The notes under the pieces: model-generated
The model's input: only the letters and a program-made list of their open reading frames with translations
Database searches by the model: none
Told to the model about the DNA's origin: nothing
Part shown: positions 1 to 64,000 of the stretch, in pieces
Numbering within the stretch: position 1 is the stretch's first letter
Layout of the letters: each line of letters starts with the position of its first letter
Translations under genes and position numbers: made by a program
NCBI GenBank assembly: GCA_949987565.1
Contig: OX465112.1
Location: 310,001 to 374,000, forward strand
Source: Luidia sarsii
Taxonomy: Eukaryota > Echinodermata > Asteroidea > Paxillosida > Luidiidae
Direction of reading: 5' to 3'
DNA: 64,000 nucleotides

Positions 1-3000
1 TGACACGCCGTGCTTGATTTTACTTTCTGGGGACCGCGGTGACCAAACCAAGCCAAGACATTAGCATTGAAGCCAAATAAACAATGTCTGTCAGATGCCG
101 TTGCTGCTGTAACTGCACGGTCTGTGAGGACACGCACGTACACCGATTACAGCATTATTTATAAATGCCCGCTGTGACGAAATTAGATTTATGATATAAA
201 GAGCCGTGCCTGGTCCCCTGTCACTTTGATGCTCCTCTCTATCGCAGACTGTGATGCGGGACACCCGCGCTCTCTGGAATCATTGATTCGTTATGGGACG
301 TGCATCGCCTAAGATATGCGCTGATACGACGTGCGCCGTCACTGCGGTACGGTACACGTCACAACCCAGGGGAGTCGGCTGCTTCCGCGGATCCGCGATG
401 ACGTCACGCTGCTGCCTGCTCAGCTTCTTGGAGGCAACTTGGTTACTCACGGTCATGAATATTCATTTATCGAATGAATGATTCAAAGAACCATAGATAT
501 AATGATATAATGATTCAAAGAAGTAATGAATGGATTATTTACACGTGAGATGAATAGTGTCTGAGCGCGTCGCTCTGTGTGTGCTGCCTTCAGCTCCTCA
601 GGGTCTACGTCTAGTCGAAGACCGATCCACGAGTTGGAAGGATTTTCAAGCAAAAGATTGTCCAAAGTATGAAATTGTGGTAACCCTTACGGAACAAGTA
701 AAGCAAGGCAATTATGTGAATCAATAGTATATCTAATTAAGGTGCGTTCTTACTCTCAACAGTGATACATTTATTGATTCAAGTAAGGCATGTACTCTTG
801 GCGCTGAGATGACAACTATGGCCGGGTACGAAACGGGCGTCTAGAGCTAGGTCTAGCTCTTCCCCCATTTGGAAATACATACACGGAGATGCGAAGACAA
901 TAGCCCTAGCCATAGCTCTGGAAGCCTGTTTTGGGCACGACCTTTCTCGCAGATCTATAAGCATAGCAACAACTCACAGATAGCTCTTATTAAATTGGAG
1001 AAATGCATATACATCAGCTTTCGTAGACAACAACTACTGCAACTGGTTAGCCACAAAGGTAAGAATTTCAATGGTCCTAAAAATCTCAGTTGATGGACGA
1101 TGCATCAAGTCCTGGTCACACTGGAGGTGGGTTGAATTATTCGAAGTGCAGTCTGAATACCGCAATTCAGTCTTTGACTGCGATGTTTTTATTTTGAATA
1201 AACCAATAATAATAATACCATACACTGTCTGAATTAGGGTTAGGGTTAGTCTGAATACCATACACTGACTGCGTTGTTACAGCGTTCTAACCACCATACA
1301 CTGTCTGAATTAGGGTTAGGGTTAGTCTGAATACCATACACTGACTGCGTTATAACAGCGTTCTAAATACTCCCACTGAGACCCTACAACATTCGGGCCG
1401 CATTCTGAAACCAGTCCTCCATCGGAAATGGGCGGGAACTATTCGGGACGTGTTCGAAGCACGTTCTGAAGTACTCTGACGGCATTTTTGAAATGATTCC
1501 TCATTCCGCCTGCTGCCGTGTGACTCCATGATGATTCCGGATGGCGAGGTCTTTCAGACAGATCACTTTCTGTGATCACTTTGTGGAACCTGATGGATAG
1601 AGCCTTTCAAAATGAAATAAAAAATTGCAAAATACAGCCGAACGATCACACGGAAATGATAATCCACATCAACCATGACCTGCAACAGAGAGGAATCAAT
1701 GATGAAAACGATACATACAGGACATACTGTAAAAGTACTTTTTTTATTTCCATGTATCTTTTGCATTGGTTGTGTACAAAAGCTGACATTTATTAATTTG
1801 ATTTAATAAATAAATAAGTTAAGTTTATATCACTTACACGAGCAGTATAAATAGGTTTTTGGTCGATACTTTCAAAAGTTTTAAAAATAAATAAAAGCAG
1901 GAAGAATTGTGTACAACGGGATCCCCAGGTGGATCAGTAAGATATTAATTCCATCGGAAAAGCTTTCGGAGAAGGAGTTGGAATTTTCTCATAAAAAAAT
2001 CACACGTTAGTTATTTACTACGGAATACATCAGCTGTACAAACAACGGCAGGGCTTGGGATGAAAAAAAAATGGCCGATAACTGAAAGAATGTTTTTTGA
2101 TTTGGGTTTAGGGGATTGGGGAAGCAGTCTGCTTGTGTATTTAAGTACATAGTAGGACCTAGTGGAGATTACAGTTTGGTCTTGATTCGTCTCGTCTGGT
2201 TCCTGGACGTCGAGACTTGGACGAAGCACAAGCAAGGGGGTGGAGGGGGGGGGGGCGTCCGGAAATTGGGCATTCGATGGATGGCCATTTAAAAATACCT
2301 CCTAGGGTTGAATCGAAATTATTTCACATGCTTTTTACACGATCTAAAACATTCAATATATAAAACATATATCAAACACAGGGCTATTGCACTTTGAGTT
2401 TCGTATAAATAAGTCATAAAACAGTTCTGTCTACTAGATACCTTGGTTTCTACTCGCATCGTACTCACAAGGTGACCAGCATTCTTTCTTGGTCACTTTT
2501 CTTTCTCAATGCTTATACAGTACCACAGCTCTCTAAGGGGTCACCTTTGACCTTAACCACAGCATCAGCTGAATATTCAATAAAGATTTGCATATCCCCT
2601 TACTATCAACGGCAGGTCTCTCACTAAATCTACAATATGTATTTGTTCTATTCGACTTCTTTTTTAATCCTTCTTCTACCTGGGCCACTGACTATTCGAG
2701 TAACAATTTAATTTATAAATTTTTCTTCAGAAATCGCCACAGAATCGTGGTGACATATTTTGTACAAAACATACCATCAAAATATATATATCTCTTCAAT
2801 AAATAATATTTACATGATCCTTATTTGATAAAACCATTCAGATTCACAATACCTGGTAAGCTGTACCACAATTGGACTAATTTTGAATAATACGCGCACA
2901 TGAAAATATAGTACTTGCATAGTGAAGCGCCTTATCTCTTGACGTTTGACTGAGGTAACTGCAGTTCATTCAAGATTTCTGCTTTTCTTAAAAACAAAAA

Positions 3001-3433
3001 CCCACCCAATATTCTTTGAAGATTAAATCTTCCCGGATCCCCTCTTACGAATGTTGGTTTAAAAAATGGAATGACTTGGCAGCCCTCATTTTCGGGGGCC
3101 TATGCATAAAATACCACACCTGACAACGTACAAAGAGAAAATCGCTCGAGTGGGGGCCGCCATCTTGAATTGTTGGGAGTCACGTGTCGCGTCAAGGTTC
3201 GCACGCCTGCCGTGCGTGGCACCACGTGGTCAGAGGGAAAGGTGGAGGTGGTACCCCACTGCCTCACTCGAACTAACGGGGCAAATGAGGGCTTCGTTTT
3301 GGGGGAGTGTGTGGGTGCTTGTTCGCCTCACCATCAAGAACCACACCGACCTTTCCGCCTTTTCTTCACTGGTTCCGGCCAGACCCGGCGGAATCCACGA
3401 ATGGAAGCGGCGGGGGAAGGGGGGGGGGCGGGT
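1..3433. other. Intergenic DNA 3' of the cytokine-like gene
   Basis: No gene is recognised here. A CpG-rich patch at about 230-480 contains a TGACGTCA motif at 399-406 and could be part of a promoter. The stretch 1225-1376 holds a tandem duplication with telomere-like words. A G run lies near 2240-2260. Short open frames on both strands lack convincing splice sites or family resemblance. The minus-strand frame at 483-665 has a protein-like stretch (NSWIGLRLDVDPEELKAAH), but no supporting acceptor or partner exon was found. Confidence 0.5.
1225..1376 (+). repeat. 76-bp tandem duplication with TTAGGG-like words
   Basis: Two near-identical units begin with CTGTCTGAATTAGGG at 1225 and 1301, giving a 76-bp period. 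Each carries GGGTTAGGGTTAG followed by a shared stretch ending in ACAGCGTTCTAA. The copies differ at a few positions. The telomere-like part is only about two and a half hexamers per unit, so this is an interstitial short repeat and not a telomere. Confidence 0.8.
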
Positions 3434-3607
3434 CTAACTCCAGTCCATCAGTCTGCGCGTGTCCTGGTACAGTTTGGTGACGTACTCCTTCATGTGGTAG
3501 AGCACATTGTAGTCGCGTAACAACCGCATCATCGCGTTGGCGCCGGCGAAGTCCAGATCCACTGGTTCGCCGACGGCGCTGGTACCCCGGATACCCCGTG
3601 CGCAAAT
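3434..3607 (-). CDS. Cytokine-like gene exon 4 (C-terminal helix, stop)
   Basis: The acceptor is CACTCTCAG before 3607, phase 0, and the frame ends at TAG 3436-3434. It encodes ICARGIRG with Cys187, a short linker, then a long amphipathic helix to the C-terminus with the LLRDYNVLYHMKEY and LYQDTRRLMDW segments. This helix carries the strongest resemblance to CNTF/CLCF1 helix D. No clear AATAAA was identified downstream on this strand. Confidence 0.85.
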   Translation of the reverse strand: MCARGIRGTSAVGEPVDLDFAGANAMMRLLRDYNVLYHMKEYVTKLYQDTRRLMDWS

Positions 3608-6600
3608 CTGAGAGTGAACGAGACGAGGAAGAGAGAGGGTTAGATTAACGGTTAACTTCACTATATATAGGCAGAATTGCAGACACAATGTCGGTGGCTT
3701 AATCTAGCAAGAGAGGCTGTTAAAAACCATGTGCATAATCCGTGAGAAGGTTTTTTTCTTTGTCTTGGATATTATCGGCGGTCATTTCTGCGGTATCCGC
3801 GGCTCTTTTCGCTCCATCTCCTCGGAGGTTCACCCGTGGGTCATGAACTCGCCTCGCTAAAAGGGAACGGAAGACAAAGGCGGGGGGGGGGGACCTCGCC
3901 TTTCGGCCGCGTCCCATGTACTGTAGCCCAAACTGCCTGCCTACTCAGGCATATTAATGAGCAATATCAGTTTCCAGTCAATCGAAGGACAGGAGCGGGC
4001 CTGATTCTTTTTTTTTCTGTTATTATTATTATTTTGGAGGTGGGGGGAGGGGGGGGGGGGTTGAGGAGAGAAGTGAACAACGGTTCACGGTGGGAATTGT
4101 GTTTCGTAATTCAGGGGTGCCGTGGGTTTGACCCGAAGCCTGGCTAGGCATCGGATGAAAGTGGCGCTGGTGCCAGGGACAAAAACGCGGGCCTTTTCAC
4201 GGCCGCGACCGATGCGGTAAATTCGATCAACCAACGGGACATTTTTCCGGAATTCTAAATGCGGATCAGTCCTGTGTGTGTGTGTGTGCGTCGCGTTCCT
4301 CCCCCTCGTTGCCTGTCCAACGGGTTGACTTCCACACGCCCTGACAAGTGGTTTGTCCTTATTTGGAGACCACACGTTAGCGAATGACCACAGATTCAAT
4401 CGTCTGGTTTTCTCCACCTCCTATACACCGACCGCTGTCTGGGCCGACCTATGCCGTGGCCTCTATCTGCCCCTAGCCGTGAAAACGGCAGGACTCTCGA
4501 TTAGAACGAAGAAATTGGCGCGCTGATTCCAAGACATCGGTTGAAAATCGTTAAATATAGCTCAGGGTCATTCTCCTCAAGACATACAGTGCAACCGATC
4601 GCTTTCCAAGAAGACACAACAGCACATCAAATATATCCAGCCCCCCAAAACGTTTTTTTTTTCTTGAAAGTGCAACGGAAGGTTGCAGTGACGACATTAT
4701 TCTGTACCCAAGTGCTATGCGACTGTTAAGAGACTGGTATGACTTTCAGTTGAACCTAACTGGTCCATTACTCGGTCTATTTCTGCGTCTCATAAATGAC
4801 ACGTAGTTGGTCGCCGGTGTTACGCTCGGAAATGTCCCAGGGGTTGACCGGGGGTCAGTTTCATAGAGTCGCTTAAGCACCAACATTTGCTTAAGCGTAA
4901 ACAAAAAACCTAGCTTGCCCAATCAAAGCAGGTGGCCCGCCAAAGTATCCTGAGCTAAGCGCCCAATATTTGAATGCTACAAGCTGAGGGCAGCAAACAT
5001 CAAGTGAAATAATGGCTGGGTAGCATCTTGAATTCTACAAGGGCGAAGTTTCATTGAGCAGGTTTTCTTGCTTAAGGCGGCTCTTGTGAAATTGGGCCCT
5101 GATGCGCACTTCAGTGGAGTGATTAGGATTGGCAAAGGGTGCTTACCACGTCCTGAGTGCCCTGCAGAATCCCGCCCAGGTCACGCTCGATGTCCTTGAA
5201 CCTATCCGTGAATCCGTTGCTGTTGTTGTTCTCGTTCTCGTCATTGATGACGGCCAGCATGGCGGCCTTGAAGCCCTTGACGATGTAGAAGTGGGTGGTG
5301 ATGAGGTCCTCGTCCGTCATGTTCTCCACGTGGACCGCCTCGATGTCCGGCAGGTTGGGTACCTTGAGGTTGATCACGTCCTCCACGGCCATTTCGCCCA
5401 GTCTGGCCATCGTCTGTAGGGTCACGACACATGGGTAACAGTTAAGGTATGGTGTAACAGTGCACGACAGCCGTGGAATTATAAAGTACAACTCGAAGTA
5501 GCTTAATCTCAACCAGGGGACTCATTGGTTAGAAATAAAAGTGATACGTTAACTCACTTAAAGTATCTAAGAGGGGAGTTGAGGTTTGTGGTACACATCA
5601 GCTTAAGGTGCACCTTTAAATCAACTTGATGTAGACTCGGGGTCTCATTACAACTTGAGACACTTTAAGAGACCCAAATGTAGAGGGTCTGACGTGTCGT
5701 TCCTAGAAGGTCTTAATCATTCCCAAAGGCAGAGTGGAAGTATCTTAATTGTAGGGAAACAGTACGGGTGGGTATGGGCAGTGGTAAGTAGCCATATCGC
5801 CATTGAGGAGATAAGTGAAATGGTCTTGTTCAGTCACATTGACCTCACGTGGAAATGGATCTATTTTTCATTAGCATTTTGTATTCAAACCACAACACCA
5901 CCACCAACCATTCAAAGCGGACAGTTGGTTTGGTAAGTCAGCAGATCAGTACGATCAAGTTCAGTGAGTGGACATGGCGAACCTGTCGCATTACATTCGT
6001 ATCAATGCCCAGACCTCGAGTCTGGATTTCACCGCACGGCCACAGATTGTGTCTCCGATTGTGTCCCTGATAAGTCGTTCGTGGGACTTGCTTTGCAAAG
6101 TTGTAATCCAGGAGGTTTAGATGACCAGTCTTCCATAATGACATGTAACTGGTTTGCTGGGTCGTGTCAATTTTCCCGACCTATTTCAAGCGCTGATCAC
6201 TCTGCTTTGAATCGAGGGTTGTGCCTGGTGTCTAGAAACAAAACCCGGCCGTTGTTGACCGGGCAGCTATCAACCATATGCTCTCTTTTTCAGAAAGCAC
6301 ATGACATAGCGGCAACAGAAAAGCAGGATATCCTCAATACGCTCAACAATATCAAGAGAGATAAAAATGCTTTTGTTCTCGATGCTTGCGATTTACGTCA
6401 TAACAGGGCTGTGATTTTTTCCCCTTCTGGTTTGTCTGAAGGCTTCGCCTTTCTTTCATGGGCGACAGACATTTGCGACTTTTCCAAGCAACGCCCAAAG
6501 GGTCAAAAGTTTTGGGCCATTCTGCACGGGGCCGGGCAACAGTTGAAAACAGCCCAAAGTTCGTAGCTCTTTGGTTAAACTGGGCTGTAAGACTTTTGTC

Positions 6601-7878
6601 GAACTGGTGCTCAGCTTTTGTTTTTACTCATGCTATTGCGCAAAGCCTATTTTCGAGCACATGATTTTAATGCCAACGTCCAAGCACTTGGCAGTTGGTT
6701 GGGAGAACTTACATAATCGCGGAAGACGGCGTGGTAGAAAGCGCTGAAGTGGTCTATCATTGCGATGAGGATCTGAACGTCGGCGTTGTCCGTCTCGGTC
6801 TTTCTGACGTCAGGGGTGGAGAGCTGCTCGCTCTTCTCGCCGCAGGGCACGCTCGTCTTGGAGTCCGTCATGGGGTCAAAGGTTGTGAAGGTGACCGCAC
6901 CGACTGGGGCACCTCTTACCGTCCCCGTGCAGAGCAAACCGATGACACAGACCAGAGCTGGGAGGGAAACAGGCACGGACACGTTTGCAGTTTGTGGGTC
7001 GAAGCCAATTTAGAATAATACAAACGATGGATGTCGTTATTGAGGGCGAACGGCCAGACAAACAGAAATAGAGGTTGTGGCTATTGAACCGCTGTTTTAC
7101 GGCAAACGGAAAAAGGAACTTAGGCCCTATCAGACTAGGAAAGAAAACAATTCCTGCACCGCTGCATGAACATTGTATAAACATGTATTATAATGTATAC
7201 AATCAATCATTCTATAATTATAGACCAATCGGATATCTACAAGCGCGTTGCCAGGGAAGGACGAGGCAATCCCTTCATCAATTGGTTTTCTTTCAGACGT
7301 AAATATCTTTCTAATCGCCGAAATGGCCGCCACTACACATTAGATCGATTCGTACGAACTCTCTGAGAGAAAAACAAAAGCGTGGGCGTTGGTGTATGTT
7401 TTGATTCTGAGACAGTCTTTCCTCGATCAAGATCGAATTTTCATTTCTCAAAACTTTTTTTTTTGTCAGGGGTGTGTGTGTGTGTGGGGGGGGGGACGGC
7501 TGGCTTGCGGGGCGCATCTTTTGTTGGGTAACACGCGCTGAAATTCCACGGGCTTTCCCAAGCGTGCTTATCCGGAAGCGCCCCCTTGACACCCGGGTCG
7601 CCAGCGGCGGCGTGCCGACCAAGCACCGGGACTCGCGGGTTAAAATCAACAAATCGAAAGTGGGCAACAAAACCATTTTTTTCTCTCGCAAATGAAACAA
7701 AAAAGAAAGAGCGCTCAAGTTGGATTTCCCCAACAACTTTTTAGGCGGCGAACTCGTGCGCACGAGGAGATGTCTTGATGTGAATTTTGTAAACAAAACA
7801 TTTTGTTGTCATCATCCAATCGGAGAGATACTTACCGATAATTTCCCTCGCCCGTCCTGTTGCCGGATTCGAAGCCAT
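3434..7878 (-). CDS. Secreted helical cytokine-like protein (IL-6/CNTF-like, putative), 4 exons
   Basis: The gene model joins 7878-7836, 6957-6713, 5413-5147 and 3607-3434, giving 242 codons plus stop. Intron phases are 1, 0, 0 and every junction has GT...AG. Residues 1-30 form a signal peptide: basic RAR, then a hydrophobic core (IIALVCVIGLLC), with likely cleavage after VRG. This signal is created only by splicing exon 1 to exon 2. The mature part is helix-rich: about 72-115, 133-154, 163-185 and 207-241. It has two cysteines (53 and 187) and sequons at N127 (NMT) and N159 (NNS). The last helix (LLRDYNVLYHMKEYVTKLYQ, then DTRRLMDW) resembles helix D of CNTF and CLCF1. Long-chain class I cytokines are, from memory, built with a phase-1 first intron and phase-0 later introns, which fits. 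The family call is an inference; the gene model is firmer. It could be another lineage-restricted secreted four-helix protein. Confidence 0.7.
3608..5146 (-). other. Intron 3 of the cytokine-like gene
   Basis: 1539 bp. It contains G runs near 3880 and 4040-4060, a short GT repeat near 4277-4290, and most of a 250-bp inverted-repeat element (4850-5101). No other exon is recognised. Confidence 0.6.
4850..5101. mobile_element. Short inverted-repeat element (MITE-like), family M1, copy 1
   Basis: The left end reads GGGGTCAGTTTCATAGAG then TCGCTTAAGCA. The right end, reverse complemented, reads AGGGCCCAATTTCACAAGAG then CCGCCTTAAGCA. This gives imperfect terminal inverted repeats of about 32 bp around roughly 190 bp with no open frame. 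A second copy with the same ends is at 11188-11444, which supports mobility. Confidence 0.65.
5147..5413 (-). CDS. Cytokine-like gene exon 3 (middle helices)
   Basis: The acceptor is CCCTACAG before 5413 and the donor is GACGTG|GTAAGC at 5146; both sides are phase 0. The exon encodes 89 residues rich in charged helix-forming residues. It contains the sequon NMT, the amphipathic stretch LITTHFYIVKGFKAAMLAVI, an Asn-rich loop with an NNS sequon, and a third helix around RFKDIERDLGGIL. Its GC content and CpG density are clearly higher than the flanking introns, as expected for coding sequence. Confidence 0.85.
5414..6712 (-). other. Intron 2 of the cytokine-like gene
   Basis: 1299 bp. A 200-codon open frame on the plus strand (5964-6566) starts at GTG, has low-complexity-free but unrecognised content, and lies wholly in this intron. 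I regard it as chance. No repeat of the main families is obvious here. Confidence 0.5.
6713..6957 (-). CDS. Cytokine-like gene exon 2 (signal core, first helix)
   Basis: The acceptor is a polypyrimidine tract ending in CTCCCAG just before 6957. The donor is TTAT|GTAAGT at 6712, phase 0. The exon encodes the hydrophobic signal core, the cleavage site, a polar linker with Cys53, and the helix NADVQILIAMIDHFSAFYHA. This helix is amphipathic and is the best candidate for helix A. Confidence 0.8.
6958..7835 (-). other. Intron 1 of the cytokine-like gene
   Basis: 878 bp splitting the signal peptide in phase 1. It contains a GT-rich stretch running into a G run near 7470-7495 and a GC-rich patch around 7540-7630. 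No further exon is recognised. Confidence 0.6.
7836..7878 (-). CDS. Cytokine-like gene exon 1 (start codon, signal n-region)
   Basis: The ATG at 7878-7876 sits in a good context (G at -3, G at +4) and opens MASNPATGRAREII. The donor is CG|GTAAGT at 7835, phase 1. The exon encodes only the n-region and the first hydrophobic residues of the signal peptide. An alternative start would need a GTG codon inside the polypyrimidine tract before exon 2, which is unlikely. Confidence 0.75.
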
Positions 7879-8680
7879 GGCTGGGAATGAAGCGATCTTG
7901 TCTTGTCCGTCAGCCAGTCTAAGCCTAGCCTTCACGGGCTGCTATATTATTCCTGCTAGGAACTCCTCTCCTCGTCGACTTGCGGCCCCGGAGTCCACAG
8001 CTTTCCTGAAGAGCGCGTTACGTTGAAGGCTAGGCGCACTGGCTTCTCGGGTGCCGTTCTCCGATCACCGTGGGCTTGCGCCTAACTTGCTCTGCGGTTC
8101 CGGGCTAGTGATGCTTTCGAGCGCGACTATTTGGATTTTTTGAAGGGTGGTGGATACTAGTGTGCCTTTTATAGTGTGTGCGCTCTCCTCCTCCTCCTGC
8201 CCCCCCCCCCCCCAAACCCTCGGCGTATCCAGTGAGGGCGTGATGACCCCATAAATAGCGGCGTGAATCACCCGCCCTCTCGCTCATCACTGCATGGCGA
8301 CGCTTGTGCCGAGGGCGCCACACGTCGGCGACAAGTCGCACCGTTGTCGTTCCGGTCCCCCCCCCTCCTTCCCCTCCCCCATGTGGTGGGTTGCGCGCGT
8401 GGCATATAGGAAGCCCGCTTTGTATTGTGCGCAGCCAAGCCCCGCCTGAAGCGGTGCGACAGTGAGTGCACTGCTAGCTACACGGCGTCAATCGGATGCG
8501 GACTCCATTACGTCACCGCCAACCACCGGTAGGCAGGGGCAGTCAGGCGGGCATGCAGGCAGACAGACAGTGTGTGAGGAAACGAGTCCCCGTGCGTTAG
8601 CCGTGACTTCTGCTGAACCCACGTGCTGCTTGCCGGCCGCACGCCCCATGCCGCTGTCCCGCCTTGCATGCTGAGTGTGC
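7850..8680. promoter_or_regulatory. CpG-rich promoter region of the cytokine-like gene
   Basis: This stretch is visibly richer in G+C and CpG than its surroundings (GCGC, CGTCGG, CGACGC and similar words recur) and covers exon 1, the 5' UTR and the upstream region. It holds a C run at about 8201-8214 and a TGAATCA AP-1-like word near 8264. It is best read as the promoter island of the minus-strand gene. No clear kappa-B or STAT site could be called by eye. Confidence 0.5.
8166..8173 (-). promoter_or_regulatory. TATA box of the cytokine-like gene
   Basis: On the minus strand the sequence reads CACTATAAAAGGCAC, a near-ideal TATAAAAG box. It is 288 bp upstream of the ATG at 7878, which predicts a start site near 8140 and a 5' UTR of about 260 nt in the first exon. 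Inducible cytokine genes often have TATA promoters, so the site fits the proposed function. Confidence 0.6.
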
Positions 8681-10057
8681 GCTAAATGCCTTTGCCTCTG
8701 AACGCAACCAGTTGAAACCCCCGCTGCACTCGGTGTACTGGGGTGCGTTTGGGCAGTGGGAACCATGGTGGGAACTAAGCATTGCTTTGACTGTTACCCC
8801 ATTGTGAGATTTTGTCTGGTAGTATTAGTTATGCTTGATTGACACTGGATGATGAAATGCATAAACAGTAATATAAGTTAATACAAAAACTGTTGCAAAC
8901 TGCTCACTACCTAAAATTTCCTGCAATACAAATCTCAGAAGTTATAGCCTGATGTTTCCATCCTATAGAAGAAACAAATCTTTACAAGTCTTTTAAAGAC
9001 AAGCACGACAGGAAAGACATTTAATGAGACTTCTTCACACATCGACTAAAGAATAGTTGGAGTAACATTGCTTCAACCAGCTTCAACAGATACCGAACGA
9101 AATCTTCCATGATATCCTTCCCTGATCAGCCGTATAGAGGGTCATCATTGTCAGTGGTTTTGTATAATGTACCATAGCAAGGAGTACTCTATGCATTACC
9201 CGAGTGGATAGTTTGGGTTCACACCATGCCCATCCATTGCAACTCCACCATTGAACTGTCGTGCTTGTTTGCACCGCCAACGTTTTTCTTTGAGAATATA
9301 TTCAGACTGATATGAAACCTACTCAACTACATGACCGGACATAGGAAAGACTGGTATTACTTTTACTTTTAGATAAGCCTGACAAGCCCATAACTCAGTC
9401 TGATCCTTTGTCTATTTTCCGTCAAATAATGACCATAAATTACCACACGGCAGACGATATTGGAATTTGGCATACCGGTACGGGCCAGATCACAAGCAGA
9501 CAGTTGCCTTTGGCTTCCATGATGGTCTGAGAGGAAAAAAACATACACAAGACCGGAAACTGCTAACTATTGTACGATTGTAGGTCCCTTTCGATAACGC
9601 TCGGGGTTAATACAGCGCAACGGGGTATACGTACTGGCCTAGGCCCAGTCTTTGTGGTTTTGTGCGGTGTAAGTTAATTATCTCGGTAGATATAAAACTG
9701 TGTCAATGTCCTGTTTATCGACAGGGTATTTTGCAAGGAGTTGAGTAGCTTCTTGCTCAGTGAATAAGGGCGAAATTGGGAAAAATTATGACTGAGATGG
9801 AAGCGAGCGATGACATCGGGTAAAATGTTCAGGTATTTTTTTGTGTGGATCGTGAATTGACGGAAAGAAAAAACCACCAAACAACAGCAAATGTTGGAAT
9901 AGAATCCAGGCTGTGGTGCCTTTGCGGTTTTTTGTTCATTGCACGTGTGATACAATCTTTCAGCTTTCAGAAAAGGAAGTGCTTTCATTTTTGTGTGTAT
10001 CCTTAATGGAGATGGCAGATTGCATGGAGTAAGTTCGGGCACACTGTCGGTCGCAGG
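8681..10057. other. Intergenic DNA with a family A fragment
   Basis: No gene recognised. An AT-rich stretch contains a family A left arm (8876-8967). A 122-codon minus-strand frame at 9674-10042 has no recognisable features and an AT-rich composition like its flanks; it is treated as chance. Confidence 0.45.
8876..8967 (-). mobile_element. Foldback family A, left-arm fragment
   Basis: The order TTAATACAAAAACTGTTGCA, ACTGCTCAC, CCTGCAATACA, AATCTCAG, GCCTGATGTTTCCATCCTA matches the left arm of the full foldback copies at 21511 and 25103. It breaks off in the core after ATCCTATAG. Confidence 0.65.
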
Positions 10058-10060
10058 CTA

Positions 10061-10412
10061 TTGAAAATATCCGGGTATCAGTCCGCTTCGGTTCTCAGTG
10101 AAACTTGAGCGATCCAGCAAGTGTCCAGCCACGAGATCTCGTACGGCATCGCCATAAAGAGAAAGTAATCCAATGATATACATCACATCATTCCTGCTGA
10201 CACTCCATTTAACTGCAATCCGAGCGCAGGCGGATTCTATACGTGATTCCAACATAATCTGTGCAGTTATTGTAAAATGAATCCCGTTTCCTTCCGAAGT
10301 AGCGGGCCTACGTCCAACAGGACATCTTACTACGGTCTCGGTATCCGATAAGATCACCTCCTGGAATTCTGGAAATCCATCCAGCTGGCTACTGTTGATT
10401 AAATAGAAGATG
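10061..10412 (-). CDS. Possible terminal coding exon of an unknown gene
   Basis: A minus-strand frame (10495-10058) stays open for 145 codons. Within it a polypyrimidine tract (TTTCCTTTCTCTGTCTTTGT) precedes TCATCACCAG, a plausible acceptor before about 10412, and a stop lies near 10058. The peptide looks protein-like: DIFYLINSSQLDGFPEFQEV, then an amphipathic part with ITAQIMLESRIESACARIAV, KWSVSRNDVMYIIGLLSLYG and DAVRDLVAGHLLDRS. I do not recognise the family. The nearest possible upstream exon (11.66-11.84 kb) does not join it in frame with the splice sites I could see. It could be a gene fragment. Confidence 0.3.
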
Positions 10413-10532
10413 TCTGGTGATGAAATCATTTCAACACAAAGACAGAGAAAGGAAAATCCTGTATGTTGCAATGTTGCTAGACTGCGTGCTGACACGAATG
10501 AACCAAAATAATGCTAATGGCAAACAATAAGG

Positions 10533-10592
10533 TATTCTGCCTACGAGGAAAGGTCCTGCTTGGATCGAAATGTCAGACCCTCTTCACTTCTG
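10533..10592 (+). mobile_element. Foldback family A core, degenerate
   Basis: GGAAAGGTCCTGCTTGGATC followed by GAAATGTCAGACCCTCTT matches the family A core with a few substitutions. The outer arm is absent. Confidence 0.7.
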
Positions 10593-11187
10593 TTTGATTC
10601 TATGAAAGCGCCAAAGAAAATATGACCGGACCGTGAAGTGAACCATGACCTTTTAGCTCACCTATTTTTCCGATGAGATAATATAGAAAAACAGTTTCAT
10701 TTTAAATCAATGACTATTATTTTCAGTATAGCACTTCTCATCGTGGAGGTCGGGATTTTTCGACTTTATTTCTGATAATAATATCTGTTCTGCTTAGCTC
10801 ATACGATATTCAAACGAAGACCTGTAAGCCTATACAAATCAAATCAACGTCAAAAAAAGAAAAGAAAATGTGACTTGGACCTTTAAAAGAAATGGTAACG
10901 AAATTCCATGTTTTCTTTGCCATTTCAAAATCAATTTAGCGTTAAAAAGTCAACTGAAATGTAAATTCAAACTAAATACCACCGATTTTTTTTCTGCACG
11001 GAGCGGAGCGTGATAAAACCTATAGGCCTACAGGTTCCCGAAAGACACATTACGTCAAGGGAATTCAATTCCCAGGAAATGAAGACATGATCTTTGTTGT
11101 CATGAAATAATTCCAAGGTTATTTTTCGGAAGTGTCGAGGGCCTGACGATTGGATCCTGGCAGGATTGGTCTCTGCCGGTAAGGGAA

Positions 11188-11444
11188 GGTCCCACAATTT
11201 CATAGAGCAGCTTATGAGCGGCACGATTTGCTGAAGCACATAGAAGTCAAGATTCATAGGAGGACCTTAATAACAACCCAAACCTCACCTTTGTTTCATG
11301 CTAAGTACAAAAGAGTGGACTACAAGTCAAACGCAACATTGACTTCACATCGCAGGGTATAGTTTGTAATCCTGCTTACACAAGGAAGACTTTTCCTGCT
11401 TAGCAGATTTTCACGCTTAAGCAGCTCTCTGAAATTGTGCCCTG
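11188..11444. mobile_element. Short inverted-repeat element family M1, copy 2
   Basis: The left end GGTCCCACAATTTCATAGAG continues CAGCTTATGAGC. The right end reads CGCTTAAGCAGCTCTCTGAA then ATTGTGCCCTGG. These are inverted and match the ends of the 4850-5101 element, with almost the same total length (257 against 252 bp). The interior is unrelated by eye or strongly diverged. Confidence 0.6.
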
Positions 11445-11449
11445 GTCTA

Positions 11450-11535
11450 TGCCGTTGAGAAAGGTGCTGCTAGGATCGAAACGTGCTTGGCCCTCTGCAC
11501 TTTTGAGATTCGCGTTTTGGTCAGGTTTGCAATAA
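11450..11535 (+). mobile_element. Foldback family A right-arm copy, diverged
   Basis: GTTGAGAAAGGTGCTGCTAG then GATCGAAACGTG and GGCCCTCTGCACTTTTGAGA match the family A right arm. It begins directly after the M1 element that ends at 11444. Confidence 0.7.
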
Positions 11536-11663
11536 TTTGCTTCAAAAACGACAACATGAGTGCTAGCCTACTGGGTGTATGTGTGTGAGGGGAGAGAGAG
11601 AGAGAGGGGGGGGGGGGGGCTTGATTGCATGGGCTGACGCCTCCCGGTAAGTTGTTTGTCCTC

Positions 11664-11840
11664 TTCAGCTCTTCACCGTGTAGCGAGGATGACGGTCATG
11701 GCTGCCTTGGAGATCTGCGGGGAAGACCGACCAGTGCGGCGCGTCTGTCTGACCGCAGCCACCGCAACATCCCGCCACTGCTCGGGCGACCCACGCCTCG
11801 CGGAAATGACCCTCGAGATGTCTTCCGACAACTTGAGGAG
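11664..11840. CDS. GC-rich possible exon, strand unresolved
   Basis: A GC-rich island stands out from AT-rich flanks and is open on both strands. On plus it follows a strong acceptor-like TTTGTCCTCTTCAG near 11670 and reads AALEICGEDRPVRRVCLTAA. On minus it follows a poly-C tract ending CTCAAG and reads LSEDISRVISARRGSPEQWR then DVAVAAVRQTRR, which has a faint death-domain look (EQWRDVA). Neither reading could be joined in phase to another exon. It may be a real exon of a short gene in the gap between the two main genes, or a GC-rich non-coding patch. Confidence 0.25.
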
Positions 11841-11929
11841 GGGGGGGGGGGACTTTTGTGGGTCATTAAAGGTGCCTTTCGACCCTCACGCGGGGGGCAA
11901 AATGAAATTTTACCGACTTATTTCCTTAC

Positions 11930-12172
11930 CCCACTCCTTGCCCTTCTCTTTGATCTTTCCCCCTCCTCTCACTAATCCCTACCCTACCCCTTGCCCTTCC
12001 CTTTGATCTCTCCCTACCAGCTTCACTCTTTGTCCTCTGTTTCTCATCCGTGTCCTATTCACTCTCTCCCCCTGCCTTCGTGTACATGTATCTGTTTTGT
12101 CCTTGTCACTCTGCCTTTGAGAAAGGTCCTGCTAGGATCGAAACGTCAGGCCCACTAAATTTTAGACTTATT
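11930..12172 (+). mobile_element. Foldback family A, variant with CCTTCCCTTTGATC flank
   Basis: The core GAGAAAGGTCCTGCTAGGAT, CGAAACGTCAGGCCCACTAA lies at 12118-12158. It is preceded by CTTGTCACTCTGCC and a pyrimidine-rich flank (CCCTTCCCTTTGATCTCTCC, CTACCAGCT, TTTGTCCTCTGTTTCTCATC). The same flank precedes the copy at 63409-63645, so the two define a subfamily. Confidence 0.75.
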
Positions 12173-12789
12173 TCCACAATATAAATTCAGGTTTAATTAT
12201 CTTCCGCAAAGTATAGACAAATTACAGGACTGCATTACCTTGTCAGCAACATGTTTGCATAATTATGACTGATACAAGTAATAGATAAATAATAATCATC
12301 AAGCTGATACTGCAGAGACCGAGCTAATTAAGATTTGCAGTGAACAATTGGAACAAATCTCCAGGGATGACGTTTCGATCCCGCGTAGCGGGCCATGTTT
12401 CAGTGGTAGAAACGCAGTTCCATTTTTTGCCTCTGAAAAAAAACTTGGTCCTGTCATGCTCGAAAGGCTCCCGTTGTAGGCCCTCCGAGGTTTTGAGATT
12501 TCAACGATTCTGTACACGCTGATTATTGTATGCCAGGCGGCCATTATGTGATAGATAATGATTATGTGGACATTCCCATGCACGATGCCTTTAGGCTTAT
12601 TTAATGACGTAAGTAAAACAAATGACAGTAAATTTCAAGGAACTATTTCTCACTCAATATTGTGAATACAATGTATGATAAACATAAAATACGCGCATAG
12701 CATAATGAATATAATTATAGTGTGCGAATGGATGAATTATGAAAGGCATGGACGGACCTTATGATATCATGCCAAACCTTTCGTATGAA

Positions 12790-12975
12790 GTTAAAACTGT
12801 TAAAAACTGCTCACTGACTAAAATGACCTGCAATACATGAATCTCAAAAGTTAGAGGGCCGTTTGTCCTTCCTCTGTCATGTGTGTCAGGGCTTTCCTTC
12901 CCCTGACTGTGTATGTCTTTGTCACTTTGCCTTTGAGAAAGGTCCTGCTAGGATCGAAACGTCAAACCTTTAATA
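12790..12975 (+). mobile_element. Foldback family A, internally deleted copy
   Basis: The outer left arm (AAAACTGCTCACTGACTAAA, ATGACCTGCAATACATGAAT, CTCAAAAGTTAGAGGGCC) is joined directly to the inner right arm (TTTGTCCTTCCTCTGTCATG, TGTGTCAGGGCTTTCCTTCC) and core (GGTCCTGCTAGGATCGAAAC). This is what loss of one inner arm of the hairpin would leave. Confidence 0.75.
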
Positions 12976-13679
12976 GATAATTATCATTCTCTGTCTCCGG
13001 ATGAATGTTTCATCGTCACACTCCTAGCTGGTAATTATGTTTTGACTCGTCTGAGTCCTTGCGTATTGAAGGCACTCAATGTCAGTTAAAGCATGGGGGT
13101 ATTAGGTCGGAAACATCTCCACCTGTAGGCCTAGTCTTTGGCCAGTCTCAAGTTCAAAAATGATAGTAACGCCCTGACAAATATTTTCCCAAAAGAGGTC
13201 AAAAGAAACCCTGTAATTTCTCTACTTAGATGACACATCATCGAAATTGTTGAAGCATTTCCTTCATGTATTATCCCATCGCAACCAAAGGCTAATGTAA
13301 TACTGCGATATGTTCAAAGTGTTTCCATTTTTGTGCCTTATTTTGTCACGCGTGTATATATTTTCGCGCATAATTTTTTTTTCGGTTACCCTCGCTACGA
13401 ATATATAGAAGCGACTTGTTATGCAATACGTTTAGATTGTCTATAGGTGAGGTACCCTTTTTGGTGGACCCCAGTGGCACCCTAATCCCCTTTATACTCT
13501 CATTCAGTAGGGAGACGCACCCTGTAGATAATAGTCATGGTAATTCGCCGTCTTGTCTTATGGTAATTTGTTTGTGGTAGCTCTATTGGAAATCGTAGTG
13601 TCCAGGTGAAAGCGCGTTTTGTTTGCGTGGGGGACGTTTATAAGGAAAATGTGTGAGTTTCTAGCGGGAGAGAACCGTT
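12976..13679. other. Intergenic, no gene seen
   Basis: AT-rich sequence with no recognisable exon or repeat family apart from short simple runs. A GGTACCCTTTTTGGTGGACC patch near 13450 has no assigned role. Confidence 0.5.
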
Positions 13680-13705
13680 TTGGCACTGAGAGAGAGAGAG
13701 GACTA

Positions 13706-13906
13706 TACTGTACATGGAAGAGTTAGTGAAGTGCTGTTGGGTCGCCACCCTAACCAGCAGGCGAGTGGAATCAGCCATCGCAGGGGTAGGTCCGGCCAAC
13801 AAAAACCCCCGAATGTTGGCCGTGAGCTAAACCAACACTCCTCCAGTGACCAGTCTTCACACGGCGGCAGCCTGGAGTCCAAGGGTACCTCTTCTCGATT
13901 TACCGT
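13706..13906 (+). CDS. Possible exon upstream of FUOM
   Basis: A 79-codon frame starting from TTG at 13680 runs into ATTTACC|GTAAGT, a strong donor at 13907. The peptide is polar (LLGRHPNQQASGISHRRGRS, then NQHSSSDQSSHGGSLESKG). A shorter ATG frame from 13706 gives 38 residues. It could be a coding exon of an unrecognised gene, or a non-coding first exon spliced to FUOM. No acceptor between here and 15295 was identified with confidence. Confidence 0.25.
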
Positions 13907-13919
13907 AAGTTGCATTTAG

Positions 13920-15100
13920 GACTGTGATTGTCAAGGTTGACTGTAATTTAAAAGGATCCAGATATTCATTTGTATTTACCCTTCACTGATGTGGTAAACT
14001 TTGATGGAAAAGGTTATGCAAGTGTATAAAGTTGATGACGAGTCGAAGTTTGATTTCAGACAAAAGTCTCAAAGTCACAAATGTCTCAAAAGTCTCAAAA
14101 GAAGGTTGATTTTTTTAAACAAAACTGCAAAGATTGTCCTCATCCCATGTTGAGAAAAAAATCCAGAGATTTGTAGTTTTTTTGATATTTTAATTCATAG
14201 ATGGCCATTATCCGACGGTGGAAGTATAACCCCTAATCGCAATTCCCGTGAGGCCGAGACCGATATCGACAGACCTCAGGCAGGGAAGCACAGCGATGGC
14301 CGGACCACGTAGGGCGGATGAAGCCTTGATACAGACATCGAAGACAGGCCGTAACCGTCACACTCACGACTTTTGGAAGCTTTAAACTTTACATGGAAAT
14401 TGATTTGATTTGTCGTCTTAAACACATCTTCAGTGTATTTGTTTCATTTTGTATGTGGGTGCCGGGCGCAGCCATACTTATTGCTCAATTTGGGTTTGCA
14501 TTAAGCAACAAGCTTTTTATTTTTGTGGAACAATCGGGTGTGGGAGTTTGGTTTTATAGTACACACATGTACCTTGATTTCAATCTTAGTAGTGTGGTAC
14601 TTTTTTGGGCGTTTTCTAATTATGTTAATTTCCTTCAAGAATTCAGAATACTCGGAGAAAATATCATTTTATATATTTTATTTATATTTTATCAAATGTT
14701 TACTTAGCATTTGTTTGTAAATAGACCCTATTATATCTAATTCTCTATTGATCGATTTAAATTAACTGTCAATGTTATTTCTACCTCCTGGCTCCTTTTT
14801 ATATTCTTGACAGACATTTATAATGTACGGTGGCCTTTTAAAGTCGTCAGTAGATGTCGTCAATAAACTTCTACTTATCCAACTTTAGTGTCAAATATGA
14901 ATCGGGAAATCGCTTCAATTTTTCTCGTGAGAGCACAACATTCATCACTGTTCTCTTTAAATATCTAACCGGTAACTTCGCCATACAAGTGTACATTCGT
15001 TTTATCTCTTTTAAAGATTTCTCTCATTGCCATTTGATTGTAATTTTATCTCCCCGTAATGGATTAGCTCGGGGGTAACAATCGATAGGCCAACTCACTT
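13920..15100. other. Intergenic, no gene seen
   Basis: AT-rich DNA. The 104-codon frame at 14393-14707 is hydrophobic because of its T content and has no family features. No repeat of the main families is seen. Confidence 0.5.
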
Positions 15101-15294
15101 GTTGGCCCGAGCGCAGCATTAGTACGCATGCTCAGACCAATTATATACCGTCACCTGCGACCCCATCCGGAGCGGTATATTTTGTCGCTGGCGCCCGGCA
15201 GCCAGACTGCCGAGCCGCTAATCGTGAGGTTGCGAAGAATCGGCAGTCCATACGCGAACCAGCGACGCCAAAGTTGTGCCGAGACTGGGAAAAA
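15100..15294 (+). promoter_or_regulatory. FUOM proximal promoter and 5' UTR (putative)
   Basis: The 200 bp before the ATG are G+C and CpG rich. They contain a TACGCATGCTC word resembling an NRF1 site, CCAAT at 15137-15141, overlapping TATATA at 15142-15147, and a second TATATT-type word near 15177. The combination is typical of a housekeeping promoter; the exact start site cannot be told from sequence. Confidence 0.4.
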
Positions 15295-15379
15295 ATGGTG
15301 GTCCTGAAGGGAATCCCTGGAATTCTATCACCGGAATTGCTCTTCGCCCTAGCCCAGATGGGTCACGGGGACGAAATAG
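15295..15379 (+). CDS. FUOM: FUOM exon 1
   Basis: Encodes MVVLKGIPGILSPELLFALA then QMGHGDEI, the family N-terminus with the active-site His in GHGD. The donor is ATAG|GTAAGT, phase 1. Confidence 0.95.
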
Positions 15380-18300
15380 GTAAGTGGACCTGTCCCCGGC
15401 CCTTTGTAGCCCCAGCCCCTTTGGGGGTTGCCTGGACTTTGCAGGCAGTGCCAGGGCTGGGCGAGCCCCCCACGGGATAGCGGCTAGGTCTGACGGCCCC
15501 TGCTTGCGTGTCATTGCGGTTTGACAGGGGATCACAACACGGTCCCATAACCGGTGCTTGTTGTTGACTGGTGAATGGGTGGGTGGGTGTGGTGGGGTGG
15601 GCGGTGGGCCATCTGCGGCCACACGCATCAGTCAGTCAGGAAGCGGGCTGCTCTTGTCTGCAAGTCTGCTCCAAGCATTTCTACCCCCATGATCCAAGAC
15701 AAGACAAGGTACTGGGCAGGTCGATACGAGACGGCACCGTGAGACGGCACCACAGCCTCGACCACAGATTAGGGGTTTCCCCTCAATTTGGGGGAGACTC
15801 CCTCCCTTGCACTTGCAGTTTCCTCGACTCCGTCTTGAGTCTTGACCATTTCTCAATAGCTGCTTTTATCATGCTTGTTTAGTTGTACTAGTTTTAGTAG
15901 GATTATAAAACACTAGTCGACAGGATCTTGGTCCATCCAAATGCAGCCCCAAGAACTTAATACGACTCTGAGTATCTCAGTCACAACCCAAGATTTAAGT
16001 TTTAAAAGTGTCAAGTAATTTACATATACCAAACAAAATACATCAAAATCTTGAATTGCCCAAATCCCTCCCCAAACAGTTTAAAGCTTGTCCAAAGGTT
16101 AAATATATCATGGGAGGTTATATTTAAGTTTATTACCTACACTGTAAAATTGTGGGGAAAAAACACTAAACCCTCAATAAACCATCAATTTTTATGTAGA
16201 CAATAGCCATTGTCTGGCACAACCACTTTCCCCCAAATCATGATTTTGTGATGCATTTGTGTCAACCAGTTGTGTACAAAAAACATATCTTCACCACAGT
16301 ACGTAGTAAGTAGGCCTACATATATAATGCTCCATACAAACGTACCGGCCCAAAAATCATGATGGGGGCAAGTGGTTGAGCCAGAAAATGGCTATTGTCT
16401 ACATCACATTTGGTTGTTTATTGTGGGTTTTTCACCCTGTTATGGTGTAGGTATTAAGCTAAAATCTTTCCCATTTGCATTGCAAGAAAAAACCTGTTAT
16501 AATTATACAGTCTGTTACTAAATGCAGTATACATGTAGGCCTAGCCTATAGGCTACATTGTATTAGGAGGGTAGTTCAGTAAAGTGCATGATATCCATCA
16601 CTGATATGATTTAGATTTACGTTGTGAATATCATTAATGATGATTCCTTGGTCTTTGTTTGCATCATGATGAAGAAGAAGAATGCTCTTTGTTCTTATGT
16701 CCCGTTTGTTTCTGTTCTTATAGGATGCAAATACTGAAATGTTATTTAAATCCTGCTTTCAAAGTTTGTTTTCTCTCGAGTTATTCAATCTGGGGTTGAT
16801 TTAATTAAACCAATGGTAACTTATGATCAATTGCAAGATGATGAGTGACACACAAAGCATAGTGCCTGTCATAACTTACAATGGGTTATCAATCATGAGT
16901 AGAGACTTTATGAAGCTTCACAAGTGCATTTCATTGAAAAAAAAAGGTGAATTGATGTTAAAACCCGCAGAAAATGATAGAAGTTTTAGTGTTTAGTTTT
17001 AGCTGAAGGCCTTTGTAGTTGTTGTATGATTTGGAAGGGAAGGGATCCTAAAAGTAAACTGTAAGTGCATTTTTAGGCAATTGTAAAAGTTGTCAAAAAA
17101 TAAATAAAAAAATTGAAGAAATGATATTTCCCCTGTCAGTCAGTATAATTGTAATAGTTTGCTGATTTAAGAATATGGCCTTTTGCCCAAACTTGGCTTT
17201 GACTCATGCTTTTGATATTCATGCTTGATTGAAAAAAAAACCCAGATTCTGTGGCTTCAACTTCTGCAAAGAGCCTTTCCGAGCCTTTCAAAATCAAAGA
17301 GCCTTTCTTCGGTCTAGTCAAAGTTTTCTTTGCCAATTTTTCAATTTCCATGTTGAATTGTTAAATTGGTAGGCCTATCTCATATACAATAAAATGCTTT
17401 ACGCTACAGATTGGAATGTGCTTGGCAAGATCATAACCACTTCTTATCGGATTATATAACGGTGTCGCTATACAGCTCACAGAATCCTGTGTGGAGAAAC
17501 CTTGTGTATACATGCATAGTTGCACATACACTTGTAAAGTACATACATGTGTACATTGTACATCTATACTTCCTGACATACATCCCCAAAAGATTTGTAG
17601 AAAATATTTTGGGCATTTGATCAAGAAAAATTACTTCCTTTCAGGTTTATTTTGAATGGTTTAAATTGATCAGAGAGCAACAGATTATGGGTAAAATCGC
17701 TGTCAAAATGTACGTTTAAAGCCTTTACCCTCCTCCGCCATCTGGCCTAGATCAAATTAATCAGTAATCTTTAAATTACCCTCTGCAAATAGATAAGATT
17801 AATCAGTAGTCTGGCTTTGTCTAAGTTCTTCTTAAAAAACAAATTCAGTGAAAAATACAAGTTTCTTTTTCAAGTCATTTTTCATGTAATTAGTGGTCCT
17901 TCCGCTGTTAGATGTGGAAAATAAATATGGAGCCAAGTGAAAAAATGTAAAACTAATTTAATAAATGAATAGAATAAGCAATAAAGTTTCCTTCTGCGCA
18001 CGGTGAGAGTCAGAAGCTGACAGGGAGCCTCCACGATGTCTGCCGAAGCCTGTCCGTGTGCAACTTACCACAGCAGTCACGTACAAACACGAGGGTCTCA
18101 AGTGACAGGAGTTGATTTGGGACCAGGGCCTTTATGTGTCTAGCTTCTTCTTGTTTTTTTTTTTTTACTTTCAGGGAATTGCCCGTTCATGTCTGTTACA
18201 CATATGACACATCGCGGTGTGTCACCAGCTTTAAGGAAGAAATTCCATCACTCTAGCCATTAGAGTGATGGAATCCACTCTACATGTAGCTCTAGCCATT

Positions 18301-21300
18301 GTTAATTGCAGCATCTTTGCCCCCCCCCCCCCTGTTTTTCGTGAAATTTCTTGGCACACGATCTCCGATTAGTTCGTTAAGAGGGGATGCGTCACACAGG
18401 AGGGAGGGGGGATGGCTTGCTCATGCAGATAAAAATAAATTGGTGTGTCAGGGTCGGACTCTTAAAACCAGTGAACTTGAAACAACCACTTGTCAAAGTC
18501 ACCCATGGCTACCATAGCAACCCATCTTCTTTTTTCTATTTTAAACCCGTCACACAAATTTGAATGATTCAGGACTGAGGTTTTCTTTTTTGAGAGTCAT
18601 TGTGGTCAAGCAGCCTTCCATACTTCCATTCATACATCTCTGGAGAAAACCCCAAAATACTGCACCCTGATTAGATTCAAATGTATTTTGACTCAAGCAA
18701 CTTGCGATTGCTTGTGTTCAAGGTCTTTTGAATTTACTTATTCAAAGCATCAGTTTGATTTTGTCTGGGGTTGTCATCAGTCTTTTTCCCCCTAGGGTTT
18801 CCCACCAATTGCAGGAGGTGCTTATTTTTACTTTCATTGACTCAGAAACATCATATTTTCTTGCCCTTTTGTGGAAGAGGTAGGTGTTACATGCATCTAC
18901 TGGAAGCACTGTTTGAATAATTAGATTTAGACATTTAGTCCTGGTTCTTCATTGTAATTATGGCCTATCCAAGGGTATGGAGAGTTTGTGAGTGACACCC
19001 TGACAACGTTTCTAGAACGAAACTAGCTTCTGAAAGGATAAATAGATGATCATAAATGGGGTCATTCCCACTGTCCCCCACAAACTGTGATTGGGATTTG
19101 AGCCGTGATTTTAAGTCGTTGCGAGGAAAGGAACTGGCCACCCTACCTCATACCGTGGCCTTGTCAATGTGCTTCTCTAATGAGGCACATCCCCTGCGCT
19201 ATAAGGATAGTAGTAGTGTATGCTATGTCCTTCACCTTTAATCATCATACACCAAGGTGCTTTTAAAGGAACTGGGCATAACGTGGGACAGACATGCTGC
19301 AATTTAAATGAATTAAAACTAGCTTCCAATGTGTTCACACTTAGCCTTAAGTGTTCACATTATCAAGGGTCGAAAATATGGATTCCATGTTGCAGAATGT
19401 TTTTTTAAATAAAGTTAGTAAGGACCAGTTGATTAAATCATAAAAAATGAAAAATTAAAGGGCCTGATATTTCGATCCTAGCAGGACTTTCTCAAAGGCA
19501 AAGGTCCTGCTAGGATCAAAACGTCAGGCCCTCTAACTTTTGAGATTTATGTATTGCAGGTCATTTTTTTCAGTGAGCAGTTTGCAACAGTTGTTTGTAT
19601 TAACTTCTTATAAAAAATTAGTTAACTTACACAACATAATTTGCCTATTTGGGGTGAATTAAGTGCATGTCATTGTGAGTATCAAACGTCAGGCCCTCCT
19701 AATTTTTGATACCCAAAAAGTGCTAGCATCATTCCATTTTCTTTTCGTTTAGATATTGATACAATCCTTATTTCAAACTGCTTACTGACTGAAATGATAC
19801 GAATAAAGGCCTGTTTTATTTTTCAATCTTCTGACAAAGATTTGCTACGATAGTAACCTCAGGCCCATTTTCTTAGGCTGAACTTTTACTCATCAAGATT
19901 GAGGCATCGGTTTTGCAATGAGTCCGCAGGTTCTGTTGCATTTAACGGTGTGCGCATGAGGGCGATTCCGCGTGAGTCGGTTAAGAACATCCGGATTGTG
20001 TTTGCCGATTCAGTGAGCAAAAAGCCGCGTGCAACCAAACCATATCTGCGAGACCGGTAGGCGGAGTGTGTGACCGCAAGACCGCACAATCACGTTAGCG
20101 GCTGATCAGAGTCACTCCAGCGTACCCCCCCTGATTAATTCAAAGGAAATTGTTGCATGTGATGAAATGAGGTCTCGTTGGGATGTAGGGAGAAGGAGAA
20201 AGGAGTGGGTTGGGCATTGGGGATTTCCGGATGAAGCTAAGATGGCCTTGCATGTTTTACATTCATTACAGCATATTTTGATAAAGGATTACATTTCTTT
20301 AAGTGCTTTTGGGAATCTTGACATTGGGCTATCTTAATAGGGGGAAGTGCTAGTATAAGTACTTATTAACATGGACTGTATGTGGAATTATCTTCTTCAC
20401 CTTACTTGTACATGTATAAGCCTGTATTTATACACCGTCAGAATTTGTGAAAATTTCATTGTTAAGAAAAGTGACTCTCAGAAATGGGTTCATTGAAAGG
20501 TGTGGTGTGTCATAAACTCATAGGATGTCCTCTGGTTTACCTACTGTTATATTGCCAAGAACAATTTGAAGTTATTTCAGTGATATTCACAATGTACTTA
20601 CAGTGATTTCATGTACAATTTCTACTAATGAACATAGTTCCACATAAAAGTCCCTTATAAATGTAGTATACACATTCAGTGTACCGGTACATTTGTATGA
20701 TATGTGTGTACTCACAGGTGTTTCATACCGGTACATGTACGTGTAAACATGTACATGAAAACTGGCATTATTTGGTCTGTACACAGCCTTTAACCATAAT
20801 TTGTTTATCAGATGCTCAACTTTGTTGTTATTTGCAAAACAGGATGCTTAAAGTGAGGGTACACAAACTTGCTAAATTTCTGGACATTCTAGATTTGCGA
20901 AGTTACTCATCAGTTTATAATGGTATCAGACATTTTAGTGGTCAAAGTTGAAAATCTGCCATTTCTGAGAAAAAAAAGAGGAGATAATTTTGTTGAATTT
21001 CTAATGATTGCTTCAACAAGAGTTTGTTCTCCAAATACCGCTCTCTATATAATCTTAAAAAAAAAAAAGCATTTGATATCGTTTCCACAGTTTTTTTCAT
21101 GAGATGGTTGACGGATTAAGCCCAAACCTACGTGTACATATGCAGGCAGCAGGTGTGTAATGTATTGCACATTGAGTTTGACAAAGTATGGAAACTAGTC
21201 TTTGACCTTCGCAAAAGGTGTACCCTGCCTTTAAATGGTTCACTTCTAATGCATTCATTTTCATATCGCACAAGTCCTGAATTGAAGTACTGCCAGGCTA

Positions 21301-24300
21301 TCTGAGCGACAATCACACCTCTGTGCATTGTTTACACACGCTGTATCAGTGTATGTTTATGCAATATTAAATAAATGAGCATTTTGGAAGGAAGTGGCTG
21401 TGACACCAAGTGCTGTACGTGGAATACCAGGATGCTGATGTCATCACGGGACAGCACTTCTTGATAACGACACGGTGGGGTTTTGTTTACTATTGAAAAT
21501 TGTTTTATTGAAGTTAATACAAAAACTGTTGCAAACTGCTCACAGACTAAAATGACCTGCAATACATAAATCTCAAAACTTAGAGGGCCTGATGTTTCAA
21601 TCCTAGCAGGACCTTTCTCAGAGGCAAAGTGACAAAGACATACACAGACAGTCAGGGGAAGGAAAGCCCTGACACACATGACAGAGGAAGGACAAAAGGT
21701 GTCAGGGCTTTCTTTCCCCTGACTGTCTGTGTATGTCTTTGTCACTTTGCCTTCGAGAAAGGTCCTGCTTGGATCGAAACATCAGGCCCTCTAAGTTTTG
21801 AGAAAATAGTTTTAGAGCAACACTTTCATCAGCAACCGTTTTGTGCATTAGATTAAAGTCCAGTAGAAATGTCATGTTAAAACCCCTACACAACATTAGT
21901 AAGATCGAAAAACAGATTTATGTTCACAGATTTACAGTTTGAAGATGGTTTTGGTAGAATAAAACCTCGCACTGACATATTCCTGCCTAAAATGCTATAG
22001 TTTTGAAGAAAAGAGTAAAAGAAATTATTTAGGCCTACGTCTCACCCCCTAGATCTAAAACAATTTCTTTTATTTTGTAAAGGGCCTCAGTATTGATACA
22101 TTATTTTTTTTTGAGGGAGGAGGTGTTGTGCTCTTTCACAGTGCACTGAACCTGTGTGATTTTGGTGGCAGTGATCCACACTTACAGGATAACGCGCTGT
22201 TGTGCTACATGAGAAGATTTCAGCACTCTGGAGGCGATGCTTCAGGTTTTCAAAGGGGCGGGGTGCAAAACAGTTGACTACAATCGCTTCATGTTTGTGC
22301 TCTTTTTGTACACTCGCCCACAAGTTACTATTGATTGGAATCACACCCCCACAGTTGCCACATAGTTCAGACACACGCCCAGATAAGGCAACACATTGTG
22401 AATGTCACTTTCTACACACACAAAAATCACCCGTTATGTAGGCTACACTCATTTTTTTTTAAATTCAAACATACAGTGTGAGACAAATGTAGTTTTTGAA
22501 TGAATTCGCTGGAGAGGTGAGGGATCATTCGGGCTCAACTGAAGTTGTGTGTGTATGATGCTGTTTTTGATATTATTCACTGGTTGATTACATTCAGGCA
22601 TGTCCAGGGAAGGACAGGTATTATGAGGCTTTTTGGAGGGTTGTTTGTTTTCAAGCGTGGGTTGGCTCATACGTGTTTCGCTCGAATGAAAGTCTCCCGA
22701 CCGTTTTCGGCTTCGCAGGCTCTTTTGTGTGCACCAGCATTCCATCAGTGTCAGATCCACTCCCATGCCCATTGCCCATTACTCTTGCCTTTGACCATTG
22801 CAACATGTTTATGTGCACTCGCCCACGTCTACAAATGGCAGGGCGACATCAATCCCGTCACAGTCACGTTTTGTGTGTGTGTCCCAAAGATGGAGTAATG
22901 GCATTGTGTCCCTGGGAGCCACAAATTCAGGGTTTTCAGGGTACCAATGGAAGTACCGGTAACCTGTCTGAGTGGGTGGATACAGGTACTGTAGTTACTA
23001 GTGCGTAGATAAGACTTGAAGGTTTGCATGGTGGAAAAACTTAGTGGAAGGTTTTATGGTGACACCTCTCTTCTCTTTCAAGAGGTATGGCTCTGAAAAG
23101 AGCCGGTAACTCGACGCTTACACACTACCTGAAACGTTGAGTTTCAGAGCCACACTCCTTCTTGAAACAGAAGAGATGTACATGGTGTGACTGCAAATCT
23201 TCCATACTACTATTACTAGTACATAGTCGAGCAAGCAGAATGTAACTGTTCACAGAGACTTCACGGCAATTGTGATTTTTGGGGGCATCCGGTAAAGCAC
23301 TGACAGAACTACATAGTACTCTACCTGAGCCATCTCGCTGTCATGAATACTTACATGAGTTTGAATTGTTTTTTGATACTTAGCAAACAAGGTTCATCTA
23401 TTTATTATTGTACTTTGTGAACATGTTTATACACATACATATTGTTTGATACATGAATGTGGCGGGGGCGGGGGGGGGGGGGGGGGCAGGGCGGGGGACT
23501 ACTATTGACCTGCTTTTCAACCCTCAAATACCGCCTTCTTCTGTTTCGATGAAAAGTCAGGAGACCCCATCAAATCTAAAACCAGTGGTTTGAAAAGCTC
23601 TGGCCGCACAGATTGTGTATTATCAGTGGCACAAGAATAGTCTATACACATTACTAGTATGCAGTACTGATCGTAGAGGTGAACTGTCTGGTGACTGGTC
23701 TATGTACAGCATGCATGGTTGCTTCAAACCACAGGTTGGTTTCCTAGTCTAGCAAATAGAGGGAGTTGAGGTTTTGCGGGGGCATACTGTATTATGTAGC
23801 AACTGTAAAGTTCAACTTGAAATAACTTAAAGTCAACTAGAGGTCTCAAACTGCTCCACTTGATGAAAGAATTTGGTCAATGTTGCTCACTGACTTAAAG
23901 GTATTTAGGGTACACTTTGTTTGTCAACAAAGAATCCATTACTGGACTGGTGCATACTTTGTCAAACTCAGCGATGCACATGTGTATATAAAATAACAAA
24001 CCTGCAAGTTTTGGCTTAATCTGTCAACCATGTCATGAGAAAACCATGGAAACAAAATTAAATATTAAGTATTTTCAGACATAGAGGGCAGCATTTGTAA
24101 AGGGAACTCTTTGATCGCTCCACAGAATGATCATTGCAAGTTCAACATATTTCCTCTTTTCTTGAAAACGGCAATTTTTTTAATGCTAAAATTTCACTGA
24201 ATGTTTGATTACCATTACAAACTTCCTGAATAGTAAGTAATTTCTCAAATTTTGGATGTCTGGAAAATGGGCACCCGCCCTTTAAATGATCAAAATGCAA

Positions 24301-27300
24301 ATATAAAAAACATTTTAAAACGGAACCTACTAGGCTCAAATTATTAGAAGCTCTTATTTTTGGTCTTTTGTAGTTGATTTTATTCATTTTTCAGATCTGT
24401 AAAAAAGACTGTTCATAAACTCGGTACAATTTCACAAAGGGAACATTCCTAAGAAAGGAGGAAAAAACAAGGTGATAAAGACTTGATATTTTTGGTCCTT
24501 TATCAGGAGTGTGGACCTGTCGGTGCAAGTTACACCTGTGGGGGTGGGGGAACATGGGGATGATTTATTTTTGGGCAGTATCAGGATGTACCAGGAGTAG
24601 GAAATGTAGCAAACATTCCCTCCCCATCACCAGTCCCTAAATGGCCATCACCCACACACAAAAATGTCTGCAAAGGTCAAGGGTTGGGGTGGAATTTTAT
24701 TTATTTATTTATTTCATTTAACTTTTTTGTTGGGGGGATGTTGCCACTCAAAGAAAACCCAGAAAGTATTGCATTTCCCTCCCTTTCAAGTATGTACATA
24801 AGTACATGTACATAACTCATTCATCAGGGCCAATAACATGAGAATTGTTCCATACCCATGAATGCCATGATACATGCCCAGTCTAAATCCTCCGCAGCAA
24901 ATACAGACCTTTTTTATCAAAGCCATTTTTTCTTCTAATTTATGAGCTTGACAACTTACATAAATCAAGGCACATGCATACCTACTGTACAGACAACATA
25001 CATATGATGTGTAGGCCTTAAGATAGCAATTTCTGACTGACATGTAACAACTTAAGTACTGTAGCACTTACAGATGTCCAAGTTAAAATAATAAACAAAT
25101 AAATCAAAAGTTGGCGGGCCTAAAGTTTTGATCCTACCTTGCAGGACCTTTCCCAAAGGCAAATTGACAAGGACATACACGGACAGTCAGGGGAAGGAAA
25201 GCCCTGACACACATGACAGAGGAAGGACAAAAGGGAAGGGAGTGGGATGCAGATGTACACCAAGGGAGGGAGTACAAGGGAGGGAGTACATGTGCATCCC
25301 ACTCCCTTCCCTTTTGTCCTTCCTCTGTCATGTGTGTCAGGGCTTTCCTTCCCCGGACTGTCTGTGTATGTCCTTGTCACTTTGCCTATGAGAAAGGTCC
25401 TGCTAGGATCGAAACATCAGGCCCTCTAATGTTTGAGATTTATATATTGCAGCCTTTCAGGCCACTTTAGTCAGTGAGCTGTTTGCAACAGATTTTGTAT
25501 TAGCCTAAAATTTTAAAAGAGTGCTTGAAAAGTCTTGTGAACCACCCAAACTTTACAGCTCCTTGACGTACTAATACCTCACTCATCTTGAAGTTGTTGG
25601 ACTCAGCACATGAATCATTTACGTTTAGCCCCCACGGCCCCCTGAAAAATTCAACCTTGTAGTGTGAGAAGCCTGACTTTTCCTATTCAAAGTGCTGTTT
25701 TTTGTGTTCAGCACATTTGTATGGGCAAGCACAAATTGGGTCTTTGGAATAGTGTTCGGGTCTGTCCCCCTCCCCCTCCCATAACTAGCAGACCAAAATG
25801 CAGCGAGGCACGTTCATCTGCGGTGGGATTTCTCAATTTCCTCATTCAATGAGACGGTTGTGCCTGTATGCACACACACACACACCCACACATAGACAGA
25901 CAGACAAGGCAACTGATACATGTACATGTCATATGTTCCACTGCGTGCCAATATAAAGGAAGTAATCTGTGTCTAGTCCTGATGGTATTGTCAGCGGCAT
26001 TCCATTTTCCCCCTTTCATTCAGCCCTGGGAGAGGGGTGGAGTTCAATTGAAAAAAGAAAAATGCTTGACTTGAGTTTTATATCTGTAGTCCATAGAAAC
26101 CAGTGTCAACAAAACAAGTGGAAAGTGGCAATGAACCAAAACAGAGGAATGTAACAGAATCTGTGGACAAGTTTAAGCTTGTCTGAACTGATTTTTGATG
26201 GATACACCCGAAGGGATTTTCATTTTGATTGTAGATACCACGTAAGAAACAGGGTTTGTTTCTTGGCTTGTTTGTTAATAGTGCTGTGCGGCATTTTTGT
26301 TGGGTTTTTTTTTGTTAAAGGAAAGAATCCTGAAGCGATTTGTGCCCAAACCCAGGTACGCCTTTGTCTGATAGGCAAGCTGGGCCTACCTTCTTCTGGT
26401 CCCGTTGATACCTTGCTGTGTCAGGATCACAATGGGAAGATCATTAGACTGTCTAACTGGAAACCCTTTTTTCAGAAACCATTGGAAAGTGTTGCCCTGT
26501 GCTATGTCACATGAAAACATATTATTCTTCTCATGTGACATAATAACAACTTAAAGGTAGGGTACACCATTAGCAATGTGCATAATTTCCGGACATTCCA
26601 CATTTGAGAAATTACTTACCGTACATTTACAATACATGTACCTTCTCATCAGGAAGTTTGTGATGGTATCATATATTCCGGGAAATTGTAGCACTTGAAA
26701 AGCAAATAATTTGTTTGCAAATAATTATGTTTGTTTTCGGGGGTGTGATCCCTGGAGATACAGTATATGGCAGTTAATGGTTGAATTGCTTCTGACTGGC
26801 GCCGCCACCCCTGCAAAGACTAGATAACTATTTGGGAGGCCAACCATCTATCAGGGCTGGATAGCTCAGATGGAACTTGGAAGAGCACTGGTACATTAGT
26901 CCAGAGGTCTCGGGTTCAAGTCCCGGACTTCCGGTCCAGCCAAAAGCAAATCTGCCATTTTTGTGAATAGAGGAAAATTGTGTCATTTTCAAGATCGCTC
27001 CTTTGTGATTCCACTTTGCCAACCTTTGAGCCTTAACTGGTTGAGTAGTAATGCAGTCAGTGAGCTCAGAGGTTGAGTGTCAAAAAACTTAACCATATAC
27101 AATGTACAATGTATGGAGCTCACGGTATACAGGCGGCCTGTCTTATCAGTCTTAGGAGGACATTTTTGCCTTTTATCAATTTTCATTCTGCCTTTAATAT
27201 GAGGTCTTGCTAGGATTGAAACATCGGGCCCTCTATAGATGTCTAATACCTGATTGAGATTTGCATTTGGGACATTTAAATCAGTTAGCATCATTTTGGT

Positions 27301-30300
27301 ATGCCACATACTATAAGTCTAGAGCAAAGATCCTATAGGGCACGAAGCGCGCAAGGTATCTAGCTACACTTGCGAGATAGCTAGCTACACTTGCTAGATC
27401 ATACGCATCCGGATGAAGTATGCACTGGACTCCATTTTAGTAAGCAAAGTCGCACGTATTCTCTCCATTTGGTGGTCACATCACATTAAAAGTTATCACA
27501 TTCTGTTCACGGATCCGAAGTTGTATCTTTGATACTGTTTGTGACTCTCCCGCTGCATTTCCGGAGCACCGAAAGCAAACGACAGATTCCATTGCTTACT
27601 AAAATGGCGTCTAGTGCGTCCTTCACCTTTTGCTCGGAGTAATCCATCTTGCGCGCTATAAGGTAATGTGGACTCAGTGAATGGTACGTCTCCCCAGCTA
27701 CCTGGGGTGCAACATTAGTGCATGTGTCATTCCCATTAGACCAAGTATTGCTCATTAGAACTCTTACAGTGCACCCCAGAAATCTTGGATAGGAGGGACC
27801 AGACCAATACTGAGGTTCATTCACCCCCTGTGAATGGTCCAGGTACAATCATTGTTGACATTGGTTTATTTGGAGGGTGGGAGGGACTCCTTGGAGGGGG
27901 AGGTGGGGGCATGCTATAGAGTTGTTAAGGAATGGTTTGTAACCACAACAAACACTGGTGTTGTGGTCATACATGTATGTTCAAGTTCACCTAGGCTGAG
28001 TTCATCAGAATGTGCTGTGAATAACTGTTTCGTGTATATTTCAGGATCCTTTGCCACATAATAGGATGTGGGTACAGCACCCAAAAAGCAAGAAATCTGA
28101 TAATCTGGCGGCTGTGCATTTTTTTGGTTTAAGGTCAAGCATTTTTGAACTGGTGTAAACACCAGTTCAAGCAGAAATGAAATGGCTCGACGTCATAATG
28201 ACCCAGTTCTATTCCAGTTGGGTCTACATGATTATGTTTGGCAGGAAGTTCAGACTGTGGGTAGATTGCTGGCAATAGAGTCAGTGGGTGGATTGGAGTG
28301 TGGACACTTCTCTGAACCACAGAACTGATTCTGTGGAGAGGGTCAGACCACAGGAACCAATGCCAAGTGTCCATAGCAGACTGATACATCGTTGAATCTG
28401 CCGTACAGTGGGACTTGTAACATCTTTGGGTTTAGGGGTCATCTTTGGTCAAGTTACCTTGCCTGATGGCTGTACCTTCCATCAACCACTTTGTACCCAG
28501 CCAGTGAACCCACCTTTTGTTTTTCTTATTTATATGCTATTTTAAAATCTCACCGTAACAATTGGGAACAATAATACCGGTGATATAAATCAATAAGAGT
28601 ACACTGTGTGCAAAGGTGAGTCTAACCTGGCACTGTGTACGTGGCTTTTGTCATACCACATGCTGTCATGTTTTAGGCTGAAAAGAATCTTTGTTAAAAA
28701 CTTAGACAATAGTGGTGCCTGGATTCGGAGGGCCCGTGTGCTTAGCAACGCTAGCACTCCAAAATCAGAGGTCCTGATGGGAATTGCTTAATATACACGT
28801 TGAGGCACACAATGTTTTGCACACATATTTCTTCAACCTCTAAATCAGATGTGGAGCTCACATCGTCAACATTTTCACAAAACTGGCGAGTTTGTTCACA
28901 CAGAAGAGAATAATAGTAAGCAGTTTGCAATATTTTTGCATTTACTCTTAAGTAATGATAAACTGACAATTATTATAACCCACAAAGGAGGACTTCCCCT
29001 CAAAACTCTTCAGCGAAAAAGAGTTCACACTCTGTCAAGTCAGTAAATCTCTTTATCTCATGCTCAGCAAGCTGAAATTGGAAATTGGGTATTGATGTGG
29101 CATCAGTCCAGTGGAAGTAGTGGCAGTAAACAAAGTGAACATGCTGGATTGCATTTCAGTCAGAGAAAAGTGTCTTTGAAAAACTTGAACCCTCGGGTTT
29201 GAGCGGAATTCCTGTATAGGTATTTGATGTGATAGCAGTGGAAGTCCTAACATCCACCAGGAGGAAGTCTAACCACAAATTTCCTTCCAACGAAGGTATG
29301 AGACATACGTAGGGGAAGTCCATTTTTCATGTAAAATGGTATATTTTGAACAGTAAAACGGTGAATATCAAACCTTGAAAACCAATTATCAAAGTACATG
29401 TAGTGCCTTTCCTGACTAACAGGAACCTGTTTCAGTGTGAAGATTTTGATCTGACAAGCTGTTTGAAGGACAAACTATGAACACCAACTTTTTGGAAACT
29501 ACCAAGTTCAACCCAGCATGATGCAATCACCGCTGGAATTTGGGCTGAGCGCTTGCTATGGCAACCAAGGAGTGTTGCCAATACCAACTGATGAATGGAA
29601 ATGATGCATGCTGATTGGATTGATTTTTTTTGGGGGGGGGGAGGGGAGGGGAGGGGAGAGGAGGGGAGGGGGAATGGGGGCTATTGGGTGGTGCAAGGAT
29701 AATTGAAATGGATTAATTAATTTGAGGTTTTCATTTCATGGAAATATTGTCTTGACTCAGGCGCTTCATGGCCGGAACAGAAAGGGAAGGGGTGTGTGTG
29801 GGAAGATAGATACATTTACATACATGCAATGCAGTATTCTTCAGAATACTACAGGCATGATGTACACAGGTGTGTACAGTAGTACGTAGGTGCTCAGTGA
29901 ATTGGAAGTTGAGCTGCGTTCATATTTTGTTTTAGTTTCCTCCAGTACTTGTAATTCTAGCCCCCTCCCTTCCCTCCTTGCACTTATTGAGGAATTGAAG
30001 GGTAACAGATCCCTTAGTCTTGTACTTTGTGGAATCGGTGCCTCTGTTCAGGTAAACTGAACTCAATGTTGAGTTACTGGCTCTTCTCAGAGTCATACTC
30101 CCCGAAAGAGATGACTTATATGATGCCACTGCAAACTTGTCCATGTACCATAACTGAGTTCAACACTGGGTTTGGATGGGAAAGGTGATACGGTGTTAGT
30201 CTAAACTATTGGAATACCGTATGATTAAATGTGAAGTTATCCCAGAGAGGTACTTGAAATGACAATGTATTGTTTTCACTAAGAGGCCGTAATGGTGGTA

Positions 30301-33300
30301 CATAGCCCCCCAAACTAGTTAGGCCCATAGCAACCTTGTTGTAACTTGTAAACAATGTTGTTGTAATAAAACACATGAGTACAGTAGGCTGTGTCTCCAA
30401 ACCCAATGCTCCTGACATGATGGAGATGTTCACAAGAGTTTCCCTCCTTATTACATGCAGTTGCCTCGTAGTTTGAAAAAGAGAGGAGCATTTCCAAGTC
30501 AAATGTGTGGATATCTATTTAAAATATATATGATTGTCCATCTCAGCTCAGTGTCTCATTTTGAGATCCAGTCCATTGGGGTCGGGTAGATACCTGTATG
30601 ACTCCAAACTCATCTGGCTGCGGAGAGATAGACCTTGGCGACTGTGTGCAGTGAATTGTTTGCATACAGACTTTGAAATCTGTTCTTTATCCAGCCTGGT
30701 GGCTTTTTGTCAAGAGGGCATGAGTGCTGTGTCTGTTCTTGCCCAAGAGGTTTAGTGGCCGGTTAAGCACCAAAAATAAAGGACCATCTTTCTTCTCCCT
30801 CCCCCCCTTCTTGCACTCCTCTGTTTGCTGATCCCCAATTACAACCTCCAATCTTGATCGGCCCTTTCTTCCCCTCTTCACTTGGGCAGCCTTCAGGACA
30901 CTTGTAATCTCTGATTTGGGCTTTGTCCGTCCCTTTGTGAAGCGTTGTGAAGTCTTAGATAGGCACAAGGGAGCCGAGTGTTCACATCTCTTTGCACTCC
31001 CTGTCTTAAGTGGACCTCTCTTTTTTTTTTTCAAAGTGTGATTTTTTTTTTCATTGGGGGACAAATTGGTTTCGTTTTTCTGGCCAACAACGGGATTGTG
31101 TGTTTCTAAGTTGCAACCACAAAAATGCACTTTGTGCAAATACGTTGCATGCTTCCTTCTTCCTTTTTTTCATACTTTACTTCTTTTTTCTTTCTTTTTT
31201 ATTCTTTTTGATTCTTATCCCTTTCACCTTTCAATTTAGTCTTTTCCTTAAGGTTTCCCTTTCTGTTCCTTTCTTGTCCCCTTTCTGCTTTCCAAGGGGG
31301 TGGTATCAAAGCTCCTTTTCACCCTCAAGACTGATTTAGCCGAACAAATAAAGGAAACGCTGACTGGCAACTTTTTAAACATTTAAACAAAATGGCCAAG
31401 AAAACTTTGACTGGATCGGGATATGAACCCGAGACCGCTGGTTTTGTGTACCAGTGCTCTTACCATTTCAGCTATTTTTTCCAGCCCTTCAATGATGCCC
31501 TTCCTAAATAATCTTTACCAGGTTGGTGGGCAGGGGGGGGGGTTGGCAGAACCAGAGGCAATTCAACCATTAACTGTCATATAATATATGATCTACAGGG
31601 ATCAAGCCCCCCCTCTCATTCAGATGTAACAACCAATTGTTGTAAACCTGGCTACAGCATCTCGGGGATCACAAAAAATGGACGCAGGTTTTTCAATGTC
31701 AAACTAAGAAAGGGAAAAGTGACTGGGAACTATTGAAACCTCTTTGAAAAATGGCAAAGGAAACTTGACTGGTGTAGTCCAAGTTTACTTTGCCATTTTG
31801 TTTCTAAAAAAGATTGTTCGGGGGGGGGGGGGAGTGAGGGGATCCTAACATGCCTTATTAGGCCTAAGTCGAGTCTTAGATCTGCAGTTTACATTGTATT
31901 AAAACCATGTTGGTAATGCTGTACCAAATATTAAAACAAACAGGAAATGCTGTAAAGAAAATCCTTTCTTTTTTAACTTGCAGTTCTAGCTGATGCAAAT
32001 TTTCCATCCTGTTCAGTAAGTGCGGCAGGACCAAGGCAGATAAGAGCGGATGGTAGGTGTAGAATCTTGAAATATATTCTTTTTGACATTGCCTTATTGA
32101 ATTAGACAAACTAATGTGAGCCTTTTACCATTTTGACTAAAAAATTCTACTCTCAGCTATTCCACATTTTTTTAAAATGATTCAGTCTTGCATTGTGTCA
32201 TTGTGTCGTTGTGGCATTGTGTCATTGTGTCATTGTGTCATTGACATCTTGACGAAGAATGGCAGTCTGCAGCCTAAATGTCACTACCTCCCTGCTGACA
32301 TCATCGTGAGCCTGTGTACAGCTTATCCTTTCCTCATCTTCCCTGATGAACAACCTCCTTTCTAGTAGATGCATTCCTTTGTTGGGTTGAATTAAGAAGT
32401 GTAGATACTAAGGACCTGTTCAGCAGGTTACAGCTTCAAGTAGTCCCAGATTGTGACACCCTGCTTACTGACATTAAATGACTAAATTACAAAGCTCCAA
32501 AAGATTAGAGTGCCTGAAGTTGTGACCCTAGGTAGCCTTTCTTCTGCCTCAGATAGATGTCCAGCCCAGCCAGGTGAAAAGGGGAGGGGGTTCACCGTGA
32601 ACTTGAAGAACATAATAAAAGTCAGATAAGATTTGAAGGTTTGCCTGGTGGAAATACCAAATGGAAGATTTGCTGTGACACCACATCTCTTTGGAGACAG
32701 AGTGTGGCTCTGAAAAGAGCCGGTAAGTTCGGTAACTCAACATTCCATGCAGTGTGTACTCTGCTCGTCTCCTAGGGAATAAAAGTCCATTGCATCAGCT
32801 GTTGTTCAGGTGTATTATCAATTGCTGGTATGCTAGACCACATACAGGATCACTTCCTTGGTTCTTGGTAAGTAAACCAGTGAACATGATCGTGTACCAC
32901 AGGGTCAAACATTCAAGGAATTGGTGCTGTAATACTGCTGTTAAACATGCACGCGTGCAGATAGTTCAGTTGTACGGCGCATGAGATAGACTTGTATAAT
33001 CCTCAACCTCTGCTGTTTTTTTTTTTCACTGAATAGGTCACGGAATACCTGAGCTCTTAGAAGCTATTTTGCAGTTGCTGCCTTTGGATGAGTTCGTGAC
33101 CTGTCCGGTTAGAAACACATTAATTAATTAAGTTATTAGCAAGACCCCAACCCCCTTCCTCCCCCCCAAAAAAATCCCAAATTTACTAGAAATGCAAGAA
33201 TCAACATGTAGAGGACCCAGTACCGATAATGAAATAAAAATAAAAAAAATTAAAGCTTGAATTTTTTTTTGACAAATTGGAGAGGGCCATGACCTAAGGG

Positions 33301-34890
33301 CTGGCTTGCTCAGGTAGTGAAGTAGTTTCTGTTATGAAAGCTCACGCACTCTTCCCAATGGGTGCTTTCACTTGATACTCAAGTCATTACCTCGATCATA
33401 GTAAAATGGTTGGGAACAAAAATCCCAGTCATTTTTTTCCTTCAAAACTCTTTTTTGGGGATACAATGATCATGATTATTGGCGGGATCGTGATTTGGAC
33501 TCCACTGTTACTTACTAGTTTGACTTAAAAAAGAAAAAAAAATCGCAATTATTTATCAAGCGTATGGTAAATGCTCCCCAGAAAAATATGTATGTTTTGA
33601 TCCCACAATGCAGCACTTACGCTGACAGGAAGTGCCGTGCTTGTATGTCTCCCTGCATGGGTCATCCTTTGACCACAATTGCTTACTACAATCGGGTCTG
33701 GATTTTTTTGCGGCACGATTTTTTGGCGTGTGTGAACGCAAGCAGAAAACCCCAGTTTTTGAATCTTGATTCAAATCGTGATAATTTGCACAGAGTGAAT
33801 AGCCCTACTACACATACATGTATGTGGATCTGTGCAGGAACATGAGCTGAATGATCCTAATTATAGTGCATGTTTTGATCGGCCATTGGTTCCCTTCATT
33901 CACATGGAGAGAGGTTACCCTGCAAACTAGCCTACCTAGTACCAGTTGAGAAAACGGATCTATTCTTGAGCTGAGGTTCACACTCCCGGTCATGCCTGAG
34001 TGTGGCAGAAATGTTGGACCCGGGCACGAAAAAAAGATCTAATCTGGCCTGGAGGACAGAGACCAAGCCCTTGTCAGGCAACACAAAGGTGCCCTGTGCC
34101 AAACAGCCTCTCCCCCTGGAGAGCCAAATCAAAGAGCAGAAAAAATTACAACTAAATGCTGACCTGGAGTTGATACCTTCCAAAAGCTCAGCTTCAAAAT
34201 GTTCACCAGGGGCATTAATGGGATTTGGTTTCACTTCAAGGAGAGCCTACATCATCCAGCACACCCCCCCCCCCCCTCATTTTTGGTTGGGGGTGTCTAG
34301 TTCTTCCCCCTTCTTTGTGTCAAGTGAAAGGGCCCTGATGTTTGTTCTCAAGTGTCTGGCCCACCCTGCCTACACTGCAGGTTTGGTGGCAGGCAGGTTC
34401 AAGGCAATTTCATCCATCAGCATGGTTCAACCCACCGAGCCCCCATGGTTCAGTGCAAGCCAAGGGACTGCAGCCAACTGTTGATTTGGCATGTGTCTCT
34501 CTCCCTCACTCTCTCCCGCTCTGTAACTCTGTCTCTGTCTCTCTCCCTCTCACTCTCCCTCTCTGTCACTCTCTCCCTCTCACTCTCCCTCTCTGTCACT
34601 ATGTCTCTGTCTCTCTCCCTCTCTGTCACTCTGTCTCTCTCCCTCTCTGTCACTGTCTCCCTATCCCCCTGTCTTTCTCCCCTCTCTGTATCTCCCCTGT
34701 ATCTGGCTCTGTCTCCAACTCTGTCTCTCTCCCATTCTTTTTCTGTTATGTATTCTCTCCATCTCTCTCTCCCTCCCTTTCTCTGTCTCCTTTATTCTGT
34801 CTTTCTCTGTCTCCATCTCTCTCCCCCTCTCTCTCTCCCTCTCTCTTTCCCTCTCTCCATCTCTCTCTCTCCCTCTCTGTTTTTTTTCTC

Positions 34891-34957
<67 letters not shown>

Positions 34958-37900
34958 CTCTCTTTCTTTGCCTCATTTATTCTGTCTCTCTGTGTCTCTC
35001 TTGGTAGTCTGTGTCTCCATCTGTCTCTTTCAGCCACTGCCCTGGCATTTTCTTCCAGTCAGCACTTAAAAATCACTTAAGCATTGACCCTGAGCAAACA
35101 GGGGTCATGTATGAGACTGGGAGGCTGGCTGGCTCCCGAACCCATGCAGTGCTCTGACATGTTTAGCTGCAAACTGTCCATAATGGGTCTTTAGGGATTT
35201 CAGAAACTTTTCAAGAGGGGAAAGCAAGATAGCGTGGCTCATGACATGAGGTTTTGTAAGTGACCTTTGCATGATTTCATAGAGCAACTTTAGCGCACAC
35301 AAAAACTTGCTAAGCTGGAAAAAGCTTTTCATTGTAAGTGCAGCAGAACCAACCTTTTACATCAAATCTGTGTTTATCCCATGTTGGCTCTTCCATACAT
35401 GGAGAGTACACAGTATCTGGATGTTATCCAGAAAATGACATTAAATGAACAAAGTGAAGGAAAACTGTCTGGGTGCCGGTAATTTGAAACCAATTTTGAA
35501 TAGATGCCATTTGAATTGAAGTTGGTTGCCAGCAGCATAATGGGAAATTTTGAGTTGGAACAAACGTAAGTGGGGCTTTTGAACATTACAGCATTTGAAA
35601 CTGAAATGGGGCCCTGACCACAGACTTATATAAGTTAATGTAATCTAAAGACTGACATTAGCAGGTGCCAGACTAATTTCAATGAAGCTGCCATCTTAAA
35701 AATCCATGGAAGTAAAGAGCGCCACCACACTGTAGCGTCATAGAACTGTGGGCAAAATATGAACCCGGTCACACCACGCATACATACAAACTTAGCAATG
35801 CGCATTAGTCGGGTACCCCTTGGCTTTACTGTATCCAAACAATGTTTTTAATGTTGGACGCTGTACATCTGCGGATGCAATGCTCTTGGCTCCTGCCCAT
35901 GGTTTTACATTAGTCGGGTCCCCATGGCATTAGGCCAGCCTGACCTTTGAAATGGGCGCTGACTGTACAGGTTATATATATCTGGTGTCCTGACTCCCAG
36001 AGGTTGGAGCATTCCGTTGGTTGGGCAATGTCTGCTCATGGCCAGATATGACGTTGAGCTCTAAATATGCAGATGGAAAAATAGCTGGGCTGCGTACAAA
36101 AGCTCATACAAAGCTTGGTGGGAGAGCAGTTGAGGCACGCAGAACGTTCCAGTGTTCACTTTCACCTCCTGGGAAAATTAAAGGGAAACAATTTTCTGAA
36201 GTCGGAGCAGTTTGCATGCCTAACATAGTTTTCCCCCCACAAACATGGCGGTAATGTCATGTCCACAGTATTTTTAACCTGTTATCGCTATTATTATGCC
36301 TGGCCAAACTAATTGAACCCCCAGCCTTGTCTTATTTCAGTATGCCAGTTGGAGGAGGAGCTAAACCTGCTGAAATTGATCACTAACCGGGAGAGGAGGG
36401 GAGGGGAGGTGGTAGGGAGGGGAGGTGGTAGGGAGGGGATGGGATGGGGACCCCCAAATATTGTTCTTTATTTGATCAGATCCCCACGGTTGGACTCTAC
36501 AGGGATGCACGTACACAAGATTCCCTGGGAGGGATTTGTGAGTCCAGGAGTTGTTTGCATACCTGTGGTTGGCCTGATCACAGGCCTTGAAATGAATACA
36601 TACCTGTAGTGGTTGAAAATCATTTATAAGATATTGTACACGACACGTATACTGGATACATCAAAGCAGAATTAATTGTGTCACAAACTTGTGACCTAAT
36701 TTCATTTGGGATGCTTCCATGCTTTCAATGCAGGCCAGTTCATGGGATGAACAATTCTGCATACATGGGGATGGGAAAAGTGAAAGAGAATTCCAGCATG
36801 CAATTCCCGCAATCATTTATTTACTGATGCACTACCGGTTTTATTTGAAAATAGTCCGAGATTAGGTTTCTACATTGTCTCATCGTGAGTGGTATGATCC
36901 TTTGCACGAGATCAAGAGGAAGGGAAGAGGGTTGATGTACGTGGGTTAGTGGCACGCACCAGCCATCGTTTTATCCTTCTCATTTGAGTGGATGTAGACC
37001 AAGTCATTTAATCACTCGGACGGACCCACTACACAGTACCATTGTCCCTATTTTATTTCAGGATGTGGAAAAAGATGAGTGAACTGTCACTCTCAATCTG
37101 TGATAGGTAATTGCCCTTAAGGTAGTGTACTCCATCGCTTAATGTCCATCATCTATTGATGAAGTTGATATTTTTTGTCCTTTTAACAAACCAAGGAAAG
37201 AACTTCTGGAAAATGGTTCAACAATTTGTAAAAATACCCAAAAGAATTATGACTGGACCTCTGATTTAGCAAGCTCGCTCTGCAACCACTTGACACCAGT
37301 CATTTGATGGTTCGGGTGGTTAGATCGAGTGCTGGTACATTAAACCAGAGGTCCCAGGTTCGAGCCCCGGCCCGTTCAAGTATCCTTTGCTTTTTTTCAC
37401 AGAAAGCTGGGGTTTTCCAAATTCAGACTCTGTAGAGCCTCTCTCTAATTGTTCCTTTTCTGATGATCGAATGTTGCCATTGAACCCGCCACATGCATTA
37501 TCTGAAATGCAAGAGACCTTCATACAATCTTGTCTCCTTCAGATTCTTGCACTGGCCCCTGGGTTGATACCAGAGGATTTGGGGTTGGTTAGGGCATGGA
37601 GGTTAGGGTTAATCCGTATCCGTTTGGCAGAAGAAGAAAACAAGTGGTTTTATTGAAACTGCCATGTCTGGCATTCATCAGGAACCAGTCCTCCTCATCT
37701 CCTTCATGTGCATCGCAGATAGATCCTGATGACTAGGCCTCCAATCTATCTGTGACTTTGCTAAAGAATGACAAAATTATTCAAACTAACGTCCCTCCTT
37801 GTTACCTCAACCTTGATGTAAAACTAACAGGCAGAAAGAGCCTTTACACTCAGTCAGGACAGTCATTAACTCATTAACACATTAACTCATTAACTCAGTC

Positions 37901-40900
37901 ATTAACTCATTAACACATTAACTCATTAACTCAGTCATTAACTCGGCCTTTGAGAAAGGTCCTGCTAGGATCGAAACGTCAGGCCCACTAAATTTTAAGA
38001 TCAGTCATTAACTCATTAACTCAGTCATTAACTTAACAATGTGAAAATTTTACCAGCCATTTACGGTAAATAAACATTCTGCCACATACAAAAGAGAGAG
38101 AAAAAAAGATCTACGTGGGAATGCAAGGTAGAATTACTTTCTGGAATGTTGCAGTTACTGTGTGGCCGCAGGAGATAAAGTCCTATTGGAACACGGCTTA
38201 AGATAGTCATTCTGCCGAATGTTGCTCACCTTTGAAATAGAACAGGGTTGTGTGTGTGCTATCTTCCGTGCATTGTTTTCTTCATTAGTGATTCTTACAA
38301 TCAGGATAATGATTGTTTAAGACTTCAGTTCAGAGTTACTGTTTACAGTGTTACTGTTTCAGTCCAGGAGGCAACGCCAAGGCTGTGGGTGTCTGTGGGG
38401 ACATGTGGAGGAATGGAGGGTTCCGGAAGGCCAGGTTGAGGGGACCAGAGGCCAGGGACAGGGAACTACACACCCTGGAGCTAAAAACTGATCCCTTTGT
38501 ACAGCTTGATCAATTTGATGATTTGTTTTTATGTGGGGTGGGATTGGGGGTGTCTTAAAACACCTGTTAGAGGACTCGGGAAATTGGACAACCCAGTTGC
38601 TCTGTACTTAGAGGTACCATATTGCAAATACAATGCAACCAGCCTGTCTGTATTTCTCCTGCCTCCCATCCTCCCCTCATGGGCAACGTTTCTCTGTATT
38701 TTTAGATCTTGACCAAATTGGTCAGGAATGCTAGGCTTGGACTGTTAGACAATGGCATTCCTTGAAGCCCATGAGTGGAGGACTGTGAAAGGAAAGGGAA
38801 AGTCCTAGGAAAGTCCTAGATGAATTCTGGAGTGAGAGAGGGAGGATAGGCAAGACTTGAGGAGAGCTCCTTGTCAAGGTCAAACCACTCAATCTTAATC
38901 TGAAATATTTGGAGGTATGCCCTACCTCCCTTCTCTCTGTCCCTCTCCCACCCCTCTCCCTCTCCCTTTCCTCCTCTCGCCCTCTCTCCCTCCTCCCTGC
39001 CTCTCTCCCACTCCCTCTTCATCTCCATCTCCCTCTCCCTCCGCCTCTCCCTCTCCCTCTCCCCTCTCTCTCTCCCCCCTCTCCCTCTCCCTCCCCACTT
39101 CCTCCCTCTCCTCCTCTACTCCCCACCCCCCACTGACCGATATTGTGTGAACCCCCAGTCTCTTTACACTTGTATACCCCTCATCAATCAAAGGGGGAGG
39201 GAGATTGTGACAATGAGACACATCCAAATTCAGACAAGGCATCGGAAGTAATAATTACTTCCTTCAAAAGCTGGTGGTGAGGTGGCTATTGATGCTAAAG
39301 TATGTCAGGAATGTGAAAGGGGGGGGGGGTGAGAGGGGGGGTGAGAGGGGGGTCCAATGGGTTCAGTGGGCTTGTTTAAGGTCATGATTGAAGAGCCTTG
39401 TCAGGGAAGCCAATCAAATTATTTGTGGGTCCCGTGTGAGATATTATGGCATATTCCAACCATGTTCCAACAGGCACCCGAACCTAATTTTCTGATACCA
39501 CTGTGTGTATTTTTAAGTCCCTCTGGTTCTAGACTAGACTCATGGTTTATATCAGCAGGCGTGTCCAGAATAGGCATGGCTTTTCGATGCACTTTTTTAA
39601 GCCCACCTCAGCTACCAGAATTTACTGAAATAAGTGGAGTAGGTTACATGTACATGAACGTGTACTTGTATGATTATAGTTTTGATTCTGTGTGTGACTC
39701 AGTGTCCACAAATAATCTCTGTGGCTATACTCTCTGCCATTTCTCTTGATGTTGGTGATCATAGCATGCCACATTTTTCTTGGTGTTTTGGTCCATGGTC
39801 TACCATACTACCTGCTTCTCTTCCTGATGATTTTACTCCTATTTCTGGAAACCTGTTCAGGATCTACATCCAAGCTACCCTCATTTTTTCTCTGCTCTTC
39901 TTCCCCTTCGGTCAAATCCAGGTTTTCCAAACAATTTATTTTTCAAACAAAGAAAGGAAGAACTGACTGGAACTTTTGAACAGTTTTGAAAAATGGCAAA
40001 GAAAATTTTGACTGGACCGGGACTTGAATCCAAGCCCTGTGGTTTTGTGTACCAGTACGTGCGCTTACCATCTGAGCTATCCAGCCCTTAGATAGCGGCC
40101 TTCCCAAATAGTCAACTAGTCTTTGCCGGGGTAGGGGTGCCAGTCAGAAGCGTTTAACCATTGCTGTATAACTGTACTTAGAAAGGGCCAGATAATTGTT
40201 TTCCCAAATGATATTTCTTTATATAAGAATCTGAGCAATGAATATTTTGCTAATGGTTAGACTCTAGCGGTTATTTTGAGAAACTAAGGATCTGCATTTG
40301 ATATTAGCCCTTACATGTTGAAATCCTCATTTCATGTTGTCTGTATGGCAACAACAGAATTGCATGATCAGTGTGTACAAAGAAGAAGAAATCCCCACTG
40401 TTATACTGCACAGCTTTGAAGTGGAGTTGCAATATTGATCACACACAAGTGCAGGAATAGCCCTTGAGATGTGACTGTCCAGTCTGCAATGGCAGATAAT
40501 AGTCCTTCCCTCAGGAAAACCACCCTTCTCAGTCCCCCCCCCCCTCCACCGCTAGCTCCTCCCCTCCCTCTCTTTTGCTGTCTGTGTCAGTAAACCAGGG
40601 CGTTGACCCCATTCTCCCACCAGTTGCCTTGGCGGAGCTCACTGAGTTGAGCAGCCCAGCCTGATGAAGGCAGGAGGGAGGGTTTTATGATTCACTGGAG
40701 GCCATCTCTGCCCATCCCTCCTCCCCCAACTCTCCCCCTGAGACACTGGGACCATTGAGGAGCTGTATCAGTGGGACCAGGCCTTCCTACCTCTCTCTCA
40801 TAGCTTGGTAAAAGGAAACCCGTGTAGGTTCTCTTGCCCTGAATAGGATCAAAAAAGTAAAGATTGTTCCTCCAACAAAAGTCCTTTCATGGAAAGGCGG

Positions 40901-42294
40901 CTTACGTTGTATTTCTTCGTGTTGACAGGGGTTAGCACTCTGTACAATGGGTTCTGCACCTTCAGGATACTCTATAGGATTTGCAGGTACAGCCCCAAAC
41001 TCTTAAGACCGAATGAACCTGTGCACCGGTGCTATAATTGATGCACCAAAGTCACATCTTTACAAAGGAGGCTCAGAAATCTCTGAATGTGAATGTAAGT
41101 GCAATTGCCATCACGCTGTGCGGGATGATTTTCAGTTGGTCATTTAATTTGTTTGGTTCTCAGTTCATGTAGGTTTTATGCCTGCAATGTCATGGTGGGA
41201 GTGAGGTTGTCTGACTTACTTGCCCAGTGCAGTTTAGACACTGGCGGAGCTCAACCTCATCCCCAGAGTTTCTGAATGCGGAAGCCCCTGAATTGCAAGG
41301 CCCCCTGGCCTTCCCTTCAGATATTAATTGAGATCTTACAAGTCCAATCTTAACAGGTCAGCTATAGTACACCAAGCTGCCCACAAGGGAAGGGGCTTCT
41401 AGAAAGAAAAGGACCGTTTGTTCTGTCCGCCACAAAGACGAGAAGATCAAAACTGTGGGTCCACAATAGGCCTATGTGGGCCCCTCTTGAGGTTTGAGGA
41501 ACAAGCTTTTTGAGCGTTGGGGAAATTCCGTTGATTTTTTGAGCCTTTGTTGGGGATGTTACCATTGTACTGGTACTTTGGTCTCCAGTTCTGCATGGCA
41601 ACCCTGATGTTTTGAGTTTTGGATTGCTGTTCCCAGTATTTGCTGCATGACCGGGCAACGGGGATTATTTCCTAATCGCACAGTGCTCTGTTCAAGGGCA
41701 GCGCTTTCAAACTAAAACTAGAATAAGGGAGTATGAGTGAGCCCTGAATAAAATGCAACCTTCAGCTGCCTACTCTTTGTGCATGTGGGTTAATAGCCAG
41801 ACTCTTCACTGCCAATACTGGGCGTTGTCAAATTTTGAAGAGTCAGCCATGTGTTGAAGCGACTTTTTGAAAAGCTAGTTGCTGTCACGCCAGATTATTA
41901 ATGGAGTCAGTCGAGTGGGCTAGCTGAAAAACCTCTCTGCAGAAATGTCCCCCACCCCCAATGGGAAAAAACCTTGACATCCTAAGTGTTGAATTGTTGA
42001 ACAGCAGAAACTAATCATTTGTGTCCTGCAAGTATTTTTGTTCGTTATCTCAGACGACATTTGCTGAGAATCAAGTTCTTTTTTACGAATGAGTGATATG
42101 AAAGTTTGTTGAATTGGTAGCTGTGGTTTACAGCGATAAAATGTCCAGTTTAAATGTCTTTATTTTCCATTTCATATGAACTAGATACTTAGGCCTATTT
42201 TAGATTTGTAGGATGCATCAAGTTGATCAAAGTATGTTTACTAATTGGAATACATTTGTTTTGTTTTTTTAAATGGCAAAGAAAACTTTGACTG

Positions 42295-42325
<31 letters not shown>

Positions 42326-42342
42326 GGAGGGAGAGAGAGAGG

Positions 42343-42434
<92 letters not shown>

Positions 42435-45400
42435 GAAATGACAAATGGAAACACGGAAGAAGTTCGGGGGGGGGGTGCAGAATTTGAGAAGGTTCATTAG
42501 TAGAGGCAATGTTAGCATTTCTGATCAGGTATGTGTGGAATTAACATTAATTTTCCCCTCTGGTTGTGATAACAGCCACTTGAGGATAGCAAGACTACCC
42601 AGTTAGGAAGCATGTACATAAACATCCCTAGCAACTACTACTACTACTTTCAGATAAAGTACGGGTATGAGGATTATGCACTCTTTCCAAATGGTTAGGA
42701 GTTAGGGCTCTATCTTAAGAAAAAAGGGTAGTGACAACAATTTGTGTGCGTGTGTGTGTGGGGGGGGGAGTACATCATCAGCAGGAAAATAGGGGAGGGA
42801 AATGAGATGGAGTTGGGATCATTTTAAAACTTGTCTTATCGGTTATTGATTGAAATGCAAAACCTTCCGTCTGGGGGTTGTTGTTTGTATAATAGCGATA
42901 ATATTATCTGCCGTCCTTTGACCAAAGGTCATCAGTTATCAAGGGGAGGGGGGGATTACACTGTCTCTATAGACACAAGCTCCATCATGGTTTGTTGTGA
43001 AAATGAAATGGCTGGTTGTGTGGGCACTCTGCCAATTGCTGGAATGCCAGAGGGGGAGCCTACAGACAGGTGTTTTCATTGTATTGGAATAGTAACATGT
43101 GACCACACCTTCTGCTTACACTCAAAGCTTTATTTTTTTATGAATGGGATTGGAACCAAACAAAATGAAAACCAAATAAATAGCTCGTGCCCTGAGCATA
43201 CCTTCTCTTTTCTTTTCTGGTGAGGCATGACCTCCAAGCTATTTAGATATCAGTGCCTGTGAATAACCGGTTCCCTCCCCCATGTCGCCAGTTGGTAACC
43301 ACCATGTAGTATTTGTCCGGAAGCTATGGTGTTAACACACTCCTTTGAACTAAGGACCCCTGCAGTGATGTACCAGCTGGAGTGGGTCTCTTTCTCTCTT
43401 TCCCTCTCTTTCTTCCCTCGTTTCTTTTGCTCTTTTTCTCTCTTTTTCTCTCTCTTTCTCTCTTTCCCTCTCTTTCTTCCCTCGTTTCTTTCGCTCTTTT
43501 TCTCTCTTTCTCTCTTTCTCTCTTTCTCTTTCTGTCTTTCTTCCCTTGTTTCTTTCGCTCTCTTTCTCTCTTCCTCTCTGTCTCTCTTTCTCTCTCTTTC
43601 TCTCTTTCTCTCTTTCTCTCTTTCTCTCTTTCTCTCTTTCTCTCTTTCTCTCTCTTTCTCTCTTCCTCTCTTTCTCTCTTTCTCTCTCTTTCTCTCTTTC
43701 TTCCCTCGTTTCTTTCGCTCTTTTTGTCTCTTTCTCTGACGTGAGCAGGAGCAAGGCTTTATCAGCCACTGATAAATGGAGACAATGATTGGCCAGTTAT
43801 TGAACGAGGACTTGCGGCCTGCCTGCTAAGAGATCAGAGAAGTTGACCATTGACCACTGCTGAGTTGCTTCTGTGGGCTTCAGTCAGTTATGCCACTATT
43901 GTTCGCAGTGACCAAAGAAAAAATAACAACCCAAAACCTGGAAGTGATTCGGTGTCTTGTTTCATTAACCAGCAGTCGATTAATTAGCCTTGAATGAACC
44001 GAGCCCTACTGTGACACACACACTGTGGGTTGCACGGTTATGTGTCTGTGGTTTCCCCTCAATAGCGCGAGCTTAGGATAGTGAGTGTTCACTGATAGAC
44101 ACAGATCTTTGCATGTAGACAGTGCTGCCATGACATGATGCAATAGGTGGACCTCACAGTGGGAGAGAAAGTAAAAGTTTACTCAGAAGCTTTGTGGTCA
44201 TTGTCCGGGCCAGAACAAGGGAAAGCATTGACTGGCTCTCCCCCCACACCCCCTCCATCCCTCCCCGCAAAGGCGGCACCAGAAATCTGTTTCTTTTTAA
44301 TCTGATTTCAGAAGACCGCGCGTATGGTGGAGAGCCAATAGGAATCCCTAGGAAAGAACAGGCCGTTGTCGGAATCCTAAAAGGCTACCCCCTTGTCCGA
44401 AGTCTCCCTCCCCCATATCATAGTGATGACTGTCACTGGGATAGGTGAAGCCGCCCAAATCTCCCCTGGATACAAAAACAATATTTGACATTCTGCCATT
44501 CATCACCAACTGGTCACCCAAAAGCCGGTTTTATTCTTGGCAGCGGTCGTGTAAAGGAGAATGAATCTGCACTTTTACTCACACGTTGCTTGTAGTTACA
44601 GGGAAACATTGTTCCGAGTGAAAGATCCCTCTGTTGACGTCACAAGCAATTGTATAAAAAGGATGATTAGACCGTACAGTTGCAAACACCAGAGATTATT
44701 AGGTCACGCCCAATGACAACAAAAGACCTTCGTTTTCCAGTTTTGCTTTGGGTTTTTTTTTTTGCATTTGTAATTGTGCAATATGAAGAAATGTTGGAAA
44801 CTGATCACTGACTAAAGTGATCTCAAATTGTAGAGCCTGTAGAGGGCTGGACGTTTTCGATCCTAGCAGGACTTTTCTCAAAGGCAGAAACTCCTCTCTC
44901 AGGAGGACTTTTCTCAAAGGCAGAAACTCCTCTCTCAGAAGGACTTTTCTCAAAGGCAGAAACTCCTCTCTCAGAAGGACTTTTCTCAAAGGCAGAAAGA
45001 TGTAAGGCTATTAGAGATATTCCTAAGTCCTATCCATGCACATGTACGTATATAGCCTGATGTTTCCAACCCACATGCTGCATGACATTTCCCATTGGTA
45101 TTCTGCCTTTGAGAAATCTCCTGCTACGATCGAAACTCCCAGCCCTCTATTTTTTGTTTGAAGAATTTTGTTTCTGAAGCCACGATACAGTAATTTATAC
45201 AAAATGGGTGGACTTGTACAGGCCCTTATGGGTTAGGGACTAATTGGATAATGTTTGCACCTGGTACATGCACATGTATGTGGTGAGCATGGAATGTGAT
45301 ACCCAAGGAGTCAGTGTCAGTGTACTTGCTATCAGGAGATACATGTACTGTATGGTTAGTGGCATGGATGAGGTCTGAACTAAGCAAGGTAATGCTTGGG

Positions 45401-48400
45401 TTTCATCTCACCTTTTCTACACCGGAGGGCAATTTTGTTGATTCTTAATGTAATATAACATGTTGTAAGTTGCTTATTTACTTAAATGACCAAAATGCAC
45501 ATTTCAAAGCTAAACTAGAGGCCTTGGCAGTTTGATCAATCCATGACCCCAACCAAAGAAATGAAAGGTCCTGCTACAATCAAAACATTCAATCCACTAA
45601 TTTTTATGAAATATCAATTGTTTTGCAGTATTTGCAGTACAGTGTACTTCTTTCTTTGTGTGCAATGTCGCATGATCGCAGGGTTTCTGTGTAACAATGA
45701 TCTTTGACCTATAACCTCACCCTTTTCTTCTATCACATGACCTGGCTCTCTGGTCTATGTCAAATCCCTGTGAAGTAGCATGTGACTCTCCAACAAATGA
45801 CCTGTGACCCTCACATGACCTACATATATGACCTTTAATTGACTTGTAACCCTCACCTTTCTTGTGACCCTCATGACCTGTGACCTTCACATGACCTGTG
45901 ACCCCAAGTGACCGCTGGTCAAGAATGGATACATTTTCCAATCAACCAAAAGTAGTCTAAGTTGGATTTTGTTGCTTTTGGTTTGTGTGTAGGCAGTGTT
46001 GATGGATTTGGTGCCGAATCACAGGGAAGAGGGACTTAAGACACCGGTGTGGGACAAGTACCAGGCACTGCTGAATGCATCTCATGGCAAGAAGGTAAGA
46101 CACCGGTGTGGGACAAGTACCAGGCACTGCTGAATGCATCTCATGGCAAGAAGGTAAGACACCGGTGTGGGACAAGTACCAGGCACTGCTGAATGCATCT
46201 CATGGCAAGAAGGTAAGACACCGGTGTGGGACAAGTACCAGGCACTGCTGAATGCATCTCATGGCAAGAAGGTAAGACACCGGTGTGGGACAAGTACCAG
46301 GCACTGCTGAATGCATCTCATGGCAAGAAGGTAAGACACCGGTGTGGGACAAGTACCAGGCACTGCTGAATGCATCTCATGGCAAGAAGGTAAGACACCG
46401 GTGTGGGACAAGTACCAGGCACTGCTGAATGCATCTCATGGCAAGAAGGTAAGACACCGGTGTGGGACAAGTACCAGGCACTGCTGAATGCATCTCATGG
46501 CAAGAAGGTAAGACACCGGTGTGGGACAAGTACCAGGCACTGCTGAATGCATCTCATGGCAAGAAGGTAAGACACCGGTGTGGGACAAGTACCAGGCACT
46601 GCTGAATGCATCTCATGGCAAGAAGGTAAGACACCGGTGTGGGACAAGTACCAGGCACTGCTGAATGCATCTCATGGCAAGAAGGTAAGACACCGGTGTG
46701 GGACAAGTACCAGGCACTGCTGAATGCATCTCATGGCAAGAAGGTAAGACACCGGTGTGGGACAAGTACCAGGCACTGCTGAATGCATCTCATGGCAAGA
46801 AGGTAAGACACCGGTGTGGGACAAGTACCAGGCACTGCTGAATGCATCTCATGGCAAGAAGGTAAGACACCGGTGTGGGACAAGTACCAGGCACTGCTGA
46901 ATGCATCTCATGGCAAGAAGGTAAGACACCGGTGTGGGACAAGTACCAGGCACTGCTGAATGCATCTCATGGCAAGAAGGTAAGACACCGGTGTGGGACT
47001 ATAGTACCAGGCACTGCTGAATGCATCTCATGGCAAGAAGGTAAGACACCGGTGTGGGACAAGTACCAGGCACTGCTGAATGCATCTCATGGCAAGAAGG
47101 TAAGACACCGGTGTGGGACAAGTACCAGGCACTGCTGAATGCATCTCATGGCAAGAAGGTAATAAAGTCAGGAGTACACCTATCTTAGTCCCATCACGTT
47201 TGATGGAGCCCACAAGGTCATGGTATGTGTACCCTCGTCATTCCACGTAATTCCAGGAAATTGCATGCCCGGTGAAAGTCTGGCATCAGCTCCAAACTGC
47301 AGCCAAGTGCTTTGAAAATAAAAATACTAGACACCATTCCCGGTAGATGATCATACTTCCTGAATACTAATGAGAATTGTGCGTTATTTCTGGACATAAT
47401 ATATGATAACATGAAATTGATGGAATACAAACACCCAACTTGACCAAGAAGGCAATGGAGTTGAAGGAGAAACATACTGATTACTCCAAACAAGATTCCG
47501 CAAGATTAGTTTCTTTTATAAAGCAGTTATACACTCGTTGTTTGAATACATCATACAATGTATATGCACTACATTGAAATGAGTCTTGTATTCATTGCCC
47601 TGACATCAATTTATGCGTTTCAATCCAAAACTGAATAATGGGGTGGAGGTCAAATGTCATGATACGTTATTCAATGAAGACAACATGAACCTGTCCCTGT
47701 TAGTCTTGTTCTCAAGTCAGACCTTGTCGTGACAAATGCCAAGTTGATTCAGGCTGCTTGCATCCCGTCCCTCTGACTGATTTATACTGACTGATTGTTT
47801 CATTGAGCAATTTTGAAGATCTATTTATTGGGAAGTGGTAATGGAGCTATACATAATTTTTTTTGTTACCTTTTTGACAAGATCAAAATTTCACTTGGTG
47901 ATACAAAAAAAATGGCTGTAGGTTTCCGGGGGGGGGGGGGGGGGGGGGGGGGGGGTGAGGGGGAGGGGGGTTAGAGTGGGGGTGGGGGAATCTACGGAGG
48001 CATTTACCTGATTTGGTTGCCACGCCGACAGTTGATAAGTTCAACCCCGACCGCAGGCCGTTACAGAAGCCGGCCTCATTGGTCGGCATTTAGTCGCGTT
48101 TGCTCGGCAGGCCAAAAGGTCGTCCGCATTTTGGCATTCCGGAACTTCCTGTACGTACGCACCAAGAGACTCACATCCCTTGGATGCATCTGGAGGTGTC
48201 TCCCCTCCTCCCCCCTCTCCACGGCAAGCATGAGCCAGGCCGACTGCCTCACTGATGGATTGGGTGATAAACGGATGGGACGGTCAAAACAGCAAGGTGT
48301 CTGCACACACGCATGGTTGAAATTCTTCCAGCGAACCTTGCCTTGACATAGCTGAGGTCATGCAGAGGACTAATAATCTTCTGATACATCACGTGCATTG

Positions 48401-51400
48401 GGGGGTTTTTTCTCCGGAGGGGATACATCATATATGATATCTATCTGTATGGTATGTTTCATATCCGTTTACTTTTCTATTTTGTTTTGTTTTTTGGGGG
48501 GTGGGACAGAGGGGGGGGGGGGTCCCCAAATGTTTGAAGGAATGTTTGCCTCTCTGCAGGATTCCGTAGAGTGAGAGTTTGTCTCGGAGAACTGTCCCCG
48601 TCTCTCCCCACACCCCCATCAACCCGCACTGTCCCCGTCTCTCCCCACACCCCCACCAACCCACACTGACACCCTGATTCTCTCCCCACACCCCCACCAA
48701 CCCACACTGACACCCTGATTCTCTCCCCTCCCCCATCAACCCACACTGACACCCTGATTCTCTCCCCTCCCCCACCAACCCGCACTGACACCCTGATTCT
48801 CTCCCCACACCCCCACCAACCCACACTGACACCCTGATTCTCTCCCCACCCCACCAACCCGCACTGACACCCTGATTCTCTCCCCACCCCATCAACCCGC
48901 ACTGACACCCTGATTCTCTCCCCACCCCCACCAACCCACACTGACACCCTGATTCTCTCCCCACCCCACCAACCCGCACTGACACCCTGATTCTCTCCCC
49001 ACCCCCACCAACCCACACTGACACCCTGATTCTCTCCCCACCCCCACCAACCTGCACTGACACCCTGATTCTCTCCCCACCCCCACCAACCCGCACTGAC
49101 ACCCTGATTCTCTCCCCACCCCCATCAACCCACACTGACACCCTGATTCTCTCCCCACCCCCAACAACCCACACTGACACCCTGATTCTCTCCCCACCCC
49201 CAACAACCCACACTGACACCCTGATTCTCTCCCCACCCCCATCAACCCATACTGACACCCTGATTCTCTCCCCACCCCCACCAACCCACACTGACACCCT
49301 GATTCTCTCCCCACCCCCATCAACCCACACTGACACCCTGATTCTCTCCCCACCCCCATCAACCCACACTGACACCCTGATTTTCTCCCCACCCCCACCA
49401 ACCCACACTGACACCCTGATTCTCTCCCCACCCCCATCAACCCACACTGACACCCTGATTCTCTCCCCACCCCCATCAACCCACACTGACACCCTGATTC
49501 TCTCCCCACCCCCATCAACCCACACTGACACCCTGATTCTCTCCCCACCCCCATCAACCCACACTGACACCCTGATTCTCTCCCCACCCCCATCAACCCA
49601 CACTGACACCCTGATTCTCTCCCCACCCCCATCAACCCGCACTGACACCCCAACCAACACCCCAACCCCAATTCTCTCCCTACCCCCACCAACCCTTCAA
49701 CCCAAAAGTTAATCGGAAGCTTCGCTCATAGCTAGTGTGCATTGCCATGGTCAGCATTGATTCTCTGTTTTTTCTTTTCCTTTTTTTTTAGGGGGAGGTT
49801 TTATGACAAATGCATCAAAAGTTATGTAAAGGGCGCCATTTGTGGGTACACTTTTTATAGTAAACTCTTATATAGCCAACACTGTTTTTATAGTTGACTG
49901 GCTATTGTGCTTGCCAGCTTAGCCAAGTTTATCCCTGCGTAATACCATGGTAATGCCATGCCACCAGTTATAGCCTATTTGTGAGCGGTTTTACATTCTT
50001 AGGGGGCTTTGAGGTTGACAAGGAATCTGTTACAACCTGAACTATAGTTGCATCGATTTGAATGCCCAACAGGCGCCGTCTTTTTACCTTCCTCTTTCCC
50101 AAGCTCAGTAAATATTATGATTCCAGGTGCTAAGTGATCTCATGTAGCTTTCCCCACAGCCACTGGATTGAATGCATCCCTTTGTCAGCCTTTTTTCATC
50201 TCCACCTGCTCTGTTGGACTGGATAAAGGCAGACACCTCCAAATATTTGTGGTCTGCAAAACCAATGCCAGCCGAAATTCCTTGCAGGTTGTTCCCATTC
50301 ACTGGCTGTGATTATCAATGCCATACCTCGGTGTGATTTGAAATGAAGGGCGGGGGGGGGGGGGGGGGGGGTTGAGAGGGGGGTGTTATCCCAACATGAG
50401 CACACACAAAGTGGACTTGAGTGGTGCGATGTTTTAATGCAGAGAGGGGGTGGGGGATTGTGAGAGAGATTCTACCGAAGGTCTGTCGATGTGTATTGAC
50501 CAAATTTTTTTTTTTTCTATTCTCTCTCCTCTTTGATCTGGAATTGGACAGGGGAAAATCCGGGAAAGAACCCTGATTCATGAGCACCTTCCTTTGTCAT
50601 AGCCTAGTGATATCCATGGTGGTGTGGTGCCTGATTCTAATATCCACTAGTTGTTGCTGGGGGAGGGAAGGTACAATCAATTTCACGACCAAAAGAAATA
50701 CTGAATAGGGTAACATTTCCGCCTGGGCTAATGGTCCGATGCACCTGGCTTTATTCCAAGGGGGTTGGCAGAATGCCCATAAACTTAGAAGTGCACCCCC
50801 CCCTCATCCAACCCCCATCCATCCCCATCCCTCTCCTTCTCAAAACATGTGACAGGTCACACTTAATGTAGTGCTACAGATTGCACTTGAGCAGACCATT
50901 CATAAAGATATGCATTGACAAAATATCCAAGTGGGGTATGGTCCGTAGATAGAAAGGGGGCCACAGACCTATGCAAAGGAGTTAGGACACTTTGTTCAAG
51001 GCCATACAACATTGGGAAGGTCAGAAAACATCGATGTCCACAGATTTCCTTTTAATTTACACAGTTTGTAAATGGTCCTGATAGAATCCTCATGTTGAAA
51101 TCCTACAGTCTGGGATACTGTACTTTTCGAGAAATCTCCACTCAAACATCGACAAATAGTTTATTACTCGTGAGTAATAAACTATTTCTTACACTACAGA
51201 ATGGTGCGAAAATTGTGAAGGTTTTTTTCCTTTTTCTACTAGATTAACATTTGAGCTAAAACCTTAGGCAGGATTTATTTGGGGAATGTTTAATGGTTAA
51301 ACACACAAACTGTGACAATATTTTACTTTTACCAATGTTGTATTGTAAGTTGAGCTGTGATGCATCGTAACGCTTTGTGAAATGGACTCCTGGCTCCAAA

Positions 51401-54400
51401 TTGTATCATCCATTCTTTTGCTTGAACTTCAGACCATTGTTTGGCCAATCCAATGAATCCCCTCTTGCTACATTGGTATAGCTCAAAATATTTCCATCAT
51501 ACTGGAGACTTTGTAAACGCCTGCTTATTTGTATCAGGACGTGTCCAAAGTTTGTTCAGCTGTTAAACCCATGCTTCACACATCTGCGTATTCATAAGAG
51601 CAACTTCCTTTATCCGGCAAAAGAAAAAAGTACGGGTTAAAGATTGGGACACACAGCTATAGCCCCCAAATAAGATTTGATAAGTAGGACTCACATTGAC
51701 CTACCGGAAGGATCTCTGGAAAGTTGCCCAACCCCTTATTAATTGAAGTGTTCTAAATGTTGTAGTCAGTATTTTTGCTTCGTTAAACTGGTATGCACTG
51801 GTATGCAATGTCTATAAAGTCATAATGGTTTTAATCTCCTGAATTGTTTGGGCTCTTGGTTACATTATTACTCATTCATTCGTAAGCCATGGCCAAATGA
51901 ATGGGCTATGGCTAGACATTGCACACAGGTCTACTACAAGTGGCTTACAAAGCTGCCTATAGGCTTCCGTGCAGTAGATAGTCAATGACTTTGGAGATTG
52001 ACAATAAGGGTTCCAGTTGTACTGTAGAGAAGAAGTAAATCAGGCCCTGATATCTGGGGCATGGGCTCAGTCCCAGGCTGATATCTGGTGCATGGGCTCA
52101 GTCTCAGGCTGATATCTGGGGTATGGGCTCAGTCTCAGGCTGATATCTGGGGTATGGGCTCAGTCTCAGTCTGATATCTGGGGTATGGGCTCAGTCTCAG
52201 GCTGATATCTGGGGCTTGGGCTCAGTCTCAGGCTGATATCTGGGGCTTGGGCTCAGTCTCAGGCTGATATCTGGGGTATGGGCTCAGTCTCAGGCTGATA
52301 TCTGGGGCTTGGGCTCAGTCTCAGGCTGATATCTGGGGTATGGGCTCAGTCTCAGGCTGATATCTGGGGCATGGGCTCAGTCTCAGGCTGATATCTGGGG
52401 CTTGGGCTCAGTCTCAGGCTGATATCTGGGGTATGGGCTCAGTCTCAGGCTGATATCTGGGGCATGGGCTCAGTCTCAGGCTGATATCTGGGGCATGGGC
52501 TCAGTCTCAGGCTGATATCTGGGGCATGGGCTCAGTCTCAGGCTGATATCTGGGGCATGGGCTAAGTCTCAGTCTGATATCTGGGGTATGGGCTCAGTGT
52601 CAGGCTGATATCTGGGGCTTGGGCTAAGTCTCAGGCTGATATCTGGGGCATGGGCTCAGTCTCAGTCTGATATCTGGGGTATGGGCTCAGTGTCAGGCTG
52701 ATATCTGGGGCTTGGGCTAAGTCTCAGGCTGATATCTGGGGTATGGGCTCAGTCTCAGGCTGATATCTGGGGTATGGGCTCAGTCTCAGGCTGATATCTG
52801 GGGTATGGGCTAAGTCTCAGGCTGATATCTGGGGTATGGGCTCAGTGGGGTATGGGCTCAGTCTCAGGCTGATATCTGGGGCATGGGCTCAGTCTCAGTC
52901 TGATATCTGGGTTATGGGCTCAGTCTCACTCTCAGTCTGATATCTGGGGTATGTGCTTGTAGGCTCTTACTTAATTCTGTTCACTTACTGCGCCATCCTT
53001 AAATCAATCTGAAAGCGTAAAGCTATATGTCCAGTGATACACACACATCACGTCTCATTACAGTCTTTGCTGTAAAAATTACTGACTCGTTTGAATTGCA
53101 GGTGGAGATGGAACTATGTGAGCGCTTTGCCTTCTATGACAGAGCCAAGAAGGCATTCGCCGTGGTTGCAACTGGGTAAGTCATCAACATCTCCTTACAG
53201 CTACTACATAACCATTCTCCTTACAGCTACCACATAACCATTCTCCTTACAGCTACCACATAAGTATTCTCCTCACAGCTACTACATTTATAACCATTCT
53301 CCTTCCTTAAATGCGACTCTAAACATGAATGCTGCAAGCAGAAGAAGAAACGAAGAGAAAGAGTTTACAAGTGGTTGTCTCTTTCACCGGGTTAAAGCAC
53401 CGGGTTAAAGCACAGTGTGAAAGGAGGTGGGGTTACTCCATTACACTGCAAATGTCTTGAATAAGTTCAGGGCCCAACTGGGAAGGGGATGGAAGGGTGC
53501 TACTCTCACCACAGTGCCCCCATCTGGCCTGGGCTTGTGGTTTTGGCCTTTGGGGGTTGATGTATTGTTCTGGGAGAACAGAAAAAAGTAGAAGTAGGTC
53601 GTGCGCAGGGGAACACTTAATGCTTCACAAGTTCACACTGATCCTGCCAGTAATTCAGTCAATCGTTGGGAAGAGCAGAGAAATTAGAGACGAACGATTT
53701 GTGACATCTAGGTCAGAGACCTTTGGAAAGGAAATAGAAAAAAGAAAGAAGCAAAGCCGATAAAGTCAGGAGGGATGTAAGGAGCCAACCTTTGTGTGAC
53801 CCTCCATAGCCGTAGCCTTGCGGGACTATTTTTTTTATCTGTTTGCGGTTCTCCGTTGTGGCTACTGGGGACTGACTGTCGACAGCTGGTCTGGGCTGGC
53901 TGTCTGATGCAGAGGCTGGCCCGTTCCCTCGTCAACCCAATCTGCATACAGTGCTCAGGCAGCGCGGCCATTATATGCAAATGCCGGCCCGGAGTCTGCT
54001 TTTGGTCGGTCGGTCGCCCCGGAATCCCGGATCGATGAGATGAGGCTCCCGCTCACGTCTTTTTTTTTTCTTTTCTTGATTTGGATATTCAGGCTGGCTG
54101 GTGCCTCGCAGGGAAAATTGACTCTCCGCGCAACAGAGAAATGAGTCACATGTCCCTGCCTGTCCCCCACAGATATTGATTTATCAATGAAAAGTGTGAA
54201 ATAGTTTACAGGGCAGAAGACCTGGAAATCATGTCATACAATCCTTTGGCTGGCTGAGCTATTTTTAGACTATGGGTATTGCTTACAAAATGTTACAAGT
54301 TTGGGTTTTGTTTCCTGGTCAGAGGTGTAAGTTGCTTCCAAAAAAAATGATACAATTTTATTCATTTTTTAAGAAAAAGTGATAATAAATTGAACAATGT

Positions 54401-57400
54401 TTGTTATCCTGCTTTTTAGACATTTTTGAAAAAAATGACAAAGAAAACTTTGACTGGACTGGGACTTGAACCTGAGACATCTGGTTTTGCATTCCAGTGC
54501 TCGAACCATCTGAGCTATCCTGGCGGCCAAAATAGGCAACTCGTGTTTGTCAGGGTGGGGGCGCCAGTCAGAAGCATTTTCCCATTAACTGCCATATTAT
54601 CTCTCCACATTACAGAACACTCCCAAGTTTTTATTCAGATCCAAACAACTGATGGTTGTCAACCTAGATATTGTAACATGATGTTTTGCATCGAGAAGAG
54701 TGTACCGGGGGTAATTCAATGAGGGTTTGACCTGCTCAATGTGATAAACACTGATGCCAATGCCCATGCCTGATGAAAAAATCAGGCAGCTCAGGCAGGA
54801 TTTGAACCCGCGACTCCTGCTTTCTAATGCAGCCATCTGCACTACAAAGCAGGAGTTGTGGGTTCGAATCCCGCCCAAGCTGTTGTGAACCTGGCTACAC
54901 CAGTTCAGGGATCGCACAAAGTGGATGGAACCTTTTCAATATTTAGTTTCCAAAGATGAACCTTAAACATTGTCATTTACCTTTAGTCGACATACACTTA
55001 CATGTAGGTCATGTGATCTATGCTGTCCAATCACAGAAAGTACATTATTGGCAGGTACATGTATTGCAATTTGCAAACGATGCAAATATGTTCTGAAATA
55101 TTGTTGTCAGAAAGCATTTTAAGATGGCATACCCCCTCACCCTAAAAAGACAAAGGAAAAGAGAAACAAGCTCAAGGTGATCAATATTTATTCATATCAA
55201 TTGGCAAATGACTGCTGGAAATTGCTGACATGCTCCCCACAGTCCTCAGTCTTGGTGCTATCTTTAAACCCAAGGGAGGAGCATTGTTTTGTGTCAGCAA
55301 TTGTGGATAAATAGTAGGATTTGATGGACAGACATTACAACCTCCATCAGCTGATTGCTTTTGACAAGTAGCATGTGGGGAAACTGTTACCCCAGTCCCA
55401 GCCTTCTCCCTCTTTTCCGGAAACAATGGTTGGTATTTCTTGAAAAACAACTTGTTTTTTCCCCACCAAAGCCCAAATCCCGAGGAATTAGGTAAACATG
55501 TTGTCATTATTTTGGAGGGGGTGACGATTTAACCCTCTGCCATACCCCAGAGGGACAGCCAATAAATGTTGGTTTTGGTCAGGACAGTTGGACAAGGAGG
55601 AAGAGAGTACGGGAGGGGGAGAAGGGCTGTCAGATATTGAGTCAGTTGAGGGGGGGGGGGGGCTACTGTATTTTTCACTCCTCCTTGTCAACACCGGGAG
55701 TAGGGTACCACTTAACATTGCCGACCTAACCTGTTAAGTATAACCTTCATCAGTGACCTGAACAATGAAACCCCAAATACCAAAGATTTTTCTTTCTTTC
55801 TTTTTGCCAGCTAGGGGGGGGGGGGCATTTTTTTTCATTCTAATTTCCAGTCCAAGAGAGGGGGCTGAAGTACAACATTGTCAGATTTGATTAGACGCAA
55901 TATGTTTTCTCACTCGCAACCCCCACCTCCCATAAAAAGAGAAAGTCTTAAAAGCCCCAATTTATCTCGGGTTGAATTATGGAGAAGTTATTTCTTCAAA
56001 CAGAGTCTGAGTGGATGGTTCAGACAAAACAAGCAGTAGAGGTTATTGGCTACATGGTCCTATTGGTCTATGATGGCAATAGCTACGTCAACAATGCCCC
56101 CCCTCCCTTCCCTCCTAAAAAAAGTCTCCCTTTTTTGGTCAAAAAGGAAATGTTTACATTGTCCCCTATCCTTCGTGGGAATCTGGGATACCACTGACAG
56201 TCCCGGCGAGCACTGGTACACTGTAGCTGTTGGTTTCCGTTGGATCCTTGATTTCCATGGAATTGGATGTCAGGAATAGTTTTCACACGCATACATGTAC
56301 ATGTACAGCAGGTGTCCTTACTCCTGACCACAGCTATCTCCATTACTATTGGCTGCAACTCCTAGGGTGACATTGTGCGTCATAATAACAAGAAAACAGA
56401 CAATAATCCAACAATTTCACACACACTGCATTCACCTCATGAAGTAGCCTACAGTATAGTGCTGTATACTGGTCTGTTTTTTTACATTTCTGAGCTGGTT
56501 TTGAGTGCACCCAAAAAAATAGGCAGATCGTTTTTGATTCGTTTTTAAAGAGCTAAGTTGCAATTGATGAATGTTGGCTTGCTCATTCATCCTGAGAATG
56601 TTCAACCACCCCTGAGGAGTGGATGCATTATCACCCAGTGTGTCGTCATGGAAATGAGTGCTTGACCGAGGCAGGGGACGATTTCACTAACGCTTTGCGA
56701 TCATCACAAACGCCAAAACCGACCGCTAAGTCTGAAATCCATCACAACTTAGGATCGGTGTACCACTAAGTTGTGGTGGATTTCAGACTTAGCGATCAAT
56801 TTTAGCATTTGCGATGATCGCAAAATATTAGTGAAATCTGCCCCAGGTCAGAAGTCTGGGCCTGTGGTCTTCAATTTGCTGACAAGTTGCAGCAAGCAGC
56901 TTGCCCAATAAACTGCTGTGTATCAGTCTTCATACTGGGGAGGAAACTAAATTGCCAAAATAAACATGCCAGTATTTCAATTGGTACTCGCAGGCAAATG
57001 GACGTGTACATGTATGTGCTTGTGGTTGACATTACACATGCCACAAGTATGCAGTAGAAATGTGTGCATAAATGTTGATAATTATTGAAAGCAAGCCAGT
57101 AGGTTGTGAAGGAGCAAGTGTTAACGTTGTAGTTGATGCCACCACATACCTGCATATGTGATTTATGAGACCCAAACATTTCTTTTCCAAAGTTGTTCAA
57201 AGGTTCCCAGTCAGTTTCCCCTTAAATTTTGTTTGACTGAATGTGAAAAAGCTGCATACACTTTATGCAATCCTTGAACTGCTGTAGCAAAGTTTACAGT
57301 CATGAATGGGTTGTTTGACTTGCATCTGAATGTTCATTTAGTCAGTGAGCAGTTTGCAGCAGTTTCTTGTATTTACTAAATAAATGATACACGGCAGTTA

Positions 57401-57909
57401 ATGGTTGAATGCTTCTGACTGGTGCCCCCACCCCAGCAAAGACTAGTTGACTATTTATTTGGGAAGGCCACCATCTAAGGGCTGGATAGCTCAGATGGTA
57501 AGAGCACTGGTACATTAAGGCACATGGCTCAGGTTCAAGGCCCGGTCCAATCAAAGGTGTTTTTTTTATTGTTTAATGGTTCCCAGTCAGGTTTTCCTTT
57601 AATTTTGTCAACCATCAGATTTAATTGACATTTTATAGACAAGATGTGTGAAGATAGCTGTTTTAATCTAACTTAAGAATAAAATCAACTTACAAGATTT
57701 GCTGTCACTCTGATGATGAAAGCTTACGCATTCATCTCAACTTTTTAGTCAAGCAATATACGTGGCTTCAAGGCACTTTAGGATAAACATACGAGATGCT
57801 CATTATCTGTCTTTAAAAAGTCTTCCTTTTTTTTGTATGTGTCTGCAGGGAGAAGGCTCTATACGGCAACCTCATACTGAAGAAAGGAGTCATATCGTCT
57901 GGTCAGTGA
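15295..57909 (+). CDS. FUOM: Fucose mutarotase (FucU/RbsD family), 6 exons
   Basis: Joined exons 15295-15379, 31984-32052, 33037-33107, 45993-46094, 53102-53175 and 57849-57909 give 462 nt and 153 residues, against 154 in the human protein. The enzyme interconverts alpha and beta anomers of L-fucose and feeds the fucose salvage pathway to GDP-fucose; it is cytosolic and the family forms rings. Family hallmarks are in place: GHGDEIVLAD (23-32) with the active-site His24, IPELLEAILQLLPLD near 55-69, LKTPVW at 90-95, FYDRAKKAFAVVATGE (120-135), and ALYGNLILKKGV (137-148) with the conserved Tyr139. Intron phases are 1, 1, 0, 0, 2, each with GT...AG. Introns total about 42 kb, very large for so short a gene. 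The odd feature is a 59-bp tandem array copied from the end of exon 4. The start is the only ATG with a strong context (A at -3, G at +4) matching the family N-terminus. Confidence 0.95.
16130..16456. mobile_element. Inverted-repeat element (MITE-like) M2 with about 110-bp arms
   Basis: The left arm contains TTACCTACAC, AATAAAC, GTAGACAATAGCCATTGTCT, GCACAACCACTTTCCCCC and AATCATGATT. The right arm, reverse complemented, repeats these in order with CCTACACC, CAATAAAC, GTAGACAATAGCCATTTTCT and CAACCACTTGCCCCC. The outer ends match as TAATACCTACAC. There is no open frame inside, as expected of a non-autonomous DNA element. Confidence 0.75.
17299..17352 (+). mobile_element. tRNA-derived SINE, 3' fragment
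   Basis: GGTCTAGTCAAAGTTTTCTT then TGCCAATTTTTCAATTTCCA matches the 3' end shared by the other SINE copies (GGTCCAGTCAAAGTTTTCTT, TGCCATTTT). The tRNA-like head is missing. Confidence 0.55.
18244..18276. repeat. Short perfect hairpin
   Basis: ATTCCATCACTCTA, a 4-base loop GCCA, then the reverse complement TAGAGTGATGGAAT. Isolated; function unknown. Confidence 0.6.
19456..19607. mobile_element. Foldback family A, compact copy (two cores back to back)
   Basis: A minus-oriented core (GGGCCTGATATTTCGATCCT, AGCAGGACTTTCTCAAAGGC) meets a plus-oriented core (AAAGGTCCTGCTAGGATCAA, AACGTCAGGCCCTCTAACTT) with almost no spacer. It is followed by the right arm (TGTATTGCAGGTCATT, CAGTGAGCAGTTTGCAACAG). 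The inner arms of the longer copies are missing. Confidence 0.85.
19678..19712 (+). mobile_element. Foldback family A, decayed core piece
   Basis: ATCAAACGTCAGGCCCTCCT then AATTTTTGA matches the 3' half of the core about 70 bp after the previous copy. Confidence 0.5.
20848..21239. mobile_element. Family C inverted-repeat element, copy 1
   Basis: The left end GAGGGTACAC and the right end GTGTACCCTGCCTTTAAA are inverted. The interior carries TTTCTGGACATTCTAGATTT, GAAGTTACT and TAATGGTATCAGACATT, and near the other end TCATGAGATGGTTGACGGAT. These words recur in 23898-24299 in the opposite order and strand, and in part at 26551. Confidence 0.65.
21511..21804. mobile_element. Foldback family A, near full-length hairpin
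   Basis: The left arm runs from TTAATACAAAAACTGTTGCA through the minus-oriented core and inner arm (GACAAAGACATACACAGACA, GTCAGGGGAAGGAAAGCCCT, GACAGAGGAAGGACAAAAGG). The right arm is its inverse (GTGTCAGGGCTTTCTTTCCC, CTGACTGTCTGTGTATGTCT) and ends in the plus core with GGATCGAAACATCAGGCCCT. The arms nearly meet, so the transcript would fold into one long hairpin. No protein-coding capacity. Confidence 0.9.
23000..23205. mobile_element. Family B repeat carrying histone-type 3' stem-loop, copy 1
   Basis: The ends are inverted (GGAAGGTTTTATGGTGACAC at left; GTGTGACTGCAAATCTTCC at right). The left half on the minus strand contains GGCTCTTTTCAGAGCC; the right half on the plus strand contains GAAACGTTGAGTTTCAGAGC then CACACTCCTTCTTGAAACAG, a copy missing the 5' half of the stem. 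The element thus looks like two tail-to-tail copies of the same sequence. The second copy of the family is at 32619-32780. Confidence 0.75.
23089..23104 (-). promoter_or_regulatory. Histone-mRNA-type 3' stem-loop (within repeat)
   Basis: The minus strand reads GGCTCTTTTCAGAGCC, a 6-bp stem and 4-base loop identical to the metazoan replication-dependent histone 3' stem-loop consensus. About 8 bases after it comes the purine-rich TTGAAAGAGAAGAG, in the place of the U7-binding downstream element. No histone reading frame precedes it, so it is a processing signal or a look-alike carried by a repeat. Confidence 0.65.
23898..24299. mobile_element. Family C inverted-repeat element, copy 2 (opposite orientation)
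   Basis: The left end AGGGTACACTTTG and right end GGGCACCCGCCCTTTAAA are the inverted termini. The interior has TGTCAACCATGTCATGAG near the left and, on the minus strand, AATTTGAGAAATTACTTACT and AAGTTTGTAATGGTAATCAA near the right. Confidence 0.65.
25103..25505. mobile_element. Foldback family A, longest hairpin copy
   Basis: Left core GGCGGGCCTAAAGTTTTGAT, inner arm to GACAGAGGAAGGACAAAAGG, a further inner stem GAAGGGAGTGGGATGCA, a central AAGGGAGGGAGTAC repeated twice, then the inverse (TGCATCCCACTCCCTTCCC, TTTGTCCTTCCTCTGTCATG), right core GATCGAAACATCAGGCCCTC and right outer arm ending AACAGATTTTGTATTA. It is longer than the 21511 copy because of the extra central stem of about 25 bp per side. 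Confidence 0.9.
26551..26705 (+). mobile_element. Family C element, truncated copy
   Basis: CTTAAAGGTAGGGTACACCA, TTTCCGGACATTCCACATTT, GAGAAATTACTTACC and AAGTTTGTGATGGTATCATA match the left part of family C; the other half is absent. Confidence 0.6.
26758..26970 (+). mobile_element. tRNA-derived SINE, near full-length
   Basis: The order is GGCAGTTAATGGTTGAATTG, CTTCTGACTGGCGCC, GCAAAGACTAG, then GGCTGGATAGCTCAGATGG (A box type), GAGCACTGGTACATTA, and GGGTTCAAGTCCCGG (B box at 26912-26922). A 3' tail with GGTCCAGCCAAAAGCAAATC follows. Internal RNA polymerase III boxes and a shared tail in about ten copies identify a tRNA-derived SINE and not a tRNA gene: the acceptor stem does not close. 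Confidence 0.85.
27185..27292 (+). mobile_element. Foldback family A, right arm only, diverged
   Basis: TTCTGCCTTTAATATGAGGT, CTTGCTAGGATTGAAACATC, GGGCCCTCTA, then GAGATTTGCATTTGGGACAT and TCAGTTAGCA follow the right-arm order. Confidence 0.7.
27332..27662. mobile_element. Inverted-repeat element (MITE-like) M3
   Basis: The outer ends CCTATAGGGCACGAAGCGCG and, inverted, CCTTATAGCGCGCAAG match. An inner pair also matches: GGACTCCATTTTAGTAAGCA against the inverse of TGCTTACTAAAATGGCGTCT. The element is about 330 bp with no open frame. CTAGCTACACTTGC is tandemly repeated at its left side. Confidence 0.6.
28000..31380. other. Part of FUOM intron 1 with no recognised feature
   Basis: Mixed AT-rich sequence. 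It includes a G/A-rich run (about 29630-29672, GGGGAGGGGAGG words) and T-rich stretches at 31021-31200. Short frames here show no family features. Confidence 0.5.
31390..31585 (-). mobile_element. tRNA-derived SINE, near full-length
   Basis: Minus orientation. The 3' tail AATGGCCAAGAAAACTTTGA precedes TGGATCGGGATATGAACCCG (inverse B box), the anticodon-like region CCAGTGCTCTTACCAT and the inverse A box with CAGCTATTTTTTCCAGCCC, then the body through CAACCATTAACTGTCATAT. Confidence 0.8.
31628..31700 (+). mobile_element. SINE2 tail fragment
   Basis: GTTGTAAACCTGGCTACAGC, TCTCGGGGATCACAAAAAAT and GGACGCAGGTTTTT match the tail at 54888-54940 (GTTGTGAACCTGGCTACACC, CAGGGATCGCACAAAGTGGA). Confidence 0.55.
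31746..31800. repeat. SINE 3'-tail foldback
   Basis: AAAATGGCAAAGGAAACTTG, ACTGGTGTAGTCCAAG, then TTTACTTTGCCATTTTG: the minus-oriented SINE tail is followed at once by its own inverse, without the tRNA-like head. Confidence 0.65.
31984..32052 (+). CDS. FUOM: FUOM exon 2
   Basis: The acceptor is AACTTGCAG and the donor GATG|GTAGGT (phase 1 on both sides). It encodes VLADANFPSCSVSAAGPRQI then RADG; human FUOM has VLADLNFP and IRADG at the same places. Confidence 0.95.
32190..32245 (+). repeat. 10-bp tandem repeat (CATTGTGTCA type)
   Basis: Five to six imperfect copies of a 10-bp unit, with CGTTGTGGCA as one variant. Confidence 0.8.
32457..32545 (-). mobile_element. Foldback family A, strongly diverged piece
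   Basis: CTGCTTACTGACATTAAATG, AAAGATTAGAGTGCCTGAAG, TTGTGACCCTAGGTAGCCTT and TCTTCTGCCTCAG follow the order of the minus-oriented arm and core with many changes. Confidence 0.4.
32619..32780 (-). mobile_element. Family B repeat with histone-type 3' stem-loop, copy 2
   Basis: It shares AGATTTGAAGGTTTGCCTGG, GGAAGATTTGCTGTGACACC and ATCTCTTTGGAGACAGAGTG with copy 1. The minus strand carries GGCTCTTTTCAGAGCC at 32721-32706, followed by CCAAAGAGATG. Upstream on the minus strand lies a stem GCAG...CTGC and then AATGTTGAG, the diverged counterpart of GAAACGTTGAG in copy 1. Confidence 0.75.
32706..32721 (-). promoter_or_regulatory. Histone-mRNA-type 3' stem-loop, second copy
   Basis: Again GGCTCTTTTCAGAGCC on the minus strand, followed by CACACTCTG and the purine-rich CCAAAGAGATG about 11 bases later. 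No histone frame lies upstream. Confidence 0.65.
33037..33107 (+). CDS. FUOM: FUOM exon 3
   Basis: A T-rich tract ends in GAATAG before the exon. It encodes GHGIPELLEAILQLLPLDEF then VTCP. The donor is CCG|GTTAGA, weaker than the others, phase 0. Confidence 0.95.
34497..34990 (+). repeat. CT-rich microsatellite, with pure (CT)n core
   Basis: TCTCTCCCTCTCACTCTC-type repeats lead into an uninterrupted (TC)n at about 34897-34953. The long open frames on both strands (Ser/Leu and Arg/Glu repeats) are products of the dinucleotide and not genes. Confidence 0.95.
37308..37380 (+). mobile_element. tRNA-derived SINE, diverged piece
   Basis: GGTTCGGGTGGTTAGATCGA, GTGCTGGTACATTAAACCAG, AGGTCCCAGGTTCGAGCCCC keep the tRNA-like middle and a good B box (GGTTCGAGCCC); the A box has decayed. 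Confidence 0.65.
37865..38035 (+). repeat. ATTAACTC tandem array split by a family A core
   Basis: Repeated CATTAACTCATTAACTCAGT and CATTAACACATTAACTC units run from 37865 to 37944 and from 38001 to about 38035. Between them sits a single family A core. Confidence 0.85.
37945..38000 (+). mobile_element. Foldback family A, minimal 56-bp core insertion
   Basis: GGCCTTTGAGAAAGGTCCTG, CTAGGATCGAAACGTCAGGC, CCACTAAATTTTAAGA, flanked on both sides by the same ATTAACTC array. The clean borders define how short a copy of this family can be. The 3' part (CCCACTAAATTTTA) matches the 12118 subfamily. Confidence 0.85.
38925..39135 (+). repeat. CT-rich low-complexity tract
   Basis: Irregular CTCTCCCTC and CTCCATCTCC repeats. 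Open frames here are low complexity. Confidence 0.9.
39989..40170 (-). mobile_element. tRNA-derived SINE, near full-length
   Basis: Tail AAAATGGCAAAGAAAATTTT, GACTGGACCGGGACTTGAAT (inverse B box), TACCATCTGAGCTATCCAGC (inverse A box), then GGTGCCAGTCAGAAGCG and AACCATTGCTGTATA. Confidence 0.85.
42272..42300 (-). mobile_element. SINE tail truncated at a GA microsatellite
   Basis: AAATGGCAAAGAAAACTTTG then ACTGGACAAAG is the SINE 3' end. It stops exactly where (GA)n begins. Confidence 0.7.
42298..42432 (+). repeat. (GA)n microsatellite
   Basis: AAAGAGAGAG with a few GGGAGG interruptions, then about 80 bp of uninterrupted GA ending in GGGGGAAATG. Frames on both strands are artefacts. Confidence 0.95.
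43386..43738 (+). repeat. (CTTT/CTCT)n microsatellite with a longer-period repeat
   Basis: CTCTCTTTCTCT units, punctuated several times by a higher-order word TTCCCTCGTTTCTTTCGCTC (first copies near 43412, 43478, 43542, 43700). The 120-139 codon frames here are low complexity. Confidence 0.93.
44635..44660 (+). promoter_or_regulatory. CRE plus TATA-like pair inside FUOM intron 3
   Basis: TGACGTCA at 44635-44642 is followed 10 bp later by TATAAAAA at 44653-44660, the spacing seen in many inducible promoters. No exon is recognised just downstream. Confidence 0.3.
44775..44998 (-). mobile_element. Foldback family A arm with 36-bp tandem amplification
   Basis: The minus arm (GAAACTGATCACTGACTAAA, GTGATCTCAAATTG) and core (GACGTTTTCGATCCTAGCAG) lead into four tandem copies of a 36-bp unit (GGACTTTTCTCAAAGGCAGA, AACTCCTCTCTCAG) at about 44866-44998. 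The unit is the outer half of the core, so it arose by local duplication of the element. Confidence 0.85.
45099..45152 (+). mobile_element. Foldback family A core, diverged
   Basis: TTCTGCCTTTGAGAAATCTC, CTGCTACGATCGAAACTCCC, AGCCCTCTA. Confidence 0.7.
45473..45640. mobile_element. Foldback family A, decayed inverted pair
   Basis: A minus-like part (TTACTTAAATGACCAAAATG, TAGAGGCCTTGGCAGTTTGA) is followed by a plus-like part (GAAAGGTCCTGCTACAATCA, AAACATTCAATCCACTAA) and TTTTGCAGTATTTGCAG. Confidence 0.5.
45715..45905 (+). repeat. TGACC-rich short direct repeats
   Basis: Words such as ATGACCTGTGACCCTCAC recur irregularly about eight times. They include spaced TGACC half-sites of the nuclear-receptor type, but the repetition alone explains them. 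Confidence 0.6.
45993..46094 (+). CDS. FUOM: FUOM exon 4 (first copy of the 59-bp unit is its 3' end)
   Basis: The acceptor is TTTGTGTGTAG. The exon encodes AVLMDLVPNHREEGLKTPVW then DKYQALLNASHGKK, matching VMELVPSDKERGLQTPVW of the human enzyme. I end the exon at the first of 19 donors (AAG|GTAAGA at 46095) because only this one continues in frame into exon 5 without a stop. The last 59 bp to 46094 are the founder of the tandem array that follows. Confidence 0.93.
46095..47158 (+). repeat. 59-bp tandem array derived from FUOM exon 4 and its splice donor
   Basis: Eighteen added copies follow the original exon end: seventeen of 59 bp and one of 61 bp (the copy starting near 46981 has TATAG in place of AAG). 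All others look identical by eye. Each unit is GTAAGACACCGGTGTGGGAC, AAGTACCAGGCACTGCTGAA, TGCATCTCATGGCAAGAAG. It therefore starts with a 5' splice site and continues with the last 53 bp of the exon. The last unit ends at AAG|GTAATAAAG, presumably the ancestral donor. The near-perfect identity implies recent expansion or gene conversion. Confidence 0.95.
48594..49696 (+). repeat. 39-bp minisatellite
   Basis: The unit is CCCACACTGACACCCTGATT, CTCTCCCCACCCCCATCAA, in about 28 copies with C/T and A/G variants and a few length variants near the left end. As 39 is a multiple of three, frames stay open over long stretches; the minus strand gives a 13-residue repeat (VSVWVDGGGERIR) for 410 codons. 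I read it as non-coding because it lies in an intron, is open in more than one frame, and has no upstream coding context. Confidence 0.95.
51154..51187. repeat. Perfect 34-bp palindrome
   Basis: AAATAGTTTATTACTC, GT, then GAGTAATAAACTATTT: 16-bp arms with a 2-base centre. Confidence 0.9.
52047..52960 (+). repeat. 31-bp minisatellite
   Basis: The unit is CTGATATCTGGGGCATGGGC, TCAGTCTCAGG, in about 29 copies. Variants GTATGGGC, CTTGGGC and TAAGTCTC are interspersed and suggest higher-order duplication. One partial unit lies near 52845. Confidence 0.95.
53102..53175 (+). CDS. FUOM: FUOM exon 5
   Basis: The acceptor is TGAATTGCAG and the donor ACTGG|GTAAGT, phase 2. It encodes VEMELCERFAFYDRAKKAFA then VVATG, the most conserved part of the family (human: ERFEFYERAKKAFAVVATG). 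Confidence 0.95.
53187..53298 (+). repeat. 26-bp tandem repeat resembling a 3' splice site
   Basis: Four copies of TTCTCCTTACAGCTACCACA, TAACCA begin 11 bp after the exon 5 donor (TTACAG or TCACAG at 53195, 53221, 53247, 53273). Each copy has a short pyrimidine tract ending in ACAG. Confidence 0.85.
53870..54060. promoter_or_regulatory. GC-rich unique patch with an octamer motif
   Basis: A GC-rich stretch in intron 5 contains ATTATATGCAAATGCC with a perfect ATGCAAAT octamer (53975-53982), CGGTCGGTCGCC and GGATCGATGAGATGAGG. It is not a recognised repeat and has no coding frame. It could be an enhancer. Confidence 0.25.
54423..54599 (-). mobile_element. tRNA-derived SINE, near full-length
   Basis: AAAATGACAAAGAAAACTTT, GACTGGACTGGGACTTGAAC, CATCTGAGCTATCCTGGCGG, GCGCCAGTCAGAAGCATT, CATTAACTGCCATATTAT. 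Order and boxes as in the other copies. Confidence 0.85.
54778..54940. mobile_element. SINE2: two tRNA-like heads in inverted orientation
   Basis: CAGGCAGGATTTGAACCCGC and GACTCCTGCTTTC (inverse B box) face AAGCAGGAGTTGTGGGTTCG and AATCCCGCC (forward B box, GGTTCGAATCC). The two arms of about 45 bp pair with each other. The tail GTTGTGAACCTGGCTACACC follows on the plus side and is shared with 31628-31700. Neither arm forms a full tRNA. Confidence 0.7.
56674..56844. mobile_element. Hairpin element (MITE-like) M4
   Basis: GGGGACGATTTCACTAACGC, TTTGCGATCATC, CCGCTAAGTCTGAAATCC, ATCACAACTTAG is followed by a short loop and the inverse CTAAGTTGTGGTGGATTTCA, GACTTAGCGATCA, GCGATGATCGCAAAATATTA, GTGAAATCTGCCCC. 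The arms are about 75-80 bp, and no coding frame is present. Confidence 0.8.
57333..57375 (+). mobile_element. Foldback family A, right outer end
   Basis: TTCATTTAGTCAGTGAGCAG then TTTGCAGCAGTTTCTTGTAT matches the outermost right arm. It abuts the SINE copy starting at 57390. Confidence 0.6.
57390..57600 (+). mobile_element. tRNA-derived SINE, near full-length
   Basis: ACGGCAGTTAATGGTTGAAT, GCTTCTGACTGGTGCC, GGCTGGATAGCTCAGATGGT (A box), AAGAGCACTGGTACATTA, GGTTCAAGGCCCGG (B box changed by one base), GGTCCAATCAAAGG and a T-rich tail. This is the cleanest copy of the head region. Confidence 0.88.
57849..57909 (+). CDS. FUOM: FUOM exon 6 and stop
   Basis: The acceptor is GTGTCTGCAG. The exon encodes GEKALYGNLILKKGVISSGQ and stops at TGA 57907-57909. 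The ALYGNLIL(K/R)KGV signature closes the family fold; the tail differs from vertebrates. Confidence 0.95.
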
Positions 57910-58113
57910 CCTGTAACCTCTGACCTACTGATCACCACCATTGAATTCTAATCATGTTCATATAAATACTGATGAATGTAATGTAATGAGTGAAGGCATT
58001 GTTTATATCTACCATTACACCAGGGTGGTCTCAATTGGTTTATGAGGTCTGATGGGAAGTCTACAGATAACGTCCATCGTTCGATCAATGAAGATCAATT
58101 ATTAATAATTGAC

Positions 58114-58119
58114 AATAAA
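58114..58119 (+). terminator. Candidate FUOM polyadenylation signal
   Basis: AATAAA lies 205 bp after the stop codon in GACAATAAACTAAAATG. It is the first canonical hexamer seen downstream and would give a 3' UTR of roughly 220-235 nt. Confidence 0.5.
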
Positions 58120-60841
58120 CTAAAATGCTACAGCTGAGGCAAGCTGATTTTTTTACATTCCAGTGAAAAGACTATTTTATTTCACTAAAACCAAGTGTGT
58201 GAATTAAAAATTCATGTTACTAGATTTAAATACTGTACGTACATGTAGTGCATAGTGTGCATGTAGCAAAATTGTCATGTAGGACTATAGGACACAGGTC
58301 TAGTGAAAAAAAAAAAAACCGGTCGAGAGACATTTATTTCAACAAATTCAACTCCTGCATTTATAGGAATCTGTGTTCATGGAGGTTTTCATTTTGATTA
58401 AGTCTTCCACACAAGACAATGTTCAGAGGCACCCTAGAGGCAGCTTGGTGCACTGCCTGCAAACGGAGCGATTTGGACGGATCAAGAGAGAGAGAAAAAA
58501 TCTCTCTGACAAACGCCTCCACATTGCCGGGAAAGTAATTGGCTAAAGTGAGAGGCGACCGCTTGCTCTGCCTGGCGGTAAACTGGAACTGAGTGCTTGT
58601 CAACTGCTGCGTGCGACGCGACCTTTGCTTCACTCAAATCTCTCGTGAAATCCAGGAGAGGATTGCATGGCTGGCTGTCACAAATAGGCACTGGGCACTG
58701 GTCCACTGGGTGTTTTCATTGTGTCCGCATGTCCAACCCGTTATGAGCTGGAGAAATTGACGTCATCCTTCTCTAAAAAAAAAAAGGGTGAAAAGGTCAA
58801 CAAATAGAGGAGTGGGACTTGCTATATTAGTTTGTAGATCTTTTTAGTTTGTGTTGTGGCCTGTTGTCGGAGGCGGAGAATTTGCTGGTTGGAATGGGTC
58901 GAGGGTTGACTGTCCTGCTCTACCCCCTCCGGTTAGCCTCTCATAAAGAAGCCGTTTGTGTTTGGGCCGTTAACTCTCACAGCCCAACCCCCTCTGAATA
59001 GGGCGCAGTCAGTTTTATTGAGAGATCAAGGGTAATTGTCGGGTCGAGTTGACGGGGTTGGGAGTGGGTGGGAAGATTGGTAGAGTCATAGTTTTCCCGG
59101 ATATTTTCTCATTTGAGTCTGCTTGTGTGTAGGTCTATAATAGTGCCTGAGGCTACCCCCTATGATCTGTTTGCTTTGTAACTGAATACTAGCCTTTGTG
59201 AATGAGCGGAAGCCTGATGTTTCTGATCAGGGAGCCATTCGTGGAAGGGAAGGTGGCGGGGGCTGTTCAGCGGGGAGGCACGCCGCTTTCAGACGCTTTT
59301 ATTGGAGCGGGCCGGGAGTCGGTGGGCTTTGGCTTTGAAGTCTTCCCAACCCTCTCATGCCCCTACATCCAGGCGGCCCAGGTAGACGGCTGTGTGGACA
59401 CAGGTGATGGCAACCAGTCTTGGTCAAAAACCCGACCTGCTTCTTCTCCTCCTCCACCTCCCCCCCCCCCCCTGCTGAGCAAGGGATAAAGATACTTTTC
59501 AGCAAGCCCACACTGAGGGCCTTGTGTCAAGTGGCCAGGGGGGATGGGGTTGCCCTGGGGCGGGTAAAAGGGTGCAGGGACAGAGGAGGCCGGGGAAGCT
59601 AGGAGTGGAAGCCCTACCTTTGGAGAGAAAAAAAATTAAAAGGCCCTATCCCCCAAAGACACTTTTCAAAGAGGGGGAGGGGGGGGGTGCGTCAGAAATC
59701 GGAGAAAGCTGGGGCCATCGGAGAGGTTAAGATGGGACTGTCAGAAGTTGGTCATGAGTTGCCTGAGGGGGAGGCCCATTGCTTTAATCCTCTGCGGTTT
59801 TTACTGGAGGGAGGGGGGAGGGAGGGGAGAGGGAGGGGAGAGGGGAGGGGCAGAGTCTGGTCAGCCAGCTGTGTCTGTACGTCTAAAATAGAAGCCAGGA
59901 ACCACTTGGCCTCAGTCACTGCCTGTGAGCGCCCCCCTATCGGTAAATGGGAGCGTGTGAACCTAAGGTCTCATCAGTGGGGCCCTTGATAATGACACCC
60001 CCTAAATAAAAGACTCTTCCACTTGAGGGGGTGGGGTAAGACCCTTTCCGTCTGCCTCTTTCCGTCTTTTTTATACCACCGGAGGTTTCTGTAGAAGATG
60101 GCGTGCAGCCAGCACGTTTTTTTTTTGGTTTTTTTAGGAACGCCCCAGCAGGGGTGCCTACTGTTTAGCTTGCCAGCAGGAAACCGAACCCGTGTCTCCG
60201 GGGACCCTCTTCCGACAAATAAGGCAGGCTTCTAGGTTAAACACTGTTTGAACTTCACAGCTGCTCCTCGCAGGTGTCATGGGTTGTCGGTGCCTGCACT
60301 GTTTGTTTGGCCGTGACGAGCTTGCCGCATCGCAGCGTTATTGAGGAGTCACAGGTGAGGCTGTGATACGATACCTTGTGTGGCAGTGGCCTCTTTTTTT
60401 TTCTGAGAACGGTTCACGTGGCGAGTGGAAGAGGTTAATCTGGTGTCTGCGGGTAACGGAATAAATGAGTTGAACATCCTGGCAATGTGACTTTGGATCT
60501 AGAAGAGGAGGGGGGTGTTACTAGAATAGAAATGAAAGTTGTACTGATAATGGATGGCCACGTGCATCAGATTGACCTCCGCCCTGGCCCCCACCGTCTG
60601 TCGCGGTTCAGATTTTCTTTCTCCGTAAAAGATGAGACAGCAATTTGCAAGCACTGTGAGGGGGCTCTTGTGTCATTGAACTGCACACCTGGCTGAGGTT
60701 GTCTTGGTGATCTTGAGAATGTCAAACTCAGAGGGGAGGGGTGACTTTGGTCATACCGTAAACTGGACTAGACGAGGGGCTGCATTCCAAAAATATGGGG
60801 AATTTCAAAATCCACCACATTCCCAAAAATATTTCAGAAAT

Positions 60842-60905
60842 TTTTGGAAAATGGTAAAGAAGACCTTGACAGAACTGGGACTTGAACTTGAGACCTCTGA
60901 ACAAG
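60842..60905 (-). mobile_element. tRNA-derived SINE, truncated
   Basis: AAAATGGTAAAGAAGACCTT, GACAGAACTGGGACTTGAAC, TTGAGACCTCTGAACAAGAG: the tail and inverse B box only. Confidence 0.65.
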
Positions 60906-62221
60906 AGGAAAATGTCCCAGGCTGTCCGCACTGGACTTAAAATGGGAAAAGTTCTATCATCCTGGTCAGTTTTACCGGAAAATGTCCAGTGAGGATATAT
61001 AAGGTAGGTGTTTGGATTTGGTTGACACTGGACACCACTCCAATTGCATTTCCTAGGGTCAGATTTCCAGGATTTCCATCCTGTCCCCCCCCCCCCACAC
61101 ACACAGCATCTCATCTTGGACAGGGATGGGGATGTCCCAATCCCTGTCCTCGAAGGGACCACACATACAGGGAAGTCAACTGCTTTGGTATCCCATTGGT
61201 CTGAGTCAGGAAGCTCTTGTGAGAATGGTCTCAAAGGAATGAGAGGAGGTTGGCGTCAGTGATGATAGGGAGCTTTTGTATGAACAAACACCCATGCCTC
61301 TATTCCTGACTGAAATTAATCTATGGCTTACCACACACCAATAGTAAGGGCAGGTTTGTATTTGGTTTAATACATGGTGGCCTCTCCTTCCCCCCTCCAA
61401 CAGGAAGGATGTGTGTAGTTTTACACCTTGTGGTTTGGGGAGGGGAGGGGAGGGGGGGGGGGGAGGAAGAGATGGAACACCCATGTGGTTGGAGTGTGAT
61501 TCCATGAAGGGGAAATGTTCGGGTAATTAGACTGGACAGTGTGGGGGAATTACCCAACTCTGACTGGATCAGGTCGTAATTGATCACATCTTGAATTTAC
61601 TTTCACTTCTACTCTTTTTATAGAGCTGGTAAACTAAATAATTACTGATGTTAAATTCAGACTAATATGAGTATAATAGCACTTGGTATGAAGGAGTTTG
61701 CTTTTATTCACTTGTTACAAGAACACTATTTAGTCAGGTCAATCCAAAATTCAGCTATAACTTTATGCCTTGGTGAAGTCATAGCACCTGAGTGACAAAC
61801 TGATATCATTTTTGATAAAAGTTGGGGTATTGCAGACTCAGATCTCTGAGGTGGTGAAATATTCAGAGCCTTTGCTACAATCCACCCTGCCCACTCATCA
61901 ATGCACTTGATCATCCTGATCCGCTGACCTACCTCACTGGCTGCCAGTTTTGTACATGTTGTGATGTTGCGGTTTAGCGGACTGATATTGCAAGGGATGC
62001 TAATAAAGGCTATGGCTTCAACTTGCACACGACTCTATGGGAGCCTCTAGTCAATCCTACAGCCAAAATGGCCCCCAAACCCCCGGGGTATGACAACATA
62101 CAGTTGGCGCAAGTTAAGTCACAAAGCCTTCAACCCCACAACTTAATTCACATCAGGCCAGAACAGTTTCGCAATCATACTTTAAATACTTTATTTCCAG
62201 CAATAATCCTTTATGAAATAG

Positions 62222-62280
62222 GCCTGGTTCAAGTTCCGAACTACCGGTCCAGTCAAATGAAATTCTCTTTGCTTTTTTGA
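62222..62280 (+). mobile_element. tRNA-derived SINE, 3' piece
   Basis: CCTGGTTCAAGTTCCGAACT, ACCGGTCCAGTCAAATGAAA, TTCTCTTTGC: the B box and tail. Confidence 0.55.
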
Positions 62281-63408
62281 TAGATTGTTGACAACATTTC
62301 TCTGCTACTTTTCCGTTTCTTTGTTAATTGAAAACACCCTTTATTTCTGAACAAATAGATTGGGACATACACTGCAAAATATCAATGTAAGCTTGCCTAC
62401 TAATTCCAGTATTAGTACACAATGTATGTATTCAATATGTTTGCAATAACAGAGTTATGATTTGATTTGGTGTAAGGCAAATAATAAAGGTTTTCTACTC
62501 TCTTTTTTGTAAGAAAAGAAAAGCATCATTGTGCAGTTTGTGATTTATTCCGTATTGTGCCCAATAATAGTTGACACAATAAGGGCCCATCATGTGAGGC
62601 AACAGGTCTTTGTGTGGGGCAGATGTGTGGGTTTAGCCAGCTCTTTGGGGACTCATCCTGGGCTCTTTTTCTTGCCGGATCATAAGATATCCCTCATAAT
62701 CCTACAACTGGATTTGTTAGTGGAGGGGAAACTCAGGGCTATTGTCCGCACTGCCGGAAGCAGCCCATAGTCTAGATAGGGCTGGGAATGGGCTCTATCC
62801 TCCACAACACTTTTGAAAACAGATGTGGTTGTGGTTTTTTGGAGAGGGGGGGGGGTGGACCCCGGAGACAGATGGATCAGGGTGAGAGTAGTGCACCCTC
62901 TGGAGGGGAACTCTCACCAAGATGGGGCGAGGGGTACATGCTCATGAGGCTCCAAATCAACTTTGAGAGTGTGGTTATTACATCATCCTAGAGGGGTGTA
63001 GCCAGACTTGTATGTCCCCTGACTCAAATCCAGGTCAAGTCTCAGACTGTAAAGATGAGAGAGTGGTTGTGGTGGTTGAGGGCTTGTACACTAGGACTCT
63101 CATATCTTTATGAGGTTTTTATTCCATACCCCTACAGGAGCACCTAGCCATCCCAACAATCACATCATTGCCATTGTGATTCTGTTCCATACAAAACAAA
63201 CACACACAATCCAGATTGTGATAAATAGAAGTTTCATCATTCCATAGATTCCATGATCTCCTGGTCACTGGTCCGTGCCAGTGAACCACTCAGTCATAAA
63301 TGCAGATTGAGCACAGAAGAACCCAGCATGAGAATGCAGCCAAGGCCAGCAAGCAGCTGAGACAAAAAAAAAGCTTTTCTCTTTGATGTTTCCCCCTTCC
63401 ACTTCCTA

Positions 63409-63645
63409 CTCGTAATCCCTGACCAAACACCTGCCCTTCCCTTTGATCTCACCCTACCAGCTATCCCATTTGTCCTCTGTCTGTCATCCATGTCCCTGTT
63501 ACTCTACCCATCCTATTTGTTTTGTCCTTGTCATTCTGCCTTTGAGAAAGGTCTTGCTAGGATCGAAACATCAAATTTTGATATTCGCCTTTTGGTCATT
63601 TTAGTCAGTAAGCAGCTTGCAAAATTTTCGAATATTACTTAAAAG
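63409..63645 (+). mobile_element. Foldback family A, variant with CCTTCCCTTTGATC flank, copy 2
   Basis: CCTGCCCTTCCCTTTGATCT, CCCTACCAGCT, TTTGTCCTCTGTCTGTCATC, CTTGTCATTCTGCCTTTGAG, AAAGGTCTTGCTAGGATCGA, AACATCAAATTTTGATATTC, then TCATTTTAGTCAGTAAGCAG. It shares its pyrimidine-rich left flank with 11930-12172 and so extends that subfamily's left border. Confidence 0.8.
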
Positions 63646-64000
63646 ACATGAATATTCATACCAGGCTGGCAAGCCCAGTAAATGCAGTTGAGAGAATTGG
63701 GGCCAATATCACAAAGACGTAGGATCCATTGTTGCACCACTAAGGTCCTACCATTCATATTTCATTGCTCTAAATCTGTTAAGAAGTTGTGGGAAGTTAG
63801 GTTTTTTTTACCCAATGCACATCTGAAAAGGGTCGACAGATTCAGCGCATTGCGGTTGGCCAATTCGTTGAAAACACTTGAGGGCGCACTAGTGTGAATT
63901 GCCCGTAGTGACTTGACCTGGTTCCAGGCTATTTTTGAGGAAAAAACAAAACTCATGTGGCCCATGATGGAGTTGTGATGCAAGTCTGTGCACTCCTTCC

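Follow-up and report, generated by a model that had tools for sequence, protein, structure and literature searches.

The 5′ splice site of exon 4 in a predicted fucose mutarotase gene (FUOM) has been multiplied into 19 consecutive donors by a 59-bp minisatellite (46037..47159, + strand; TRF and script) that spans the exon's end and the start of intron 4. Only the first of these donors yields FUOM. We consider it likely that the array is a 'mirage'-type minisatellite, a kind of exon–intron boundary repeat described in amphioxus, that it arose through a tandem duplication joined at a shared TAA, and that donor 1 is the one used while copies 2–19 are inert intron sequence.

Six exons on the + strand, located through homology and splice signals in the 64-kb stretch of DNA analysed here (the window), join into a predicted gene that is complete within the window and encodes a 153-residue FUOM. 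Coding exon 1 opens with the ATG (15295..15379, placed by the splice-consistent six-exon translation) and is followed by exon 2 (31984..32052), exon 3 (33037..33107), which ends in a weak donor (CCG/GTTAGA; slashes mark exon–intron borders), exon 4 (45993..46094, 102 nt), exon 5 (53102..53175) and exon 6 (57849..57909), which includes the stop codon. All five introns are GT-AG. Exon 4 begins at the acceptor ...GTGTGTAG/GCAG and lies between introns of 12,885 nt upstream and 7,007 nt downstream. Judged by its sequence, the predicted protein is a full-length member of the RbsD_FucU family: residues 5–149 match PF05025 over profile positions 1–138 of 138 (E 3.5e-42). The translation predicted through donor 1 retains an intact, full-length FUOM; it can be aligned from end to end to sea-star FUOM and to the solved chain 2wcu ('protein FucU homolog', which we take to be the mouse protein; E 3.1e-62 over 149 residues).

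Several other elements lie in and around these introns. In intron 2, the minus strand carries an Rfam histone 3′ UTR stem-loop match above the gathering score (32681–32726), beside which the ORF list contains no minus-strand ORF of at least 100 aa. Two Rfam tRNA matches on the minus strand (31408–31481 and 54451–54524), uncalled by ARAGORN, are perhaps tRNA-derived repeats. In intron 3, a pair of 35-nt inverted arms (44855–45135), 91% complementary and 211 nt apart, encloses a 36-bp tandem array and looks like a MITE-type element. Intron 4 holds minisatellites with 39-bp units (48603–49650, about 27 copies) and 31-bp units (52047–52928, at least 26 copies). A second splice-signal-like array (53190–53287; 26-bp units, 3.8 copies by TRF) starts 15 nt into intron 5, after the exon 5 donor; here pyrimidine-plus-CAG, acceptor-like sequences are repeated, most with CATAA upstream.

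The exon 4 array is close to perfect. TRF places it at 46037–47162 (period 59, 19.1 copies, 99% matches, score 2234), and a script counts 19 units, 18 of them letter-identical, bearing out the tandem array of 19 donors that an earlier, sequence-only reading had described. The exception, unit 17 (46981..47041, + strand), carries TATAG in place of AAG and is 61 nt long. Units 1–16 show no difference at a shift of 59 nt, which excludes chance; ungapped identity between adjacent units is 100% across these 16, compared with 84, 94, 93 and 99% in four other arrays of the window (39-, 31-, 26- and 36-bp units, respectively). Each unit contains a 10-nt palindrome, ACACCGGTGT. The repeat had been taken to be the last 59 bp of the exon; the 59-nt period stands, but 58 bases of the unit are exonic and the remaining one is the donor's G, and its exact border cannot be fixed because TAA is common to both ends. 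Copy 1 thus takes in the final 58 nt of exon 4 together with this G, and copies 2–19 lie downstream, in intron 4. Stops occur within three units in all three + frames, so the array cannot be coding, and with 59 not a multiple of 3 the unit cannot stay in the mRNA in frame. An antisense gene is likewise ruled out by a minus-strand stop in each 177-nt period (three units).

The donor GTs stand at 46095 + 59n for n = 0–15 and then at 47041, 47100 and 47159, as the sequence-only reading had given them, with the 2-nt shift starting at donor 17. Donor 1 (46095..46100) and donors 2–18 (46154..47105; 46154 + 59n up to 46980, then 47041 and 47100) read AAG/GTAAGA on the + strand, and only donor 19 (47159..47164, +) reads AAG/GTAATA. 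All 19 borders carry AAG/GTAAG or AAG/GTAAT; the splice signal has been multiplied with the unit. The computed U1 duplex is −9.5 kcal/mol for donors 1–18 and −6.6 kcal/mol for donor 19, in agreement with the claim that the internal donors are stronger than the last, and −11.6, −10.7, −4.3 and −10.3 kcal/mol for the remaining FUOM donors. Overlapping donor 19 (GTAATAAAG), where intron 4 probably began before the duplication, is an AATAAA that resembles a polyadenylation signal (47161–47166).

Donor 1 alone keeps the FUOM frame. Donors 2–19 (18 of 18 translations) share a frame that reads ...KKVRHRCGTSTRHC and then, as had been anticipated from the letters, reaches a stop codon in unit 2, giving one 121-residue truncation. 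The distance from this stop to the exon 5/6 junction downstream of it, given for 4 of the 18 donors, runs from 94 nt with donor 2 to 1,099 nt with donor 19. The usual limit for nonsense-mediated decay is 50–55 nt upstream of the last junction. As the stops lie past that limit, decay would be expected for transcripts spliced at donors 2–19, in line with the earlier expectation of transcript loss should the later donors be used.

The junctions suggest how the donors came about. TAA is present at both ends of the repeat, in the exon (...CTTAAGACACC) and in the intron (...GGTAATAAAG); the exon before the array reads CTTAAGACACC, the inner borders GGTAAGACACC and the last border GGTAATAAAGTC. A short tandem duplication, with one end in exon 4 and the other just within intron 4, would have been joined at first, probably at the 3-nt TAA microhomology, and later amplified to 19 near-identical copies. 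The join would have placed exonic TAAGA, which comes from the exon's Leu-Lys-Thr codons, after the exon's last base and the G of the old donor. The new upstream donor, GTAAGA, would then have stood at the same position as the old one, in frame and with better U1 pairing than GTAATA, which would explain why the inner donors pair better with U1 than the last. Because the donor was recreated in place, in frame and stronger, the first duplication and each later copy may have been close to harmless at birth, and this junction anatomy suggests why such arrays survive. About 5% of random local breakpoint pairs share at least 3 nt of microhomology, so the TAA fits this route without proving it. Donor 19 is probably the ancestral donor, although it could alternatively have mutated after the duplication. 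That the units match right up to their edges suggests a recent amplification.

The use of donor 1 would follow from exon definition. Exon 4, 102 nt long and flanked by long introns, would be defined by its acceptor pairing with the nearest donor; donor 1 would be spliced, and copies 2–19 would be removed along with intron 4. In the portions of Carranza and colleagues (PMC9225289) available to us, minigenes with two identical strong donors and 365-nt flanking introns used the upstream donor exclusively in 5 of 5, near-equal donors with long introns favoured the one closest to the upstream acceptor, and the same upstream leaning appeared in 725 human events that combined long introns with near-equal donors. 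For amphioxus, the data on Adh3 and globin genes reportedly point to regular splicing undisturbed by the repeated boundaries (PMC3087553, in part), and the accessible text of the PGBD5 paper has duplicated sites in Adh and troponin C yielding no aberrant mRNAs (PMC3902484). From this long-intron rule and the amphioxus statements we infer, by analogy, that donor 1 is used and that the remainder leaves with intron 4; the earlier assertion that splicing must favour the first donor draws its support from the same two sources.

Some observations run counter to this preference. Without control for donor strength, the downstream donor is the preferred one in about 60% (2,497) of 4,171 human events, and weakened donors in the minigenes led to skipping of larger exons (PMC9225289, same portions). 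Those minigenes held two donors, whereas the FUOM array presents 18 competing donors, far more than were tried there. Predicted RNA structure does not make donor 1 stand out in accessibility: its mean unpaired value is 0.65, in a range of 0.55–0.65 across the 19 donors. With all donors about equally accessible in the model, RNA structure is ruled out as a predicted cause of the choice of donor 1.

Were donors 2–19 instead to compete, as the sequence-only reading had suggested they might, a share of transcripts would be lost to nonsense-mediated decay and copy number would set FUOM output. Donors 2–18 match donor 1 in U1 pairing, with donor 19 weaker by 2.9 kcal/mol, their stops lie where decay is expected, and the BflGb6 mirage array differs between amphioxus haplotypes (6 versus 3 units; excerpts of PMC3087553). 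Yet the exclusive upstream use of identical strong donors in minigenes under exon definition (PMC9225289) and the regular splicing reported for the amphioxus cases (PMC3087553, PMC3902484), both as given in partial texts, speak against such competition, and we regard it as unlikely, if worth keeping in view. A splicing rheostat adjusted by copy number strikes us as distinctly unlikely. In it, U1 would bind the 18 strong decoy donors, which would either divert transcripts to decay in a proportion set by copy number or protect the 7-kb intron from early polyadenylation; alleles of different length would then make different amounts of enzyme without any other regulatory change. U1 snRNP is known to protect against premature polyadenylation (telescripting), and the array could be a U1 landing platform that shields long intron 4 from it, for example at the AATAAA that overlaps the last donor. 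In keeping with this, 18 of the 21 NAG/GTRAG sites on the + strand of 15295–58200, an interval that runs from the first ATG to just beyond the last exon rather than between known transcript ends, lie inside the array. Such a role, however, need not have been selected, and recent amplification gives near-perfect identity too; we give a platform hardly any weight.

The AGGT at all 19 borders would also permit dual-specific, recursive splicing, in which an AG in one unit is joined as acceptor to a GT further upstream and the array leaves in steps that are multiples of 59 nt; whatever the path, the same correct mRNA would result as long as it began at donor 1. Tandem AGGT sites in human UBC work both ways and produce isoform ladders, and introns spliced in this manner are 8.4-fold enriched in tandem repeats (PMC10809524, in the sections available). 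The FUOM borders nevertheless look like unlikely acceptors: they end in AAG, contain 50% pyrimidine at −20 to −5 against 62–88% in the five real FUOM acceptors, and have another AG three bases upstream. These features are not decisive, because working dual sites are themselves weaker than single ones (PMC10809524, same sections), and we hold this route to be decidedly improbable. An assembly artefact, with fewer copies or a single one at the true locus, might be suspected from the identity of 18 of 19 units and from the BflGb6 mirage, which appears aberrantly assembled in the amphioxus draft genome (PMC3087553, in part). But unit 17 bears a distinct compound change, off-centre, the unit is not low-complexity and 1.1 kb is easily covered by a single long read; an artefact seems improbable.

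The preferred reading, a TAA-joined mirage with donor 1 in use, concerns a gene that is not from amphioxus. A FUOM protein search scored 8,000 candidates, of which 7,929 passed; among the best 120 of these, the top three matches were Asterias rubens, Patiria miniata and Acanthaster planci (83, 81 and 78% identity), which share 87% with one another, and Branchiostoma FUOM stood among the matches listed at ranks 8 and 29 (72 and 69% identity). In a tree of 20 rows (the window protein and 19 of the best 120 matches; 5 of 17 inner branches well supported), the window protein and the three sea stars form one group (support 96/89), with the window protein outside the Asterias, Patiria and Acanthaster trio (trio support 95/88). 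The matches and this grouping rule out amphioxus as host, and the gene most likely belongs to a sea-star lineage outside the three compared, an assignment that draws on one 153-residue protein.

Divergence along the gene shows no clear mark of the array. Exon 5 is unusually divergent: it has 19 of 24 residues in common with each of Asterias, Patiria and Acanthaster, with changes that include CERF in place of IERF, whereas Asterias and Patiria agree at 23 of 24. In the array part of exon 4, 12–13 of 19 residues match these three sea stars, and Asterias and Patiria agree with each other at 14 of 19. With no clear excess of change there, we rejected the idea that homogenisation has pushed changes into the coding copy; by these comparisons, exon 5, beyond the array, is more divergent than the array part of exon 4.

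A gene with an intact reading frame that appears to offer nineteen donors at near-regular 59-nt steps amounts to a natural experiment on the choice among identical splice sites. Eighteen donors have the same nine-base sequence and a productive outcome is predicted for the first alone, which leaves position as almost the sole variable; the closest experiment, in the available parts of PMC9225289, used two identical donors in minigenes. RNA from a single animal would directly reveal how often exon definition errs.

The sequence-only reading knew of no described case of a minisatellite made of an exon end and its donor. Such repeats have in fact been published as mirages, minisatellite-like repeats over exon–intron boundaries in the Adh3 and globin genes of amphioxus, to which PGBD5 has been likened; excerpts of PMC3087553 and PMC3902484 place the Adh3 cases in Branchiostoma floridae and B. 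lanceolatum, name BflGb6 and BflGb9 as the globin cases, and report length instability and somatic polymorphism for Adh3 mirages. The FUOM array fits their anatomical definition: in both, a tandem repeat across an exon–intron boundary multiplies the splice site. According to the same excerpts, its 59-bp unit falls inside the 10–72 bp range of Adh3 units, and in the BflGb9 mirage, as in the FUOM array, it is an exon's 3′ boundary that has been duplicated. By contrast, BflGb6 units are 81–100% identical with edges that escape homogenisation (PMC3087553, in part), whereas 18 of 19 FUOM units are identical, edges included. The FUOM array is further set apart by its 19 copies, by donors that probably formed at the repeat junction and are stronger than the last, and by a host that is probably a sea star and not a lancelet.

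Other known systems resemble the array less closely, as far as the partial sources go. The dual-specific array of human UBC also has tandem units with AGGT at every border, but its units are coding, in frame and able to act as donor or acceptor (PMC10809524), unlike the out-of-frame, stop-carrying 59-nt FUOM unit with its poor acceptor. Variable tandem repeats at exon–intron boundaries that are able to alter splicing occur in primate segmental-duplication genes (PMC2812944); those are recently duplicated families linked with new introns, whereas FUOM is a metabolic enzyme gene that keeps its normal exon. The model of intron gain through AG/GT duplication (Rogers 1989, as cited in PMC3087553) likewise involves a tandem duplication that includes AG/GT, but the FUOM array copied an existing 5′ splice site, and the protein needs no new intron. 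In the titles and abstract beginnings of the open-licence literature, a weak basis for absence, we found neither an echinoderm precedent for boundary repeats nor mirages outside amphioxus. What is new here is probably an echinoderm mirage with nearly perfect copies, and a sea-star host would mean that mirages are no peculiarity of lancelets.
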